Made by a program: the position numbers and the translations under genes. From assembly GCA_019459145.1 (NCBI GenBank), contig JAIBEK010000062.1, positions 1 through 64,000 of the forward strand: a stretch of DNA of 64,000 nt, given 5' to 3'. Shown piece after piece: positions 1 to 64,000 of this stretch. The stretch comes from Arenimonas sp. Its GTDB lineage: Bacteria > Pseudomonadota > Alphaproteobacteria > Rhizobiales > Rhizobiaceae. The notes below the pieces were generated by a model. The model was not told the origin of the DNA. It saw nothing but the letters and a program-made list of their open reading frames with translations, and did no database searches. Numbering within the stretch: the stretch's first letter is position 1; every line of letters begins with the position of its first letter.

Positions 1-327
1 CAACGCGCCGAGGGGCTCGGCCGCGCCTGGATCGAGAAGATCGACATCGCCACCGAGGCGCCGGGTGAAGCAACCGGCCAGCCGAGCGCCGATCCGCTGA
101 TCGAGCTTGGCGCCCTCATGCGCGACGACGTGTCCCGGCGCCACGCCTTGCGGGAAGAAATCCGCCAGATGGTCAAGGATCTGCGCGGCGAACTGCCGCC
201 GGAAAGTCGCGGCCTGACCGGCGGTGACGAGGCCGAGTTCGAGGCCTATGTCGATCACTTGCTTGTCGAAGGCAGCAACGACGTCATTGCCCGGCTTAAG
301 AGCGACGGGACGGGGGCAGGCGAATGA
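1..327 (+). CDS. YhaO-like metallophosphoesterase (DNA repair nuclease subunit), C-terminal end only
   Basis: The reading frame is open from base 1 to the TGA at 325-327, so this is the 3' end of a gene that starts outside the window. The visible 108 residues are acidic and helical with no catalytic motif, as expected for the C-terminal cap of a YhaO/SbcD-type calcineurin-like nuclease. The assignment rests mainly on the neighbour: the stop overlaps the ATG of a YhaN-like ATPase (ATGA), and YhaO and YhaN are normally paired and co-translated. The ATG at 118 in the ORF track is internal and not a start. The catalytic domain cannot be checked here. Confidence 0.6.
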   Translation, partial: QRAEGLGRAWIEKIDIATEAPGEATGQPSADPLIELGALMRDDVSRRHALREEIRQMVKDLRGELPPESRGLTGGDEAEFEAYVDHLLVEGSNDVIARLKSDGTGAGE

Positions 328-3300
328 GGCTCCGCCGGCTCGACCTCACGCGCTACGGCAAGTTCACCGACCATGCGCTCGACTTCGGCGAGGCAAAGCC
401 CGGCTCGCCCGACCTGCACATCGTCTACGGCCTCAACGAGGCCGGAAAATCGACGTCGCTCTCCGCCTATCTCGACCTCCTCTACGGCATCGAAGAGCGC
501 AGCCGATACAATTTCCTCCATGCCTACAATGCCATGCAGGTGGGCGCCTGCCTCGAGTTCGACGGCATCCCCCACGATCTGAAGCGTTTGAAACAGCGAA
601 CCAACTCGCTGCTCGACGGTCGCGGCGAGCCGGTGGCCGAAGCGCTCCTCTCCGTGCCGCTGGCGGGCATAAGCCGCGACGCCTATCGCACCATGTTCTC
701 GCTCGACGACGTCACGCTCGAAGAAGGCGGCAACGCCATCCTGCAGAGCAAGGGCGATCTCGGCGAACTGCTTTTCTCCGCCAGCGCGGGCCTCGCCGGC
801 GTCAGCGCGACGCTTGGCGCCATCACGGACGAGGCCGACAGCCTCTACAAGAAGCGCGCCCGCTCGACCCGCATTGCCGAGTTGAAGCAGAAGCTTGCCG
901 AGTTGAAGGCAAGACGCGACGAGATCGACACGTTGGCCAGCGCTCATGCCGGATTTGTCGCAACCCTCGCCCAGGCCGAGACCGCCTATGACGAGGCGAT
1001 GCACGCGCGCGGCGCGGCGCAAGCTCGACGCGAAGCGATCGCCCGGCTCCTTCGCGCCCGCCCGCTGGCCGCCGAGTATCGCCGCCTCGAGGCCGAACTG
1101 GCGCTTCACGCTGACCTGCCACGCCCGCCCACCGCCTGGATACGCGATGTTCACCGACTGAGGGACGAGGAGACACGCCTTGCCACCCGTCTCGCCGGTG
1201 TCGAGGCCGATGCCGAGCGGCTGCGCACAGAAATCGACGCCATCGATCTCGATGAACGCGTCCTCGCACTGGCGGACCGCATCGGGCAATTGGGCAAGGG
1301 TCTGGTGCGCTTTGGCGGCGCCGAGGAGGATCTGCCGAAACGACGCATCGCGCTCGCCGAGCGCCAGGCCGTGATCACGGCAATCCTTGCCCGCCTTGGC
1401 CAGTCCGCCTGCGACGCACCCGAAAGCCTGATTCTTTCAACGGTGACTGTCGGCACCCTGCGCGACCTGATCGAAATGCGCTCCGGCGTCGAGGCGAGGC
1501 TGGAGACCGCAAGCCGCGAACTGAGTGCGGCAAAGTCCGCGCACGAACGCGCCATCGCCGATCGAAAGGCGCTCGCCGATGGCGGCGAACCGCTCGAAGC
1601 CTCTCAACTTAGCCGGCTCACGACTGCGCTGACGGTCGTCCGACGCAGCGACCACGCCACCCGGCTTCGATTGGGTGAACGCGGCCTTGCCGAGCTTGAG
1701 CGCCGTTTTTCGGAAAATTCCCGGCCCCTCGCCGCGCTTCTGGACGTTTCCGAGCTGGACGGCCAGGCATTGCGGGCTCTTGCCCTCCCCGATCCGCGCC
1801 AGGTCGAGGCCTGGCGCACCGCCCTGTCCGCCGTCGACAGACGGATCGCGGACCATGCCGAACGCCGACGCGAGCTCGTCACCCGGCAAAAACAGGTCGA
1901 GGCGCAGATTCTCGCCCTGCGCGCCACCGGCGGATTGATCGACGACGCCGAGGCAATGCGGCTGCGGCAGGCGCGCGACGCCGCCTGGGCTGCCCATCTG
2001 GTTCGGCTCGACAAGGCCAGCGCCGAAACCTTCGAGGCGGCCATGCGGGCCGATGATCTGACGGCCACGGCCCGTCTCGCCGCCATGCGAGACCTGTCCG
2101 ACCTGCGCGGGTTGACGCAGGAGCTCTCCCTCACGACGGCATCGATCGCCCGCCAGCAGGAATTGCTGGACGAAGCCGAAGGCGAACGCGATACGCTCTG
2201 CGCCGAGCTTGGAGCCGCCCTGCCGCAAGGGCTGTTGCAGGCGGCCGATGACGGCTTCACGCGGCTGTTCTCCCGGATCGACACCATCGCCAGAACCCGC
2301 GCCGACGCGCTCGCCGTCTGGGACCGACTGGAAGCGACGAAGCACGAGATCGAGGAAGCCAGAGCCGACGCGGAGATCGATCGCGAGACTTTGGCCGATG
2401 CGCTGCGGGCCGCCGGTCTTAGCGGGGACACGGCTTTACTGGCCGAGATGGTTGAAACGGCGGACGCCGCAGTCGCCGGCCACGCCGCCCGCACGGCTGC
2501 CCGTGCAGCCGCAGACAAGGCCATGGCGGATGTGGAACGCGCCCTGTCCGATCGCCGCAGCGAGTTCGAGGCGGCGAACATCGCCTCCGCCGAATGGCAA
2601 TCGCGCTTTGCGGCAGCCCTTGGCGAAACATGGTTTCCTGAAGCAATATCGGCCGGCGCCGTCCGTGAGATCCTCGAGACGCTCGACCGGCTGGGTCCTG
2701 CGTTGCAGGATCGCGACGAACTTGCCAGGCGCATCGTCCTGATGGAACGCGACAGGGACGACTTTGCCACAGAGGTTAAATCGCTCCTATCGGATCTTGG
2801 CGAAAGCGGCGAGACCGACGCGGTCGACCGCACTGCAGCCACCCTTGCAGCCCGCCTGGAAAGGGTCCGCCGCGACCAGGCCCTCACAGCCGACAAGGCC
2901 ATTGCGCTCGAACGCCTTGCCGACAGCGAACGCGCATTGCGGCAGGACCTGGCTGAACACACCGCCCGCAAGGCGCAAATGACCGAATTCTTCCAGGTGG
3001 AAACCCTGGCCGATGTGGCCGGTGCCCTCGACCAGACCGCAGAACGGGATCGTCAGGAGATCCGTCTCCGCGAACTGGCCGAGCAGATCCTCTCGAACTT
3101 GCCCGCACCGGCGATCGACGCTGCCCTCGGCGAGGTAGACGCGACCGATTTCGAAGCCGTCGAGCGGGAGGAGGCGGAGCTTGCCGCCCGCCTCGGCGAC
3201 CTCGACGAGCGCACCCGGCAGCTCTTCGCCGACAAGACCCGCGCGGCGGACCGGCTGGAGGCGATTGGTGGCGGCAACGAAGTGGCACGGATCGAGGCCG

Positions 3301-3818
3301 AAAAGCGCACCATCTTTCTCGAGATCGAGGAACTCGCCGACACCTTTCTCAGGCTGAAAAGCGGCGCGCTGGTCGCCGCCGAGGCGCTGCGGGCCTATCG
3401 CGACAAGCACAGGTCGTCGATGATGAAGCGCGCCTCCGAGGCCTTTCGCCTCATCACCCGTGGCGATTATATCGGCCTTGCCGCCCAGCCAGACAAGGAC
3501 CGCGAAACGCTGATCGGCCTGACGCGTCAGGGTGGCTCCAAGCTCGCAAGCGAAATGTCGAAGGGCACGCGGTTTCAGCTTTATCTGGCGTTGCGCCTCG
3601 CCGGCTACGAGGAATTCGCCGCAAGCCGCCCCGCCGTGCCCTTCATCGCCGACGACATCATGGAAACCTTCGACGAGCCGCGCTCGGAAGAAGTGCTGCG
3701 GCTGTTCGGGGAGATGGCGAAGATCGGCCAGGTGGTCTACCTCACCCATCACCGCCATCTCTGCGACCTCGCCAGGCGTATCGTGCCAGAGGTGAGGATC
3801 CATGAGCTCGCCGGCTGA
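324..3818 (+). CDS. YhaN-like AAA/SMC-type ATPase (SbcC/Rad50 relative)
   Basis: A 1164-residue protein with the split ATPase layout of SMC/Rad50 proteins. The N-terminal Walker A is YGLNEAGKST (residues 35-44). A very long Ala/Arg/Glu-rich, probably coiled-coil middle runs from about 180 to 1040. The C-terminal half has a signature-like LASEMSKGTRFQLYLALRL, a Walker B FIADDIMETFDEP (about 1105) and an LTHHRH switch. The AAG form of the P-loop and the short N-terminal lobe match the YhaN family rather than canonical SbcC. It overlaps the upstream YhaO-like gene by four bases. By family knowledge the pair should act as an ATP-driven nuclease complex on DNA ends. No zinc-hook CXXC is visible, which also fits YhaN. 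Confidence 0.85.
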   Translation: MRLRRLDLTRYGKFTDHALDFGEAKPGSPDLHIVYGLNEAGKSTSLSAYLDLLYGIEERSRYNFLHAYNAMQVGACLEFDGIPHDLKRLKQRTNSLLDGRGEPVAEALLSVPLAGISRDAYRTMFSLDDVTLEEGGNAILQSKGDLGELLFSASAGLAGVSATLGAITDEADSLYKKRARSTRIAELKQKLAELKARRDEIDTLASAHAGFVATLAQAETAYDEAMHARGAAQARREAIARLLRARPLAAEYRRLEAELALHADLPRPPTAWIRDVHRLRDEETRLATRLAGVEADAERLRTEIDAIDLDERVLALADRIGQLGKGLVRFGGAEEDLPKRRIALAERQAVITAILARLGQSACDAPESLILSTVTVGTLRDLIEMRSGVEARLETASRELSAAKSAHERAIADRKALADGGEPLEASQLSRLTTALTVVRRSDHATRLRLGERGLAELERRFSENSRPLAALLDVSELDGQALRALALPDPRQVEAWRTALSAVDRRIADHAERRRELVTRQKQVEAQILALRATGGLIDDAEAMRLRQARDAAWAAHLVRLDKASAETFEAAMRADDLTATARLAAMRDLSDLRGLTQELSLTTASIARQQELLDEAEGERDTLCAELGAALPQGLLQAADDGFTRLFSRIDTIARTRADALAVWDRLEATKHEIEEARADAEIDRETLADALRAAGLSGDTALLAEMVETADAAVAGHAARTAARAAADKAMADVERALSDRRSEFEAANIASAEWQSRFAAALGETWFPEAISAGAVREILETLDRLGPALQDRDELARRIVLMERDRDDFATEVKSLLSDLGESGETDAVDRTAATLAARLERVRRDQALTADKAIALERLADSERALRQDLAEHTARKAQMTEFFQVETLADVAGALDQTAERDRQEIRLRELAEQILSNLPAPAIDAALGEVDATDFEAVEREEAELAARLGDLDERTRQLFADKTRAADRLEAIGGGNEVARIEAEKRTIFLEIEELADTFLRLKSGALVAAEALRAYRDKHRSSMMKRASEAFRLITRGDYIGLAAQPDKDRETLIGLTRQGGSKLASEMSKGTRFQLYLALRLAGYEEFAASRPAVPFIADDIMETFDEPRSEEVLRLFGEMAKIGQVVYLTHHRHLCDLARRIVPEVRIHELAG

Positions 3819-3934
3819 CACCTGTCGCATGCAGGCCATTTTTCTCTTGACGGCATCGGCTCGGCGCGGGCAGTCGTTGTCTCGATGAAACCTGCAGCGC
3901 TCAGGCGGCGCTGAGAATTCCGGATGGCGATCGG

Positions 3935-4690
3935 GTGGCAAAAATCTCGCAAGCCGCGCCTGGCACGCGCGTGACCCTGCCAAGGGCCCTCTCCAAGCTC
4001 GGCTATTGCTCGCGCACCCAGGCTGAAAAACTGGTGGCGGCCGGCCATGTCACGGTCGGCGGACGCTGCGTCACCGATCTTACCGCCTGGGTCGACATTC
4101 GCGTCGACCGGATCGCGGTCGACGGCAAACCGGTCGATGCCGAGGCCAAGGTCTACCTCATGCTCAACAAGCCACGCGGGCTGGTGACGACCCGCGACGA
4201 CCCGGAAGGCCGCGACACCGTCTTTTCCTGTCTTGAGCATCTCGACATTCCGCATGTCTCGCCCGTCGGCCGCCTGGACAAGGCGAGCGAAGGCCTGCTG
4301 CTCTTCACCAACGACACGGTGCTCGCCCAGCGCCTGCTCGATCCTGACAGCGCCATCGCCAAGACCTACCACGTCCAGGTCCGGGGCCGCCCGTCTGACG
4401 CCGACCTCGGCCGCATGATGGCGGGAATTCTCGATGACGGCGAGTTACTCAAGGCCAGACGCGTGCATGTTCTACGCGAGGCCGACAAGACCTGCTGGCT
4501 GGAATTCGAACTGCGTGAAGGCAAGAATCGCGAGATCCGCCGCATGCTCGAAGCGATCGGTTGCGAATGCCTGCGGCTCGTCCGGATTGCCTTTGGCGAC
4601 CTGGTTCTCGGCGATCTCGAAAAGGGAGCAGCCCGTTTCCTCAACGAGGCCGAAATCGCGGCGCTACGGCGGCGCACCGTACGGGCCTGA
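3935..4690 (+). CDS. RsuA/RluB/E/F-family pseudouridine synthase
   Basis: A 251-residue RNA-modifying enzyme. An S4 RNA-binding domain lies near the N terminus (about 14-60, LPRALSKLGYCSRTQAEKLV). The synthase domain follows with MLNKPRGLVTT and the catalytic motif VGRLDKASEGLLL, where Asp115 is the expected nucleophile. The late EGKNREIRRML motif is typical of the RsuA/RluB/E/F branch, which modifies a uridine in 16S or 23S rRNA; which one cannot be told. The start is a GTG; an upstream ATG at 3924 is out of frame. A hairpin terminator follows the stop. The gene stands alone, 116 bases after the YhaN-like gene. Confidence 0.88.
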   Translation: MAKISQAAPGTRVTLPRALSKLGYCSRTQAEKLVAAGHVTVGGRCVTDLTAWVDIRVDRIAVDGKPVDAEAKVYLMLNKPRGLVTTRDDPEGRDTVFSCLEHLDIPHVSPVGRLDKASEGLLLFTNDTVLAQRLLDPDSAIAKTYHVQVRGRPSDADLGRMMAGILDDGELLKARRVHVLREADKTCWLEFELREGKNREIRRMLEAIGCECLRLVRIAFGDLVLGDLEKGAARFLNEAEIAALRRRTVRA

Positions 4691-4713
4691 ACAAAGCCTC
4701 ACCGGCATTAGAA

Positions 4714-4750
4714 TACCGGCGCCCTGGATGACGGCGCCGGCTTTTGTTCT
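4714..4750 (+). terminator. Rho-independent terminator after the pseudouridine synthase
   Basis: Perfect 8-bp arms CCGGCGCC (4716-4723) and GGCGCCGG (4733-4740) enclose a 9-base loop and are followed by CTTTTGTTCT. It lies between convergent genes and probably ends the synthase transcript. Confidence 0.7.
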
Positions 4751-4776
4751 GTCTGGGACTGGTCCGAACCGAAGGC

Positions 4777-5781
4777 TCAGGCGCTGGCGAAGGCCAGCAG
4801 ATCGGCATTCAGCTGATCCTTGTGTGTGTCCGCAAGGCCGTGCGGCGCACCGGCATAGACCTTGAGTTCGGCATGCGGGATCAGCGTCTTGGACGCCCGG
4901 CCAGCCGCGTCGATCGGCACCACCTGGTCGTCGTCGCCATGGACGATGAGGGTCGGGACGTCGAACTTTTTCAGGTCCTCGGTGAAGTCGGTCTGCGAGA
5001 ACGCGACGATCGAGTCATAGGTGTTCTTGTGCCCGGCCATCATGCCCTGCAGCCAGAAGCTGTCGATCATGCCTTGGGAGACCTTGGCCCCCGGCCGGTT
5101 GAAACCGAAGAACGGGCCGCTGGCGATATCCCGGTAGAGCTGCGAGCGGTCGGCGAAGCTCGCCGCCTGGATACCGTCGAATACTTCCTTCGGCAGGCCG
5201 CCGGGGTTCGCCGCGGTCTTGACCATCAGCGGCGGCACGGCGGAGATCAACCCTGCCTTGGCGATTCGTCCCGTTCCATGACGGCCGATATAGCGGGCGA
5301 TCTCGCCGCCGCCTGTCGAAAAGCCGGCAAGGATGATGTTCTTGAGATCCAGCGCCTCGATCAGGTCGGAAAGATCGTCAGCATAATGGTCCATGTCATT
5401 ACCGTCCCAGGGCTGGCTGGAGCGGCCGTGGCCTCGCCGGTCATGGGTGATGACGCGAAAGCCGTTCTGCGCCAGATGAAAAGCCTGAGCCTCCCAGCTG
5501 TCCGAGTTGAGCGGCCAGCCATGGCTGAGGATGACCGGCTGGCCGGTCTTCGGACCCCAGTCCTTGTAGTAGATTTCGACGCCGTCGCGGGTGGTGATCG
5601 TGCTTGCCATTGTCTTCACTCCTGTTGGTTTGTGGTTGGGTTGCGTTGCCGTGGCCGCCGCCGCGGTCCGTATCGAATTGCCGAGCCCGGTGACGGCGGT
5701 AACCGCCCCGATGGCACCGGCAGCGAGCAGATCGCGGCGGGACACCGGGAATTCTCTGACCGTTGCGGTTTGATCTTCCAT
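4777..5781 (-). CDS. Tat-exported alpha/beta hydrolase, non-heme chloroperoxidase type
   Basis: The ORF track starts at 6099, but the ATG at 5781 gives a clean 334-residue precursor with a twin-arginine leader ([14 protein letters not shown], Arg15-Arg16) ending in an alanine-rich cleavage region. The mature part is a standard non-heme haloperoxidase/esterase alpha/beta hydrolase: oxyanion region SHGWP, nucleophile elbow GFSTGG (Ser155), acid loop HGDDDQVVP and the late histidine GAPHGLAD. Most family members begin where this protein has [13 protein letters not shown] (residue 58), so the leader looks like an added export module. That internal ATG could also give a cytoplasmic form. It is divergent from a GlxA/AraC-type regulator. 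The true substrate is unknown; halogenation by this family is usually a side activity. Confidence 0.85.
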
Positions 5782-5876
5782 GCTGGCCTGCTTTCCTGTC
5801 TCTTGAGTGCTTTGGCGTTCCGGAGCGCTGGTTGTTGTGATAAGGGCAGGCGCACCGCCACACGAATGGCAAAATT

Positions 5877-5907
5877 GACAAGCACAGGGCCATAAGTGAC
5901 AAAGCAC
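5877..5907. promoter_or_regulatory. Candidate operator: direct repeats between hydrolase and GlxA-type regulator
   Basis: GACAAGCAC (5877-5885) and GACAAAGCAC (5898-5907) are near-identical direct repeats 21 bases apart start to start. That is two helical turns, the geometry AraC-family proteins commonly bind. They lie in the divergent promoter region. This is a motif observation only. Confidence 0.35.
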
Positions 5908-5910
5908 TTG

Positions 5911-6906
5911 ATGAATGACACGGTGGAGATCGCCATCGCCAGCTACCCCGATGTCTGGCGAGCGTCCGTGCATGGCCTGACGGACATGTTCGCGGTGGCG
6001 GAGAGGTATGATCGCCAGACGACGCAAAGCCGCCGGCTGAGGGTCAGCCACTACGAGACCGACGCGGCGAGCCTGGTGTCGAAGGTTTTCGACACGCATC
6101 CATCCGAAAGGGAGGGGCGTCCGGTCGCAGTCGTGTTGCCGCCCGCGATCGGCGAGGAACTACCCTTTGGCGAACGCATGGGCGGATTTCCTGAGTGGAT
6201 CCGCGGGCATCACCGATCGGGCGCCATCATCTGCTCGGCCTGCGGCGGCGCTTCGCTGCTGGCCCAGACCGGGCTCCTGTCCGGTCGCTCCGCGACGACC
6301 CATTGGCTGCATGGCGAGGCGATCGCCAAACGCCATCCGGACATTCGCATCGACACCGACAAGATGCTGCTGGACGAAGGTGACATCATTACCGCCGGCG
6401 GCATGATGGCCTGGACCGATCTGGGGCTGAGGCTGATCGATCGCCTGCTCGGCACAAGCGTGATGCTGTCGACCGCCCGCTTCATGCTGATCGATCCGGG
6501 GGCCCGCGAGCAGAGTTTCTATTCGAAGTTCCTTCCACGCCTCGACCACGGCGACACGGTCATCCTCGGCATCCAGCACTGGCTGCACGGAACCGATTTC
6601 AGGGGCGTCAACATAGTGGTCATGGCGGAGCGGGCGGGGCTCGGCGAGCGGACCTTCCTGCGTCGTTTCCAGAAAGCGACGGGCCTCAATCCCACCGAGT
6701 ATTATCAACGCCTGCGGATCGCCAAGGCGCGCGATCTGCTCGAACAGTCCGACCTGTCGATCGAACAGATTGCCTGGGCAAGCGGCTACGAAGACACCAA
6801 CGCCTTTCGCAAGGTCTTCCGCAAGATCGTCGGCGTCTCCCCCGGCGAATACCGCATGCGATTTTCGATTGTCGCGCCTAAGGCGGAGGACGATTCCGAC
6901 AACTGA
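5911..6906 (+). CDS. GlxA-family (DJ-1/PfpI plus AraC HTH) transcriptional regulator
   Basis: A 331-residue regulator from the ATG at 5911; an in-frame GTG at 5896 would add five residues. Residues 1-190 form a DJ-1/PfpI-like sensor domain, with the cysteine-elbow segment [18 protein letters not shown] and a later TTHW motif. The C-terminal third is an AraC-type double helix-turn-helix ([20 protein letters not shown], then [21 protein letters not shown]). It is divergent from the Tat-exported hydrolase, which is the likely target. Direct repeats lie just upstream of its start. The ligand is not evident. Confidence 0.88.
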
Positions 6907-6993
6907 TTGGCTGCGTAGCAGCCTGACCGTCGGGAGGGTGAAGCCGCGCAGGTCACGCGCCTCACTCCCCCTCTCGCCGGACTGGCGAATCGA

Positions 6994-9135
6994 TCACTTG
7001 ACCGGGATCGAAGCCTTGCCGTGCTTCACGCCGGGTTCGCGCGACCACAGCCGCAACTTGCCGAGTTCCTTGACGAAGGCCGTGACATCCTTTGCCGATC
7101 CAAGCGCAAACACGCCTTCGTCGAGACTGTCGGCAATACCGGCCTTCTTGAGGAGCGGCATCGCGACCTCGGTGTGACCGATGAACTTACAGTGCTGGAA
7201 GGCGTCGGCGACGAAATCCCGCGCCGTGGCTTCCGTCGCCAGTTCCTCGATCGCCTCGGGCGACGGCAATATGGCCACGGCATCGTAGAGAACCGACGGT
7301 CCGCCGTCGATCATCTGCTGGGCCGCGACCCAGCTTCCGTCGGAAGCCGTAACCCCGCCGACCTTCGGCGCGATGATTTCGACCATCGCCTTTTCCTTGG
7401 CGACGGCCGTAGTCAGTGCCTTCAGCAGGGCGGCATCGACGCCGTCGGTGACCAGGATGCCGAGCTTGCGACCTTCGAACCGCTTCGGGCCGTTGAGCAC
7501 GATGCTGAGCGCTGGCGAGGCCTCGAGGTCCTGGCGTGTCTCAACCGCCGCATCGGCCGGCTTCGGCATCGTTTTCAGTCCCAGCTTCGCCGCAACCGTA
7601 CCCGCCAGCGTTTCATCGATGTTGAGCAGGTGGGAAACCATGCGCTCGCGGATCACCGGCGTCTCGACCTTGCTGAGCTCAAAGGTCAGCGCATTGGCGA
7701 TGTGGCGCTGCTCCGGCGGGGTCTGGCTGATATAGAACTGCCGCGCCTGGCTGTAATGGTCGGCGAAGCTTTCGGGCCTCAGCCGCACCTTCTGGCCTTG
7801 CTCCTCGGCGGGGAAATGCCGGAAGCCCTTGACCGGCGATTCGCGCGGACCCTCGCCCCAGGAATTGGGCTGGTAGTTCACCCGCCCGACCGGATTGTGC
7901 ATGGCCATGTGCCCGTCCTGCTGGAAATGGGCGAACGGACATTTCGGCGCATTGATCGGGATATGGGTGAAATTCGGCCCGCCGAGACGCTTCAGCTGGG
8001 TGTCAAGATAGGAGAAATTGCGCCCCTGCAGCAGCGGATCATTGGAGAAGTCGATACCCGGGGGCACGTTCTGCGTCATGAACGCCACCTGCTCGGTCTC
8101 GGCGAAGAAATTATCCGGCATGCGATCGAGCACCAGCCGGCCGATCGCCTGCGGCGGCAGGATTTCCTCCGGGATGATCTTTGTCGGATCGAGCACGTCG
8201 AAATCGAAACTGTCGGCGAATTCCTGGTCGAAGAGCTGTACCTGCAATTCCCATTCCGGGAAATTTCCGGACTGGATCGACTGCCAGAGATCGCGCCGAT
8301 GGAAGTCGGGATCGGCGCCGTTGATCTTGACCGCCTCGTTCCACGCCACCGACTGCAGGCCGAGCTTCGGCTTCCAGTGGAATTTCACGAATGTCGATTC
8401 ATCCTTGGCGTTGACGAAGCGGAAGGTGTGGACGCCGAAACCCTCCATGAAACGGAACGATCGCGGGATGGCGCGATCCGACATGGTCCACATGATCATG
8501 TGCATGCTTTCCGGCGTCAGCGAGATGAAGTCCCAGAAATTGTCGTGGGCCGTCTGCGCCTGGGGGAAGTCGCGGTCCGGCTCCTGCTTGGCGGCATGGA
8601 CGAGATCGGGAAACTTGATGGCATCCTGGATGAAGAAGACCGGCATGTTATTGCCCACCAGGTCCCAATTGCCTTCCTTGGTATAGATCTTGACCGCGAA
8701 GCCGCGCACGTCGCGGGCAAGGTCGAAAGAACCCTTGTTGCCGGCAACAGTGGAGAAGCGGACAAAGGCCGGCGTCCTTTCACCCTTGCGCGGGAAGATA
8801 TCGGCCTTGGTGTAGGCGGCCAGCGAATCATACGTCTCGAAATAGCCATGGGCGCCATAGCCGCGCGCATGAACGACGCGCTCGGGGATACGCTCATGGT
8901 CGAAATGGAACAGCTTTTCGCGGAAATGGAAATCATCCATGGCGAGCGGTCCGCGCGCGCCGACACGCAGCGTATTCTGGTCGTCGGCGACCGGTCCGCC
9001 CTGTGCCGTGGTCAGCACCGGTGCGTCATGCGTTTCCGCCGTCTGGTGCAGTTCGCCGCCGGCGCCTCGAAGGAGGCTCTGGTCGTGAATGCCTGCGGAA
9101 TCAGAGGGGGCTGCCTTGGTGGTCTTCTTGGCCAT
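6994..9135 (-). CDS. katE: Large-subunit monofunctional catalase (HPII/KatE type)
   Basis: The ATG at 9135 (MAKKTTK), preceded by GGAGAA, gives 713 residues, matching the large HPII class; the track start at 9168 adds 11 unsupported residues. The heme catalase core has the distal histidine motif [14 protein letters not shown], the active-site asparagine region [18 protein letters not shown] and the proximal-heme segment [14 protein letters not shown]. The C-terminal 190 residues form the class-I-amidotransferase-like flavodoxin domain diagnostic of HPII ([20 protein letters not shown]). It disproportionates hydrogen peroxide in the cytoplasm. It is transcribed alone. The 795-residue ORF on the opposite strand is a shadow. 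Confidence 0.95.
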
Positions 9136-9222
9136 TGCGATTCTCCGGGAACGAGGATGAACTCCCACGAGAACACGACAGGCGTCTATTGGTTCCCTCG
9201 AACCGCGCGGGTCAGGTCAGCC

Positions 9223-9393
9223 TTATTCCTGCGAATTGGTCGGCCAATGAACCTGGTCAAGGCTCGCCAGCATGCCGTTGGCGATCTCGCGTTCGCCCAT
9301 GATCACCCGGTCGGCACCCTGCTTCAGCGGATGCTCGACCTCGGCATCGGCGGCGCCATTTTCGTCGAAGTCGAAGGCCTGGGAATGGCGCAT
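9223..9393 (-). pseudogene. Remnant of a Kef/YbaL-type cation:proton antiporter C-terminus
   Basis: This 56-codon frame is too short for the ORF track. It begins at the ATG at 9393 and ends at the TAA at 9223-9225. It contains HPLKQGADRVIMGEREIANG, which closely resembles the extreme C-terminus of CPA2-family (YbaL/KefB-like) antiporters after the TrkA-N domain, where GAD-V-MGEREIA-G-M is typical. The frame runs back only to a TAG near 9451, and no transporter sequence precedes it. It therefore looks like the tail left after deletion of the rest of the gene, between katE and a DUF1275 gene. Family assignment is from memory of the motif. An independent small protein is a less likely reading. 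Confidence 0.6.
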
Positions 9394-9546
9394 GCCGAAC
9401 GCCGATGAGCGACAATCTGCGACCCGAGAGTCGAAGTCCGTAATCCATTCATGCTATCATACCAAGATGTTTGAGGGCTGCTTACGATTCGGAACGAGGA
9501 TTGCTTTTTCTCTCCGGCCAGCCGCCGGGAGCCTTCGGGAAAGAGC

Positions 9547-10299
9547 ATGAGATATTACCTGGGTGGACTTGCCGCCCGCGAGCGCAACGAAGACAGCGAC
9601 CGCCATCTGGCATTCTATCTGACCTTCGTCGCCGGCGCGGTGAATGCCGGAGGCTTCATGGCCGTCCAGCAATACACCTCGCACATGTCCGGCATCGTAT
9701 CGGCCATCGCCGACAACATGGTGCTGGGCAATCGTTTCCTGGTCATCACCGGCCTTGCCTCGCTGGCGTCCTTCATCCTCGGTGCGGCCAGCTCGGCGAT
9801 CCTGATCAACTGGGCGCGCCGCCGCGCGCTCGAATCCGAATATGCCCTGCCGCTTGCAGTCGAGGCACTGCTGCTGCTGATCTTCGGCCTGTCGGGGCTG
9901 TTCCTGATATCGGGCTCTTCCTCCAGCATGTTTCTGACCATCAGTCTCTTGTGCTTCATCATGGGGCTGCAGAACGCCATCATCACCAAGCTGTCGGGCG
10001 CCCGTATCCGCACCACCCATGTCACCGGTCTGGTGACCGATGCCGGGATCGAGATCGGCAAGCTTCTCTATCGCAACACCCCGGCGCGGCCGGATCGGGC
10101 GCCCGTCATCGCGGACCGTGGCAAGCTCGCCCTGCTTCTGTCGCTGATCGGCCTATTCTTCTCCGGAGGCATTGCCGGCGCGCTGCTGTTCAGCCGTTTC
10201 GGCCTTCCGGTCGCAGCCCTTTTCGCCCTGCCGCTTGGCCTCTTCGCATCCTTCCCGCTCGTCGCCGACATCAAGCGCCACCGCGCCCGGAACGGCTAA
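9547..10299 (+). CDS. YoaK/DUF1275-family integral membrane protein
   Basis: A 250-residue protein with about six hydrophobic segments. It shows the DUF1275 hallmarks: an early FVAGAVNAGGFMAVQQYTSHMSG motif and, after the central helices, LCFIMGLQNAIITKLSGA followed by TTHVTGLVTDAG. By family this is an inner-membrane protein of unknown function (YoaK-like). The ATG at 9547 is preceded by GGGAAAGAG. It has no operon partner; the upstream gap holds the antiporter remnant and the next gene lies 280 bases downstream. Confidence 0.9.
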   Translation: MRYYLGGLAARERNEDSDRHLAFYLTFVAGAVNAGGFMAVQQYTSHMSGIVSAIADNMVLGNRFLVITGLASLASFILGAASSAILINWARRRALESEYALPLAVEALLLLIFGLSGLFLISGSSSSMFLTISLLCFIMGLQNAIITKLSGARIRTTHVTGLVTDAGIEIGKLLYRNTPARPDRAPVIADRGKLALLLSLIGLFFSGGIAGALLFSRFGLPVAALFALPLGLFASFPLVADIKRHRARNG

Positions 10300-10403
10300 G
10301 GTGGCGGCCACGGGCCTCGGGAGCATCCAAGCCACTTCGTCCATTGTTCCATGCCGAGGATTCAACTGAAAATGCGCAGTTCGACACAAATCGAAACTAA
10401 AAG

Positions 10404-10432
10404 TTGACATTGGCAGTGCGATCAACTAGTTT
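10404..10432 (+). promoter_or_regulatory. Probable sigma-70-type promoter for the cold-shock gene
   Basis: TTGACA (10404-10409) is followed after 17 bases by TAGTTT (10427-10432). Transcription from here would leave an untranslated leader of about 140 bases, as is usual for cspA-type genes. Confidence 0.5.
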
Positions 10433-10578
10433 GGGGTTGTCGATATTTGCTTGTTTGACTTTTGTTTTCGCGCCCTGACACCGTGCCTCGACGAACTTCC
10501 CTTCAATAAAGATCGAGCTACCCAGCCGCCCGTGCAACTGCACGGCGGGAATTCAATATTGCTACGAAAGGGTTCGTT

Positions 10579-10788
10579 ATGACCACTGGCACAGTTAAAT
10601 GGTTCAATTCCACCAAGGGCTTCGGCTTCATTCAGCCTGACAACGGCGGTCCGGACGTATTCGTCCACATCTCCGCTGTCGAACGGGCCGGCATGCGCGA
10701 AATCGTCGAAGGCCAGAAGATCGGCTACGAGATGGAACGCGACAACAAGTCGGGCAAGATGTCCGCCGGTCAGCTTCAGGCTGCCTGA
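10579..10788 (+). CDS. CspA-family cold-shock protein
   Basis: A 69-residue single cold-shock domain, the full family length. Both RNA-binding motifs are intact: RNP1 as KGFGFIQP and RNP2 as VFVHIS. It opens with the usual [14 protein letters not shown]. It should bind single-stranded RNA and DNA as an RNA chaperone. AAAGGG precedes the ATG. A long leader from a good TTGACA promoter suggests post-transcriptional control. A rho-independent terminator lies about 70 bases after the stop. Rhizobia carry several paralogues, so no specific symbol is given. Confidence 0.96.
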
Positions 10789-10853
10789 TCGATCTTTGTG
10801 CTCTCGGGTGACCACGGATGTACTGGCACCAAGGAGGGCGCGGGAACAATGAA

Positions 10854-10882
10854 AGGTCAGGCATTTTGCCTGGCTTTTTTTT
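10854..10882 (+). terminator. Rho-independent terminator after the cold-shock gene
   Basis: GTCAGGC-ATTTT-GCCTGGC followed by eight Ts is a textbook terminator. It separates the cold-shock gene from the small-protein gene starting at 10927. Confidence 0.85.
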
Positions 10883-10926
10883 GGCCGAAAACCGGTACCG
10901 CCACCAAACCATCGAGGATCACTGCC

Positions 10927-11148
10927 ATGACAGAGACACAGAGCAAGGCTCGCATTCAAGCCGAAGCCGCCTTCGGCAAGACGCAATCGCAGTTTCTGGC
11001 AAGAAACCGGATCATCTCCGAGAACGACGCCGTCGTTCAGGAGCGCGATGAAAAGACGATGCGCCTGCGCGCCCTGCGGATGGCGAAGGAAGCCGGCGGC
11101 ACGGCAACGCCCGACGGCATGACCGCGGCCTATCCGGCCAAGGACTGA
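10927..11148 (+). CDS. Small conserved-looking hypothetical protein (73 aa)
   Basis: The ORF track starts at 10798, but that start lies before the terminator. The ATG at 10927 has GAGGA nine bases upstream and gives a 73-residue, charged, probably helical protein (MTETQSKARIQAEAAFGKTQ) with no hydrophobic segment. I do not recognise a named family. Composition and codon use match neighbouring genes and the position after cspA resembles small proteins I recall from Rhizobiaceae. Function unknown. Confidence 0.7.
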   Translation: MTETQSKARIQAEAAFGKTQSQFLARNRIISENDAVVQERDEKTMRLRALRMAKEAGGTATPDGMTAAYPAKD

Positions 11149-11271
11149 CGGCACGAGCGGCAAGCCGCTCCGCCCCGAGAAAAACCGCGCGCGGACAGCA
11201 TATGGTGCCGAAAGGTACGACCGAGCGCGATCGACACAAACCCGAAAACGATCCAATCCGAAAGCGGAACT

Positions 11272-11652
11272 TTGAAGAACACGAGAGACAACGGCCTGTC
11301 CGACCGCCGCAAGGCAACAGCCGACGCGAAGAAAATCCTTCTCGACAATTATCGCAAGGCGAAAGAAGCGGCCGCGCCGCATATCGAGGCCAAGCAGGCG
11401 GAACGCCTGGCGGTGGTAACCGCCCGCGAAGAACGCCGCGCCGAGCGAGAACGCGCCAAGGCTGAGGAACGGGACAGGCAGCTGGCCGCAGCAAAGGCTG
11501 AAGCCGAAGCGGCAGACGCGGCTAGCCGCGCCGAAGCAGAGGCACGCCTGGAAGCGGAGACCTCCCGCATCAGCCGGGTTATCGAGGACGAAGCCGCCCG
11601 CAAGGCCAAGCGCGATCAGCGCTACGCCAACAGAAAAGCGCGCCAAAGCTGA
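11272..11652 (+). CDS. DUF6481-family small charged protein
   Basis: A 126-residue, highly charged, almost entirely alpha-helical protein rich in Ala, Glu, Lys and Arg. It starts at a TTG (MKNTRDNGLSDRRKATADAKK), and the DRR-TA-AKK opening matches what I recall of DUF6481. The middle (REERRAERERAKAEERDRQL) should form a long helix or coiled coil. There is no membrane segment. Function is unknown. It lies downstream of the cold-shock gene and is followed by three hairpins in the gap to a convergent gene. Confidence 0.75.
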   Translation: MKNTRDNGLSDRRKATADAKKILLDNYRKAKEAAAPHIEAKQAERLAVVTAREERRAERERAKAEERDRQLAAAKAEAEAADAASRAEAEARLEAETSRISRVIEDEAARKAKRDQRYANRKARQS

Positions 11653-11661
11653 CGCGCCTTC

Positions 11662-11759
11662 GGACCGTGCGGTCCTGAGCGCCTGATGCCTTGCCGGAAA
11701 TGCGGCAAGGCAGGCTGTGTCCCGCCTTGCCGACCCCTCGGTCCTTGATCGGGGTCGGC
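11662..11759. other. Three tandem stem-loops between convergent genes
   Basis: GGACCG-TG-CGGTCC (11662-11675), GCCTTGCCG-GAAATG-CGGCAAGGC (11688-11711) and GCCGACCCC...GGGGTCGGC (11729-11759) lie in a row in the 128 bases between the stops of two convergent genes. None has a clear U-tract. They may act as a bidirectional transcription barrier or as 3' end protection. Confidence 0.4.
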
Positions 11760-11780
11760 ACGCTTGAAACGCTCCAAGCG

Positions 11781-12089
11781 CTACTTGGCCATCGCCTTCA
11801 TCACCGCACCGACGAGACCGGTCAGCACGGCACCGCCGGCCGCACCACCGATAGCATCGCCCAACAGTCCGCCGAGCATGCCGCCAGCGGCACCGCCGGC
11901 GGCCGCATCCGTTCCGGTCGCACCACCCAGCAGGCTGCCGAGCAAGGTGCCGCCCGCAACGCCGCCGAGCGCCCCGCTGATGATCTTCGGCAACTGGCTC
12001 ATCGCCGCCTGCTTGAGGGCCGCGCCAACGGCCTGACCGCCAATGATCCCCGTGATGATTTGGATGATGATGGGCAGAATCGCGTCCAT
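11781..12089 (-). CDS. Small glycine-zipper membrane protein (102 aa)
   Basis: The ATG at 12089 (MDAILPIIIQIITG) has AGGGGG upstream and gives 102 residues; the track start at 12275 adds an implausible Arg-rich stretch. The N-terminal 20 residues are a hydrophobic segment. The rest is rich in Gly and Ala with repeated GxxxG patterns (GALGGVAGGTLLGSLLGG, AAGGMLGGLLGDAIGGAAGG), as in glycine-zipper membrane-inserting proteins. It is likely an inner-membrane or envelope protein of unknown role. Low complexity makes finer family assignment unsafe. It is convergent with the DUF6481 gene. Confidence 0.7.
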   Translation of the reverse strand: MDAILPIIIQIITGIIGGQAVGAALKQAAMSQLPKIISGALGGVAGGTLLGSLLGGATGTDAAAGGAAGGMLGGLLGDAIGGAAGGAVLTGLVGAVMKAMAK

Positions 12090-12513
12090 GTCGAAATCCC
12101 CCTGAAAGCCGAGGACGTCATGTCTTCGGATGTTCCATACAGTCACAGATCGCGCGAAAGACAAGCCTGTTGTTCGTGCTCGCCGCCTGCCGATTTCTTG
12201 CCGGCGCGACGAACACGACGGTTCCAATTCGCCCCGATCTCTGTCACAAGCCGCGAGGGACGCGGCTGCTGTCATCTATAGGACAGGGCCGGGCGGGCTG
12301 ATTGACGTCTCACCCGCTGCCACGAAACAACGCGGCCGTTCCTCTTTCATCGCAGCGGGATGGCACGAGCACCGGCGGGGCCGACGGGATTGGCGTCCCC
12401 AGCCCTGAACTCCGGTTGAGGGTTGCCATCATCCTGCAGTCCTGATCGACACGGATGGCGGCGGCCGCGATGATGCGTTAAACGATGCCGAACCCGCAGA
12501 GCCGGAATCCGAC
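12090..12513. other. Intergenic region without a visible gene
   Basis: These 424 bases separate two divergent small-protein genes. ORFs listed here are short, Arg/Ser-rich and lack ribosome sites. Apart from the GGGGG ribosome site of the leftward gene I see no convincing promoter, repeat or RNA gene. Confidence 0.5.
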
Positions 12514-12900
12514 ATGCCGAGCAAGCAGAAGCGTACGCGCCTGGAGAAACTTCAAAACTCGTGGACCAAGGCGACGGTCGAGGAACGCTACCAGTTTCTC
12601 GCCTGGCTGCGGCAGGACAGCGCCTTGGGCAAGTCACCGGATCTTTCCAACGTCGTGACCCCGATCGCCAGCGGACGCTATCTGCTGCCCTCGGCCGTCA
12701 CCCGCATCCGTGTCCTCATGGCTGAGCGTGGCCTCACCGCCGGCGATGTCATGGCGGAAATCGGCTTCGCGCCGGACGATCCGTCGCTCGCCCGCGCCCT
12801 CGACGAGAATGCGAGCCTGCGGCTCTCGGTCGTCGCCGCCCTGCAGATCTGGCTAACCGCCAATTCCTCCCCCGCCAATTCCTCGCCCGCCACGTCCTGA
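12514..12900 (+). CDS. Hypothetical protein (128 aa) with a C-terminal NSSPANSSPATS tail
   Basis: A 128-residue soluble protein starting MPSKQKRTRLEKLQNSW. The segment VTRIRVLMAERGLTAGDVMAEIGFAPDDPSLARAL could fold as a helix-turn-helix-like bundle, but I do not recognise a named domain. The tail holds a short repeat (NSSPANSSPATS), also visible in the DNA as a repeated AATTCCTC-CCCGCCA unit. No strong ribosome site is seen before the ATG. The next gene, a siderophore receptor, begins 150 bases on and has its own iron box, so they are probably not co-transcribed. Confidence 0.65.
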   Translation: MPSKQKRTRLEKLQNSWTKATVEERYQFLAWLRQDSALGKSPDLSNVVTPIASGRYLLPSAVTRIRVLMAERGLTAGDVMAEIGFAPDDPSLARALDENASLRLSVVAALQIWLTANSSPANSSPATS

Positions 12901-12996
12901 CAGGCCCTATCTCGGCACCGGGCTTTGGCCGGCCGGACCAGGGCCGGGGGTTTTCCACACCGCAATATTCCATACCAAATGACTCATGTTCATACT

Positions 12997-13011
12997 TGAC
13001 TCATTCGCTCA
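12997..13011. promoter_or_regulatory. Candidate iron-responsive (IRO/RirA) box before the siderophore receptor
   Basis: TGACTCATTCGCTCA fits TGA-N9-TCA, the iron-responsive operator motif described for RirA in rhizobia. It lies 44 bases before the receptor's likely ATG at 13055, a sensible repressor position. Confidence 0.5.
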
Positions 13012-13054
13012 TATTTGTGAGTGCAGAATGGGATTATCATTCGGGGACATCATC

Positions 13055-15148
13055 ATGCGGGTCAGATCAACCCTTCGCTACAAGCTCATCTTCCTCACCG
13101 GCGCCGCCTTGGCCCTTCAGCCATCTCTGCTCTTAGCGCAGAACACCGGCGAGACCGTGCTCGACAGCATTGAGGTCGAAGCCGAAAGCGACGACATCCT
13201 GGTTCAGGACGGCTATGTGGCCAAGGCCGACCGGATCGGCACGAAGGTCGACACGCCGCTCGTCAAGATCCCGCAGGCCGTCTCGGTCGTCACGCAGGAT
13301 CAGATCGAGGATCAGAAGCCAAGAACACTCAACGAGGCGCTGGCCTACACTGCCGGGGCAAACCCGAACACCTTCGGCTATGACAGCCGTTATGACGCCT
13401 TCTACCTGCGCGGCTTCCCGGCCTATTACAGCGGCATGTTCCGCGACGGGCTGCGCCAGTTCAACGGCCCTTCGGCCTGGCTCCGCTCGGAACCCTACGG
13501 TCTCGAGGGCGTGACCGTCCTGAAGGGCCCGGCCTCCTCGCTCTATGGCGTGAGCGGCCCCGGCGGCATCGTCAACATGGTGACCAAGCGCCCGACCGAC
13601 GAACCCTTCCGCGAAGTCGAGGTGACGATCGGCCAGGACAATCGCTACCAGACCGGTATCGATCTCTCCGGGCCGGCGGGCGACGATGATGCCATGCTCT
13701 ATCGCTTCACCGCCATGGGCCGCAAAAGCGACACCCATCTTGAAGGTTACCTCGACGACAAGCTCTATCTCGCCCCGGCCTTCACCTGGAAGCCGGACGA
13801 GGACACTCGCCTGACCATTCTCGGCGAATACTCGACCGCGCTGACCGGCGGCACGGCCTTCTTCTACCAGCCGGTCTATGGCGAACTGACCCACACCTAT
13901 GGCGGCGACCCGGACTGGAACGAGTTCCGCCAGAAACAGGGTCGCATCGGCTATGAGTTCGAGCACCGACTCAACGAGACGGTAACCCTGCGCCAGAACC
14001 TGCGCTACAGCGCGGTCGACGCCGAGCTTGAATACAGTGGCCTCTACGGCGCTGTCCCGACCCGCTACTGGGGCTATTACGAAGAGAAGATGAAGAACTT
14101 CGCCGTCGACAACATGGCGCAGTTCGAGTTCGACACCGGCACGGTCAGCCACACCGCCGTCGTCGGTATCGACTACAACTGGTCGGATTACGAGGCCTAC
14201 AGCGCCGTGTCCTATACCACGCTCGCCGATCTGAATGCTGCGCCGACACCCTTTGCCGGCCAGCAGGAAAGCAACATGTTCGGCATCTACCTGCACGACC
14301 AGGTGGAATGGGAAGACGTCACCTTGTTTGGCAGTGCCCGCTATGACTGGACGAAGACCGATGCGGTCGACGCCTCTTACACGAAAACGGAGCAGGAGGA
14401 CGAAGGCTTCTCGGGCCGCATCGGCCTTTCCTACCGCACCGAAATGGGGCTGATCCCCTATGCCAGCTACTCCACGTCCTTCTCGCCCAATGTCGGTTTC
14501 GTCTATGACGATCCCAGCCTTCCCGACAATCGCGTGGCCGATCCGACCATCGGCAAGCAGAAGGAAATCGGCGTCAAGTACGAGATCCCCGGTGCGAACG
14601 CCGTGCTGAGCGCCGCCCTGTTCGACATCGACCAGGAAGACGGCGTCGTCTTCGACACATCGAGCGGCATCAACAAGCAGGTGCAACGCGACCTTAATTC
14701 GCGCGGCATCGAACTGGAAGCCAATGCGTCCTTCGACAACGGTTTCAGCCTGATCGCCGCCTATACCTACCAGCGGATGCAGATCGAAAAGGGCGCCGTC
14801 GGCACGGAGGGTAACGAGCTGTCCGCGACGCCGAACCATGTCGCGTCCCTCTGGGGCCATTACCTCTTCGAGGGCGGCGCTCTCCAGGGTCTCGGCCTCG
14901 GCGCGGGCATACGCTATATCGGCGAGAGCTATGGCGACGACGCCAACAGCTTAGAGAACGAAAGCCGCGTGCTCGTGGATGCCGCCCTGTCCTACGACTT
15001 CGGCTATCGCAATCCGGACCTGAAGGGCCTGCAATTGCAGGTCAACGCCAAGAACCTGTTCGACACCGAGAAGGCGATTTGCTCGGCCGGCTCCTGCTAT
15101 TGGGATGAAGGCCGCACCGTCTACGGCAGCCTGCGCTACCGCTTCTGA
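13055..15148 (+). CDS. TonB-dependent siderophore receptor (FhuA/FoxA-like)
   Basis: The ATG at 13055 (MRVRSTLRYKLIFL) has CGGGGA seven bases upstream and is followed by a signal peptide ending near LLLAQN; ATGs at 12986 and 13028 would place extra residues ahead of it. A TonB-box-like ETVLDSIEVEA follows. The plug domain carries DTPLVKIPQAVSVVTQDQI, YLRGFPAYYSGMFRDGL and GPASSLYGVSGPGGIVNMVTKRP. The remaining 500 residues form the 22-strand barrel, ending YGSLRYRF with a terminal aromatic. The protein is 697 residues from this start. It should import a ferric hydroxamate-type siderophore, though the ligand cannot be read from sequence. Its stop overlaps the MFS gene downstream, and an iron box lies upstream. 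Confidence 0.93.
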   Translation: MRVRSTLRYKLIFLTGAALALQPSLLLAQNTGETVLDSIEVEAESDDILVQDGYVAKADRIGTKVDTPLVKIPQAVSVVTQDQIEDQKPRTLNEALAYTAGANPNTFGYDSRYDAFYLRGFPAYYSGMFRDGLRQFNGPSAWLRSEPYGLEGVTVLKGPASSLYGVSGPGGIVNMVTKRPTDEPFREVEVTIGQDNRYQTGIDLSGPAGDDDAMLYRFTAMGRKSDTHLEGYLDDKLYLAPAFTWKPDEDTRLTILGEYSTALTGGTAFFYQPVYGELTHTYGGDPDWNEFRQKQGRIGYEFEHRLNETVTLRQNLRYSAVDAELEYSGLYGAVPTRYWGYYEEKMKNFAVDNMAQFEFDTGTVSHTAVVGIDYNWSDYEAYSAVSYTTLADLNAAPTPFAGQQESNMFGIYLHDQVEWEDVTLFGSARYDWTKTDAVDASYTKTEQEDEGFSGRIGLSYRTEMGLIPYASYSTSFSPNVGFVYDDPSLPDNRVADPTIGKQKEIGVKYEIPGANAVLSAALFDIDQEDGVVFDTSSGINKQVQRDLNSRGIELEANASFDNGFSLIAAYTYQRMQIEKGAVGTEGNELSATPNHVASLWGHYLFEGGALQGLGLGAGIRYIGESYGDDANSLENESRVLVDAALSYDFGYRNPDLKGLQLQVNAKNLFDTEKAICSAGSCYWDEGRTVYGSLRYRF

Positions 15149-16350
15149 TGCGCACCGCGCACCAGCCATCGACGCCGATCCTCCTTGCGGGGATCGGCAG
15201 TCTTTATGTGGCCCAGAGCGTCATCGGCGGGCTCACCTGGACCGGGCTACCGGCGATCATGCGCGATGCCGGCGTGCCGCTCGATCGCATAGGCCTCGTC
15301 TCTTTGATCGCCTTGCCTTGGGTCCTCAAGTTCCTCTGGGCCCCCGCTGTCGAGCGTTTTCGCCTGCCGCCGGTTGGCAAGAACCGGTCGGGCGTGATCG
15401 TGCTTGCCGGCGGGCTGGTCTGCATCCTCGGTCTCATCGCTGTCGGCTTCCTCGATCCATCCGCCCCCTTGCCGATATTCGTCGGGTTGGCCCTGGTGGC
15501 CCTTGCGGCATCGACGGTTGACATCGCATGCGACGGCTTCGCCGTGCAGAGCCTCGCCGAAAATCACTATGGTTGGGGAAACGCCGCACAGGTCGGCGGC
15601 GCCTATCTCGGCTCCGCCATGGGTGGCGGCCTGTTTCTTTACCTGGCCGGCAGTTCAGGCTGGCAGGCAGCGAGCTTTGCCATGGCCGGCCTTCTCTGCC
15701 TGCTCGGCCTGCCCTTCCTGCTTGGCATTGCACATCGTCTGCCGGAAGAGACGCGCCCCCACATCCCCTCGCTCGCCGCCGCCCTGAAGCGGCCTCACCT
15801 GCGCCGCGGTCTCCTCGTGGCGGCGGTGTATGTTTTCGCGCAGAAGATGGCCCTCGGCATGATCGGCCCCTTCCTTGTGGATGCCGGTCTGGATCTGTCG
15901 ACGATCGGCCTCGTCAACGGAATCGGCAGCCTGTTCGTCGGCTTCGGCCTGGCGCTTGTCGGCGGCCTGTTCGTGCGCATCTGGGGCATTCGCGCCGTCT
16001 TGTTGCTGGCACTCGCGCTTCAGTCGGTCTGCCTCATATGTTTTTCAGCGGCAGCGACGATGGGCCCGTTTCCGGCACCCCTTCTGATGATCCTTGCGAT
16101 CGGCAGTTCTTCAGCCGTTCTGGCCCTCGGCTTCGTAGCGCTCTATGCACAGTTCATGCGCTGGTCCGATCCGCGCCAGGCCGGGGTCGATTTCACCCTG
16201 TTCCAGTGCATGGACGCATTCGTCAGCATGGCCGGCGGCGTGGTCGCGGGGCAGGTGGCGCATCTCCTCGGCTATGGCGTTTTCTTTGCCTGCGCCGCGG
16301 CTCTGGCGATCCTGGCCATGCCGCTGATGGCCGTGATCGCGGATCGCTGA
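15148..16350 (+). CDS. RhtX/FptX-like MFS siderophore transporter
   Basis: A 400-residue protein with about 12 hydrophobic helices and the MFS pseudo-twofold layout. The opening LYVAQSVIGGLTWTGLPAIMRDAG and the segment SLIALPWVLKFLWAPAVERF resemble the RhtX/FptX family, single-subunit inner-membrane importers of rhizobactin and pyochelin. Its ATG overlaps the receptor stop (TGATG), so the two are translationally coupled and iron-regulated together. The receptor would carry the siderophore over the outer membrane and this protein over the inner membrane with no ABC transporter. An AmpG-like MFS permease is the main alternative by sequence, but the context argues for siderophore uptake. Confidence 0.82.
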   Translation: MRTAHQPSTPILLAGIGSLYVAQSVIGGLTWTGLPAIMRDAGVPLDRIGLVSLIALPWVLKFLWAPAVERFRLPPVGKNRSGVIVLAGGLVCILGLIAVGFLDPSAPLPIFVGLALVALAASTVDIACDGFAVQSLAENHYGWGNAAQVGGAYLGSAMGGGLFLYLAGSSGWQAASFAMAGLLCLLGLPFLLGIAHRLPEETRPHIPSLAAALKRPHLRRGLLVAAVYVFAQKMALGMIGPFLVDAGLDLSTIGLVNGIGSLFVGFGLALVGGLFVRIWGIRAVLLLALALQSVCLICFSAAATMGPFPAPLLMILAIGSSSAVLALGFVALYAQFMRWSDPRQAGVDFTLFQCMDAFVSMAGGVVAGQVAHLLGYGVFFACAAALAILAMPLMAVIADR

Positions 16351-16366
16351 TCGCCGATCAATGACC

Positions 16367-16399
16367 AGGGGCCGCGGCGATCATTGCCGCCGTGGCCCT
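16367..16399. terminator. Imperfect hairpin between convergent MFS and DUF5368 genes
   Basis: AGGGGCCGCGGC and GCCGCCGTGGCCCT form an imperfect GC-rich stem around GATCATT in the gap between two convergent stops. There is no U-tract, so terminator function is only likely from position. Confidence 0.35.
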
Positions 16400-16472
16400 C
16401 AAACCCTGTTCACTGGGCGGATCTGCCCGCCTACTCTTGCACCTGTCGGCGACCGAGGGGCGCGCCTGCTCT

Positions 16473-16826
16473 TCAGCGTCTGGCAGGCGGCCGCAAGAGT
16501 GATTGCGCGGTATAGACGAGGATGGCGATGCCGACCGCCCCCATTGCCGCGACGCCGAACAGCACGATGACGTCGACCGGACCGCCGATGTCGCGCAGCC
16601 CCGACCGGGTGATCGTCTGGACAAAGACGACAGCCGCCACCGCACCGATCGGCATTGATAGCTGCGCCCACAGGAACTTCTTCCACGACACCTGCCGGTC
16701 GCGGATCAGCACATAGAGATAGGCCAGCGTGACAAGCGCAGCGACGGCCACCATCACCCAGAATAGGGTGCGGCCAAAAATCTCCTCGAACACCGCGATC
16801 AACGTCCCGAAAGTCAAATCCTTCAT
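16473..16826 (-). CDS. DUF5368-family membrane protein
   Basis: The ATG at 16826 (MKDLTFGTLIAVFEEIFG) gives 117 residues; the track start at 17015 lies inside the neighbouring gene. There are three hydrophobic segments (about 20-40, 55-70 and 85-110). The opening motif and length match what I recall of DUF5368, a small membrane protein of unknown function. The ATG lies 12 bases after the stop of the sulfide:quinone oxidoreductase-like gene, so the two form an operon and may work together at the membrane, for example in anchoring or electron transfer. That role is inference. Confidence 0.75.
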   Translation of the reverse strand: MKDLTFGTLIAVFEEIFGRTLFWVMVAVAALVTLAYLYVLIRDRQVSWKKFLWAQLSMPIGAVAAVVFVQTITRSGLRDIGGPVDVIVLFGVAAMGAVGIAILVYTAQSLLRPPARR

Positions 16827-16837
16827 GGCATCCTCCT

Positions 16838-18142
16838 TCAGGCGCGGCCGCGCAGCATGGCATTGTAGGTCGGTTTCAGGGCGATCTCCTTCATCAGCCA
16901 GGAAATCCACAATTCCTCGAGCGGCGCGATGATGCCGGGGAAGGACGGGGTCAGATTGTTGTTGTAGTCGAACTCGACCAGCATTGCCTTGCCGACGCGG
17001 GTAATCAGCGGGCACGACGTGTAGCCGTCATAGCGCGCCGTGCTTTCCTTGCCCTCGATCTGGGCCGCCAATTGCTCGACGGCAACCGGCACCTGCCACT
17101 TGACGCTGGCGGCCGTCTTGCCCTTCGGCACGCCGGCGATGTCGCCGACGGCAAAGACGTCCGGATAGCGCACATGGCGCAGCGTGTGTTTGTCCACCTC
17201 GACCCAGCCCTGATCGACCCAGATGCCTTCCTTCCACGGCAGCGGGCTGTTCATCACCACTTCGGGCGCGCGCATCGGCGGGATCACATTGGTGAAATCA
17301 TAGCCGATCTCCTTGTCGCCCTCCGGCGTCTTGAAGGTGGCGATCTTGCGGCCCGGATCGATCTTGGTCATGACGTGGTCGTAGACCGGATCGATGCCGC
17401 GCTCCTCGAAAAGCATGCGCACCTTCTCGCTGACGATCGGCACGGAGAAGAAGGTCTTGTTCTGCGCCGCATAGATCATCTTCGACTTGCTGCGCGTGCC
17501 CTTCTGAACCGCATAGTCGTCGGTCAGGAAGGCGTACTTCAACGGCGCACCAGCGCACTTCATCTCGGTTGCCGGACGGGAAAACAGTGCCACCCCGCCC
17601 TTGTCGGTAAAGCGGCTCATTTCCTCCCAGGTCTTGGCCGCATAGTCGGGGCCGGCATAGACCGAGCCGATACCGTCCTTGCCGATCAGGTCAAGCGACA
17701 TACCCTCGATCGCGCCATAGTCGAGGCGAAGCCCAGTGGCGACGAACAGGAAATCATAGGCCACGGCCTTGCCGCTTTCGGTCACGACCTGCTTGCCCTC
17801 CGGATCGATCTCGGCGGCAGCCTCCTCGATCCATTCGATATCGCGCGGCAGCCACTCGCCGGTGGTCGAGACCGAATAGTTAGCCGACTTCAGACCTGCC
17901 GCGATCAGCGTGAAGCCTGGCTGGTAGAAATGCTGCTTGCGGCCGTCGATGATGATAATCTTGGCACCGTCGAAGCGTTGCGTCAGCCGATTGGCCAGCG
18001 CCGTCCCGGCCGCACCCGCCCCTAGGATCACGATCCGCGCCGACGTCTTGGTCCGGGCGGCCGAGGCGCTGGAAAGAGGGGCGGCGGCGAGCGTCGCCCC
18101 GGTGGCCGCGAGGCCGAGGAATTGTCTGCGATTGGCCTTCAA
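16838..18142 (-). CDS. Sulfide:quinone oxidoreductase-like flavoprotein with Tat leader
   Basis: A 434-residue FAD-dependent pyridine-nucleotide-disulfide-type oxidoreductase. It opens with a twin-arginine leader (MKANRRQFLGLAATGATLAA), then the FAD fold VILGAGAAGTALANRL. Cys196 (TEMKCAGAP) and Cys377 (GYTSCPL) are the two cysteines expected at the sulfide-oxidising site of Sqr enzymes. The FAD-closing motif is VFAVGDIAGVPKGK. It would oxidise sulfide or persulfide at the membrane and pass electrons to quinone. The Tat leader is unusual for Sqr, though related flavocytochrome c sulfide dehydrogenases carry one. It heads an operon with the DUF5368 gene. A perfect FNR box lies about 190 bases upstream. 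Confidence 0.8.
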   Translation of the reverse strand: MKANRRQFLGLAATGATLAAAPLSSASAARTKTSARIVILGAGAAGTALANRLTQRFDGAKIIIIDGRKQHFYQPGFTLIAAGLKSANYSVSTTGEWLPRDIEWIEEAAAEIDPEGKQVVTESGKAVAYDFLFVATGLRLDYGAIEGMSLDLIGKDGIGSVYAGPDYAAKTWEEMSRFTDKGGVALFSRPATEMKCAGAPLKYAFLTDDYAVQKGTRSKSKMIYAAQNKTFFSVPIVSEKVRMLFEERGIDPVYDHVMTKIDPGRKIATFKTPEGDKEIGYDFTNVIPPMRAPEVVMNSPLPWKEGIWVDQGWVEVDKHTLRHVRYPDVFAVGDIAGVPKGKTAASVKWQVPVAVEQLAAQIEGKESTARYDGYTSCPLITRVGKAMLVEFDYNNNLTPSFPGIIAPLEELWISWLMKEIALKPTYNAMLRGRA

Positions 18143-18572
18143 ACTCTTGTCCTCCCGAATGGGTCATCCGTGTTTCATTTGTCACGTCGCGGCAGGGTCA
18201 TGATTTGTGATCTTGGTCCATTTGAAGCCCGGCAGCTTTGACACTGGTCAAGTGCGCGACATGTGCAAGCCCATGCGGCCAGCACACATTAAGAAATTCA
18301 TATGCATCTAGGACGCGGCGCCGTCCTTGATATAAATCAATATCATGCATCGAAAATACACATTTCCCGGCCGTCATCCTGCCGATGCGCAAAGGTTCCT
18401 CGGATCAAGACAGGTGCCAGGAGATTTGCGGGTTCAAGGCGGGCTGGTCCCGGCCCCGCCGAAGCGACAACCGAAAACATCTCATTCTTCGCCCCATCTT
18501 TGTGGGCACGCATTGCGCGGGCCCGATCCGAGCCTTCCCTCGAGAGGGACTGCGGGATCCCGCTCGCGGAAG
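18143..18572. other. Intergenic region upstream of the sqr-like gene
   Basis: These 430 bases lie between the sqr-like start and the severed 3' end of the IS-interrupted membrane gene. They hold the FNR/FixK box at 18327-18340. The ORFs listed here are overlapping, Arg/Ser-rich and without ribosome sites, and I accept none of them. Confidence 0.5.
18327..18340. promoter_or_regulatory. Perfect FNR/FixK box
   Basis: TTGATATAAATCAA matches the FNR/FixK/Anr consensus TTGAT-N4-ATCAA exactly, with full dyad symmetry. It is centred about 191 bases upstream of the sqr-like start codon, which would place a class II promoter start near 18292. It suggests low-oxygen activation of the sqr-DUF5368 operon. 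Confidence 0.65.
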
Positions 18573-18610
18573 CTATTTCTGGCTGGTCAGCGTCAGATAC
18601 ATCAGCACTA

Positions 18611-19662
18611 GAGCGCGTCCGCTTTACTCGGGTTCATATCCGCACGATCTGAAGTAGTTGGCGCATTCTTGTGGTTCGAACAGCGTGACGATGCGGCCGA
18701 GGGTATTCCATAAGCCGTCGACCGTTCGCTCGGCTTTGGCGCGCAAGGCAGCCTTGAGTTTTGCGAACGCCTTCTCGATGGGGTTGAAGTCGGGACTGTA
18801 GGGAGGAAGGTACATCAACCGGCATCCAGCGCCTTCGATTGCGTGACGCACGCCTTCCGCTTTGTGTGCAGGCAGATTGTCCATGATGACGATGTCGCCC
18901 GGTGCCAAGGTTGGAATGAGAACCTGCTGGACGTAGGCCTGGAATGCTGCCCCGTTCATCGCACCGTCCAAGACCATGGGTGCTGTCATGCCGGATAGCC
19001 TGAGCGCACCGGTAAACGTCGTTGTCTTCCAATGGCCGTGCGGGACCGGGGAGCGGCATCGCTCTCCGCAAGGTGCCCGTCCGCGAAGTCGAGACATCTT
19101 GGTACTCAGGCCTGTTTCATCGATGAAGACGAGGCGCGCCGGGTCGAGGTCGAGCTGGCCGTCAAACCAGTCCTGGCGACGCTTCAGGAGATCGGGACGC
19201 TCCTGCTCCAATGCATGTGCGGTCTTTTTTTGAAAGTCCAGCCGCGCTTTCGCAGCCAGACGTCAAGTGCGCTGCGACCGATGGAAACGGCTCTTTCCTG
19301 ACGCAATCGCAGGACCATCTCGTTGAGCGTGATATCCTTTTCCTCTTCGATCATGCCGATGATGAAGTCCTCGTGTACATCCAGGCGTGAACCGCCCCGC
19401 CGACCCTGCCTCAAAGGCGTCAACCGACCAGCGCGCGCACTCGCAATCCAGGCGATGGCTGTCGAAATCCCAATCCCAAATCGGGCTGCCGCTGAACGCG
19501 CCGACATCCCATCCCGTGACGCAGCCAGTACGCGGCTACGCAGATCATCACTGAAAGCTCGGGTCATATTGCCTCCGACCAAATCAACAGTCGGGGCGAT
19601 GGAATCAGAATTCCGCAGCCAGGGGAATCCTCAATACGATTCCGCGTTCAATGGACGTGCTC
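18611..19662 (-). mobile_element. IS630-family insertion sequence (1052 bp)
   Basis: The element is bounded by TA on both sides (18609-18610 and 19663-19664), the target duplication of IS630/Tc1-mariner elements. The ends are inverted repeats: GAGCGCGTCC at the left and, read from the right, GAGCACGTCC, with weaker similarity further in. It encodes one DDE transposase in two overlapping frames. The size is typical of the family. It lies inside a small membrane protein gene. The near-perfect ends, clean duplication and full-length transposase frames suggest a recent insertion. Confidence 0.93.
18624..19567 (-). CDS. IS630-family transposase, two frames joined by likely -1 frameshift
   Basis: The first frame starts at the ATG at 19567 (GGAGG upstream) and holds the helix-turn-helix half (MTRAFSDDLRSRVLAASRDG, then RSAAARFGIGISTAIAW). 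It leads to TTC-AAA-AAA-A at 19225-19231 (T7 on the given strand). The catalytic half lies in the -1 frame and continues KTAHALEQERPDLLKRRQDW. It carries the DDE residues in VFIDETGLSTKM, IVIMDNLPAHK and PPYSPDFNPIEKAF. Slippage on the A7 run gives one 314-residue protein of normal IS630 length. No other lesion is seen, so it is probably active. The alternative reading is a simple inactivating frameshift. Confidence 0.88.
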
Positions 19663-20067
19663 TAGATAGACGACGGGCATGATGCCGAGGACGATAAAGG
19701 CCATGGGGGTCGAGATGCCACAATTCGTCGCCCGCATGAGATAACCGAGATAGATCACAGCCGCAAAGATCACGGCGATTCCGACATACCAGGGCAGAAG
19801 TCGATTGTGCTTGCTCATTTCGGTCATGGTGCGTCCCCTCTGAAGAATAGATGAAAACTCTATTGCCAACGCAGGCCGAGTGCAGACACTGTTTTCGTCA
19901 GCCGATATGGCACCGCTGCACTCTATGCCCTGCGTCGAAAACCTATTACCTTCCGCGGATCATACCGTCAGCATGGCGGAAGTAAAGTTCCGGCACGATC
20001 AGCAGCGAACCACCCGCCTGCTTTGGCGGCATCAGATGCGGATATCATTCACACACAAGGAAACCAG

Positions 20068-21216
20068 GTGACATTTCTCAGCCCCGTCCGGTTCCGTGTC
20101 GTCATCGCCGTCATGCTCGCGACCGCCTTCCTGCTGCTGCAATTCCTCCTCCCGGCGGACACACCATCCACGGCGCAGGGTGACCCGCAAGGAGCGCCGC
20201 TCCAGGTCTTCTTTCATCCGGAGTGCCCGCACTGCCATGACGCCATCGAATTCCTCAGGTCTCAGCAAACCGTCCGATACCAGTTGCATGACGTCTCGAC
20301 AGCGAGCGGCGAAAGGCTGCTGCTGGACTTTGCCGGTAAACACGGCATTGCCGAGGATCAGCTGGGCGTCCCCCTTTTCGTTTGCGGCTCGAACTACCTC
20401 ATCGGCTATGAAAGCGCCGAAACAACCGGGCGGGCGCTTTTGTCCTGCCGCGCCGGCAATCCTTCGGCGGAAGGACTGCCGGCCGATCCCTCACGGGTTC
20501 ATGTCCCCCTGATCGGAGAGATCGATCCTTCCCGCTATTCGCTTCTGGCGCTCACCGCGCTGATGGGCTTGTCCGACGGCTTCAATCCGTGCGCCATGTG
20601 GGTGCTGCTCTACCTGATTTCGCTGATCGCAGGCCTGCAGGATCGCCGCAAGATCTGGTGGCTCGTCGGCACCTTCGTCCTTTCGTCGGGCCTGCTCTAT
20701 TTCCTCTTCATGACGGCCTGGCTGAACACCTTCCTGTTCATCGGCTATACGAAGATCCTGACCGAACTCATTGCCCTCGTCGCCATCGGCTGCGGCGCGG
20801 ATCATCTCTATCAGCTTGCCGTCAGCCGTGGCGTGATCGTCTGCGAAGTCGGCGACGCCGCTCAGCGCCAGCGTACCCTCGAGCGCGCCCGCGCGCTGGT
20901 TGCCGCCCCGGTGGGCGTCGCGAGCCTGGTCATGATCGTCGGGCTGGCGCTGACGGTCAACGCCATCGAATTCGTCTGCTCGGCCGCCCTGCCCGCCATC
21001 TATACCCATATCCTCAGCCTGCTCGACCTGCCGGCCCTCCAGTATTATGGCTATATCGGGCTCTATGTGGCCTTCTTCATGCTGGACGATCTCATCATCT
21101 TCGGCCTCGCCGCCTTCGCCGTGCAGAAGGTGATCGACACACGCTACGCGGCCTTCAGCCGCGCCGTCGGCGGCGTGATGCTCATTGGCCTGGGAATCTG
21201 GATGCTTCTCCGTTGA
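20068..21216 (+). CDS. Thioredoxin-like domain fused to a CcdA/DsbD-type membrane domain
   Basis: A GTG start at 20068, with AAGGA upstream, gives 382 residues and puts a membrane anchor (VVIAVMLATAFLLLQFLL) near the N terminus; the track start at 20023 adds 15 residues ahead of it. A periplasmic thioredoxin/glutaredoxin-like domain follows with the active site FFHPECPHCHDAI (Cys53, Cys56). After about residue 150 come six or so hydrophobic helices with the paired CcdA/DsbD-like cysteine motifs DGFNPCAMWVLLYL and IEFVCSAALPAIYT. The layout suggests a protein that passes reducing power across the membrane to its own thioredoxin domain. DsbD has the opposite domain order (thioredoxin at the C terminus). 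Partner substrates are unknown. It is divergent from the IS-split membrane gene. Confidence 0.82.
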   Translation: MTFLSPVRFRVVIAVMLATAFLLLQFLLPADTPSTAQGDPQGAPLQVFFHPECPHCHDAIEFLRSQQTVRYQLHDVSTASGERLLLDFAGKHGIAEDQLGVPLFVCGSNYLIGYESAETTGRALLSCRAGNPSAEGLPADPSRVHVPLIGEIDPSRYSLLALTALMGLSDGFNPCAMWVLLYLISLIAGLQDRRKIWWLVGTFVLSSGLLYFLFMTAWLNTFLFIGYTKILTELIALVAIGCGADHLYQLAVSRGVIVCEVGDAAQRQRTLERARALVAAPVGVASLVMIVGLALTVNAIEFVCSAALPAIYTHILSLLDLPALQYYGYIGLYVAFFMLDDLIIFGLAAFAVQKVIDTRYAAFSRAVGGVMLIGLGIWMLLR

Positions 21217-21356
21217 GCGGCAGGCCCCAATTTTTCGACTGTCTCGCGGCAGGTCATTCGCTCCGCGCATGAACTCATTGACAAACGTCAGCATCCTTCG
21301 GCGCTGCAGCATACTATAAGCTGCCTCCCAGACGATCCATCTGCCGTTTTTTTGGG

Positions 21357-22766
21357 ATGCCCTCGATGACCAGGACCACTTTCGTTTCGAGTGACGAAAT
21401 CCGCTCGATGTTCTCCGCCGCCATGTCCGCCATGTACCGTACCGAGGTTCCCGCCTATGGCACGCTGATGGACCTGGTCGCCAAGGTGAACCAGGAGACG
21501 CTCAGCGCCGATCCGAAGCTGCGCGAGCGCCTCGAAGACACCGATTCGCTCGACCGCATCACCGAGGAGCGCCATGGCGCGATCCGTCTCGGCACGCCGG
21601 CCGAGCTTACCATGATGCGTCGCCTGTTCGCCGTCATGGGCATGTTCCCGGTCGGCTATTACGATCTGTCGACCGCCGGCGTGCCGGTTCATTCGACCGC
21701 GTTCCGCCCGGTCGGCGACGCCAGCCTGAAGAAGAACCCGTTCCGCGTCTTCACCTCGCTGCTGCGCCTCGACCTCATTGCCGACGAGACCCTGCGCGCC
21801 GAAGCCGAGGCAACCCTTGCCAGGCGGAGGATCTTCACCCCCGCCGCGATCGCACTCACCGAAAAGGCCGAACGCGACGGCGGCCTCGACCGCGCTGACG
21901 CGTCGCGCTTCGTCACCGAAGCGCTCGAAACCTTCCGCTGGCACGACAAGGCGCTGGTCAGCCCCGACATGTATGTCCGCCTGCATGCCGCCCACCGCCT
22001 GATCGCCGACGTTGTTTCCTTCAAGAGCCCGCACATCAACCACCTGACGCCGCGCACGCTCGACATCGATCTCGTCCAGACCCGCATGCCGGACTACGGT
22101 ATCGCGCCGAAGGCCGTCGTCGAAGGCCCGCCGACCCGCAAGTGCCCGATCCTGCTGCGCCAGACCTCGTTCAAGGCGCTGAACGAGCCTGTCCTGTTCG
22201 AGGACAAGGACGGCAGCTGGAAGGAGGGCTCGCACACCGCCCGCTTCGGCGAGATCGAACAGCGCGGCGTGGCGCTCACCCCCAAGGGCCGCGAGCTCTA
22301 CGACGAACTGCTCACCGCCTCGCGCCAAATGGTGCGCCCTGCCGCCGGCGGCTCGAACGCGAGCGAATATGACAAGGCGCTGGCGGAGGCCTTCATTCCC
22401 TTCCCCGACAGTTGGGAAGAGATCCGCGCGGAAGGTCTCGGCTATTTCGCCTATTCGCTGACCGAAAAGGGCCGCAAGTCCAAGGCCGACACGGATGCCA
22501 GCCTTGAGACCCTGATCGCCGACGGCCTCGTGCAGTTCGATCCGATCGTCTACGAGGACTTCCTGCCGGTCAGCGCCGCCGGCATCTTCCAGTCCAACCT
22601 CGGCGACGACGCAACGCAGGAATTCGTGGCAAGCCCCAACCAGCAGCGTTTCGAACTTGACCTCGGCGCCAAGGTGCTGAACGAATTCGAACACTATGCC
22701 GGCATCGAGCAGGCATCGATCGCCGATTGCCGTCAGATGCTGACGGCCGTTCAGGCAGCAGAGTAA
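21357..22766 (+). CDS. hglS: 2-oxoadipate dioxygenase/decarboxylase (HglS, DUF1338 family)
   Basis: A 469-residue protein of the DUF1338/YdcJ family, now known as HglS, a non-heme iron enzyme that turns 2-oxoadipate, O2 and water chemistry into D-2-hydroxyglutarate and CO2. Family metal-ligand regions are present: EERHGAIRLGTP (His73 with the substrate-binding Arg77), SPHINHLTPRTLDID, and FGEIEQRGVALTPKGRELYD carrying the glutamate. An alternative ATG lies three codons in, at 21366. It leads a three-gene operon: a D-2-hydroxyglutarate dehydrogenase-like gene starts 9 bases after its stop, then an aminotransferase. Together they would make the lower lysine/2-aminoadipate pathway. Confidence 0.88.
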   Translation: MPSMTRTTFVSSDEIRSMFSAAMSAMYRTEVPAYGTLMDLVAKVNQETLSADPKLRERLEDTDSLDRITEERHGAIRLGTPAELTMMRRLFAVMGMFPVGYYDLSTAGVPVHSTAFRPVGDASLKKNPFRVFTSLLRLDLIADETLRAEAEATLARRRIFTPAAIALTEKAERDGGLDRADASRFVTEALETFRWHDKALVSPDMYVRLHAAHRLIADVVSFKSPHINHLTPRTLDIDLVQTRMPDYGIAPKAVVEGPPTRKCPILLRQTSFKALNEPVLFEDKDGSWKEGSHTARFGEIEQRGVALTPKGRELYDELLTASRQMVRPAAGGSNASEYDKALAEAFIPFPDSWEEIRAEGLGYFAYSLTEKGRKSKADTDASLETLIADGLVQFDPIVYEDFLPVSAAGIFQSNLGDDATQEFVASPNQQRFELDLGAKVLNEFEHYAGIEQASIADCRQMLTAVQAAE

Positions 22767-22775
22767 GAAACGACG

Positions 22776-24197
22776 ATGATCGACCAGGCGCACATTCGGG
22801 CACTTAAGGATATCCTCGGCGACAAGGGCATCGTTGAGGAGTCCGGCGCCATGGTCGCCTATCAGACGGGCGCCCGCTATGACGAAGGTCTGGCGGGTCT
22901 CGTGCTGCGGCCGGCGACGACGGAGGAAGTCTCCGCCGCCGTCGCCTATTGCGTGCGAGAGGGACTTTCGATCGTTCCGCAATCGGGCAATACCGGCCTT
23001 GTCTCCGGCTCGACGCCGGATGCCTCGGGCGCTCAGGCAGTTCTCAGCCTCGACCGCATGACCCGCCGTTTCGATCTCGATCTCGACAACCGCTCGCTGC
23101 ATGTCGACGCCGGTTTCCGGCTGTCGGAGGTGAACCAGCGACTTGAGGCCCACGGCCTGTTCTTCCCGATCGACCTTGGCGCCGACCCGCGCCTTGGTGG
23201 CATGCTGTCGACCAATACCGGAGGCTCACGCTTCCTCAAATATGGCGACGTGCGCCGCAACACGCTCGGCATCAAAGTGGTGCTGGCCGATGAAGGGGGC
23301 ACGATCCTCGACCTCGCCTCGGACCTGCGCAAGAACAATACCGGTATCGACTGGAAGCAGGTCTTCATCGGCACGTCCGGCGCCTTCGGCATCATCACCG
23401 AGTGCGTCCTGAACCTCGAGGCCCTGCCGAAGCAGGTAGCCACCGCCTATCTGGTTCCCGCCAGCGGCGCCCATGTCATGCCGCTGCTGCGCGCCATGGA
23501 ACAGAAGCTCGGCGCCTATCTCTCGGCTTTCGAGGGCATGTCGAAAAACGCAGTCAAGGCCGCGCTCGATCACGTACAGTCGCTGCGCAACCCTTTCCAG
23601 GGCGGACAGGTTCCCGACTATGTCATCCTCTGCGAAATCTCCCGCACCTGGGAGCCGCGCGAGGGCGAACAGGGGCTGGATGCGGTGCTGGAAACCGTGC
23701 TTGCCGAGATCTGGGAAAGCGATGAGGCGCCGCTCGCCGACGCTTTCGTCGGCCCGGCGCACGAAATGTGGGCGCTGCGGCATGCGCTCTCCGAAGGCGT
23801 CAAGCATGCCGGCAAGCTGATCGCCTTCGATCTGTCCTTCCGCCGCGGCGACATCATGGCCTTTTGCGACCGGATGAAGGCCGAGATGCCGGCGTCCTTC
23901 CCGGAGGTGACGATCTGCGATTTCGGCCATATCGGCGACGGCGGCGTGCATTTCAATCTGGTGGTCCCGAAGGACAGCGCAGCCGCGACCGACAAGGCCT
24001 TCGAACAGCGTCTGCGCGACTGGGTATTTGAGATCGCCGTGCGTGGTTTCTCCGGCAGCTTCAGCGCCGAACATGCCATCGGCCGTAAGAACCAGGCCTA
24101 CTACGATCTCTATACCGGCGATACGATCAAGCAACTGGCAGTCGGCCTCAAGGCGATGACCTCGCCGGGTCCGCTCGGCACGGTCCGGTTCGGCTGA
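22776..24197 (+). CDS. FAD-binding oxidoreductase, probable D-2-hydroxyglutarate dehydrogenase
   Basis: A 473-residue flavoprotein of the FAD_binding_4/FAD-oxidase_C class (GlcD, D2HGDH, D-LDH relatives). The PCMH FAD domain shows IVPQSGNTGLVSGSTP and DPRLGGMLSTNTGGSRFLKYG. The C-terminal half carries the metal/substrate motifs CDFGHIGDGGVHFNLVVP and SGSFSAEHAIGRKN. Its ATG is 9 bases after the hglS stop, which strongly suggests the substrate is HglS's product, D-2-hydroxyglutarate, giving 2-oxoglutarate. Glycolate or D-lactate oxidation is possible by family alone. The protein should be cytoplasmic or membrane-associated, passing electrons to the respiratory chain. Confidence 0.85.
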   Translation: MIDQAHIRALKDILGDKGIVEESGAMVAYQTGARYDEGLAGLVLRPATTEEVSAAVAYCVREGLSIVPQSGNTGLVSGSTPDASGAQAVLSLDRMTRRFDLDLDNRSLHVDAGFRLSEVNQRLEAHGLFFPIDLGADPRLGGMLSTNTGGSRFLKYGDVRRNTLGIKVVLADEGGTILDLASDLRKNNTGIDWKQVFIGTSGAFGIITECVLNLEALPKQVATAYLVPASGAHVMPLLRAMEQKLGAYLSAFEGMSKNAVKAALDHVQSLRNPFQGGQVPDYVILCEISRTWEPREGEQGLDAVLETVLAEIWESDEAPLADAFVGPAHEMWALRHALSEGVKHAGKLIAFDLSFRRGDIMAFCDRMKAEMPASFPEVTICDFGHIGDGGVHFNLVVPKDSAAATDKAFEQRLRDWVFEIAVRGFSGSFSAEHAIGRKNQAYYDLYTGDTIKQLAVGLKAMTSPGPLGTVRFG

Positions 24198-24259
24198 GGC
24201 GAGAAGACAGAAAACGGCTCCCGCAGCGGAGAGCCTGGAGATAAACGGAGAGGACGGTC

Positions 24260-25492
24260 ATGAACATCAACAGCAAGCCCGACGACGTGGTTTTCCGGCC
24301 GGCGACGCGTATCTCGTCGATCGGCGTCTCCGAAATCCTGAAAATCGGCGCCAAGGCACAAGCGCTGAAGCGCGAGGGTCGGCCGGTCATCATCCTCGGC
24401 GCGGGCGAGCCGGACTTCGACACGCCCGATCACATCAAGGAAGCCGCCTGGAAAGCCATGCAGGCCGGTCAGACCAAATATACGGCGCTTGACGGCACGC
24501 CGGAACTGAAGGCCGCGATCCGCGACAAGTTCAGCCGCGAAAATGGCGTCGATTACGCGCTCGACGAGATCACGGTCGCCACCGGCGCCAAGCAGATCCT
24601 GTTCAACGCCATGATGGCGACGCTCGATCCGGGCGACGAAGTCATCATCCCGACGCCCTACTGGACCTCCTATTCCGACATCGTCCAGATCGCCGAGGCA
24701 AATCCGGTGCTGATCGCCTGCAATGCCGAGGCGGGCTTCCGCCTGCAGGCCGCCCAGCTCGAAGCCGCAATCACGCCGAAGACGCGCTGGGTCGTCCTCA
24801 ATTCGCCGTCCAACCCTTCCGGTGCTGGTTACCGCGCCGAGGACTATCGCCCGCTGCTCGACGTGCTGTTGAAGCATCCGCATATCTGGCTGCTGGTCGA
24901 CGACATGTACGAGCACATCGTCTATGACGGCTTCGAATTCGTCACGCCGGCCGCCCTTGAACCGCGCATGAAGAACCGAATCCTCACCGTCAACGGCGTC
25001 TCCAAGGCCTATGCCATGACCGGCTGGCGCATCGGCTATGCCGGCGGTCCGAAGGAGCTCATCAAGGCCATGGCCGTGGTGCAGAGCCAGGCAACCTCCT
25101 GCCCGTCGTCGATCAGCCAGGCCGCCTCGGTAGCGGCGCTGAACGGCCCACAGGACTTCCTCGTGGAACGCAAGGCGAGCTTCCAGCGCCGTCGCGATCT
25201 GGTCGTCTCCGGCCTCAACGCCATCGACGGCCTGGATTGCCGCGTACCTGAAGGCGCCTTCTACACGTTTTCGGGCTGCGCCGGCGTGCTGGGCAAGACG
25301 ACACCGTCCGGCAAGCGCCTCGAAACCGATACGGATTTCTGCGCCTATCTGCTGGAAGACGCCAATGTCGCCGTCGTGCCGGGATCGGCTTTCGGTCTGT
25401 CGCCCTTCTTCCGCATCTCCTATGCGAGCGCCGAATCCGAGTTGAAAGAGGCGCTCAGCCGCATCGCCGACGCCTGCGCCAAGCTAATTTAG
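24260..25492 (+). CDS. Class I/II PLP aminotransferase, possibly 2-aminoadipate-specific
   Basis: A 410-residue fold-type I aminotransferase. The opening resembles rhizobial aspartate/aromatic aminotransferases (FRPATRISSIGVSEI). The PLP lysine is Lys249 in NGVSKAYAMTGWRIGY. Other family marks are GAGEPDFDTP, PTPYWTSYSD, NSPSNPSGAGY and LLVDDMYEHIVYDG. AGAGGACGG precedes the ATG. It lies 62 bases after the D-2-hydroxyglutarate dehydrogenase-like gene and ahead of a strong terminator, so it is the last gene of the hglS operon. The context suggests conversion of 2-aminoadipate to 2-oxoadipate; sequence alone would say aspartate-type. Confidence 0.85.
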   Translation: MNINSKPDDVVFRPATRISSIGVSEILKIGAKAQALKREGRPVIILGAGEPDFDTPDHIKEAAWKAMQAGQTKYTALDGTPELKAAIRDKFSRENGVDYALDEITVATGAKQILFNAMMATLDPGDEVIIPTPYWTSYSDIVQIAEANPVLIACNAEAGFRLQAAQLEAAITPKTRWVVLNSPSNPSGAGYRAEDYRPLLDVLLKHPHIWLLVDDMYEHIVYDGFEFVTPAALEPRMKNRILTVNGVSKAYAMTGWRIGYAGGPKELIKAMAVVQSQATSCPSSISQAASVAALNGPQDFLVERKASFQRRRDLVVSGLNAIDGLDCRVPEGAFYTFSGCAGVLGKTTPSGKRLETDTDFCAYLLEDANVAVVPGSAFGLSPFFRISYASAESELKEALSRIADACAKLI

Positions 25493-25507
25493 GGCGCACA
25501 GCGTTCC

Positions 25508-25550
25508 GGTTCCGGCCGTCCTGAGGGGACGGTCGGAACCAATTTTTTTA
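25508..25550 (+). terminator. Rho-independent terminator of the hglS operon
   Basis: GGTTCCGGCCGTCC and GGGACGGTCGGAACC form a long stem with a short TGAG loop, followed by AATTTTTTTA. It lies between the aminotransferase stop and the convergent recQ stop. Confidence 0.85.
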
Positions 25551-25566
25551 GGCGGCGGTGAAGACG

Positions 25567-27426
25567 TCAGTCGCTATGGGCGCGAATGACCTCGAGGAAT
25601 GCCTCCCCGTAGCGCTCCAGCTTGGACTGGCCGACACCGGATATATCCAGCAGCGCCTCGCGATCCATCGGCCGCTCGCGGGCGAAGGCGACGAGTGTCG
25701 TATCGGGGAACACCACATAGGGCGGCACCGAAAGCTCCTTGGCGATCGCCATGCGGCGGGCGCGCAGCGCCTCGAACAGGGCCACATCGTCGCTGTGGAG
25801 CGAGGAGCGCGCCTCTGTCGATGCGGACGAAGCGCCCCTTGATTGTTTGCCCTTGGTCGGCCAATCCTTGCGGAACCGCACCTCCCGCTCGCGCTTGAAC
25901 ACGGCGCGCGCCTCCGGCTCCAGCCTCAGCGCACCGAAGGCCGTATGGTCGACGCTGACCAGGCCGGCCGCCAGCAACTGGCGATAGACCGATTGCCAGG
26001 TTTTCGACGGCAGATCCTTGCCCGCCCCGAACACCGGCATGTCGACATGGCCGAAGCGGATCGTTTTCTCGTTCTCCGTACCGGTCAGGACGTCGACCAG
26101 ATGGCCGGTGCCAAAACGCTCGCCGGTCCGGTAGATCGCCGCCAGCGCCTTGATCGCCGCCTCCGTGCCGTCCCAGGTTTCAACCGGCTTGACGCAAGTG
26201 TCGCAATTGCCGCAACCCCCCGCATGCGCCTCGCCGAAATGCGCAAGGATCGCTTGCCTGCGGCAACCGGGCGTCTCGCAGATCGCCAGCAGCGCATTGA
26301 GCTTGGCACGCTCGACCCGCTTGATTGCGTCCTCCGAGCCGCCTTCGTCGATCATCCGGCCGCGCTGGATGACGTCGGCCATGCCATAGGCCATCCACAC
26401 CTCGGAAGGCAGCCCGTCACGTCCGGCCCGGCCCGTCTCCTGGTAATAGGCCTCGACCGAGCCCGGCAGGTCGAGATGGGCTACATAGCGAACATTCGGC
26501 TTGTCGATGCCCATGCCGAAGGCGACGGTGGCGACCAGGCACAGGTCTTCCTCCTTGAGGAAGGCGTCCTGATTGGCGTCCCGCACATTGCGGTCCATAC
26601 CGGCATGATAGGCCAGCGCTCGCACGCCATGGGCATTCAGCCATTCGGCCGTGTCCTCGACCTTGGCGCGCGACAGGCAGTAGACGATGCCGCTCGACCC
26701 CTTGTGGCGCGACAGGAAGCGCAGGAGTTGCTGGCGCGGCTGGTCGCGCTCGACAATCTCATAGGCGATGTTCGGCCGGTCGAACGAAGTGGTGAAGACC
26801 TCGGCCGAGCGCAGCGCGAGCCGGTCGATAATGTCTTCGCGCGTGTGCGGATCGGCCGTAGCGGTGAGTGCGATCCGCGGCACGCCCGGATAGTCTTCAG
26901 CCAGTCGCCCGAGTTCGCGATATTCGGGGCGGAAATCGTGTCCCCACTGCGACACGCAATGCGCCTCGTCGATGGCAAAGAGAGCGATCCTCGCCTGAGC
27001 GACCATCTCCCTGAAGCCGGGCGTGACGATACGCTCCGGCGTGACATAGAGCAGGTCGAGGGAACCTTCGGCGATCGCCCGGCGCACCTCGACATACTCC
27101 TCGCGTGACAATGAGGAATTGAGCGCGGCCGCCCGCACGCCGAGCTGCTTCAGCGCCTCCACCTGGTCGCGCATCAACGCGATCAGCGGGGATACGACGA
27201 TGCCGACGCCTTCGCGGCAAAGCGCCGGGATCTGGAAGCACAGGGACTTGCCGGCCCCGGTCGGGAAAAGGACGACGGCGTCTCCGCCGGAGACGACCCG
27301 CTCGACCACTTCTGCCTGCCTGCCGCGAAAGGACGGATAGCCGTAGACCTGCTTCAGCACGTCAAGCGGGTTCCCCACGCCTTGCCTGTCGAAGAGGGGA
27401 TCGAAACTGCTTTTGGCCTGCGGCAT
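25567..27426 (-). CDS. recQ: RecQ-type ATP-dependent DNA helicase
   Basis: A 619-residue superfamily 2 helicase with full RecQ architecture. Walker A is LFPTGAGKS (53-61), followed by the DEAH box and RecQ aromatic loop [19 protein letters not shown], then motif [15 protein letters not shown]. The zinc-binding RQC subdomain has the cysteine set CETPGC...[11 protein letters not shown]-terminal HRDC domain follows ([20 protein letters not shown] through [16 protein letters not shown]). It unwinds DNA 3'-5' in recombination and fork repair. Transcribed leftward, 76 bases after a SorC-type regulator gene, probably as a separate unit. Confidence 0.96.
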
Positions 27427-27502
27427 GGAATCGCTCTCATGAAATGCGCCGCACTATGCCATAGCTGCCGCCCGGTCGCGAGTGCCGGGAAGTAACCACC
27501 CC

Positions 27503-28453
27503 TCAGCTCTTCGCGTCGGAAGCCCCCAGCAACATCCTTGCGCTCTCGGAGTCTGTCACGATTGCGGTTGCCAGTCCCGCCTTCAGCGTTGCCAGCAGGA
27601 TCGCGTGCTTGTGCGGGCCGCCGGAGGCCAGGATGCGGCTGGGGATGCCGCGATAGGCGTCAAGCTCGGGCGATATGACCTGGCGGTTGAGCGGGTGATC
27701 GACAGGATTGCCTTCGGCATCGAGATAACGTCCGAGAAGATCCCCGACCGCTCCCATGGCCACCAGTTCGCCGATATCGGTCTGCGGCGGCAGGCCGTAG
27801 CGCACCTGCAGCGAATGCCCCGTCACATCGCCGACGCTGAGGAAGGACACCTCGACATTCGAGCCGTCCCGCAGGAATTCCCGGAACACCGGCTGGGCCG
27901 TGATCACGGCATGCGCCTCCTCGCTTCCGGCATAGATCGGCGCCGCGAAATAGTGGCACTTGGCGTTCAGCACCTTGGCGAAGCTTCTGACGATCTCGAA
28001 CGTGTTGATCTCGGAACCGCGCGTCAGCCCGCCCATCAACGAGCGCACCCGCATTTCCGGCTCGTTTGCACCGGTCATCTGCCTGACCGTTTCGTGCAGC
28101 GTGGCACCCCAGCCGACACCGATCGAACGCGGCTTGCGCACCTGGACGAGCCGGTCGAGGAACGATGCCGATGCCCGGCCGATGACCGCATGCATGTGGG
28201 TCGGATCGGCCGGGGTCGGCGCAACCACCGCATCCTCAAGTCCGAACCGACTGCGGAGCATGCCCTCCAACTCGACATTCTCGGCAAGCGGCGAGCTGAA
28301 ACTGATCCGCACGACGCCCTGCTCGAGGGCGGCGGCGAGCAACTCGTTGATCCGCCTGCGGGTGAGGTTCATCCGCTCTCCGATCTGCGCCTGGGTCAAT
28401 CCCTCGACGTGATAGAGCCACGAAGCCCGCACCATCAGTTCCTGGCTTTCCAA
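27503..28453 (-). CDS. SorC/DeoR-type sugar-binding transcriptional regulator
   Basis: The TTG at 28453 has GGAGG six bases upstream and gives MESQELMVRASWLYHVEG, the usual SorC-family opening; the track's TTG at 28471 lies before that ribosome site. The 316-residue protein has an N-terminal HTH (GLTQAQIGERMNLTRRRINELL) and a C-terminal sugar-phosphate-binding domain (IGVGWGATLHETVRQM, RSLMGGLTRGSEIN, GAVGDLLGRYLDAEG, ILASGGPHKHAILLATLKAG). It is divergent from a HAD phosphatase and the ABC/phosphodiesterase operon, which it probably controls in response to a phosphorylated sugar. Confidence 0.88.
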   Translation of the reverse strand: MESQELMVRASWLYHVEGLTQAQIGERMNLTRRRINELLAAALEQGVVRISFSSPLAENVELEGMLRSRFGLEDAVVAPTPADPTHMHAVIGRASASFLDRLVQVRKPRSIGVGWGATLHETVRQMTGANEPEMRVRSLMGGLTRGSEINTFEIVRSFAKVLNAKCHYFAAPIYAGSEEAHAVITAQPVFREFLRDGSNVEVSFLSVGDVTGHSLQVRYGLPPQTDIGELVAMGAVGDLLGRYLDAEGNPVDHPLNRQVISPELDAYRGIPSRILASGGPHKHAILLATLKAGLATAIVTDSESARMLLGASDAKS

Positions 28454-28484
28454 AATCCACCTCCAGAACAAATGTCACATCGGC

Positions 28485-28501
28485 GTAACATATGTAACAT
28501 A
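28485..28501. promoter_or_regulatory. Candidate SorC-type operator: tandem GTAACATA
   Basis: GTAACATA occurs twice (28485-28492 and 28494-28501), and a related TGTCACAT lies at 28473-28480. They stand between the divergent SorC regulator and HAD genes. Motif evidence only. Confidence 0.35.
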
Positions 28502-28632
28502 AGACGCCGCATAGATGATCGCAGGCCCGAAGGCAATTGTTTCCGAAAGCCGGCCGGCCAGCAAGCCATGCGAAGGCGAGAACTGGACACTCCTTTTGTC
28601 CTCCCTCCGCCGCAACAGGAACGGACTGCGCC

Positions 28633-29355
28633 TTGACTACGACAGAACTGCTTATCTTCGATTGCGATGGCGTGCTGATCGACAGCGAGCCGGTATCGAG
28701 CCGCGTGTTCTGCCGCGCCCTGCGAAATGCCGGGGTGGAGATTACCGCGGACGAGGTGCACCGCCGCTTCACTGGCTATTCCGAGACCGATGCGATGCGC
28801 ATCTGCCGGGAAGAATTCGGCCTGGACGACGTGGCAGCGGTCTTTGCCGAGACGCGGTCCAATCTCTATGGCGAATTCGCCCACTCGCTTTCGCCCATGC
28901 CCGGCATGCCGCAACTCATCCGCTCCCTGCCGTATCGCAAGTGTGTCGCGTCGAACAGCACCTTGGAGCGCCTGAAGAAAAGTCTTGGCCTCTTCGATCT
29001 CTGGAATGCGTTCGGCGGCCATATCTTCAGCGCCGAGATGGTCGCGCGACCGAAGCCCGCACCGGATCTCTTCCTCCTCTGTGCAAACAGTCTCGGCGTT
29101 GATCCGACCCATTGCATCGTGGTCGATGACAGTCCGCACGGCATTGCCGGCGCGGTGGCCGCCGGAATGCGCGCGATCGGCTTCATCGACCCGACCGACC
29201 CGCGCGACGACCGGCAATCCGTGTTGGCCGGTGCCGGTGCCTCCTTGGTGGCGATCGGTGCCGATGAACTTGCAGGCGCGTTCGACACGCTTCTTTCCGC
29301 ATCACCTTGTCGCGTGCCCGCTAGCGAGCCCGCAGCGCTCGAGGTGCCTGCCTGA
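28633..29355 (+). CDS. HAD-superfamily sugar-phosphatase-like hydrolase
   Basis: A TTG start at 28633 (MTTTELLIFDCDGVLID) with AGGAACGG upstream gives 240 residues. The track start at 28537 adds 32 residues with no family similarity. All four HAD motifs are present: DCDGVLIDSEP with nucleophile and acid aspartates at 10 and 12, VASNST, KPAPDLF and VVDDSPHG. An alpha-helical C1 cap lies between motifs I and II, as in beta-phosphoglucomutase-like sugar phosphatases. It is first in a rightward cluster with an ABC importer and a phosphodiesterase, which suggests dephosphorylation of the released sugar phosphate. A phosphomutase role cannot be excluded. Confidence 0.85.
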   Translation: MTTTELLIFDCDGVLIDSEPVSSRVFCRALRNAGVEITADEVHRRFTGYSETDAMRICREEFGLDDVAAVFAETRSNLYGEFAHSLSPMPGMPQLIRSLPYRKCVASNSTLERLKKSLGLFDLWNAFGGHIFSAEMVARPKPAPDLFLLCANSLGVDPTHCIVVDDSPHGIAGAVAAGMRAIGFIDPTDPRDDRQSVLAGAGASLVAIGADELAGAFDTLLSASPCRVPASEPAALEVPA

Positions 29356-29491
29356 CCGTCGTCCGTCGCGGTCTCCGCGGCGGAAATATCACTAAAAATT
29401 CATGGGGCCATTAACAAACCGACACCGGGCTGGCGCAAGAAACCGCTTCCGCTTTCCCTGCTGTCTTTCTCTTGCGAAAAGGAGTATTCCG

Positions 29492-31126
29492 ATGCTTCCC
29501 ATCACCCGCCGTCACACGCTTGGACTGTTCGGCGCGACCGCCGGCAGCTTGATCCTGCCGCGCATGACCTTCGCCCAGGGCAAGCGCCCCTCGGTGACGA
29601 TCGCCGTGCAGAAGATCACCAATAACAACACGCTCTGCATCTGGAACGAACAGTCCAACGTCGGCGAGCGCGTCTTCTTCCCGAACCTCTGGGAAGGCCT
29701 GATCAACCGCGACTGGATGGGCAATCAGGGTCCGGTTGCCGGGCTTGCCACAGAGTGGAAACGCATCGATGACAAGACGCTCGAGCTGAAGCTGCGCCAG
29801 GGCGTCAAGTTCCACAATGGCGACGAACTGACGGCCGATGACGTGGTCTTCTCCTTCTCCAAGGAACGCGTATTCGGCAATACCGAACCCAAGGGCGGCA
29901 AGACGATTTTCGAAGCCGACCACAAGCCGACCACCGTCAAGGAATTGCCGGCTGCCGTTCCCGGCATCGGTCGCCGCCTGTGGCCGGCACTCGCCGGCGT
30001 CGAAGCCGTCGACAAGTACACCGTGCGCTTCCACAACGCGACCCCGGACGTCACGCTCGAAGGCCGTCTCTATGCCTACGGCAGCCAGATCGCCAACCGC
30101 CGCGCCTGGGACGAAGCCGGCTCCTATACCGACTGGGCTCGGAAGCCCGTCACCACCGGCCCCTACCAGGTCGGCGAATACAAGCCGGACGTCTCGCTGA
30201 CGCTGGTCGCCTTCGACGAATACTGGGGTGGCCAGCCGCCGCTCGAGGAAATCCGCTTCGTCGAGGTTCCGGAAGTTGCCTCCCGCGTCAACGGCCTGCT
30301 GTCGGGCGAGTACGACTTCGCCTGCGACCTGCCGCCGGACCAGATCGCCACGGTTCAGGCCGCTTCGGGCTTCGAGGTCCAGGGCTCGACCATCCTCAAC
30401 CACCGCGTCTCGGTGTTCAACACCCAGAACGAAATCCTCGCCAACCCGCTGGTGCGCCGCGCCATGACCCACGCCATCGACCGCCAGGCGATCGTCGATG
30501 CCCTGTGGGGCGGCCAGACCGTGGTTCCGCCCGGCCTCCAGTTCGACATCTTCAAGACGACGGACATGTTCATCGACGGCTGGGCTGCACCGGAATTCAA
30601 TCCGCAGCTCGCCCAGGATCTGTTGAAGCAGGCCGGCTACAAGGGCGACGCCATCCCCTATCGCCTGCTCAACAACTACTACACCAACCAGACGGCCAAC
30701 GGTCAGATCATGGTTGAGATGTGGAAGCAGGTCGGCCTCAACGTCGAGATCCAGATGAAGGAAAACTGGGCGCAGATCCACGATCCGGAAGGCGTCAAGG
30801 GCGTGCGCGACTGGTCGGCCTCGGCCAACATCAACGACCCGGTCACCCCGATGGTCACCCAGTTCGGCCCCAACGGCGAGATGCAGCAGAAGAAGGACTG
30901 GACCAACGCCGAGCTGAACGAGCTTTCCGTCGTGATGGAAACCTCGACCGACCGCGCGCTGCGCAAGAAGGCCTATGCCCGCATGCTGGAAATCTGCGAG
31001 CGCGAAGACCCCGCCTACCAGGTCCTGCACCAGAACGCCGTGTTCACCGGCATGAAGTCCTCGCTCAAGTGGAAGGCGGCCCCCGCCTTCGCCATGGACT
31101 TCCGCTCCAACAACTGGACGATGTGA
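29492..31126 (+). CDS. Family-5 extracellular solute-binding protein of an ABC importer, Tat-exported
   Basis: The ATG at 29492, with AAGGAG upstream, gives 544 residues; the 29402 start is unsupported. A twin-arginine leader ([16 protein letters not shown]) ends near TFAQG. The mature protein is an oligopeptide/sugar-oligomer-binding SBP_bac_5 protein: [26 protein letters not shown] is the family signature, cut here as [18 protein letters not shown]. Later marks are [21 protein letters not shown] and [13 protein letters not shown]. Family members bind peptides, glycosides or, in AccA, agrocinopines. A strong hairpin follows before the ATPase genes, consistent with higher expression of the binding protein. 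It is the likely specificity subunit of the phosphodiester locus. Confidence 0.93.
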
Positions 31127-31139
31127 TCGTTCCAGTTCG

Positions 31140-31164
31140 ATCCGGCGGCGCAAGGCCGCCGGAT
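31140..31164 (+). other. Intercistronic hairpin after the solute-binding protein gene
   Basis: Perfect 10-bp arms ATCCGGCGGC and GCCGCCGGAT around a GCAAG loop, followed only by TTCCCC. It probably protects the binding-protein mRNA or lowers read-through to the ATPase genes. Confidence 0.6.
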
Positions 31165-31233
31165 TTCCCCTTCCAGCAACCGCAGCGGCAGGCCCAGGCC
31201 CGGCCGCCACTGGCCTTGAAGAAGGTGACCGCA

Positions 31234-32232
31234 ATGAACCCCCATCTCGTGGAACTTCGTGACCTGAAAGTGGCCTTCGACGGCGTTCCGGTCCTGCACG
31301 GCATCGATCTGACCGTCGGCCCCGGCGAGGCGCTGGGACTGGTCGGCGAATCGGGTTGCGGCAAGTCGGTCACCTGGCTTGCCGCCCTCGGCCTGCTGCC
31401 GGGCAAGGCCAGCGTCACCGGTTCGGTCAAGGTCGACGGTCGGGAAATCTGCGGCGGTTCGCGCAACGTGCTCGAAGGCGTAAGGGGCGGCCGCATTGCC
31501 ATGATCTTCCAGGACCCGTCGAGTTCGCTCAACCCCGTGCTTCGCATCGGCCGGCAAATCACCGAGGCTCTGACGCTCCATCGCGGACTGTCGGGCGAGG
31601 CCGCCAAGGCCGAGGCCCTGAGGCTGATGGACATGGTCGGCATTCCCGATGCCCGCCGACGCTTCGATCTCTATTCGCACGAATTCTCCGGCGGCCAGTG
31701 CCAGCGACTGATGATCGCCATGGCGCTTGCCGGACAGCCCGACCTTCTGATTGCCGACGAGCCGACCACCGCCCTCGACGCGACGATCCAGGCGCAGATC
31801 CTCGACCTTCTGATTGAGCTTCGCGCCGAGACCGGCATGGCGACCGTCTTCATCAGCCATGATCTGGGTGCCGTCTCCCAGGTCTGCGACCGTGTCTGCG
31901 TCATGTATGCCGGGCGGATCGTCGAACAGGGCTCGATCGAACAATTGTTCTCCGAACCGCGCCATCCCTATACCCGCGGCCTGTTCGACGCGATCCCGCG
32001 TATCGACGGGCCGCGCACCCGTCTGATCCCCATTCCCGGAACCGTGCCCAACCCGAAACACCTGACCGCCGGCTGTGCGTTTGCGCCCCGCTGCACCCAT
32101 GCCGAGGACGCCTGCGGCTGGCAGCGTCCGGCGCTGGAGCAACAAGACGACGGCCGTCGGCTGGCATGTTTCAACCCGGTCGCCACGGCCTGCTCCACAC
32201 CTGTGCGGCAGATGATGCTGGAGGACGTTTAA
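31234..32232 (+). CDS. ABC transporter ATPase, OppD/DppD-like
   Basis: The ATG at 31234 ([15 protein letters not shown]) gives 332 residues; the 30721 start in the track lies inside the previous gene. Walker A is GESGCGKSV, with valine in place of the usual threonine. The signature is FSGGQCQR, Walker B is [12 protein letters not shown] and the switch is FISHD. The C-terminal oligopeptide-ABC domain is present ([15 protein letters not shown]). It powers the importer with the next gene's product as its heterodimer partner; the second ATPase GTG follows immediately after the stop. Confidence 0.93.
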
Positions 32233-33219
32233 GTGGTCGCGCCCCTCATCAAGGCCGATGGCCTCACCCGTGTCTACCAGTTGCGGCGCGGACTGTTCGG
32301 CAAGGCGACGCCCGTGCGTGCCGTGGACGGTGTCTCGCTCGAGGTTATGCCCGGCGAGACGCTCGGCATCGTCGGCGAATCCGGTTCCGGCAAGTCGACC
32401 CTCGGTCGCATGCTGCTGGGCATCGATCCGGCACAGGCTGGAACGGTTACCTTCGAAGGCAAGCCCATGCCGGAATTCGGCACGGCCGAATGGCGGGCGC
32501 TCAGGGCGAAGATGCAGCTCGTCTACCAGGACCCGCTGGCGGCACTCGACCGGCGCCTCACCATCGCCGCCCAGATCGGCGAACCGCTGGAGATCCACAA
32601 TCTCCTGCCGAAGGAGGAACGCGCCTCGCGCGTCGAGGCGCTGATGATGGATGTCGGCCTGCGGCACGACCAGGCCGACCGCTACCCGCATGAACTGTCC
32701 GGCGGCCAGCGCCAGCGTGCCGTCATCGCACGGGCGCTCGCCTCGCGGCCAAGACTGATCGTTTGCGACGAACCCGTCTCGGCGCTCGACGTGTCGATCC
32801 AGGCGCAGGTGGTCAACATGCTGCGCGATCTGCAGGAGGCGAACGGCATCGCCATGGTCTTCATCAGCCACGACCTGAAAGTCGTGCGCAACATCGCCGA
32901 CCGGGTCGCGGTCATGTATCTCGGCCGGATCGTCGAGGAAGCCTCCTCCGACGTGATCTTCGCATCCCCGAAGCATCCCTATACCCGGGCGCTCGTCTCC
33001 AGCGTGCCGGTTCCGGGCACGCCGCTCACCGGCCGGACGATCCTGCAGGGCGAACCGCCGAACCCGGCGAACCGCCCGTCCGGCTGCGCCTTCCATCCCC
33101 GCTGTCCGCTGGCAGCCGACATCTGCCGCACGACCGTGCCGGCACTGCGGACCATCGGCGTCCAGCGAACCGCCGCCTGCCATCTCGTCGAAGGCGCCGA
33201 TGCGCCGATCGCCGCTTGA
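32233..33219 (+). CDS. ABC transporter ATPase, OppF/DppF-like
   Basis: A GTG start directly after the previous TAA gives 328 residues, with the preceding GGAGG (in GCTGGAGGACG) as ribosome site. Walker A GESGSGKST, Q-loop VYQDPLAALDRR, signature LSGGQRQR, Walker B LIVCDEPVSALD and the C-terminal cysteine motif GCAFHPRCPLAADIC define an OppF-type subunit. It pairs with the OppD-like ATPase. The zero spacing implies translational coupling. Confidence 0.93.
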   Translation: MVAPLIKADGLTRVYQLRRGLFGKATPVRAVDGVSLEVMPGETLGIVGESGSGKSTLGRMLLGIDPAQAGTVTFEGKPMPEFGTAEWRALRAKMQLVYQDPLAALDRRLTIAAQIGEPLEIHNLLPKEERASRVEALMMDVGLRHDQADRYPHELSGGQRQRAVIARALASRPRLIVCDEPVSALDVSIQAQVVNMLRDLQEANGIAMVFISHDLKVVRNIADRVAVMYLGRIVEEASSDVIFASPKHPYTRALVSSVPVPGTPLTGRTILQGEPPNPANRPSGCAFHPRCPLAADICRTTVPALRTIGVQRTAACHLVEGADAPIAA

Positions 33220-33229
33220 GGAGACGACC

Positions 33230-34156
33230 ATGATCCGCTTCGTCTTCATCCGCCTGCTGCGCGCCTTCGTCACCATTCTGGCCGTTGTCACCTTCGCCTT
33301 CGTCGTCCTGCGCATGTCGGGCGATCCGGCCCAGGTCATGCTCGGCCCGGACGTGCCGCAGGACGCGGTCGATGCCTTCCGCAAGGCATGGGGTCTCGAT
33401 CAGCCGCTCTGGATCCAGTACCTCGCCTACATCAAGTCGATCTTCACCGGCGACTTCGGCGTTTCGATGCGCGACAAGGCATCCGCCCTGCAACTGGTGC
33501 TGGAACGCATTCCCGCCACGCTGCAGCTGACCATCCCGGCGCTCGTGCTGAAACTGCTGATCGGCATCCCGGCCGGGGTCTATGCCGCGCTTCATCGCCA
33601 GAGCATCATCGACCGTGGCGTCATCATGCTCTCCATCCTCGGCTTCACCATTCCGTCCTTCGTCATGGGCCTGCTGCTGGTCCTGATCTTTTCCGTGAGC
33701 CTCGGTCTCCTTCCCTCCGGCGGACAGGACACGTGGATGCACGGCCTGCTTCCGACGATCACCATGAGCATTGGCGGGATCGGCATCCTCGCCCGCTTCT
33801 CACGCAGCGCCATGATCGAGGTGATGGGCCAGCCCTATATCCGCACCGCCTCCGCCAAGGGACTGAAATGGCCGGATGTCGTCTGGCAACACGCGCTGCC
33901 GAATGCCGCCGTTCCGATCGTCACCATTGTCGGCTTCATGGTCGGCTCGCTGATCGCCGGCGCGGTCGTGGTGGAATCGATCTTCTCCTGGCCCGGCATC
34001 GGCCGCCTGCTGGTGGTTTCCGTCGCCAACCGCGATCTCGCTGTCGTCCAGTGCATCCTTTTGATGATCGCCGCGACCATGGTGGTCTCCAATCTCATCG
34101 TCGACCTGCTCTACGGTTGGCTCGATCCGCGCCTGCGCGGCCAGCCCGCGCACTAG
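33230..34156 (+). CDS. ABC transporter permease, OppB/DppB-like
   Basis: The ATG at 33230 (MIRFVFIRLLRAFVTIL) follows GAGGAG and gives 308 residues; the track start at 33200 overlaps the ATPase gene. The protein has about six membrane helices, an RMSGDPAQVMLGPDVP region and the inner-membrane EAA loop YIRTASAKGLKWPDVVWQHALPN (cut: TASAKGLKWPDVVWQHALP). It is one half of the transport channel. Confidence 0.92.
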   Translation: MIRFVFIRLLRAFVTILAVVTFAFVVLRMSGDPAQVMLGPDVPQDAVDAFRKAWGLDQPLWIQYLAYIKSIFTGDFGVSMRDKASALQLVLERIPATLQLTIPALVLKLLIGIPAGVYAALHRQSIIDRGVIMLSILGFTIPSFVMGLLLVLIFSVSLGLLPSGGQDTWMHGLLPTITMSIGGIGILARFSRSAMIEVMGQPYIRTASAKGLKWPDVVWQHALPNAAVPIVTIVGFMVGSLIAGAVVVESIFSWPGIGRLLVVSVANRDLAVVQCILLMIAATMVVSNLIVDLLYGWLDPRLRGQPAH

Positions 34157-34169
34157 GAGTGCTCAACTC

Positions 34170-35051
34170 ATGTCCACGGCAGATATCGTCCACGCGCATG
34201 CCGGTAAAACCCGCAAGCCCGGTCTGATCTCGGTCCTTCGCCGCAATGTCCCGCTGTCGATCGGGCTCGGCATCCTGTGGCTTGTCGCCATGGTATTCGT
34301 CGCCGTCTTCGCCGACCTGCTGCGCCCCTACGGCATCACGGCGATGGACCTCTCCAACCGCCTGGCCGCGCCCGGAAACGTAAAGCACTGGCTCGGTACG
34401 GACGAACTCGGCCGCGACGTGCTCGCCCGCCTGATCCAGTCGATCCGCGTGTCGCTCGTCATCGCCTTCAGCGCCACCATCCTCTCGGCGGTGTTCGGCA
34501 CGGTGCTGGGCTTTGCCGCGGCAAAATTCCGCGGCTGGGTCGAACATCTGGTGCTCGTGCTCGCCGACTTCCAGGCGGCACTGCCCTTTCTCATCATGTC
34601 GCTGGCCGTTCTCGCCTTCTTCGGTTCGTCGATGCTGCTGATCGTCTGCCTCATGGGCTTCTACGGCTGGGAACGCTATGCGCGCATCGCCCGGGGCCTG
34701 GCGATCTCGGCCAGCGCCCAGGGCTATGCCTCGGCCGTCGTGCAACTCGGCGCCACGCCTTTCAGGGTGTATAGCCGTCACATCCTGCCGAATGTCGCCT
34801 CGACGCTGATCGTCTCGATGACGCTGACCTTTCCCGAGATCATCCTGATGGAAAGCGGCCTCTCCTTCCTCGGGCTCGGCGTGCAGCCGCCCGAGACCAG
34901 CCTCGGCAACATGGTCGGCTTCGGCCGCGAGTATCTCACGCGCGCACCGTGGGTCATGCTCGCTCCCGCTGCCGTCATCATGCTGACGACGCTGTCGATT
35001 TCGCTCGTCGGCGACTGGCTGCGCGACAAGCTCGATCCAACCGTGCGCTGA
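34170..35051 (+). CDS. ABC transporter permease, OppC/DppC-like
   Basis: A 293-residue permease with the OppC-type N-terminal extension, then HWLGTDELGRDVLARLIQS, about six helices and a conserved loop SAQGYASAVVQLGATPFRVY. Late GLSFLGLGVQPPETSLG is diagnostic of this subfamily. It begins 13 bases after the OppB-like stop and forms the channel with it. Downstream, 35 bases away, is the phosphodiesterase gene of the same operon. Confidence 0.93.
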   Translation: MSTADIVHAHAGKTRKPGLISVLRRNVPLSIGLGILWLVAMVFVAVFADLLRPYGITAMDLSNRLAAPGNVKHWLGTDELGRDVLARLIQSIRVSLVIAFSATILSAVFGTVLGFAAAKFRGWVEHLVLVLADFQAALPFLIMSLAVLAFFGSSMLLIVCLMGFYGWERYARIARGLAISASAQGYASAVVQLGATPFRVYSRHILPNVASTLIVSMTLTFPEIILMESGLSFLGLGVQPPETSLGNMVGFGREYLTRAPWVMLAPAAVIMLTTLSISLVGDWLRDKLDPTVR

Positions 35052-35086
35052 CCCTTTTAACCCCCAGATCCTTCAGGACCAAACTC

Positions 35087-35833
35087 ATGACACTGATCAC
35101 CGGCCATCGCGGCGCCCGCAATCTCTGGCCCGAAAACTCGCTTCAGGGCTTCCGCAACGTGCTCGAGCTTGGCGTCGACGCCGTCGAGTTCGATGTTCAT
35201 CTGACCGACGCCGGCGAACTTCTGGTCATCCATGACGCAACGCTCGATCGCACGACGGAAGGCCAAGGCCCTGTGAGGGCGCTGACGCCCGAGGCGCGCC
35301 TGGACGTCAGGCTCAAGGACAGTGACGAGACCATTCCGACGCTGTCCGAAGTGCTGTCGGTTCTGGCTGTCGCCGACGGCCTGCCGCTGCACGTCGAGAT
35401 CAAGAGCGACGAGACCGGCACGCCCTATCCGGGCATCGTCGAGAAGGTCGCCGCGGAACTTGCCGCCCAGGGCCTTGCCGATCGCAGCTACCTGACCTCG
35501 TTCGACGTCTCCGTGCTCGAACAATGTCGCCGCGTCGCCCCGGACATCGACCGCCTTGTCTCGGTCAATGCCGCCTGGGCCGAAAGGCAGGGTGGCCTGA
35601 AAACCTTCATCGAACAGGTCGAAGGTCTCGTCGAGATCGTCGCCATCCATCACGAACTGATGGACGCCGAATGGGATCTGATCACCAGCCTGCTGCCGCT
35701 TCATCGCCTCTGCGTCTGGACGCTCAACGACGAGGCGCTGATCGGCAAATGGCTGGCGCGCGGCATCGGCCACCTGACCACCGACAGCCCCGACCTCGCC
35801 CTTGACCTGCGCGGCAAGATCGCCGCCGCCTGA
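35087..35833 (+). CDS. Glycerophosphodiester phosphodiesterase (GDPD/UgpQ family)
   Basis: The ATG at 35087 gives 248 residues, the usual UgpQ length; the 34949 start lies inside the permease gene. The catalytic set of GDPD TIM barrels is intact: ITGHRGARNLWPENSLQGF (general acid/base His and metal Glu), VEFDVHLTDAGELLVIHDAT (metal Glu and Asp, second His) and LHVEIKS. There is no signal peptide, so it acts in the cytoplasm on imported substrate. Its place after a family-5 ABC importer parallels accF, the agrocinopine phosphodiesterase. Its substrate is therefore probably a sugar or glycerol phosphodiester. Confidence 0.92.
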   Translation: MTLITGHRGARNLWPENSLQGFRNVLELGVDAVEFDVHLTDAGELLVIHDATLDRTTEGQGPVRALTPEARLDVRLKDSDETIPTLSEVLSVLAVADGLPLHVEIKSDETGTPYPGIVEKVAAELAAQGLADRSYLTSFDVSVLEQCRRVAPDIDRLVSVNAAWAERQGGLKTFIEQVEGLVEIVAIHHELMDAEWDLITSLLPLHRLCVWTLNDEALIGKWLARGIGHLTTDSPDLALDLRGKIAAA

Positions 35834-35870
35834 ACCCTTGGCCCCAACCACACGCAACTGGAGTGAAAAC

Positions 35871-36785
35871 ATGAGCAATATCATCGCAACCGGCTTCAAC
35901 GCCGCCTCGAACAACGGCGAAACGCAAAGCCTCGGGGAAGACCTTCGGGCGCTCGCCGACATGGGCGTCGACACGGTCGAACTGGGCGTGACCACCCTCG
36001 ACCTGATCGCCGGCGGCCGCATCATCAAGGATCGCGCCGAGCGTCTCGTCGCCCTCACCAAGCAGTTCGACTTCCGCTACACGGTGCATGGCCTCGTCTC
36101 GTCCAACTTCATGGACCCGGCCACCTGCCGCTACCAGATCGACGCGGCGAAAGCCCTGGTCGAGATCTGCGACCGGATCGATGCCCGCATCCTCGTCCAG
36201 CACGGCGGCTGCCTGCGCGCCGAGCAGATCTTCGACCGGGCCGCAGCCGACCTTCGCGAGCGCGAAGCCCTGGTGGAACTGGCCGAATTCGCCAAGCCTT
36301 ATGGCGTGCGCATCGCGCTCGAAAACATCTTCACCACCGAGCCCGGCCAGTATCGTCAGACGCCGGCCGAAGTTGCCGAGACGGTGAAGGCGGTCAACCA
36401 CGCCAATGTCGTCGCCCTCATCGACTTCAGCCACGCCTATATCGAATCGACCTATCGGGGCTTGAGCTTCCGCGAACAGATCGCCGCCATGGCACCGGTT
36501 GCCGGCCATCTGCACCTGCATGACAGCTTCGGCCGCCCCCAGGGCTTCTACAAGGGCTATCACTTGCAGGAAAACACCGCGATGGGCATCGGCGACCTGC
36601 ACATGCCGCTCGGCTGGGGTGACATCGACTGGGACGACATTTTCAGCGAACTCGACTTCCTGCCCGGCACGGTCGCGATGATGGAAATCGGCGCCCGTTA
36701 CCGCGCCGAGCAGCCGGAAAGCCTGGAGCGCGCCCGCAAGCTGATGGCGCTCAACAATCGCCAGAAGTCCATCGCCGCCGAGTGA
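35871..36785 (+). CDS. TIM-barrel sugar isomerase/epimerase-like protein
   Basis: The ATG at 35871 with CTGGAG upstream gives 304 residues. The protein is of the xylose-isomerase-like/AP-endonuclease-2 superfamily. Metal-site segments are visible in order: ALENIFTTE, ALIDFSHAYIE, HLHLHDSFG and AMMEIGARY. These enzymes isomerise or epimerise sugars and inositols; the substrate is not evident. It is the last gene of the ABC-GDPD operon and would process the sugar released by the phosphodiesterase. A GC-rich hairpin follows. Confidence 0.85.
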   Translation: MSNIIATGFNAASNNGETQSLGEDLRALADMGVDTVELGVTTLDLIAGGRIIKDRAERLVALTKQFDFRYTVHGLVSSNFMDPATCRYQIDAAKALVEICDRIDARILVQHGGCLRAEQIFDRAAADLREREALVELAEFAKPYGVRIALENIFTTEPGQYRQTPAEVAETVKAVNHANVVALIDFSHAYIESTYRGLSFREQIAAMAPVAGHLHLHDSFGRPQGFYKGYHLQENTAMGIGDLHMPLGWGDIDWDDIFSELDFLPGTVAMMEIGARYRAEQPESLERARKLMALNNRQKSIAAE

Positions 36786-36810
36786 TCGTCCGGCCGAAGC
36801 AGACATGCAT

Positions 36811-36835
36811 GGCCGCCGCGGAGAACACGGCGGCC
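36811..36835 (+). terminator. GC-rich hairpin after the isomerase gene
   Basis: GGCCGCCG and CGGCGGCC form a perfect 8-bp stem with a 9-base loop 25 bases after the isomerase stop. No clear U-tract follows, so termination is uncertain. Confidence 0.4.
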
Positions 36836-36935
36836 AATCGCGTTTCAGGACAGTCAGCCGATCCTTTTTTCGGCTGCCATCAAGAACGATCCGCAATCCT
36901 GCCTGACTTTCGCAACGACATAGCGAGCGAAACAA

Positions 36936-37931
36936 ATGTCGACACTCGAGGAAATCGCATCGCGAGCGGGTTGCTCCATGGCCACCGTCAGCCGCGTGCT
37001 CAACCGTAGCGGACCGGTGAGCGATGGCATGGTCCGGCGCGTGCGCAAGGCGGCCTCCGATCTCGGCTATCACCGCATCGAGCGAACCCTGCCGCCGGGA
37101 CGTCGCCGGCCGGTGATCGGCGTACTCATACCCAGCATCACCAATCCCGTCTTCGCCGCCTCGCTGTCCGGCATCCAGAACCGCATGCGGGTGTCCGGCC
37201 ACGGCGTGCTGATCGCCCAGTCCGACTACGATCCGTTACGCGAGGCCGATGCGGTCGACTACCTGCTGGCGGAAAAACCGACCGGCCTTATCCTCACAGT
37301 CTGCGATGCGGTGAAGAGCGAGGCGATATTGCCCGCTTCCCTGCCGCCGACCGTGCTGCTCAACAACCTGCCGACAGCGCGCTTTCCGGCCGCGGTGACC
37401 ACCGACAACCGGCTTGCGGGGCGCGAAATCACCGCGCATCTGATCGAGCATGGCCATCGGCGGATCCTGTTCGTGGCCGGCCGTTTCGAGAGTTCCGACC
37501 GTGCCCGGCTGCGCTATGAGGGCTACCGGGACGCGATGGAGGCGGGCGCACTGCCAATCAACGACGCGCTTCAGGTCTCCTTCACCACCGGCTATGACGA
37601 CCTCGATCTTGCCCAGGCGATATCGCTTCACCGGCCGACCGCAATCATTGCCTCGAACGACCTACTCGCCTTGGGCGTCATCAGCGCCCTTCGCCGCGAG
37701 GGACTGTCTGTTCCCGGCGACGTCTCGGTGGCCGGCTTCGACGGCATTGCCATCGGCCGGCTCGTCGATCCGCCGCTGACGACGATCGAGATGGCCGATG
37801 CCAGCATGGGCGCAACGGCTGCCTCGCTGCTCCTCGACATCGCCGAGAACTCGGCGACGCCCCGCCACCTCACGCTCGGCTACAAGCTGAACGCCGGCGG
37901 AACGGTAAGGCGCATCGAGCAGGCTTGCTGA
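36936..37931 (+). CDS. LacI-family transcriptional regulator
   Basis: A 331-residue repressor-type protein. The N-terminal HTH is intact (TLEEIASRAGCSMATVSRVL) with the hinge after residue 45. The periplasmic-binding-protein-like effector domain follows (VIGVLIPSITNPVFAASLSG, TTDNRLAGREITAHLIEHGH, PTAIIASNDLLALGVISAL, VSVAGFDGIAIGRLVDPPLT). It lies 150 bases after the ABC-GDPD-isomerase operon on the same strand. It may regulate that operon, the convergent Ugp-like operon or both; the ligand is likely a sugar or sugar phosphate. Confidence 0.92.
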   Translation: MSTLEEIASRAGCSMATVSRVLNRSGPVSDGMVRRVRKAASDLGYHRIERTLPPGRRRPVIGVLIPSITNPVFAASLSGIQNRMRVSGHGVLIAQSDYDPLREADAVDYLLAEKPTGLILTVCDAVKSEAILPASLPPTVLLNNLPTARFPAAVTTDNRLAGREITAHLIEHGHRRILFVAGRFESSDRARLRYEGYRDAMEAGALPINDALQVSFTTGYDDLDLAQAISLHRPTAIIASNDLLALGVISALRREGLSVPGDVSVAGFDGIAIGRLVDPPLTTIEMADASMGATAASLLLDIAENSATPRHLTLGYKLNAGGTVRRIEQAC

Positions 37932-38026
37932 TCCGGGTCTTGCGACGATGGGAAACGGTTGAGAAAAGCCATACCGTTGACAAGGGGCAAGTTGCCTCAC
38001 TCGTCTCTGGTAAGGCGATCGGCGTC

Positions 38027-38093
38027 CGGCCCTCTTCTCCCCAGCGGGGAGAAGGTGGCGCGTAGCGCCGGATGAGGGGGCGAAGCCCCTGAC
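38027..38093 (+). repeat. RIME-type palindromic repeat, copy 1
   Basis: Contains the palindrome TTCTCCCCAGCGGGGAGAA followed by GGCGC-GTA-GCGCC and GGATGAGGGGG. This is the typical form of the rhizobial intergenic RIME element. It faces copy 2 at 38175-38229 in inverted orientation. Confidence 0.75.
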
Positions 38094-38174
38094 AATGCGA
38101 CCGGAGCATACCGCGTGCTGCCGCGGACAGCCCACACCAAAGCGCGCTCAAGTCCGACACAGCGACCGTGGAAA

Positions 38175-38229
38175 CGGCCCCCCTCATCTGCCCTTCGGGC
38201 ATCTTCTCCCCGCTGGGGAGAAGAGGAAC
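38175..38229 (-). repeat. RIME-type palindromic repeat, copy 2 (inverted)
   Basis: CCCCTCATCTGCCCTTCGGG followed by CATCTTCTCCCCGCTGGGGAGAAGAGG is the reverse-oriented counterpart of copy 1. Some 80 bases separate the two. The pair lies between convergent genes and could fold into one large structure. The rest of the 426-base gap (37932-38357) shows no gene. Confidence 0.78.
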
Positions 38230-38357
38230 TCCGGGGTCCGCGCCGTCCACTCAGCATCGGCATGATGAAACGCCGCAATGACTTTGTCAGCGGCATGACG
38301 CGCCGCTCAGGCGAGCGACGCGTCCTTATTCGGGTCGTCCGAAACGAAGCGGCAGGC

Positions 38358-39623
38358 TTAGCTGCGCGGCAGCAGGCCTTCGACTTCGGCGGCGGCGTCA
38401 TCAAGCGCTTCCTTCGGCTCGGCCGATTGCTCGACCACGCGCGACAGGTTCTCGACGATCGTCTGGGTAACCTTCACGCCGTTCGAACCCGGGAAGGCGT
38501 ACCAGGGCTGCATCAGCGGCATCTGTTCGAGGCCGGCGCGGAACAGCGGGTTTTCCTTGTAGAAGTTGCCGAGATAGTCCGGCGACTTGGCAGCAAGTTC
38601 GTTGTTCGGCACGTAGCCGGTGCCGGGAACGACGACCGATGCACCGTACGGGCCGGCGGCGAACTTGATGAACTTCCAGGCGGCATCCTGCTTTTCCGCG
38701 TCGCGGGTCAGCATGACGGCGGCGTTGCCGCCGGTCGGAAGCTTGCCGTTGACCGGATCGATCAGCGGGATATGGGCGGTGCGCAGGTCGAACTTGTCGC
38801 CGACATTCTTGATGGTGTTGCGCAGCGCGCCGGTGGTCTGGAAGGCGAAGCCAACCTTGCCGGCGACGAAGGCCTGTTCGCCGGCCTGCTTGGTGAACAC
38901 CGGAAGGCCGCCTTCCTTGACCATGCGGTCGACCAGTTCGAAGGCCTTGACGCCTTCCGGACCGTTGAAGGCAACGCCAGATTCGTCGTCGTTCAGCATC
39001 TTGCCGCCGGCGCCGAACAGCAGGGCCGAGAACATCCAGTCGTCACCCTGCCAGCGGAAGTCGATGCCTTCATTGCCGTCGCCGAGCGCCTTGATCTTCG
39101 ACGACAGCGCGATCACCTCGTCCCAGGTCTTCGGCGGCTGGTCCGGATTGCCACCGACTTTGCGCACGAGATCGGCATTGTAATACATGATCGGGTTGGA
39201 GGTGGCGAAGGCGAGGCCGACCTGCTTGCCCTGGACCTGGGCGAGCTTCAGGATGTTGTCGGAAAAGCCCTGTTCGGCCATGTTGCCGTCCCTGGCCATG
39301 AACGGGCCGAGGTCGACCAGGATGTCGCGCTCGTTGACCATGCGCAGGCGGTTGAGGCCGATGAAGGTGACGTCAGGCATTTCGGTCGTGCCGGCCTGGC
39401 GCATGATGGTCTGGATGCCGGCTTCATAGGTATCCGAAGGATTGGCGAAGGTGATCTTGATGTCCGGATTTTCTTCCATGAACTTCTTCGAGATCGTGTC
39501 CATCACGTCCTTGAAGAAGCCGGGCATCGGATAGTGCACGTTGAGCGTGGTCTCGGCATGGGCCGGGAAGCTGACGGCAAGCGTCACTGCTGCCGCAGCG
39601 AGCGCCTTCTTGAGGTAGGTCAT
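38358..39623 (-). CDS. UgpB-like extracellular solute-binding protein
   Basis: The ATG at 39623 (MTYLKKALAAAAVTLAVSFP) starts a Sec signal peptide ending PAHAET; the track start at 40208 lies within the permease. The 421-residue protein is a family-1 solute-binding protein. NPIMYYNADLVRKVGGNPDQ followed by PPKTWDEV closely echoes UgpB, and its length is near UgpB's. It is the last gene of a leftward operon with two permeases, a UgpC-like ATPase and a phosphoesterase. Likely ligand: glycerol-3-phosphate or a glycerophosphodiester; other sugars are possible. Confidence 0.9.
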   Translation of the reverse strand: MTYLKKALAAAAVTLAVSFPAHAETTLNVHYPMPGFFKDVMDTISKKFMEENPDIKITFANPSDTYEAGIQTIMRQAGTTEMPDVTFIGLNRLRMVNERDILVDLGPFMARDGNMAEQGFSDNILKLAQVQGKQVGLAFATSNPIMYYNADLVRKVGGNPDQPPKTWDEVIALSSKIKALGDGNEGIDFRWQGDDWMFSALLFGAGGKMLNDDESGVAFNGPEGVKAFELVDRMVKEGGLPVFTKQAGEQAFVAGKVGFAFQTTGALRNTIKNVGDKFDLRTAHIPLIDPVNGKLPTGGNAAVMLTRDAEKQDAAWKFIKFAAGPYGASVVVPGTGYVPNNELAAKSPDYLGNFYKENPLFRAGLEQMPLMQPWYAFPGSNGVKVTQTIVENLSRVVEQSAEPKEALDDAAAEVEGLLPRS

Positions 39624-39649
39624 CGCAGGTCTCCTTGGGTTGCGACCGA

Positions 39650-40489
39650 TCAGCCTTTCAGACCGGTCATGGTGATACCCTCGACGAAGCGCTTCTGCGC
39701 GAGCAGGAAGGCGAGCACGAGGGGAAGGGTGATGATGAGGGTGGCCGCCATCAGCGCGCCGTAGTCGTCGCCGGCTTCGGCTGCGCGGAAGTAGAGAAGG
39801 CCGAGCGGCGGCGTGGCGTAGTTCTGGTTTGTGACGACGATCAGCGGCCAGAACAGGTCGTTCCAGTGGGCGACGACCGAGAAGATCGAAAAGGCGGTGA
39901 TCGCCGGCCAGGCATTGGGCACCACGACGCGCGCCACGATGCCGGCCTCGGACATGCCGTCGAGCCGGGCCGCATGGATCAGGTCGTCGGGAATGCCGCG
40001 GAAGAACTGCAGGAACAGGAAGATGGCAAAAACCGAGATCGAGAACGGCGCGACCAGGGCGAAATAACTGTTGAGCACCGACAGCCGATCGAAGGCGACA
40101 TAGAGCGGCAGCGCGGTTGCATGGATCGGCACCAGAAGGCCGAGCATGACCAGCGCCATCATCAGGCGTGCCGCACGGAACGACAGCTTGGCCATGGCAT
40201 AGGCGCAAGGGATCGCCACCAGGATCTGCACCACGAGGATCAGCGCACAGACGATGACGCCGTTCATCAGCAGCCCGCCCATCGACACCCGGCCGAAGGC
40301 CTTGGCGAAGTTCTCCGCATAGGACCAGGTCTGCGGGATCAGGTTCAGCGAGGAGGAGAAGATCTCGCTCTGCGCCTTGCCGGCGGTCGAGATCATGAAG
40401 ATGTAGGGCGCGAGGAACACGATGGCGCCGAGCGAGAGGAGGGCGAGGCGGAGCACGCGGCCGGGCGCGAAGCGGTCGGTCATCATCAT
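39650..40489 (-). CDS. ABC permease, UgpE/MalG-like
   Basis: The ATG at 40489 overlaps the stop of the upstream permease by four bases and begins MMMTDRFAPGRVLRLALLSL, giving 279 residues. Six hydrophobic helices are visible. The EAA loop is IPDDLIHAARLDGMSEAGIV and the C-terminus KRFVEGITMTGLKG is diagnostic of MalG/UgpE proteins. Part of the inner-membrane channel. Confidence 0.92.
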   Translation of the reverse strand: MMMTDRFAPGRVLRLALLSLGAIVFLAPYIFMISTAGKAQSEIFSSSLNLIPQTWSYAENFAKAFGRVSMGGLLMNGVIVCALILVVQILVAIPCAYAMAKLSFRAARLMMALVMLGLLVPIHATALPLYVAFDRLSVLNSYFALVAPFSISVFAIFLFLQFFRGIPDDLIHAARLDGMSEAGIVARVVVPNAWPAITAFSIFSVVAHWNDLFWPLIVVTNQNYATPPLGLLYFRAAEAGDDYGALMAATLIITLPLVLAFLLAQKRFVEGITMTGLKG

Positions 40490-41421
40490 GCGTAGTGCAC
40501 CTTCCGGTCCATGACGCGGTATTGGAGGAACATCAGGGAGACGAGGATCGCCAGGAAGATGACGGTCATGGCCGAGGCATAGCCGACCTTGAGGAAGACA
40601 AAACCTTCCTGGTAGATGGTGAAGAGCAGCACCTCGGAGGCCTTGTTGGGGCCGCCCTCGGTCAGCGTCTTCACCGTCTCGAACACCTTGACCGAGTTGA
40701 TGATGCTGATGGTGGTGACGAACAGCGTGGTCGGCCCGAGCATCGGCCAGGTGACGAGGCGGAAACGGGAGAGCGCCGAGCGCGCGCCGTCGACTTCGGC
40801 TGCCTGGTAGAGCTCGCGCGGGATGGCCGAGAGGCCGGCGAGGAAGAGCACCATGTTGAAGCCGGTCGCCTGCCAGATGCCGATGATCGACAGGCTGGTC
40901 ATGACCGTGCTCGATGCGCCGAGCCAGTTGGGTCCGTCGATGCCGATCATCGCCAGCGCTGCATTGACCGGACCGATGGTCGGGTGGAAGAGATATTGCC
41001 ACACCGTCGCCATGGCGACCAGCAGCGAAGCGACCGGCAGGAAGTAGGCGGTGCGGAACAGGCTCTTGCCCCAGCCTTCGGATTCGATCAGCAGGGCGAT
41101 GCCCAGCCCGAGCGCCATCGACACCGGCGCGACGATCGCCGCATAGACGGTGGTGTTCCACAGCGACTTCTTGAATGTGCGATCCTTCAGGAGGTCGGCA
41201 TAATTCTCGAAGCCGACGAAATTGAAGCTGCCGTAGCCGAGCTCGAAATCGGTGAAGCCGAGAAAGATCACCGCGATGGTCGGCAGGATGATGAAGAGGA
41301 AAAGCAGCAGCAGGGCCGGAGCGGAAAGCAGGATGGCGATGCGGGCTTCGCGGCGCCTCGCCGCTTCGGCGGCGGAGCGGACGGGCGATGTCCGGCCGGC
41401 GTCGAGGACAAGACTAGCCAT
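40486..41421 (-). CDS. ABC permease, UgpA/MalF-like
   Basis: A 311-residue permease with a cytoplasmic N-terminus, six helices, a periplasmic segment FVGFENYADLLKDRTFKKSL and an EAA loop IPRELYQAAEVDGARSALSR. It overlaps the downstream permease by 4 bases and the upstream ATPase by 8, so the whole set is translationally coupled. It forms the channel with the UgpE-like subunit. Confidence 0.92.
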   Translation of the reverse strand: MASLVLDAGRTSPVRSAAEAARRREARIAILLSAPALLLLFLFIILPTIAVIFLGFTDFELGYGSFNFVGFENYADLLKDRTFKKSLWNTTVYAAIVAPVSMALGLGIALLIESEGWGKSLFRTAYFLPVASLLVAMATVWQYLFHPTIGPVNAALAMIGIDGPNWLGASSTVMTSLSIIGIWQATGFNMVLFLAGLSAIPRELYQAAEVDGARSALSRFRLVTWPMLGPTTLFVTTISIINSVKVFETVKTLTEGGPNKASEVLLFTIYQEGFVFLKVGYASAMTVIFLAILVSLMFLQYRVMDRKVHYA

Positions 41422-42583
41422 GCAGGACCTCCGACCGTTCGGAAGAGACCATGGCGACGGTGGCCGAGAGCCGCTCGCCGTTTTCGTCGAACAGCAGAAT
41501 GGTGGCAGGATCGAGTTTCACATCGATGCGCTGGCCGGCGGCAAGGCCGATCGCCTCGGCGGGCGCGATTTTGGCCACGACAATGCCGTCCATGGCCGCC
41601 AGCCGGGTGAAGACCACCACTTCGGAGCCGAGGAACTCCAGCCGTTCGATGCTGGCCGGTAGGCTTCCTTCACCGGAGGGCGCAAGCGCCACGAATTCCG
41701 GACGAAAGGCGACCGTCACCGGCGCACCGGACTTGAGGTGGAGACGGGTCGCGAGGCGGACGTCGCCAGCCTGAACGAGGCCCTTGTCGTCCACCACGGT
41801 CGACAGGACATTGATGCGCGGTTGGCCGAGGAACTTGGCGACTTCGAGATGGACCGGATCGTCATAGATCCGGCGCGGGCTGTCGAGCTGCAGCAAGCGT
41901 CCGCCGATCATCACCGCGACGCGGTCGGCCATGGACAGTGCCTCCGACTGGTCATGCGTGACGTAAAGCGTCGGCACGCCGGCCTTGCGGTGCAGTTCGA
42001 CGATCTCGCCGCGCGCATGGACGCGCAGGTTGGCGTCGAGGTTCGACAGCGGCTCGTCCATCAGGAACACGCTCGGATGGCGTACCATGGCGCGAGCAAG
42101 CGCCACGCGCTGGCGCTGGCCGCCCGACATCTGCCCGGGCTTGCGGTCGAGCAGGTGGTCGATCTTCAGCGAGGTTGCCATGTCCTGCACCTGGCGCTGG
42201 ATATCGGCGCGGATCTGCCGCTGGCCCGACAGCATGCCGCCAATCAACGGCAGACGCCCGGCCGTCGACAGGCGGCGCATGGCGAGCGGCACGGCAATGT
42301 TCTGGCCGGCCGTCAGATGCGGGTAGAGCGCGTAGGACTGGAACACCATGGCGATGTTGCGATCGCCCGCCGCCCTTGCCGACACATCCTCGCCACCGAT
42401 GACGATTTCGCCGCGATCGGCATGGTCGAGGCCGGCGACGATGCGTAAAAGCGTGCTCTTGCCGCAGCCGGACGGCCCGACCAGCGCAATGAACTCGCCC
42501 GCCTCGGCTTCTAAGCTGACGCCCTTCAGGATGCTGTTGCCGCCATAGGACTTGTTGATGTCGCGAAGGCTGAACGCGCTCAT
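41414..42583 (-). CDS. UgpC/MalK-like ABC ATPase
   Basis: A 389-residue MalK-type ATPase: Walker A GPSGCGKST, Q-loop FQSYALYPHLT, signature MSGGQRQR, Walker B VFLMDEPLSNLD, switch VTHDQ and a C-terminal TOBE regulatory domain. An insertion of about 20 residues after PLAMRRLSTAGRL, before the signature helix region, is longer than in MalK. It overlaps the phosphoesterase stop upstream by four bases. It energises the UgpAE-like channel. Confidence 0.92.
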   Translation of the reverse strand: MSAFSLRDINKSYGGNSILKGVSLEAEAGEFIALVGPSGCGKSTLLRIVAGLDHADRGEIVIGGEDVSARAAGDRNIAMVFQSYALYPHLTAGQNIAVPLAMRRLSTAGRLPLIGGMLSGQRQIRADIQRQVQDMATSLKIDHLLDRKPGQMSGGQRQRVALARAMVRHPSVFLMDEPLSNLDANLRVHARGEIVELHRKAGVPTLYVTHDQSEALSMADRVAVMIGGRLLQLDSPRRIYDDPVHLEVAKFLGQPRINVLSTVVDDKGLVQAGDVRLATRLHLKSGAPVTVAFRPEFVALAPSGEGSLPASIERLEFLGSEVVVFTRLAAMDGIVVAKIAPAEAIGLAAGQRIDVKLDPATILLFDENGERLSATVAMVSSERSEVLHG

Positions 42584-43416
42584 TCGGCTGCCTCCCCCGG
42601 AGCCGCCGCCGTGGCGCGCGGATAGACCTCGTCGATCACCTCGTCGAGCACATGGGCGATCATGCTAGGAACCGCGACGATCACGCTGGTCACGTCGTCG
42701 CCGAGATGATGGATCACGCCACCGACGAGACGCTCGCCCGGCATTTCCCGTTCCAGCTTGTCGATGATGAAGGAGGTCGGCGGCGCCCAGAGGAGCTGCG
42801 TGTCGCCAAGCGCGCCCTGCCAGCTCCAGTGCAGATGACCGCTGGCATAGAGTGCCACGTCATGCGCGGCGATGAGATCGAACAGGCGCTGGCGTGCCGC
42901 GGGGGCCGCACCCCAATAGCCGGTATCGCCCTCGGCCGGATCGTCGACGAACAGCGGCTTGTGGGCGAAGATCGCCACGCGCCGGCCCTCGCGGCCTTCC
43001 AGCATCTCGACGAGCCAGTCGAACTGCGCCTGTTCCTCCGCATGGCCCGAACCGACGAGCAGGCTGTTGAGCCCGATGATCCGCCAATTGCCGATGTCCT
43101 TGGCGAAGCGATCCGGCCCGGCCAGCCGGCGCCAGCGTTCGAGCCGGGCATCGTCGATCGGCTGGTGCGAACCGGGCATATGGCCGACATCGTGATTGCC
43201 GGGAACGACGAGCACGGGCACATCGAGTTCGCCGAGCAGCGCCATGGAGAAGACGATGTCATCCTCCTGGTCGGCGCCGTCGATGGTGAGGTCTCCGGTA
43301 TGCACGACGAGATCCGGCTTGACCTCCTCGATCCAGCGGCGAATGGGCTCCCAGTTGCCGTTGAAGTGTGGCTTGGACGGACTGAAATGCGTGTCGCTGA
43401 TCTGGACGATTTTCAT
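42580..43416 (-). CDS. Calcineurin-like metallophosphoesterase, GpdQ/CpdA type
   Basis: A 278-residue two-metal phosphoesterase and first gene of the leftward Ugp-like operon. The metal-ligand blocks are intact: QISDTHF, VVHTGDLTIDG, VPGNHD, IFAHKPLF and SGHLHWSW. There is no signal peptide, so it acts in the cytoplasm. The family includes cAMP phosphodiesterase CpdA and glycerophosphodiesterase GpdQ. Being co-translated with an Ugp-like importer, it more likely hydrolyses an imported glycerophosphodiester, in the role UgpQ plays in E. coli. The exact substrate is unproven. Confidence 0.88.
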   Translation of the reverse strand: MKIVQISDTHFSPSKPHFNGNWEPIRRWIEEVKPDLVVHTGDLTIDGADQEDDIVFSMALLGELDVPVLVVPGNHDVGHMPGSHQPIDDARLERWRRLAGPDRFAKDIGNWRIIGLNSLLVGSGHAEEQAQFDWLVEMLEGREGRRVAIFAHKPLFVDDPAEGDTGYWGAAPAARQRLFDLIAAHDVALYASGHLHWSWQGALGDTQLLWAPPTSFIIDKLEREMPGERLVGGVIHHLGDDVTSVIVAVPSMIAHVLDEVIDEVYPRATAAAPGEAAE

Positions 43417-43765
43417 GGGGCTGACACCTTGTCGACGCGGGATTGCAGCCGGATCTGGAGCGAAGCCGGCACGCTCGGCGATGTCTTTAGGGGCTCAGCG
43501 TGTCAGCCGCTTGAGAGGCGTTTCAGTGTTTTTCCAATATCGTCATCGAAATTTCACAAGGTCCTGCCCGGCGTCACCCGCCGCAGGAACACTTGTCATC
43601 CTTCACAAACATGATAATTCCGTTCAGGATAATCGGACACGGGTGTCCTGAGCGCCAACCAGTCCGCCGGGTGATCATTGAAGGTACAATCCTCCGGACG
43701 AGCCGAGCCCGTGCATCGCTCCCGGGGCATGCCCTGTATCTCGTAAGGCGGAGACCATATCCGAA
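43417..43765. other. Divergent intergenic region, phosphoesterase operon versus AraC regulator
   Basis: These 349 bases must hold the promoter of the leftward Ugp-like operon and that of the AraC gene. I see no clear sigma-70 promoter. GATAATTCC and GATAATCGG (43613 and 43628) recur 15 bases apart, but this is weak. No gene is visible. Confidence 0.45.
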
Positions 43766-44659
43766 GTGACCTATCAACACTCGATGACGTGCCGGACCGA
43801 TGGAATCCAGCCCCTGGCTCCGGCCAAATGGCTTGGACTGGAGGGGCTTGTCGGCGTGTTCTGGGACGCGGAGGCACAAGCCGGGGCCAACGCGTATTAC
43901 CTCTCGCCCGACCCGCGCATCGTGATCTTCTTCAACGAGGTTTCGCCGCATATCCGGATGTCGAATCGGGAGAGCGGCTTCGGCCAGCATGATCGACCGA
44001 TGACCCGCGCGCTTTACGTGCCGGCCGGGGTTCCGCTGTGGACGCGATTTACCAGCCCGCATCGCTTCTCGCATCTCGACCTGCATCTGCACAGCGACCG
44101 CCTGCTGCGCTTCCTGACGCCTTCGGTGGGCGGTTCGGTGGCCCGCTCGGTTGCCCGCCGTCCCGTGGAGATCGAGGATGTCGGGCCCATCGCCACACTG
44201 GCGAGCCTCGTCGTCGAGGAAGTTTCGAAACCGAGGCGACATCCGGTCTACGCCGAAAGCCTGGTCGGCAGCATTGTTACCGGTTTGCTGGATATTCCCC
44301 TTGACGAAGGAGAAGCCGCCAATGGCAGGCTGACCCAGGCGCAGATGAACAAGCTGGTGTCATGCGTCAACGCTAACCTGGATCGACGCATGACGGTCGC
44401 CGAAATGGCAGAGGTCGTCGGCCTCTCGGAAAGCTGGTTTTCCACCGTCTTCCGGCAGACGACGGGTAAGACGCCGCTACAATGGCAACTCGGCAGGCGC
44501 GTCGAGGCGGCGCAGGCGCTGCTGGTCAAAGGCGACCTCAGCCTCGTCGACATCGCGGCCCAACTCGGCTTTTGCGACCAGGCCCACCTGACCAAGGTGT
44601 TCCGCCAGGTCGTCGGCCAGACCCCCGCCACCTGGCGTCGCGCGCAAGCGACGGCGTGA
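43766..44659 (+). CDS. AraC-family transcriptional regulator
   Basis: A 297-residue regulator from a GTG at 43766 (an ATG at 43781 is an alternative). The N-terminal 190 residues form an unassigned sensor domain. The C-terminal AraC double HTH is clear: MTVAEMAEVVGLSESWFSTV then LSLVDIAAQLGFCDQAHLTK and VVGQTPATWRR. It is convergent with a TonB siderophore receptor gene and near the siderophore operon. AraC proteins of this layout often activate their siderophore receptor, so an iron-uptake role is likely but unproven. Confidence 0.9.
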   Translation: MTYQHSMTCRTDGIQPLAPAKWLGLEGLVGVFWDAEAQAGANAYYLSPDPRIVIFFNEVSPHIRMSNRESGFGQHDRPMTRALYVPAGVPLWTRFTSPHRFSHLDLHLHSDRLLRFLTPSVGGSVARSVARRPVEIEDVGPIATLASLVVEEVSKPRRHPVYAESLVGSIVTGLLDIPLDEGEAANGRLTQAQMNKLVSCVNANLDRRMTVAEMAEVVGLSESWFSTVFRQTTGKTPLQWQLGRRVEAAQALLVKGDLSLVDIAAQLGFCDQAHLTKVFRQVVGQTPATWRRAQATA

Positions 44660-44696
44660 AAAACAAGGTCCCGCCCGAAACCATTCGGGCGGGACC
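44657..44696 (-). terminator. Rho-independent terminator of the TonB receptor gene
   Basis: Perfect 13-bp arms GGTCCCGCCCGAA and TTCGGGCGGGACC with an ACCA loop. Read leftward the stem is followed by TTGTTTTTCAC, so it terminates the receptor transcript, and the stem may also stop the convergent AraC transcript. Confidence 0.8.
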
Positions 44697-44702
44697 GACC
44701 GC

Positions 44703-46838
44703 TTACCAGGTCTGGCGCAGCGTCGCGTAGATCGTGCGACCCGGATTGTAGTAGTAGGCCCCACCGTCATCATTGGCGATGTGCTTCTCGTCGAACAGAT
44801 TGCTGACGTTCAACTGGAAGGTCGTGTTCTCCTGGACCTTGTAGGTATAGGCGGCATCGAAGACCACGGCGCCGTCCGACTCGCGGGTATTGGCGTTGTC
44901 GAAATAGTACGAGCCGATATAGCGAGCGCCCAGCCCGAAGGTCATGTCGCCGCGCCGTCCATCGCCTTCCAGCGTGTAGGTGCCCCACAGCGATGCCAGG
45001 TGCTCCGGCACCTGGGCGAAACGGTTGCCGTCATAGGCCCCACCCTTCTCGACGATCTGGGAATCGATGTAGGAATAGGCGGCGATCACGTTGACATTGT
45101 TCGTCACCTCCACCTTGGCCTCGAGATCGAGGCCGCGATGGCGGATCTTCTCGACCGTTGCCGGCAGGTAGACGGGCGCCTCATAGGTCGTGATGTTCTC
45201 CATCGTCAGATCGTAGACCGACGCGGTGATGAGGCCCGGGAAGGCATCCGGCCGATACTTGACGCCGACCTCATACTGCTTGCCGACCGTCGGCTCGGTT
45301 CCGGTGCTCGGCGGCGCGACGGATTCGGCATAGCTGGTATAGACCGCCAGTTCCTCGGTGATCTTGTAGGACAGGCCGAAACGCTTGGTCATTTCGCTAT
45401 AGTCACCGCTGTCCGTGGTGTTTGCCAGCCGATCCGTTTCGCTGAGGTCAAGCCAGTCGTTCCGCAGACCGACGCTCGCGGTCAGCTTGTCGAAGAAGGT
45501 CAGGTCCTGCTGGAGATAGATCGCCTTGGTCTTCTGGTTGCTTTCCGTACTGCTATAGGGCGAAAGCGCGCCGGGACCGCCCCAATAGACCGGGTTCTCG
45601 AAGTCGATGGCAGGAGCGGCGACGTAGTAGTTGCTGCCGACCGCGTCGAACTTGTTGTATTCGGCGCCGACAAGCGTGCGGCTTTCGACGTTGTTGATAT
45701 TCGTCTCGTAAAGCGCATGCGCGTCGATGATGAACTGCTCGGTCGACTTGTCGCTGCCGAAGTAGGAGCGGTTCACCAGGCTATCGGCCGGGTCGTTGGC
45801 ACCCAGCGCATCCCAGATATAGGCGTAGCCGAATCCGGTGTCGGACTTGCTGTAGCGCGCATTGGAATTGAAGGTCAGGCCGTTGCCGAAATCGTGGTCG
45901 AACATGACACTGTAGGTGTTCCTGTTCGTCGTATCGTAATTGTAGTCCGGCTCACCGAAGAAGCTGTCCCTGTCGAAATCCGTGCCCCGCGGATGGCCGC
46001 CGCCACTGGGCGTACCGTCCCGGTCCAGATGATCGAAGACGAAGGTCAGGCTGGTCATGTCGGTCGGACGCCAGGTCAGGCCGCCCATGATGAAGTTCTC
46101 GTCGTCCTGAGAATAATCATACTCGGCGTCAGAGCGCTGGAACTTGCCGGTCAGCCGGTAGGACAGGGTATCGTCCTCGGTGAGGTTGTCACCGAAATCG
46201 AAGCCGCCCTCCTTGTGCGAGAACGAGCCGCCCGTGCCATAGACCTCGCCGAAGCGCTCGCTCTTAGGCGTCTTGGTCACATAGTTCACCGACCCGCCCG
46301 GATCGGAAACCCCGAAGCCGGTGGAATTGGCGCCCTTCAGCACTTCGATGCGCTCGAAGGCATAAGGCTCTTCGCGGATGCCGCTCCAGGTTCTGCCGAC
46401 GACCATCCCGTCACGATAGGTGAACGGCGTGAAACCACGGATCTTGAAATAGTCGAAACGGTCGTCCGAGCCGTAATAGTCGGTAACCACGCCGGATGTG
46501 TATTGCACGACCTGCTCGACGCTATCGGCGCCCCGCTCCTGCACTTCCTTGGCCGTGATGACGGAAACGGATGCGGGCGCCACCAGGATATCCGTCGGCA
46601 TTTTGCCGACGCCCGTGGTCTTCGTCGCGACGATCGTCTTCGAATCGTCGTCGCTGCCGCTGGCACCGCCCTGCACGGTGATCGTCTCGAGAACGGTGGA
46701 ACCGTTCGCGCCTTCCGCCTCCTCGGCCTTCGACGCGGCGGGGGTGAAGGCGACCAGTGCCGTGCAGCCCAAAAGGATTGCGCTACGGTAGCGGATGGAA
46801 ACCTGTCCCGGGTTTCCGGCTGTTCTTACTCTTGCCAT
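44703..46838 (-). CDS. TonB-dependent siderophore receptor
   Basis: The ATG at 46838 (MARVRTAGNPGQVSIRYRSA) gives 711 residues with a signal peptide ending near SKAEEAEG; the track start adds four. A TonB-box-like VLETITVQGG precedes the plug domain (PTDILVAPASVSVITAKEVQ, YFKIRGFTPFTYRDGMVVG, LKGANSTGFGVSDPGGSVNY). The barrel ends IYATLRQTW with a terminal aromatic. It would carry a ferri-siderophore across the outer membrane. It is divergent from an operon encoding the matching periplasmic binding protein, permeases, ATPase and reductase. Confidence 0.93.
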   Translation of the reverse strand: MARVRTAGNPGQVSIRYRSAILLGCTALVAFTPAASKAEEAEGANGSTVLETITVQGGASGSDDDSKTIVATKTTGVGKMPTDILVAPASVSVITAKEVQERGADSVEQVVQYTSGVVTDYYGSDDRFDYFKIRGFTPFTYRDGMVVGRTWSGIREEPYAFERIEVLKGANSTGFGVSDPGGSVNYVTKTPKSERFGEVYGTGGSFSHKEGGFDFGDNLTEDDTLSYRLTGKFQRSDAEYDYSQDDENFIMGGLTWRPTDMTSLTFVFDHLDRDGTPSGGGHPRGTDFDRDSFFGEPDYNYDTTNRNTYSVMFDHDFGNGLTFNSNARYSKSDTGFGYAYIWDALGANDPADSLVNRSYFGSDKSTEQFIIDAHALYETNINNVESRTLVGAEYNKFDAVGSNYYVAAPAIDFENPVYWGGPGALSPYSSTESNQKTKAIYLQQDLTFFDKLTASVGLRNDWLDLSETDRLANTTDSGDYSEMTKRFGLSYKITEELAVYTSYAESVAPPSTGTEPTVGKQYEVGVKYRPDAFPGLITASVYDLTMENITTYEAPVYLPATVEKIRHRGLDLEAKVEVTNNVNVIAAYSYIDSQIVEKGGAYDGNRFAQVPEHLASLWGTYTLEGDGRRGDMTFGLGARYIGSYYFDNANTRESDGAVVFDAAYTYKVQENTTFQLNVSNLFDEKHIANDDGGAYYYNPGRTIYATLRQTW

Positions 46839-47178
46839 GTCTGGTTCCACAATGTCTTGACGTGTCCAATGCCGTCAGCCGGCAGGGGCGCCGGCCTGGC
46901 CGAATGTGCGGGTCGGGAGAACATCGCCTGGGCGTTGCTCCGCCCGTCCCGGCAAACGAGATCCCCTCTCGGTTCGCTGAAAACGGCAGAGACTGTCCGA
47001 TATCCCCTTCAAGGGGCTTTTAACTTGAGAGTTTTTGTCCGGTATTGTAGTTTTTCCCTGTTTTGTAGGATTCCCCGGAAAGTTCATTTCCCCTCCGCGG
47101 CACGCCCGGCAACATGCTTGACCTTGCCTGATGAAGCTGACAGTGAAAGTCAACTTAAAAAATGTCGAGAGTTGACGG
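46839..47178. other. Divergent regulatory region of the second siderophore locus
   Basis: These 340 bases separate the receptor and the siderophore ABC operon. An AT-richer stretch near 47020-47070 may hold promoters. A TGA-N9-TCA iron box lies at 47138-47152. I accept no ORF here. Confidence 0.5.
47138..47152. promoter_or_regulatory. Candidate iron-responsive (IRO/RirA) box before the siderophore ABC operon
   Basis: TGACAGTGAAAGTCA fits TGA-N9-TCA, and the outer bases TGAC/GTCA are symmetric. It lies 26 bases before the binding-protein ATG. It is the second such box in front of a siderophore gene in this window. Confidence 0.55.
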
Positions 47179-48174
47179 ATGTCCTTGTTCCTCCGCTTGT
47201 GCCTGTTTCTGGTCGCTCCATGCCTGCCGTTCCTTGCGGCAGGTGGCGCCGGCGCTGGGGAAGCCGTCTTCCCGGTGACGATCCGGCACGCGCTCGGGAC
47301 GACCGTCATCGCGAAAAAACCCGAGCGGGTGGCAACCGTCGCCTGGGCCAACCACGAGGTCCCCCTGGCGCTCGGCATCGTTCCTGTCGGTTTCGCCGCC
47401 GCCAATTTCGGCGATGACGACGGCGACGGGCTGCTCCCCTGGGTGGCAAAGCGGCTGTCCGAACTGAAGGCCGACACGCCGGTCCTGTTCGATGAGGGCG
47501 ATGGCATCGATTTCGAGGCTGTCGCCGCCACCGAGCCCGACGTGATCCTGGCGTCCTATTCGGGCCTGAGCCAGGCCGACTACGATACGCTGAGTCGGAT
47601 CGCCCCCGTCGTCGCCTATCCGCAAGCGCCGTGGTCGACAGACTGGCGCGACATGATCCGCCTCAACAGCGCCGGCCTCGGCATGGCGGGCGAGGGCGAA
47701 GCGCTGATCGCCGAGACCGAGGCGAGGATTTCAGCCGAAGTCGCCCGGCATCCCGAACTCCGGGGCAAGTCGGCCATGTTCGTCACCCATCTCGACGCCA
47801 CCGACCTCAGCATGGTCAATTTCTACACCACCCACGACACGCGGGTCAGGTTCTTCAAGGATCTCGGCCTCGCAACCCCGAAGAGCGTTGCCGACGCCTC
47901 GGCGGGCAACAGCTTTTCCGGATCGATCAGCGCCGAACGCATCGACGCCTTTGATGACGTCGACATCGTCGTGACCTATGGCGATCGCCGACTCGTCGAA
48001 GCGATGAGCGCCAACCCGCTTCTCGCCCGCATGCCCGCCGTCGCCCATAACGCCGTGGTCACACTCGGCAGGGATCCTGTGGGCACGGCAGCCAATCCCA
48101 CGCCGCTGTCGATCGCCTGGGTACTCAAGGATTATGTAGCCTTGCTTGCCGAAGCGGCCCGAAGGACGAAATGA
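47179..48174 (+). CDS. Periplasmic ferri-siderophore-binding protein (FhuD/FecB class)
   Basis: A 331-residue protein with a Sec signal peptide (LFLRLCLFLVAPCLPFLAAG). It then has the class III periplasmic-binding fold: TVIAKKPERVATVAWANHEV, EPDVILASYSGLSQADYDTL and a late IDAFDDVDIVVTYG. It hands the ferri-siderophore from the outer-membrane receptor to the inner-membrane permeases. Its stop overlaps the first permease ATG (ATGA). An iron box lies just upstream. Confidence 0.92.
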   Translation: MSLFLRLCLFLVAPCLPFLAAGGAGAGEAVFPVTIRHALGTTVIAKKPERVATVAWANHEVPLALGIVPVGFAAANFGDDDGDGLLPWVAKRLSELKADTPVLFDEGDGIDFEAVAATEPDVILASYSGLSQADYDTLSRIAPVVAYPQAPWSTDWRDMIRLNSAGLGMAGEGEALIAETEARISAEVARHPELRGKSAMFVTHLDATDLSMVNFYTTHDTRVRFFKDLGLATPKSVADASAGNSFSGSISAERIDAFDDVDIVVTYGDRRLVEAMSANPLLARMPAVAHNAVVTLGRDPVGTAANPTPLSIAWVLKDYVALLAEAARRTK

Positions 48175-49214
48175 CCGCCGGAGAATTCACGTCCATCGCG
48201 CCTGCCGCCGTCCCGGCGCGATCAAACCGCATGAAATCCCTCGGGCTGGCGGCAATGATCGTCGCCGTCGCCACGCTATGTGCCATGTCCCTTGCGATCG
48301 GCACGCGCGACGTCGCCTGGTCCGACATTCTTGCCGCGCTGCACGGACAGGCCGACAGCATCGGCCAGGCAGCGGTTGCCATGCGAATTCCGCGCACGGC
48401 GCTCGCGCTCGTCGCCGGAGCGGCGCTTGGTCTTGCCGGCGCCGTCATGCAGGGCGTGACCCGCAATCCGCTTGCCGATCCGGGCATTCTCGGCGTCAAC
48501 ATGGGCGCTTCGCTGGCCGTCGTAATTGCCGTCGCCTGGTTCAACATGACCTCGGCCTATGCCTATATTTGGGTAGCCGTTCTCGGCGCGGCCTGCTCCG
48601 CCGTCTTCGTCTACGCCATCGGCTCCCTCGGACGTGGCGGCGCAACCCCTCTCAAGCTCGCCCTTGCCGGCGCGGCCACCTCGATCGCCTTCGCCTCGCT
48701 GGTGATCGCCGTGGTCCTGCCCAGGAACGACATAGCCGGCGGCATACGCGCCTGGCAGGTCGGCGGTGTCGGAGGGGCGACCTTCGAGCGTATTTCCCAT
48801 GTTCTCCCCTTCCTGCTGGTCGGTTTTGCCATCAGCCTCTTGTCGGCCAGGAAACTGAACTCGCTGGCGCTGGGCGACGATCTGGCGGCCGGGCTTGGCG
48901 AGCGCGTCGCCGTGGCCCGCGCTGTCGCCGCCCTCGGCGCCATCCTTCTGTGCGGCGCGACGACGGCGATCTGCGGCCCGATCGGCTTCGTCGGCCTGGT
49001 CGTGCCGCATGTCTGCCGCCTGTTCGTCGGCGTCGATCATCGCTGGCTCTTGCCGTTCTCGGCCCTTGGCGGCGCCTGCCTGCTGCTGGCGGGAGACGTA
49101 CTGGGGCGCGTCCTGGCGCGACCCGCCGAACTCGACGTCGGCATCGTCACCGCTCTGGTCGGAGCACCCTTCTTCATTTGGATCGTCAGACGGCAGAGGG
49201 TTCGGGACTTGTGA
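48171..49214 (+). CDS. FecCD-family siderophore ABC permease 1
   Basis: A 347-residue FecCD permease with about nine or ten helices. Family marks are MRIPRTALALVAGAALGLAG, MQGVTRNPLADPGILGVNMG and CGPIGFVGLVVPHVCRLFVG. It overlaps both neighbours by four bases. It forms the import channel with permease 2. Confidence 0.93.
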   Translation: MTAGEFTSIAPAAVPARSNRMKSLGLAAMIVAVATLCAMSLAIGTRDVAWSDILAALHGQADSIGQAAVAMRIPRTALALVAGAALGLAGAVMQGVTRNPLADPGILGVNMGASLAVVIAVAWFNMTSAYAYIWVAVLGAACSAVFVYAIGSLGRGGATPLKLALAGAATSIAFASLVIAVVLPRNDIAGGIRAWQVGGVGGATFERISHVLPFLLVGFAISLLSARKLNSLALGDDLAAGLGERVAVARAVAALGAILLCGATTAICGPIGFVGLVVPHVCRLFVGVDHRWLLPFSALGGACLLLAGDVLGRVLARPAELDVGIVTALVGAPFFIWIVRRQRVRDL

Positions 49215-50248
49215 CATTGCGCTTGGCATCCACCGACGGGATCGCTGCAGGCCGCCACCGCGCGCGCGGGCTCATGGTCGTCGTCCTTGGTCTTCTTGTC
49301 GTTCTGGTCGCCATGTTCGCGCTCACCCTCACGCGCGGGCAGTCCTTCACGCCACCGGCAGACGTCATTCGCGTCCTCTTGGGGGAAGACCTGCCGGGCG
49401 TGGCCTTTGCCGTCGGCCAGCTGCGGCTGCCCCGTGCGGTCCTGTCGATCCTCGCCGGCGCAAGCTTCGGCCTGGGCGGCGTTGCCTTCCAGACCATGCT
49501 GCGCAATCCGCTGGCGAGCCCGGACATCATCGGCATCAGCTCGGGCGCCAGCACGGCTGCCGTCTTCGCCATCGTCGTGCTCTCGCTCGACGGGCCGGTC
49601 GTGTCCGTCTTTGCCGTCATTGCGGGCCTCGGCGTCGCCGTGCTGGTCTACGGACTATCGTTTCAAAACGGCGTCGCCGGAACGCGCCTCATCCTCGTCG
49701 GCATCGGCGTTTCCGCCATGCTGGAGAGCATCACCGCCTATCTCCTGTCGCGCGCACCGACCTGGACCCTGCAGGAGGCGATGCGCTGGCTGACCGGCAG
49801 CGTCAACGGAGCGCAGCTTGACCAAGCCCTGCCCCTCCTCATGGGACTGATGCTGTTCGGCGGCCTGCTGCTTTCCCGCACGCGCGACCTGGAGGCGCTG
49901 AGACTGGGGGACGACATGGCAGCGGCCCTCGGCGTTAATGTTTCCGCCACCCGCGTCCTCGTCATCGTCTCGGCGGTCGGCGTGATCTCGATCGCAACGG
50001 CGGTCGCCGGCCCGATCGCCTTTGTCGCCTTCCTGTCTGGCCCGATTGCCGCCCGCATGGTCGGCAGCGGCGGTTCGCTGCTGGTGCCCTCGGCGCTGGT
50101 CGGCGCGACGCTGGTTCTCGTCGGCGACTATTGCGGGCAGTTCCTTCTGCCGGCCCGCTATCCCGTGGGCGTGGTGACCGGGGCCCTGGGCGCGCCCTAC
50201 CTCATCTATCTCATCATTCGGGTCAACAGGACGGGAGGGTCGCCATGA
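49211..50248 (+). CDS. FecCD-family siderophore ABC permease 2
   Basis: A GTG start overlapping the previous stop (GTGA) gives 345 residues; the track ORF starting at 48146 runs through the previous gene out of frame and is wrong at its N-terminus. Marks are LRLPRAVLSILAGASFGLGG, MLRNPLASPDIIGISSGAS and AGPIAFVAFLSGPIAARMVG. It is the second half of the channel. Its stop overlaps the ATPase ATG. Confidence 0.93.
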   Translation: MTLRLASTDGIAAGRHRARGLMVVVLGLLVVLVAMFALTLTRGQSFTPPADVIRVLLGEDLPGVAFAVGQLRLPRAVLSILAGASFGLGGVAFQTMLRNPLASPDIIGISSGASTAAVFAIVVLSLDGPVVSVFAVIAGLGVAVLVYGLSFQNGVAGTRLILVGIGVSAMLESITAYLLSRAPTWTLQEAMRWLTGSVNGAQLDQALPLLMGLMLFGGLLLSRTRDLEALRLGDDMAAALGVNVSATRVLVIVSAVGVISIATAVAGPIAFVAFLSGPIAARMVGSGGSLLVPSALVGATLVLVGDYCGQFLLPARYPVGVVTGALGAPYLIYLIIRVNRTGGSP

Positions 50249-51057
50249 CCACACACACCCTCACCGCGAGCGCGCTTTCGGCAGGCTACGGCGAAACGCT
50301 CGTTCTCGACGAACTGAGCCTTGCCGTCCCACCCGGCAAGATCACCACGATCGTCGGCGCCAATGCCTGCGGCAAGTCGACCCTGCTGCGCACCATGTCG
50401 CGACTGATCGCACCGCGCCAGGGCCACGTCCTGCTCGACGGCAAGTCGGTCCACCGGACCCCGACCCGCGAGCTGGCGCGAACGCTGGGGCTCCTGCCGC
50501 AGTCTCCCATTGCGCCCGAAGGGATCACCGTTGCCGACCTCGTCAGCCGCGGCCGCCATCCCCACCAGGGCATGTTCTCGCGCTGGACGCGCCAGGACGA
50601 CGAGGCGGTGGCGGGCGCCCTCAACGCGACCAAGACCGCCGATCTCGCGGATCGGCCGGTGGACGAGCTTTCCGGCGGTCAACGCCAAAGGGTGTGGATC
50701 GCCATGGCGCTGGCGCAGCAGACGGAAATCCTTCTGCTCGACGAACCCACCACCTTCCTCGACATCAGCCATCAGGTCGAGGTCCTCGACCTACTGACCG
50801 ACCTCAACCACACCCGCGGCACGACGATCGTCATGGTGCTGCACGACCTCAATCTCGCCGCCCGCTATGCGGATCATCTCGTGGCGATCGAAGGTGGGCG
50901 CCTGCATGTCGCCGGCCGGCCCGAAGACGTTTTGAACGAACAGACCGTCCGCGAGGTTTTCGGCCTCGAAAGCCGCATCATCACCGATCCGACCTCCGGC
51001 AGGCCGATCATGCTGCCGATAGGCCGGCACCGCATGACGAGCGATCCGCCATGTTGA
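50245..51057 (+). CDS. Siderophore ABC ATPase (FepC/FhuC class)
   Basis: The ATG at 50245 overlaps the permease stop and gives 270 residues, the family length. Walker A is GANACGKST, signature LSGGQRQR, Walker B ILLLDEPTTFLD followed by ISHQVEVLDLL, and the switch is MVLHDLNLAARYADH. These are typical of iron-siderophore importers. Its stop overlaps a weak upstream ATG of the reductase gene. Confidence 0.94.
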   Translation: MTTHTLTASALSAGYGETLVLDELSLAVPPGKITTIVGANACGKSTLLRTMSRLIAPRQGHVLLDGKSVHRTPTRELARTLGLLPQSPIAPEGITVADLVSRGRHPHQGMFSRWTRQDDEAVAGALNATKTADLADRPVDELSGGQRQRVWIAMALAQQTEILLLDEPTTFLDISHQVEVLDLLTDLNHTRGTTIVMVLHDLNLAARYADHLVAIEGGRLHVAGRPEDVLNEQTVREVFGLESRIITDPTSGRPIMLPIGRHRMTSDPPC

Positions 51058-51107
51058 AGACCCGATCGACGACCCCGCCTCAAGCGCATTCACAAGGAGC
51101 ACCAGCC

Positions 51108-52187
51108 ATGACTGGCACCCAGCAATTCAGGCTTTCCGGCACCGCGCTGCCGAAGGATGTCGCCGGAATGCTCGACGAGATCTGCGAGCATTTCGTCGAG
51201 CATTCCGACGTCCAGAGGAACGAGAACCATGTCCTGCTGAACAGCGAGATCGGCTCCGCCGGCATCCGCGCCGAGGGTGACAGGCTGCTGATCGAGCTTG
51301 CCTGCCCCACGGCGGAGGCGCTGCAACTGACCCGCACCATGCTGGCCGAACACCTGTTCTATTTCGCCGGGGAAGACCCGTTCGAACTGAGCTGGTCCGA
51401 GCCGCCGCCGCAGACCAGATTGGCCAATCTCCAGGAGGCGATCGTCGTCTCGGCCGAGGATGTAACCCCTCGCATGCGTCGGGTCAAAGTCGCCTGCGCC
51501 GATGTGTCCCCCTATATCGACGGTGACATCCACGTCCGTCTTCTCGTCCCGCCAAGGGGCAGGCCGCCGGTCTGGCCCGGCATTCGCGCCGACGGGCGCC
51601 TTGCCTGGCCGGAAGGACAAGACGCGCTTCTCGCCCGCGTCTACACCATCCGCGCCGTCGATGTCGAACGCCGCGAATTGTGGATCGACATTCTTCAGCA
51701 TCCGGCGCCGGGCGTGCGCACCCCCCGCGCGGATTTAGCCCGCGACGCCCTGCCCGGCGACAAGGTAGCGCTTTTGGGCCCCGGTGGCGGAGGCCATCCT
51801 CGGGCCCAGTCGATCTTCCTCGCCGGCGACGAAACGGCGCTGCCGGCGATTGCCCGCATAGCCGCCGAGGCGGAACCCGGCACGCGCCTGCGGGCGATCA
51901 TCGAGGTCGAGGACGAGGCGGAGGAGCAACCGCTTCCCACCCAGGGATCGCTCGAGGTGCGCTGGCTTCATCGCGCCCGCTATCCGGCCGGTGCGATGAC
52001 GGTGCTAGCCGACGAGGCGATGGCGGCGATCGCCTCGCTCGATGCCGAGACCTTCATCTGGGCCGCGTGTGAAAAGAAGGAATTGCGCAGCATCCGAAGC
52101 TTTCTGAAGGCCCGCCAGCCGGACCGGAAGGCAAAATACCTCGCCTGGTATTGGTGGCGTGGGCGCGACAGCGATTCCCTGAAGTGA
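51108..52187 (+). CDS. Siderophore-interacting ferric reductase (SIP family) with DUF2218 domain
   Basis: The ATG at 51108 has AAGGAG eight bases upstream, better than the ATG at 51051, and gives 359 residues. Residues 1-90 match DUF2218 (VEHSDVQRNENHVLLNSEIG region). A SIP FAD-binding domain follows (RMRRVKVACADVS, ARVYTIRAVD), then the NAD(P)H-binding-like C-terminal domain (IFLAGDETALPAIARI, YLAWYWWRGR). It would reduce imported ferric siderophore in the cytoplasm and release iron. It ends the iron-uptake operon. Confidence 0.9.
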   Translation: MTGTQQFRLSGTALPKDVAGMLDEICEHFVEHSDVQRNENHVLLNSEIGSAGIRAEGDRLLIELACPTAEALQLTRTMLAEHLFYFAGEDPFELSWSEPPPQTRLANLQEAIVVSAEDVTPRMRRVKVACADVSPYIDGDIHVRLLVPPRGRPPVWPGIRADGRLAWPEGQDALLARVYTIRAVDVERRELWIDILQHPAPGVRTPRADLARDALPGDKVALLGPGGGGHPRAQSIFLAGDETALPAIARIAAEAEPGTRLRAIIEVEDEAEEQPLPTQGSLEVRWLHRARYPAGAMTVLADEAMAAIASLDAETFIWAACEKKELRSIRSFLKARQPDRKAKYLAWYWWRGRDSDSLK

Positions 52188-52530
52188 AAGCGAAGACGAC
52201 GCCACGCCCGTCGGCGGCCTGACCAGCACCTCAGGTGACAGGCGATCCTGGCAGACCAGAACGTCGATCATCGCTGATCGCCGCCGGGATGGCGAATCAT
52301 CCCCTTCCCAGGCCGACGGCTCTTAGGCGAACCGCCGGCTTCTTCAGGCAGCAGCGCGGTCGTGCAGGGATTTCGATGTCCTGTGAATGACCGTCATCCC
52401 CACCCGGTCGATCGACCTCCTCATGCCCCCCAAGCAGGCAAAAACTTTCTGGCCCGCGCTCCCCGCGGAAGCGCGTTAACGCTTTGTTAACCATGGGGAG
52501 GCTAGCAAGGCTAACCAATCATTAACCCAG
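52188..52530. other. Intergenic region upstream of minCDE
   Basis: These 343 bases hold no credible ORF. The 3' part carries a full CtrA box (52476-52491) and a further TTAACC half-site at 52522. The rest shows nothing I can name. Confidence 0.5.
52476..52491. promoter_or_regulatory. CtrA box upstream of minC
   Basis: TTAACGCTTTGTTAAC matches the full CtrA consensus TTAA-N7-TTAA(C). It ends 40 bases before the minC start, so bound CtrA would overlap or abut the promoter. CtrA control of minCDE has been described in Sinorhizobium meliloti (from memory). Confidence 0.65.
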
Positions 52531-53265
52531 ATGACCAAAGTGCTAACAGACGCCCGCTCGATCCGTATCAAGGGCCGCTCCTTTATGGCGGTCGTACTCT
52601 CGCCCGATCTGCCGCTCGACGAGTGGCTGGCAAGGCTGGACGATCTCGCCGCGCGTTCGGCGGGCTTCTTCCTTGGCCGCCCCGTCGTCCTCGACGTCAC
52701 GGATCTGGCCATTGATCGTCCCCAGTTGAAGGATCTGCTGGCGGAGCTTCGCACCCGCAATGTCAGCGTCATGGGGATCGAGGGCGGACGGCCTTCGCTG
52801 ATCGAACCCGGAATGCCGCCCGCCTTGAAGGGGGGCCGCCCGGCTGCCGATTTCGAAGTGGCCACAAGCGAATCGGCTGAAGTTTCGCCGGCTACGGAGA
52901 CGAAGGCCGAGGAGCCGCCTGTCACCCGTCAGGCGCTCCAGTCGCTGATCATCCGCGAACCCGTCCGTTCGGGCCAGTCGGTCACCTTCGCCGACGGAGA
53001 CGTGACTGTGATCGGCTCGGTCGCCTCGGGCGCCGAAGTCATTGCCGGCGGTTCCATTCACATCTATGGCGCCCTGCGCGGACGCGCCATGGCTGGATCG
53101 CTCGGCAACGCATCGGCCCGTATTTTCTGCCGCAAGCTCGAAGCCGAGCTGGTGGCCATCGACGGCATCTACAAGATGGCCGAGGACATGGCGCCGGAGC
53201 TTCGCGGACAACCCGTGCAGTGGTGGCTCGACGACGAGACGCTCAAGGCAGACAAACTCAATTGA
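52531..53265 (+). CDS. minC: Septum site-determining protein MinC
   Basis: A 244-residue MinC. The N-terminal FtsZ-inhibiting domain starts SIRIKGRSFMAVVLSPDLPL. A variable linker rich in Glu and Thr follows (about 110-140). The C-terminal beta-helix domain, which dimerises and binds MinD, has VRSGQSVTFADGDVTVIGSV then GGSIHIYGALRGRAMAGSLG. With MinD at the membrane it blocks Z-ring assembly away from mid-cell. First gene of minCDE; a CtrA box lies upstream. Confidence 0.96.
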   Translation: MTKVLTDARSIRIKGRSFMAVVLSPDLPLDEWLARLDDLAARSAGFFLGRPVVLDVTDLAIDRPQLKDLLAELRTRNVSVMGIEGGRPSLIEPGMPPALKGGRPAADFEVATSESAEVSPATETKAEEPPVTRQALQSLIIREPVRSGQSVTFADGDVTVIGSVASGAEVIAGGSIHIYGALRGRAMAGSLGNASARIFCRKLEAELVAIDGIYKMAEDMAPELRGQPVQWWLDDETLKADKLN

Positions 53266-53294
53266 GCCGGAAAGGCCAAGAACAGGAGATGAAG

Positions 53295-54110
53295 ATGGGG
53301 AAGGTAGTCGTCGTCACGTCCGGCAAGGGCGGGGTTGGCAAGACAACCTCGAGCGCCGCACTGGGTGCCGCGCTCGCGCAGCGTGGCGAGAAGGTCGTAG
53401 TGGTCGACTTCGACGTCGGCCTGCGCAATCTCGATCTGGTCATGGGTGCGGAACGCCGGGTCGTCTATGATCTGGTCAATGTCATCCAGGGCGACGCCAA
53501 GCTTCAGCAGGCGCTGATCCGCGACAAGCGCGTGGACACGCTCTTCCTGCTGCCCGCCTCCCAGACCCGGGACAAGGACAACCTGACGCCCGAGGGCGTG
53601 GAACAGGTCATCAACGATCTGCGTCGCTATTTCGACTGGGTCATCTGCGACAGCCCCGCCGGCATCGAGCGCGGCGCGACGCTGGCCATGCGCCATGCCG
53701 ACGTGGCCGTCGTGGTTACCAATCCGGAGGTTTCCTCGGTCCGAGACTCCGACCGCATCATCGGCCTGCTCGACGCCAAGACCGTCAAGGCCGAACAGGG
53801 CGAGCGCATGGAAAAGCACCTGCTGTTGACCCGCTACGACGCCAACAGGGCCCAGCGCGGCGACATGCTCAAGGTCGAGGATGTCCTGGAGATCCTGTCG
53901 ATTCCGCTTCTGGGCATCATTCCGGAAAGCATGGATGTTCTGCGTGCCTCCAACATCGGCGCACCGGTCACCCTTGCCGATGCCCGTAGCGCACCGGCGC
54001 TCGCCTATTTCGACGCGGCGCGCAGGCTTTGCGGCGAGGAAGTGCCGATCGAGATCCCCGGCGAGAAGCGGGGGCTCTTCGGCAAGTTTTTCGCACGGAG
54101 GGCAGCATGA
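53295..54110 (+). CDS. minD: Septum site-determining ATPase MinD
   Basis: AGGAG at 53284-53288 abuts the ATG at 53289 but sits six bases before the one at 53295, so [18 protein letters not shown] is the likely start, giving 271 residues (E. coli MinD is 270). The deviant Walker [23 protein letters not shown] and the C-terminal amphipathic membrane-targeting helix ([12 protein letters not shown]) are all present. It binds the membrane with ATP and recruits MinC. Its stop overlaps minE. Confidence 0.97.
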
Positions 54111-54367
54111 GCATTTTCAGCCTGTTCCGCAAACAGAAGTCGGCACCGACCGCGCGTGAGCGCCTGCAGGTCCTTCTCGCCCATGAGCGCGCCTCGGCTG
54201 GTTCCGATCTCGTCGCCGTGCTTCGCGAGGAGATCCTCGCGGTAATCGCTCGGCACGTGCAGGTCGATAGCGACAAGGTTCACATCACCATGGAGCGCGA
54301 CCAGCACGTTTCGATCCTGGAGATCGAAGTCGAGATCCCGCTGGACGGCGCCAGACTGGCAGCCTGA
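54107..54367 (+). CDS. minE: Cell division topological specificity factor MinE
   Basis: The ATG at 54107 overlaps the minD stop and gives 86 residues, the usual length. The N-terminal membrane/MinD-binding region reads [20 protein letters not shown], followed by QVLLAHERA and the dimerisation domain ending [14 protein letters not shown]. It stimulates MinD ATPase to give pole-to-pole oscillation. Confidence 0.97.
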
Positions 54368-54380
54368 GACGCGACTTTTG

Positions 54381-54416
54381 GACGGGCCGATCGACGATTG
54401 GCCCGTCTTACGCTCT
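54381..54416 (+). terminator. Hairpin terminator after minE
   Basis: GACGGGCC and GGCCCGTC form a perfect 8-bp stem with an 11-base loop, followed by a modest pyrimidine tail (TTACGCTCT). It lies 13 bases after the minE stop, between convergent operons. Confidence 0.55.
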
Positions 54417-54476
54417 AACCTCCAAGGTCGCCGCCAACCTTCAATCCGGCAACAGCGACGCCGGCGGTGAGCCCTC

Positions 54477-56006
54477 TCAGGTGACCGCCCCGACCTGCCA
54501 CGGCACGAACTCGTTGTCGCCGTATTCGAATTCCTCGCTGCGGGTCTTCTTGCCCGAGGCAACGGCAATCACCGCCTCGAAGATCCGCCGGCCCGCCGCC
54601 TCGATGGTATCATCGCCGGTGACGATGTCGCCGCAGTTGAGGTCCATGTCCTCCTGCATGTGGCGGTACATTTCGGAATTGGTGGCGATCTTGATGCAGG
54701 GTGCCGGCTTGAACCCGGAGACCGAGCCGCGGCCGGTGGTGAAACAGATGACATTGCAGCCACCCGCCACCTGGCCCGTCACCGCGACCGGGTCATAGCC
54801 GGGCGTATCCATGAAGACGAAGCCGGGTTCGGTGATCATCTCGGCATATTCGTAGACCGCCGACAGCGGCATGGAGCCGCCCTTGGCGACCGCCCCCAGC
54901 GATTTCTCGAGGATGGTGGTGAGCCCGCCGAGCTTGTTGCCGAAGGAGGGATTGTTGTTGAGTTCGTCACCGTTTCGCGCCGTGTAGTTGCGCCACCATT
55001 CGATCCGATCGAGAAGCTTCTGGGCAACCGCCGGACTGACCGCGCGACGCGTCAGCAAATGCTCGGCGCCGTAGATTTCCGGCGTCTCGGCCAACACCGA
55101 CGTACCTCCGTTCCGGACCAGCAGATCGGAAGCAAAACCGAGTGCCGGATTGGCTGAAATGCCTGAATAGCCATCCGATCCGCCACATTCGAGCGCAAGC
55201 TTGATGCCGGAGAGCGGCTGCGGCGTGCGGCCGACTGCGTTGACGAGGGGCAGCATTTCCTCGATCGCCTCGCAGGCCGCCTCGATGGTCTTGCGCGTGC
55301 CACCCGTATGCTGGATCGTCATCGTCCTCAGCAACGCGCCTTCGGCCAGCTTGTAATGCTCCAGGATGGGGGCGATCTGGTTGGTCTCGCAGCCGAGGCC
55401 GATCATCAGAATGCCGCCGAAATTGGGATGGCGGGCATAGCCCTGGATGGTCCGCGTCAGGATTTCGTAACCCTCGGACTTGGTGTTGATGGCGCAGCCG
55501 CTGCCATGGGTCAGCGCCACCACGCCATCGACATTGGCAAAACCCTCGAGTCCGTGATGCCGATTGAAATGCTCCGCCACGTAGCGCGAGACGGTCGCCG
55601 AACAGTTCACCGATGAAATGATACCGATGTAGTTGCGGGTGCCGACGCCACCCGCCCCCCGGTCGAAGCCCATGAAGGTGCGCCGCTCAGCCAGTGGCAA
55701 GAGATCCGGGCCGGGGACACCGCCGAACTCGTAGGCGTGGTGCGATTCGATCATCGCCAGATTGTGTAGGTGCACATGTGCGCCCGCCTCGATCGGCTCG
55801 GACGCAACCCCGATGACCTGGCCGAACTTCAGCACCTCCTGACCCTTGGCAATGGCGTGAAGGGCGATCTTGTGGCCGCGTCCGATTTGGACCTTGGCCA
55901 CCAGTCCCTCCGGCCCGGCCGGCGCGCCGGCGGCAATCGCCTTGCGGGCGACGCCGACGTCATCGGCGGGGTTGAGGATGATGATCGGCGAAATGGCGGC
56001 ATTCAT
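54477..56006 (-). CDS. UxaA-family altronate/sugar-acid dehydratase
   Basis: A 509-residue protein of the altronate/galactarate dehydratase family. The N-terminal SAF domain spans about 1-100 (IALHAIAKGQEVLKFGQVIG). The large catalytic domain shows RNYIGIISSVNCSATVSRYV, ALTHGSGCAINTKSEGYEIL, LALECGGSDGYSGISANPAL and MDTPGYDPVAVTGQVAGGCN. These iron enzymes remove water from aldonic or aldaric acids to give 2-keto-3-deoxy acids. It is the last gene of the leftward sugar operon and would act after the SMP-30 lactonase. The exact sugar acid is unknown. Confidence 0.88.
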   Translation of the reverse strand: MNAAISPIIILNPADDVGVARKAIAAGAPAGPEGLVAKVQIGRGHKIALHAIAKGQEVLKFGQVIGVASEPIEAGAHVHLHNLAMIESHHAYEFGGVPGPDLLPLAERRTFMGFDRGAGGVGTRNYIGIISSVNCSATVSRYVAEHFNRHHGLEGFANVDGVVALTHGSGCAINTKSEGYEILTRTIQGYARHPNFGGILMIGLGCETNQIAPILEHYKLAEGALLRTMTIQHTGGTRKTIEAACEAIEEMLPLVNAVGRTPQPLSGIKLALECGGSDGYSGISANPALGFASDLLVRNGGTSVLAETPEIYGAEHLLTRRAVSPAVAQKLLDRIEWWRNYTARNGDELNNNPSFGNKLGGLTTILEKSLGAVAKGGSMPLSAVYEYAEMITEPGFVFMDTPGYDPVAVTGQVAGGCNVICFTTGRGSVSGFKPAPCIKIATNSEMYRHMQEDMDLNCGDIVTGDDTIEAAGRRIFEAVIAVASGKKTRSEEFEYGDNEFVPWQVGAVT

Positions 56007-56072
56007 GGCCGGGGCTCCCTTCCAGAAACGATGCGAAGACGTGAAGTCCGGTGCGCGCTTGGGCGCCCTTGC

Positions 56073-56993
56073 TCATGGATACTGGGCGCCGGTGGCCGTG
56101 GTGTAGACCGCATAGAGCGAGCGCGTCGCGGTGATGTAGAGCCGGTTGCGACGCGGCCCACCGAAGGTCAGGTTGGCGACCGTCTGCGGCACCAGGATCT
56201 TGCCCAGCAGCGCGCCGTCTGGCGCGAAGCAATGCACGCCGTCGCCGGCGCTGGTCCAGACATTGCCGGCCGCATCGGTGCGCAATCCGTCGGGAATGCC
56301 GTTGTCGAGGTCGCAGAACACCCGACCGTTCACCAGGCGGGTGCCGTCCTCGACGTCGAAGACACGGATATGGCTCGGCGCCGACTCGTCGTGGCTTCTG
56401 GCGCTATCCGCCACATAGAGCATCGTCTCGTCGGGCGAAAAGGCCAGACCGTTCGGTTGGCGGAAATCGTCGACGACGGACGAAAGCACGCCGCTTGCCG
56501 GATCGAGGCGATAGACATTGCGCGTCGGCTGCTCGGGCTCGGCGCGATAGCCCTCATAGTCGGACAGGATGCCGTAGGTCGGATCGGTGAACCAGATGCT
56601 GCCGTCCGATCGTACCACCACGTCGTTCGGCGAGTTGAGCCGTCTGCCCCGATAGCTTTCGGCAAGCACCGTCACGCTTCCGTCGACTTCGGTGCGCGTC
56701 ACGCGGCGCGCGCCATGCTCGCAGGAGATCAGCCGGCCCTGGCGGTCGCGGGTGTTGCCATTGGTGAAATTGGACGGCTCGCGGAACACCGAAACCTCCC
56801 CGCCGGGCGAACAGCGAAGCATGCGCTGGTTGGGGATGTCGCTGAACAACAGGCAGTTGAGATCGGCGAACCACACAGGACCCTCCGCCCAGCGGCAATC
56901 CGAATAGAGTTCATCGAGCCCGGCGCTCGGCACGATCAACTGCCGGAACCGCGGATCTCTGATCTCGTAGATCGATGAAGGGACAGTCACCAT
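56073..56993 (-). CDS. SMP-30/gluconolactonase-family lactonase
   Basis: A 306-residue six-bladed beta-propeller of the SMP-30/LRE family. Visible family motifs are CRWAEGPVWFADLNCLLFSD with the metal Glu, NSPNDVVVRSDGSIWFTDPT with the metal Asn and Asp, QPNGLAFSPDETMLYVADS and GIPDGLRTDAAGNVWTS. No signal peptide is seen. It hydrolyses a sugar lactone to the aldonic acid, feeding the UxaA-type dehydratase next to it. A complete oxidising route would also need a sugar dehydrogenase, which is absent here. Confidence 0.9.
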   Translation of the reverse strand: MVTVPSSIYEIRDPRFRQLIVPSAGLDELYSDCRWAEGPVWFADLNCLLFSDIPNQRMLRCSPGGEVSVFREPSNFTNGNTRDRQGRLISCEHGARRVTRTEVDGSVTVLAESYRGRRLNSPNDVVVRSDGSIWFTDPTYGILSDYEGYRAEPEQPTRNVYRLDPASGVLSSVVDDFRQPNGLAFSPDETMLYVADSARSHDESAPSHIRVFDVEDGTRLVNGRVFCDLDNGIPDGLRTDAAGNVWTSAGDGVHCFAPDGALLGKILVPQTVANLTFGGPRRNRLYITATRSLYAVYTTATGAQYP

Positions 56994-57036
56994 GGCCGTA
57001 TTCCCGAAAGACTGAAAAATGGAATGAAACGATGCG

Positions 57037-57987
57037 TCATCGCGCGCCCCGTTGGGGACGGCTAGCGAGCAGGATGACGGTGAAGATGATCAGGCCGGTG
57101 AGGATCAGGCGCACGCCTGCGCCGAAGCCATAGGTATTGAGCATCGAGACGACCAGGAACATGAAGAGCGAGGCACCCCAGATGCCCGGCACGTTGGAAT
57201 TGCCGCCGGCGACCGCCGAGCCGCCGATCACCACCACGGCGATCGACATCAGCAAATATTCCGATCCCATGTTGAGCGCGGCGCCGCCGGAAAAGCTGGC
57301 CAGCAGATAACCGCAGGTGGCCGCGAGCACAGCGCACAGCACGTAGGTGAGGAGGCGCGAGCCGTCGACCGGGATACCGGCCATGCGCGCGGCGAAACGG
57401 CTCTGGCCGATCGCCGATATCCAGCGACCGAAGATCGCCCGATCCAGCAGCCACCACACCGCGACGGACAGCACAAGCGCCACGAGCGCGATATTGGGAA
57501 TGCCGAGCGTGGTCGAGGTGGTGAACTGAGCCAGCATTTCCGGCGGCTTGATCCTGAGGCCGCGATTGTACCAGATCGCCGAGGACTGGACGATGAAGCT
57601 CATCGACAGCGTGGCGATGATCGGCGGAATGCGCAGCAGCTTGATCAGCGCGTAATTGAGTATGCCGACCACGACGCCGGTCAGCAAGGAAACCAGCAGG
57701 CCGAGAAGGATCAGCGAGTCCTGTCCGTCCATCAGCTTCAGTGCAATGGTCCCCGAAAGCGTCATCGTCGCCGGCACCGAGAGATCGACATTGCCCGGCC
57801 CAAGGGTGATCACCAGCATCTGGCCGAGACCGACGATGATGGAAAAGGCGCCGAAGGTAAGGGCGGCCTGGGATAGGCCGGCCGAACTGGCGCCGCCGGT
57901 AAACAGCACCGTGACGATCCACGTCGCAATGGCAGCGACGAACGACCAGATCCAGGGCTTGCGCGTAAGAGCGGTCAGGCGGTTCAT
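57037..57987 (-). CDS. Rbs-type sugar ABC permease 1
   Basis: A 316-residue BPD_transp_2 permease with eight to ten helices. Typical segments are LGQMLVITLGPGNVDLSVPA, NYALIKLLRIPPIIATLSMS and AVVVIGGSAVAGGNSNVPG. It overlaps the adjacent permease gene by four bases. The SMP-30 gene begins 43 bases downstream. Confidence 0.92.
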   Translation of the reverse strand: MNRLTALTRKPWIWSFVAAIATWIVTVLFTGGASSAGLSQAALTFGAFSIIVGLGQMLVITLGPGNVDLSVPATMTLSGTIALKLMDGQDSLILLGLLVSLLTGVVVGILNYALIKLLRIPPIIATLSMSFIVQSSAIWYNRGLRIKPPEMLAQFTTSTTLGIPNIALVALVLSVAVWWLLDRAIFGRWISAIGQSRFAARMAGIPVDGSRLLTYVLCAVLAATCGYLLASFSGGAALNMGSEYLLMSIAVVVIGGSAVAGGNSNVPGIWGASLFMFLVVSMLNTYGFGAGVRLILTGLIIFTVILLASRPQRGAR

Positions 57988-58928
57988 GGCTGCTTCTCCT
58001 CCTGCCCGCGACGGTTGAGCGCCAGCCGAAGGCCGAGCACGATGATCAGGATGGCCCCCTGCGCGCCGATCTGCCAGTCCGGCGAGATGCGCAGGAAGGA
58101 CAGGAAGGAACCGGCCAGCGTCAGCGTCAGCGCACCGATGACGGCACCAACCGGAGAGACGCGTCCACCGACGAACTCACCGCCGCCGAGAATGACGCCG
58201 GCGATCGACAGCAGCGTGTAGCGAAGCGCGATATTGGCATCCGCCGAGGTGGCGAGGCCGACGAGTGCGATGCCCGACAGGATGGCGAAGAAACCGGCCG
58301 CCGCGTAGGTCGCACCTTTGATCCACAGCACCGACCAGCCGGCGCGCCCGACCGACCGGGCATTGCCGCCGACACCGCGCATCAGCACGCCGAAGGTGGT
58401 ACGCATCACCAGCAGGTGGGCAACCAGCGCGATCAACAGGCTGGCGATGATCGCCATCGGCACGAGCGGCGGCTTTGAGATCATGATCGCGCGCAACCAG
58501 GCCGGCGCTTCGCCGCCCGGGGCCGGTAGGATGATCACCGCCAGCCCGCCCCAGACGAAGCTCATGCCGAGCGTGACGACGATCGACGGCAGGTCGCGCA
58601 GGTGGATGATCATGCCGAGCGCGGCATAGACGGCGATGGCGGCAGCCAGGATGGCAATCGCCGTCAACGGGGCGGTCGGCATGTAGACGGCCGTCACGCA
58701 GGCGGCGAAGCTGACGAAGGTGCCGATCGACAGGTCCAGATCGTTGACGGCAATGATCAGCATCTGAGCGATCGTCGCAAGCGCGATCGGCACGGCTAGA
58801 TTGAAGAGCAGGTTGAGCCCGGTATAGCTCATCGCCCGGGGCTGCATGTAGAAGATCGCGGCCAGCAGGATCGCCAGCGACACCGCCGGAAGCAGGAGGC
58901 GCAGGGTGGGTGCAGAAGGCGCCTTCAT
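57984..58928 (-). CDS. Rbs-type sugar ABC permease 2
   Basis: A 314-residue permease of the same family, with IAQMLIIAVNDLDLSIGTFV, LRDLPSIVVTLGMSFVWGG and SIAGVILGGGEFVGGRVSPV. It overlaps both neighbours by four bases. Two different permeases imply a heterodimeric channel, unlike the RbsC homodimer. Confidence 0.92.
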   Translation of the reverse strand: MKAPSAPTLRLLLPAVSLAILLAAIFYMQPRAMSYTGLNLLFNLAVPIALATIAQMLIIAVNDLDLSIGTFVSFAACVTAVYMPTAPLTAIAILAAAIAVYAALGMIIHLRDLPSIVVTLGMSFVWGGLAVIILPAPGGEAPAWLRAIMISKPPLVPMAIIASLLIALVAHLLVMRTTFGVLMRGVGGNARSVGRAGWSVLWIKGATYAAAGFFAILSGIALVGLATSADANIALRYTLLSIAGVILGGGEFVGGRVSPVGAVIGALTLTLAGSFLSFLRISPDWQIGAQGAILIIVLGLRLALNRRGQEEKQP

Positions 58929-60397
58929 GAAGCGTCTCCCGAGAAGGATGCGGCCAGCACGTTCTTCTCCTCGATCGCGTCGCCGGTCAGTTCGGCGACA
59001 ATTGCTCCGTCCCGGAAGACATAGACCCGGTCACACAGGCAGATCTCGTCCATTTCAGTGGAGTACCAAATGAATGTCCGGCCGCGGTCGGCCTCCGAGC
59101 GCAGGATGGCATAGACCTCCTGCTTGGTGCCGATGTCGACACCGCGCATCGGGTCGTCCATCAGCACGATGTCGGCCCTGGTGGCGAGCGCCCGGGCAAA
59201 CAGCACCTTCTGCTGGTTGCCGCCCGACAGCGACAGAATGGGATTGTTCATGTCGGGCGTGCGGATCTCCATGCGTTGCTTCCAGTCTGCGCCGAGCGCC
59301 CATTCTCGCGGTGCGCCGATGGCGGCGAGCCGCGAAAGATGCGGCAGGCTGCCGATCGACAGGTTTTTCAATATGCTCCACAAGGGAAAGGTGCCGTTGA
59401 GGGCGCGGTCGCCGGCGACGAAAGCAATCGCGTCGCCGTGACCGGGAAGCCAGTTGCCGCTGCGGTCGCGGAACAGGGCAAGCAGCATCTCAGTCTGACC
59501 ATGCCCGCCAAGGCCGGCAAGCCCGATGATCTCGCCACTGTGGGCGCGAAAGCCGATCTGCGACCCGGCCTCGGGCGCCCGGTCGATCGTGAAGGGTGCG
59601 TCCGTCTCGAGCTTGTCGACCCGGCGCGTGCGTTCCTTGACCACGCTGCCCATCGCTTCCACGAGGCTGTGCACGCTGAACGCGTCCGCCGGCCGAGACG
59701 TCACCACCCGCCCGTCCTTCATCACGACGATCCGGCTGGAGGTCGAGAGTATCTCGCCGAGGATATGGGAGATCAGCAGCACCGAACCCCCGGAGGCGAC
59801 GAAGCGCCGGACATGGGCGAGCAATTGCTCGGCAAGGCCTGCGTCGAGCGACGAGGTCGGCTCGTCCAGAATGACCAGACGGGGAGCCTCGGTCACTGCG
59901 GCAAAGGTGATGGCGATTTCCACCATCTGCCGCTCGGCGATCGACAGCTCGCCGACGGTCGCGGCGCAGTCGATGTGATTGCCGGGAAAGATCTCGTCGA
60001 GCTTTGTGCGGATCAGCGACAATGCCCGCTTGCGCCAGCCGAAACCCTTCAGCCCGGCATGCATGACGCGGGTGTTCTCGACGATGGTAAGGTTCGGGCA
60101 GAGCGACAATTCCTGGAACACGCAGCGTATGCCGTTGGCGCGAGCGGCGGCGATGCCGCCGGCGCCATCCACGCCGCCATAGGCGATCGTGCCCTGATGC
60201 GGCAGCAATCCGCCATTGATCACATTGACGATGGTCGACTTGCCGGCGCCATTATGGCCAACCAGCCCGACCGCCTCGCCGGGAAGGATCGCAAGGTCGA
60301 CGCCGTCGAGCGCCTTGACCGCGCCGAACTCGACCCTGATCCCACGGGCGGAAACAACCGCCTGGTGATTGGCTTCACTAATCATGCCCTTGGCCAC
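58925..60397 (-). CDS. Rbs-type sugar ABC ATPase with two nucleotide-binding domains
   Basis: A 490-residue RbsA/MglA-type tandem ATPase from a GTG at 60397 (an ATG at 60385 is an alternative). Domain 1 is complete: GHNGAGKST, a divergent signature LSIAERQMVEIA, and LVILDEPTSSLD. Domain 2 keeps the signature LSGGNQQKVLFARAL, but its P-loop is degenerate (GLGGHGQTEM, without GKS/T) and its Walker B reads VLMDDPMRGVD with Asp for Glu. Degenerate second domains are known in this family, so one active site probably drives transport. Confidence 0.92.
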   Translation of the reverse strand: MAKGMISEANHQAVVSARGIRVEFGAVKALDGVDLAILPGEAVGLVGHNGAGKSTIVNVINGGLLPHQGTIAYGGVDGAGGIAAARANGIRCVFQELSLCPNLTIVENTRVMHAGLKGFGWRKRALSLIRTKLDEIFPGNHIDCAATVGELSIAERQMVEIAITFAAVTEAPRLVILDEPTSSLDAGLAEQLLAHVRRFVASGGSVLLISHILGEILSTSSRIVVMKDGRVVTSRPADAFSVHSLVEAMGSVVKERTRRVDKLETDAPFTIDRAPEAGSQIGFRAHSGEIIGLAGLGGHGQTEMLLALFRDRSGNWLPGHGDAIAFVAGDRALNGTFPLWSILKNLSIGSLPHLSRLAAIGAPREWALGADWKQRMEIRTPDMNNPILSLSGGNQQKVLFARALATRADIVLMDDPMRGVDIGTKQEVYAILRSEADRGRTFIWYSTEMDEICLCDRVYVFRDGAIVAELTGDAIEEKNVLAASFSGDAS

Positions 60398-60423
60398 TGT
60401 TCGTCGGAAAATTCATGGGATGA

Positions 60424-60455
60424 CCACCCGGCGCCAGGTTGGCGGCGCCGGGTGG
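60424..60455 (-). other. Intercistronic hairpin between binding-protein and ATPase genes
   Basis: A perfect 12-bp stem CCACCCGGCGCC/GGCGCCGGGTGG with an 8-base loop and no U-tract, located after the solute-binding gene. It probably raises the ratio of binding protein to membrane components, like the hairpin at 31140. Confidence 0.65.
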
Positions 60456-60496
60456 CGGGAGTCACGGCGGCGTGAAGTTCCGCCGTGTTGAAACCG

Positions 60497-61510
60497 TCAC
60501 TTGCCGTTGATGACCGCCTGGGCGTCCTCGAGCGAGTATTCGACGTTGGCCACGCCGCCCTTTTCGGTGGTCTCGAGGTTCTTTTCGAGATTGTCCTGGT
60601 CGATGCGCAGGAAGGGCACCACGAGGTCCTTCTTCACGTCCTTGCCGTCGAGGATCTGCTGGGCGACCCAGAAGGCGAGCGTCGACACGCCGGGCGCGAT
60701 CGAAACCGACATGGTCTCATAGCCGCTGGCATCCTTCTGCTTCTTCCACCACTGCAACTCGTCCTCGCGATTGCCCATGACGATGGTCGGTATGGGGCGC
60801 TTGGCGGCTTCGAAGGCCTGGGCGGCGCCATAGCCGTCACCGCCCTGGGTCACGACAGCGGCGATTTCCGGCAGGCTGGGCAGGATGCCGGCCACGGCAC
60901 GCTGCGCGACGTCCTGCGCCCAGTCGCCATGGACAGAACCGGCGATCTTGAATTGCGGGAACTGCTTGACGCCTTCGTGGATGCCGGCGGAAATCTCGTC
61001 GTCGACGAAAACGCCTGCAAGGCCGCGGATCTCAAGCAGGTTGCCGCCGTTCGGGATCTTCTTCGACAGGTATTCGACCTGGCTGCGGCCCATTTCCTTG
61101 AAGTCGACGGCAATGCGCCATGCGCAAGGCTCGGTGACGATGCCGTCGAAGGAGACGACGACGATACCGGCATCGCAGGCTTCCTTGACGGCGCCGTTGA
61201 GCGCGGTCGGGGAGGCGGCGTTGACGACGATCGCGTCATAGCCCTCCAGGATCATGTTCTGGATCTGCGCGGCCTGCTCGGTCGCCTGGTTCTCCGCCGT
61301 GGTGAACGGGTCGGCCGCAGCCACCGTGCCGGCCTTCACCGCTTCCTTGGTCACCTTGTCCCAGCTGGTCAGCATGGCCTGGCGCCAGGAATTGCCGGCA
61401 TAATTGTTGGAAAGCGCGATCTTCTTGCCGGACGTGTCGGCAAGGGCGGAAATCGGCATCGCGGCGCACACCAGCGCCACCGACGCCAGGAGTATTTTCC
61501 TGATGGTCAT
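60497..61510 (-). CDS. Periplasmic sugar-binding protein of the Rbs-type importer
   Basis: A 337-residue periplasmic-binding protein (RbsB-like, Peripla_BP_4 class). The signal peptide is LLASVALVCAAMPISALADT. The mature part shows KIALSNNYAGNSWRQAMLTS, MILEGYDAIVVNAASPTALN, IVVVSFDGIVTEPCAW and AAVVTQGGDGYGAAQAFEAA. First gene of the leftward sugar-acid operon. It is divergent from a histidine kinase and response regulator, which probably control it. The sugar is not identifiable from sequence. Confidence 0.92.
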   Translation of the reverse strand: MTIRKILLASVALVCAAMPISALADTSGKKIALSNNYAGNSWRQAMLTSWDKVTKEAVKAGTVAAADPFTTAENQATEQAAQIQNMILEGYDAIVVNAASPTALNGAVKEACDAGIVVVSFDGIVTEPCAWRIAVDFKEMGRSQVEYLSKKIPNGGNLLEIRGLAGVFVDDEISAGIHEGVKQFPQFKIAGSVHGDWAQDVAQRAVAGILPSLPEIAAVVTQGGDGYGAAQAFEAAKRPIPTIVMGNREDELQWWKKQKDASGYETMSVSIAPGVSTLAFWVAQQILDGKDVKKDLVVPFLRIDQDNLEKNLETTEKGGVANVEYSLEDAQAVINGK

Positions 61511-61665
61511 GTCTCTCTCCCAAGATGCCGGTCGATATCCGGCGGATTTCCGGGGCCACTCCTCAACGGCTGATCCGGAAATGTTGCTTCCTGAGGTCTG
61601 TCGCCTCAGTGAAAAGCAGGATGGAGGAAATCAAAAAAGCTGTATAGACGAATTGAAGCACGGCA

Positions 61666-61703
61666 CCTGCGGGATCCCGCAGGATATTTGCGGGTTTTCG
61701 CAA
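61666..61703. promoter_or_regulatory. Candidate response-regulator operator: perfect palindrome plus second dyad
   Basis: CCTGCGGGATCCCGCAGG (61666-61683) is an 18-bp perfect palindrome. Five bases on, TTGCG-GGTTTT-CGCAA (61688-61703) is a second dyad sharing TGCGGG. Both lie between the divergent sugar ABC operon and the two-component system. Confidence 0.5.
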
Positions 61704-61792
61704 GACGCGACCGGCCGGACTTGCGCTAATGTAGGGCTTGGGAATTGGTTTTGCGGCTCGGGAGGGAGCCTCGACGCCGGAGGAGGAAGACG

Positions 61793-63022
61793 ATGCTGGA
61801 AGACGCCTCGGCCGCGTTGTTTGGCCAGTACCTGACGATCTCGCGCCTGCTTGCCGGCCAACTCGATTTCCACTCCGCCATACGCGCGGTCGCCAAGGAA
61901 ATCAACCTGATCATTCCCAACGACCACATGGATGTCTGCATCATCACGCCGGGCAGCACCTATCACACCGCCTATGAAAGTGGCTTCGAGACCGACTGGA
62001 GCAAGATGTCGGCGGCGTTGATCGCCAACAGCCCGATCCGCGATCTCCTCACCGGCAAGGTCGACCAGATGCTGACGGGCGATGCGAGCACCGACCCTGC
62101 CTTCAACTTCTCCGGCGCCTTTTCCAAGCCCATTTTCGATTACGGCCTGCGCAGCCGCCTGCACGTGGCGCTCAAGGTGCAGGGCGAGATCATCGGCGCC
62201 CTGTCCTGCTCCAGCCGTGAAGCCGATTTCTATACCGCGGCCGACATGGCACGGGCCCGCTCGATCGCCGACCTGCTCGCTCCCTATTTCTTCGCGCTGC
62301 GCGCCGCCGAGCAGGCGAAGCGCTCGGCCATCATCGAGGCCGAGGCGCGGGCGCGCGAGGAGGGTTTGCGCCTCGGCGCCTTGCGGCTGACGGAGGCGCT
62401 TGAGGCCGAACGCCAGAGGATCGGCATGGACCTGCACGATCAGACGCTGGCCGACCTCACCCGTTTCGCCAAGCGGCTGGAACGGTTGAGCCTCATGCCG
62501 TCGATCAGCGGCCAGACGCTCGAGCCCCTGTTTCGCAGCCTGCAGCACTCGATGCAGGACCTCAGGCAGATCATCGAGGAGGCCCGGCCCTCCGTGCTGC
62601 AACTGTTTGGCCTTTCCGATGCCATCGAGAATCATCTCGACCGCTCGGTCAGGGACAGTGGACTTACGATCGATCATCAGCTTCTCGACGAGACAGGGGG
62701 TGCGACCGACCGGCTGGGGCATTCCGTGCGTGTCGCGCTGTTCCGCATCGCCCAGGAGGCGATCAACAATGCCATTCGCCATTCCCAGGGCGACCGGATC
62801 ACCGTTCGCCTTGCCTGCTCGAACGGAAAACTGCTGCTGGAGATCCGCGACAGCGGCATCGGCATCGGCAAGGTGGCCCGGCGGCCCGGCAGCGGACTGG
62901 AGAACATGGCGACCCGGGCCCGACTGATTTCAGCCGGGTTCACTTATGGCCGGGAGAACGACGAGACCTTTGTCCGCGTCTGCCTGCCGCTGCCGGACCA
63001 GGCACAGGAGGACGAGACATGA
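61793..63022 (+). CDS. Soluble GAF-domain sensor histidine kinase (NarL-type, HisKA_3)
   Basis: The ATG at 61793, with GGAGGAGGA upstream, gives 409 residues; the 61745 start adds an Arg-rich stretch. There are no membrane segments. A GAF-like sensor domain covers about 20-175, followed by a helical linker. The HisKA_3 box is RQRIGMDLHDQTLADLTRFA with His215 as phospho-acceptor. The HATPase domain has FRIAQEAINNAIRHSQGD, IRDSGIGIG and GSGLENMATRARLI. It senses a cytoplasmic signal and phosphorylates the adjacent response regulator, whose ATG overlaps its stop. Confidence 0.92.
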   Translation: MLEDASAALFGQYLTISRLLAGQLDFHSAIRAVAKEINLIIPNDHMDVCIITPGSTYHTAYESGFETDWSKMSAALIANSPIRDLLTGKVDQMLTGDASTDPAFNFSGAFSKPIFDYGLRSRLHVALKVQGEIIGALSCSSREADFYTAADMARARSIADLLAPYFFALRAAEQAKRSAIIEAEARAREEGLRLGALRLTEALEAERQRIGMDLHDQTLADLTRFAKRLERLSLMPSISGQTLEPLFRSLQHSMQDLRQIIEEARPSVLQLFGLSDAIENHLDRSVRDSGLTIDHQLLDETGGATDRLGHSVRVALFRIAQEAINNAIRHSQGDRITVRLACSNGKLLLEIRDSGIGIGKVARRPGSGLENMATRARLISAGFTYGRENDETFVRVCLPLPDQAQEDET

Positions 63023-63777
63023 AGGTTCTGATCATCGAGGATGACGCCCTCCACCGGGCCTATCTCAATGAGGCCGTGCGCTCGGCCCTGCCGGAATGCG
63101 ACACGGTTTTCGAGGCTGAGAACGGCCTAACCGGCGAGAAGCTGGCGCGCGAGCAACGGTCGGAATTCATCGTCATGGACCTGCAGATGAGCCCGCGCAA
63201 CGGCATCGAGGCCGCCCGGACGATCTGGAAGGAGCGGCCGGACACCCACATCCTGTTCTGGTCGAACTATGCCGACGAGGCCAATGTCCGCGGCATTGCC
63301 CGCATCGTGCCGGAAGGTGCAGCCTATGGCTACGTGCTGAAATCCGCGTCCGACGAACGCCTGCGCCTCGCCCTGCGCTCGATCTTCATCGAGGGCCAAT
63401 GCGTGATCGACCGGGAGGTTCGCGGCCTGCAGCAGAAGAGCCTCGGCCATGCCAAGGGCTTCTCCGATTCCGAATATGAAATCCTGATCGACATCGCCCT
63501 TGGCCTGACCGACCGGGCCATTGCGCGTCGCCGCAATCTGTCGCTGCGCAGCGTCCAGAACCGCCTGCAGCAGCTTTATGAGAAACTCGGCGTCTATCAG
63601 CCGGTCGGCGACGAGGCGGAGGAAGGCCGGTTCAATCTTCGTGCCCGTGCGGTCACCGTGGCGCTCCTGCGCAAGCTGCTCAACCACAATGCGCTGGAGC
63701 GCGCCGAGGTGGAACTCGAACAATGGCTCGAGCGCAAGCCGGGCACGACCATCAACCGCCGTTCGGCGTCCGCTTAG
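63019..63777 (+). CDS. Response regulator with LuxR/NarL-like DNA-binding region
   Basis: A 252-residue regulator overlapping the kinase stop by four bases. The receiver domain (1-120) has the acidic pair IIEDD, phospho-acceptor Asp54 in IVMDLQMSP and the lysine in YVLKSASDERL. A LuxR-like HTH follows at about 150-190 (FSDSEYEILIDIALGLTDRA, then RNLSLRSVQNRLQQLYEKLG). Beyond it is an extra 60-residue C-terminal tail (LRARAVTVALLRKLLNHNAL), longer than in NarL. It likely controls the divergent sugar-acid ABC operon. Confidence 0.9.
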   Translation: MKVLIIEDDALHRAYLNEAVRSALPECDTVFEAENGLTGEKLAREQRSEFIVMDLQMSPRNGIEAARTIWKERPDTHILFWSNYADEANVRGIARIVPEGAAYGYVLKSASDERLRLALRSIFIEGQCVIDREVRGLQQKSLGHAKGFSDSEYEILIDIALGLTDRAIARRRNLSLRSVQNRLQQLYEKLGVYQPVGDEAEEGRFNLRARAVTVALLRKLLNHNALERAEVELEQWLERKPGTTINRRSASA

Positions 63778-63933
63778 AGCGTTTCCCCGTCTTCGACCTT
63801 CTTCAAGAGCATACATCACACTGATGCGGTCCCGACCGACCGGCCGATCGCCGAAATGGCGCGCCCGCAGCCAAGTTGCCCTTCGTCAACAAATGCGGTT
63901 GACTCCGGAAATTTATCGTCTCTAATGGAATAA

Positions 63934-63954
63934 TTGGTAAGACCACTTTACCAA
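63934..63954. promoter_or_regulatory. Candidate GntR-type operator before the gene at the window end
   Basis: TTGGTAA-GACCACT-TTACCAA is a perfect 7-bp inverted repeat, and it also contains TGGTAAGACCA (TGGT-N3-ACCA), a form common in GntR/FadR operators. It lies 37 bases before the last start codon of the window. Confidence 0.45.
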
Positions 63955-63991
63955 AGTGTGCACGGGAGGACGTGCGCCGAGGAGGTTTTTC

Positions 63992-64000
63992 ATGTTTGTG
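63992..64000 (+). CDS. Start of a further gene (three codons visible)
   Basis: ATG-TTT-GTG at the window edge is preceded by GAGGAGG six bases upstream, a strong ribosome site. A GntR-like inverted repeat lies just before. The product cannot be told. Confidence 0.55.

Follow-up and report, generated by a model that had tools for sequence, protein, structure and literature searches.

The stretch of DNA analysed here (hereafter the window; 64,000 nucleotides) contains a small minus-strand gene into which a transposase-bearing element has been placed, with putative redox genes on either side. The features that matter to the argument are as follows.

16838–18142, minus strand: FAD/NAD oxidoreductase resembling type III sulfide:quinone reductase (SQR-like; 226 bits, cut-off 525)
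18575–18610, minus strand: small membrane protein gene, codons 56–66 and stop (VLMYLTLTSQK), cut off by the insertion sequence (IS)
18609–18610: TA target duplication, left copy (target CTAG; the uninterrupted site is visible in L016)
18611–19662 (1052 bp), minus strand (that of the transposase): IS630-family insertion sequence, with imperfect inverted ends GAGC[G/A]CGTCC..., a DDE_3 match and TA on both sides
18624–19211, minus strand: transposase ORF B, carrying the DDE domain (PF13358 DDE_3, 4.6e-36) and lying in the −1 frame with respect to ORF A
19184–19567, minus strand: transposase ORF A, with the helix-turn-helix region (HTH_23 and HTH_Tnp_IS630 below cut-off); ATG 19567 is assumed as the start
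19224–19231, minus strand: A7G slippery run at which a presumed −1 shift would link the two transposase ORFs into a 314-aa fusion
19663–19664: TA target duplication, right copy
19663–19827, minus strand: small membrane protein gene, codons 1–55 (first helix, Cys36 loop, most of the second helix), reading into the IS and stopping after EHVH (59 aa)
20023–21216, plus strand: divergent neighbour combining a glutaredoxin-like domain with a DsbD/CcdA-like membrane part; L056 and L058 have relatives of it close to the small gene

The inserted element and its target

A reading of this DNA from sequence alone had proposed a 1052-bp IS630 element with a TA duplication, and the element indeed has exact limits (18611–19662) with TA at both flanks. 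Its termini form an imperfect inverted repeat, matching at 17 of the first 26 positions, a pair that a repeat search of the window did not list. IS630 membership is further indicated by the DDE_3 catalytic domain with a helix-turn-helix N-terminus (the helix-turn-helix models being weak and below cut-off) and by the TA duplication, evident in the flanks and from the sister species Ciceribacter naphthalenivorans, in which the site is uninterrupted. The two transposase ORFs overlap at the A7G run and, joined via a −1 shift, would yield a 314-aa protein; the run and the division into two frames are also present in the related copies L037 and L038, and frameshifting has been reported for the IS630 family (PMC5009743). 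Three other related IS copies (L039, L041 and L042) have A6 in place of the A7G run.

TA duplication has been demonstrated for ISY100, a relative of IS630 (PMC2170065), and TA within CTAG is the IS630 target preference, going by the title of Tenzen and Ohtsubo (1991) as cited in that paper. All six IS ends within the present genome conform to insertion in CTAG, and the one exception among the IS ends checked in other genomes is the right end of L038. The tetranucleotide occurs 14 times in the 64-kb window (positions 1–64000), compared with roughly 200 occurrences expected by base composition alone. The element is an ordinary IS630-family member, and its insertion is routine.

At four contig ends of the same genome, 139–140 bp match the IS termini with 100% identity and are in each case flanked by TAG, indicating at least two further copies at the same CTAG target, a lower bound since other copies were counted from contig ends only. 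Elements with ~90% identity occur in C. naphthalenivorans and also on plasmids of Agrobacterium and Rhizobium, the Agrobacterium plasmid element (90% identical) being annotated as an IS630 family transposase. One copy of the same IS (G003:C18, 51307–53738) is apparently itself split by ~1.4 kb of other DNA. The suggestion that the insertion was a recent event agrees with the complete identity of its ends to the four other IS ends and with a residual frame free of decay, though these observations supply no date.

A conserved small membrane protein and its truncated allele

When the flanks are joined and one TA is dropped, a continuous minus-strand frame of 66 codons results, MTEMSKHNRLLPWYVGIAVIFAAVIYLGYLMRATNCGISTPMAFIVLGIMPVVYL followed by VLMYLTLTSQK and a stop (that is, ...VVYL joined to VLMYLTLTSQK), so that the rebuild claimed by the sequence-only reading is exact. 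The same reading had the element splitting the gene; the IS does lie inside it, but rather than dividing it into halves it clips the frame after residue 55 of 66, leaving a possible 59-residue product in which four IS codons (EHVH) precede an in-frame stop.

The rebuilt frame has an intact counterpart in C. naphthalenivorans, where the site is uninterrupted (L016 11675–11635 versus window 18572–18612, 88% match; L016 11637–11429 versus window 19664–19874, 83% match). The encoded 66-aa protein (NZ_BJZP01000037) is 92% identical to the rebuilt frame, and over 66 codons dN is 0.034 and dS 0.76 (dN/dS about 0.04). Codon 55 is CTG in that species, and the CTAG target is therefore absent there. Beyond C. 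naphthalenivorans, 19 further Alphaproteobacteria loci (6 in other Alphaproteobacteria and 13 in the sampled order and class genomes) encode full-length relatives that span the junction, with whole-length matches at 38–59% identity. Together with the uninterrupted site, these relatives indicate that the rebuilt frame did not arise by chance; homologues confined to one half, the outcome that had been named in advance as fatal to the rebuild, were not what the search returned.

A chance open reading frame might have been suspected of a sequence so short, which scores above cut-off against no Pfam or NCBIfam family and is absent from 61 of the 63 genus genomes. We regard the probability of this as close to nil: the suspicion is refuted by the conserved homologues, with their invariant columns and the low dN/dS, and a purine-rich stretch, AGAGGGGA, precedes the ATG. 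The expectation that close relatives should carry the gene intact held for C. naphthalenivorans but for only that one of the 62 other sampled genus genomes, the gene being present in 2 of 63 when the window's own is counted. No homologue of the small protein was found on plasmids. One genome (G219) has three copies on three short contigs (L051, L052 and L053), of which L051 and L053 have common surroundings; an RNA 3'-phosphate cyclase lies near the small gene in L051. A match in G198 (L059, E 2e-4) lacks the motif described below and was left out of the relatives.

Across 20 sequences, ten columns are invariant (P12, W13, G16, A23, C36, P51, Y54, L57, M58 and L60) and six nearly so (L10, L55, Y59, T61, S64 and Q65). 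The rebuilt frame carries the PW-x-x-G, Cys36 and C-terminal motif of a two-helix PW-G-C-YLVLMYLTLTSQ family, whereas the interrupted allele itself is without the C-terminal motif. An AlphaFold model of moderate confidence (mean pLDDT 73.5) places helices at residues 11–34 and 40–64, in keeping with the two-helix small membrane protein first proposed. That proposal had also called the protein undescribed, and the searches bear this out: Pfam gave no match at cut-off and NCBIfam none, a PDB fold search returned nothing, and we found no papers on the tail motif. Weak matches to DUF2304, DUF5693 and others fell below cut-off and were judged to be chance, as was a PDB sequence match to photosystem II PsbM (best E 0.32). 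The family is unnamed, sparsely distributed across Alphaproteobacteria and lacks a model in the annotation libraries that were searched.

We consider it highly probable that an IS630-family insertion at the Leu55–Val56 CTAG, with duplication of TA, clipped a conserved small membrane protein gene. An element of this family (Tc1/mariner-type), presumed active from its identical ends at other sites in the genome, would have jumped by cut-and-paste into the TA within the CTAG that the Leu55 and Val56 codons (CTA GTG) form in the 66-residue two-helix gene; the TA is now present twice, and EHVH stands in place of the final 11 residues.

The lost tail, VLMYLTLTSQK, comprises 7 of the 16 conserved columns (L57, M58, Y59, L60, T61, S64 and Q65) together with the end of helix 2, and because the IS removes both, the interrupted allele is probably non-functional in this strain. 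Alternatively, the 59-residue version might still insert into the membrane and work, making the insertion near-neutral. Only 11 residues are lost before the stop that follows the four IS codons; helix 1 is kept, the loop retains Cys36, and helix 2 retains 16 residues and still peaks at a hydropathy of 1.86, so partial function is conceivable. We nevertheless think a working short version unlikely, given that the tail is the best conserved stretch of the family and that the two Ciceribacter copies differ with a dN far lower than dS.

Neighbouring genes and possible roles

The sqr-like and thioredoxin/DsbD-like neighbours noted at the outset are both present, as an SQR-like gene scoring below its family cut-off and a glutaredoxin-DsbD-like gene. 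Among 21 loci no conserved operon was found around the small gene, and the only neighbour to recur across lineages is the glutaredoxin-DsbD-like gene (in the window, L056 and L058). Of the order genomes, 4 of the 7 that have the small gene also have this one, versus 11 of the 390 that do not (Fisher p 4e-5); in the class sample the corresponding figures are 2 of 4 and 10 of 380. Both sets of counts take no account of kinship, and one family supplies three of the four order genomes; the profile used was built from loci chosen for adjacency, the class pair among them. The two genes lie close together in three of the seven genomes that hold both. Their co-occurrence is suggestive only. Sulfur-related neighbours appear as single cases elsewhere (a persulfide-dioxygenase-like protein in L012 and a PAPS-reductase domain in L058). 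In the window, a DUF5368 protein (16473–17015) directly follows the SQR-like gene; we found no papers on this domain.

The recurrence of a glutaredoxin-DsbD-like gene nearby, together with the SQR-like neighbour here, raises the possibility that the native protein serves thiol or sulfide redox in an accessory capacity at the membrane, acting via the invariant loop Cys36. We put this forward tentatively and think it doubtful, since the neighbours of most homologues are unrelated and C. naphthalenivorans, which has the small gene, has no glutaredoxin-DsbD-like gene. Equally tentative is the broader proposal that the two-helix family might partner a membrane relay of the glutaredoxin-DsbD-like type in thiol or sulfide redox of the periplasm, in which case the strain would be a natural C-terminal truncation.

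A role in cytochrome bd oxidase, whether as one of its subunits or in its assembly, in place of thiol redox, is hinted at by C. naphthalenivorans, in which the small gene is just upstream of cydDCAB, and cydDCAB sits between it and the SQR-like gene. We judge this quite improbable: in the window's genome cydDCAB is apart from the small gene, on another contig (C45) without it, and cyd genes lie beside the small gene at no other locus examined. The cydDCAB coordinates are 11792–18740 in L016 (C. naphthalenivorans) and 5565–12510 in L071; a second copy of cydA (G020:C22) is present in C. naphthalenivorans as well.

Whatever the role of the small protein, the insertion serves as a pointer, revealing a conserved membrane protein family missing from the searched annotation libraries and marking its C-terminal motif as the part worth testing. 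The natural truncated allele here and the intact allele in the sister species form a comparison pair. It is the unnamed family, rather than the insertion, that is worth following.

Comparison with known systems

The small protein belongs with an unnamed family of 62–66-residue, two-helix proteins, sharing through its rebuilt frame the RNRLLPWYIG start, Cys36 and the P-x-VYLVLMYLTLTSQ tail; the window copy differs from that family in that its tail is missing owing to the IS. CydX-like subunits of cytochrome bd oxidase are small, have one helix and are encoded with cydAB. The present protein, likened to them by description and not by sequence, resembles them in being a small membrane protein with cydDCAB adjacent in one relative, but has two helices instead of one and no cyd link elsewhere, and we therefore do not count it among them. 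The element itself resembles members of the IS630 family (Tc1/mariner superfamily), such as IS630 of Shigella sonnei and ISY100, in its DDE_3 transposase, TA duplication, CTAG target and length of about 1.05 kb; it differs from ISY100, which has a single transposase gene, in encoding its transposase in two frames with a presumed −1 shift at the A7G run.
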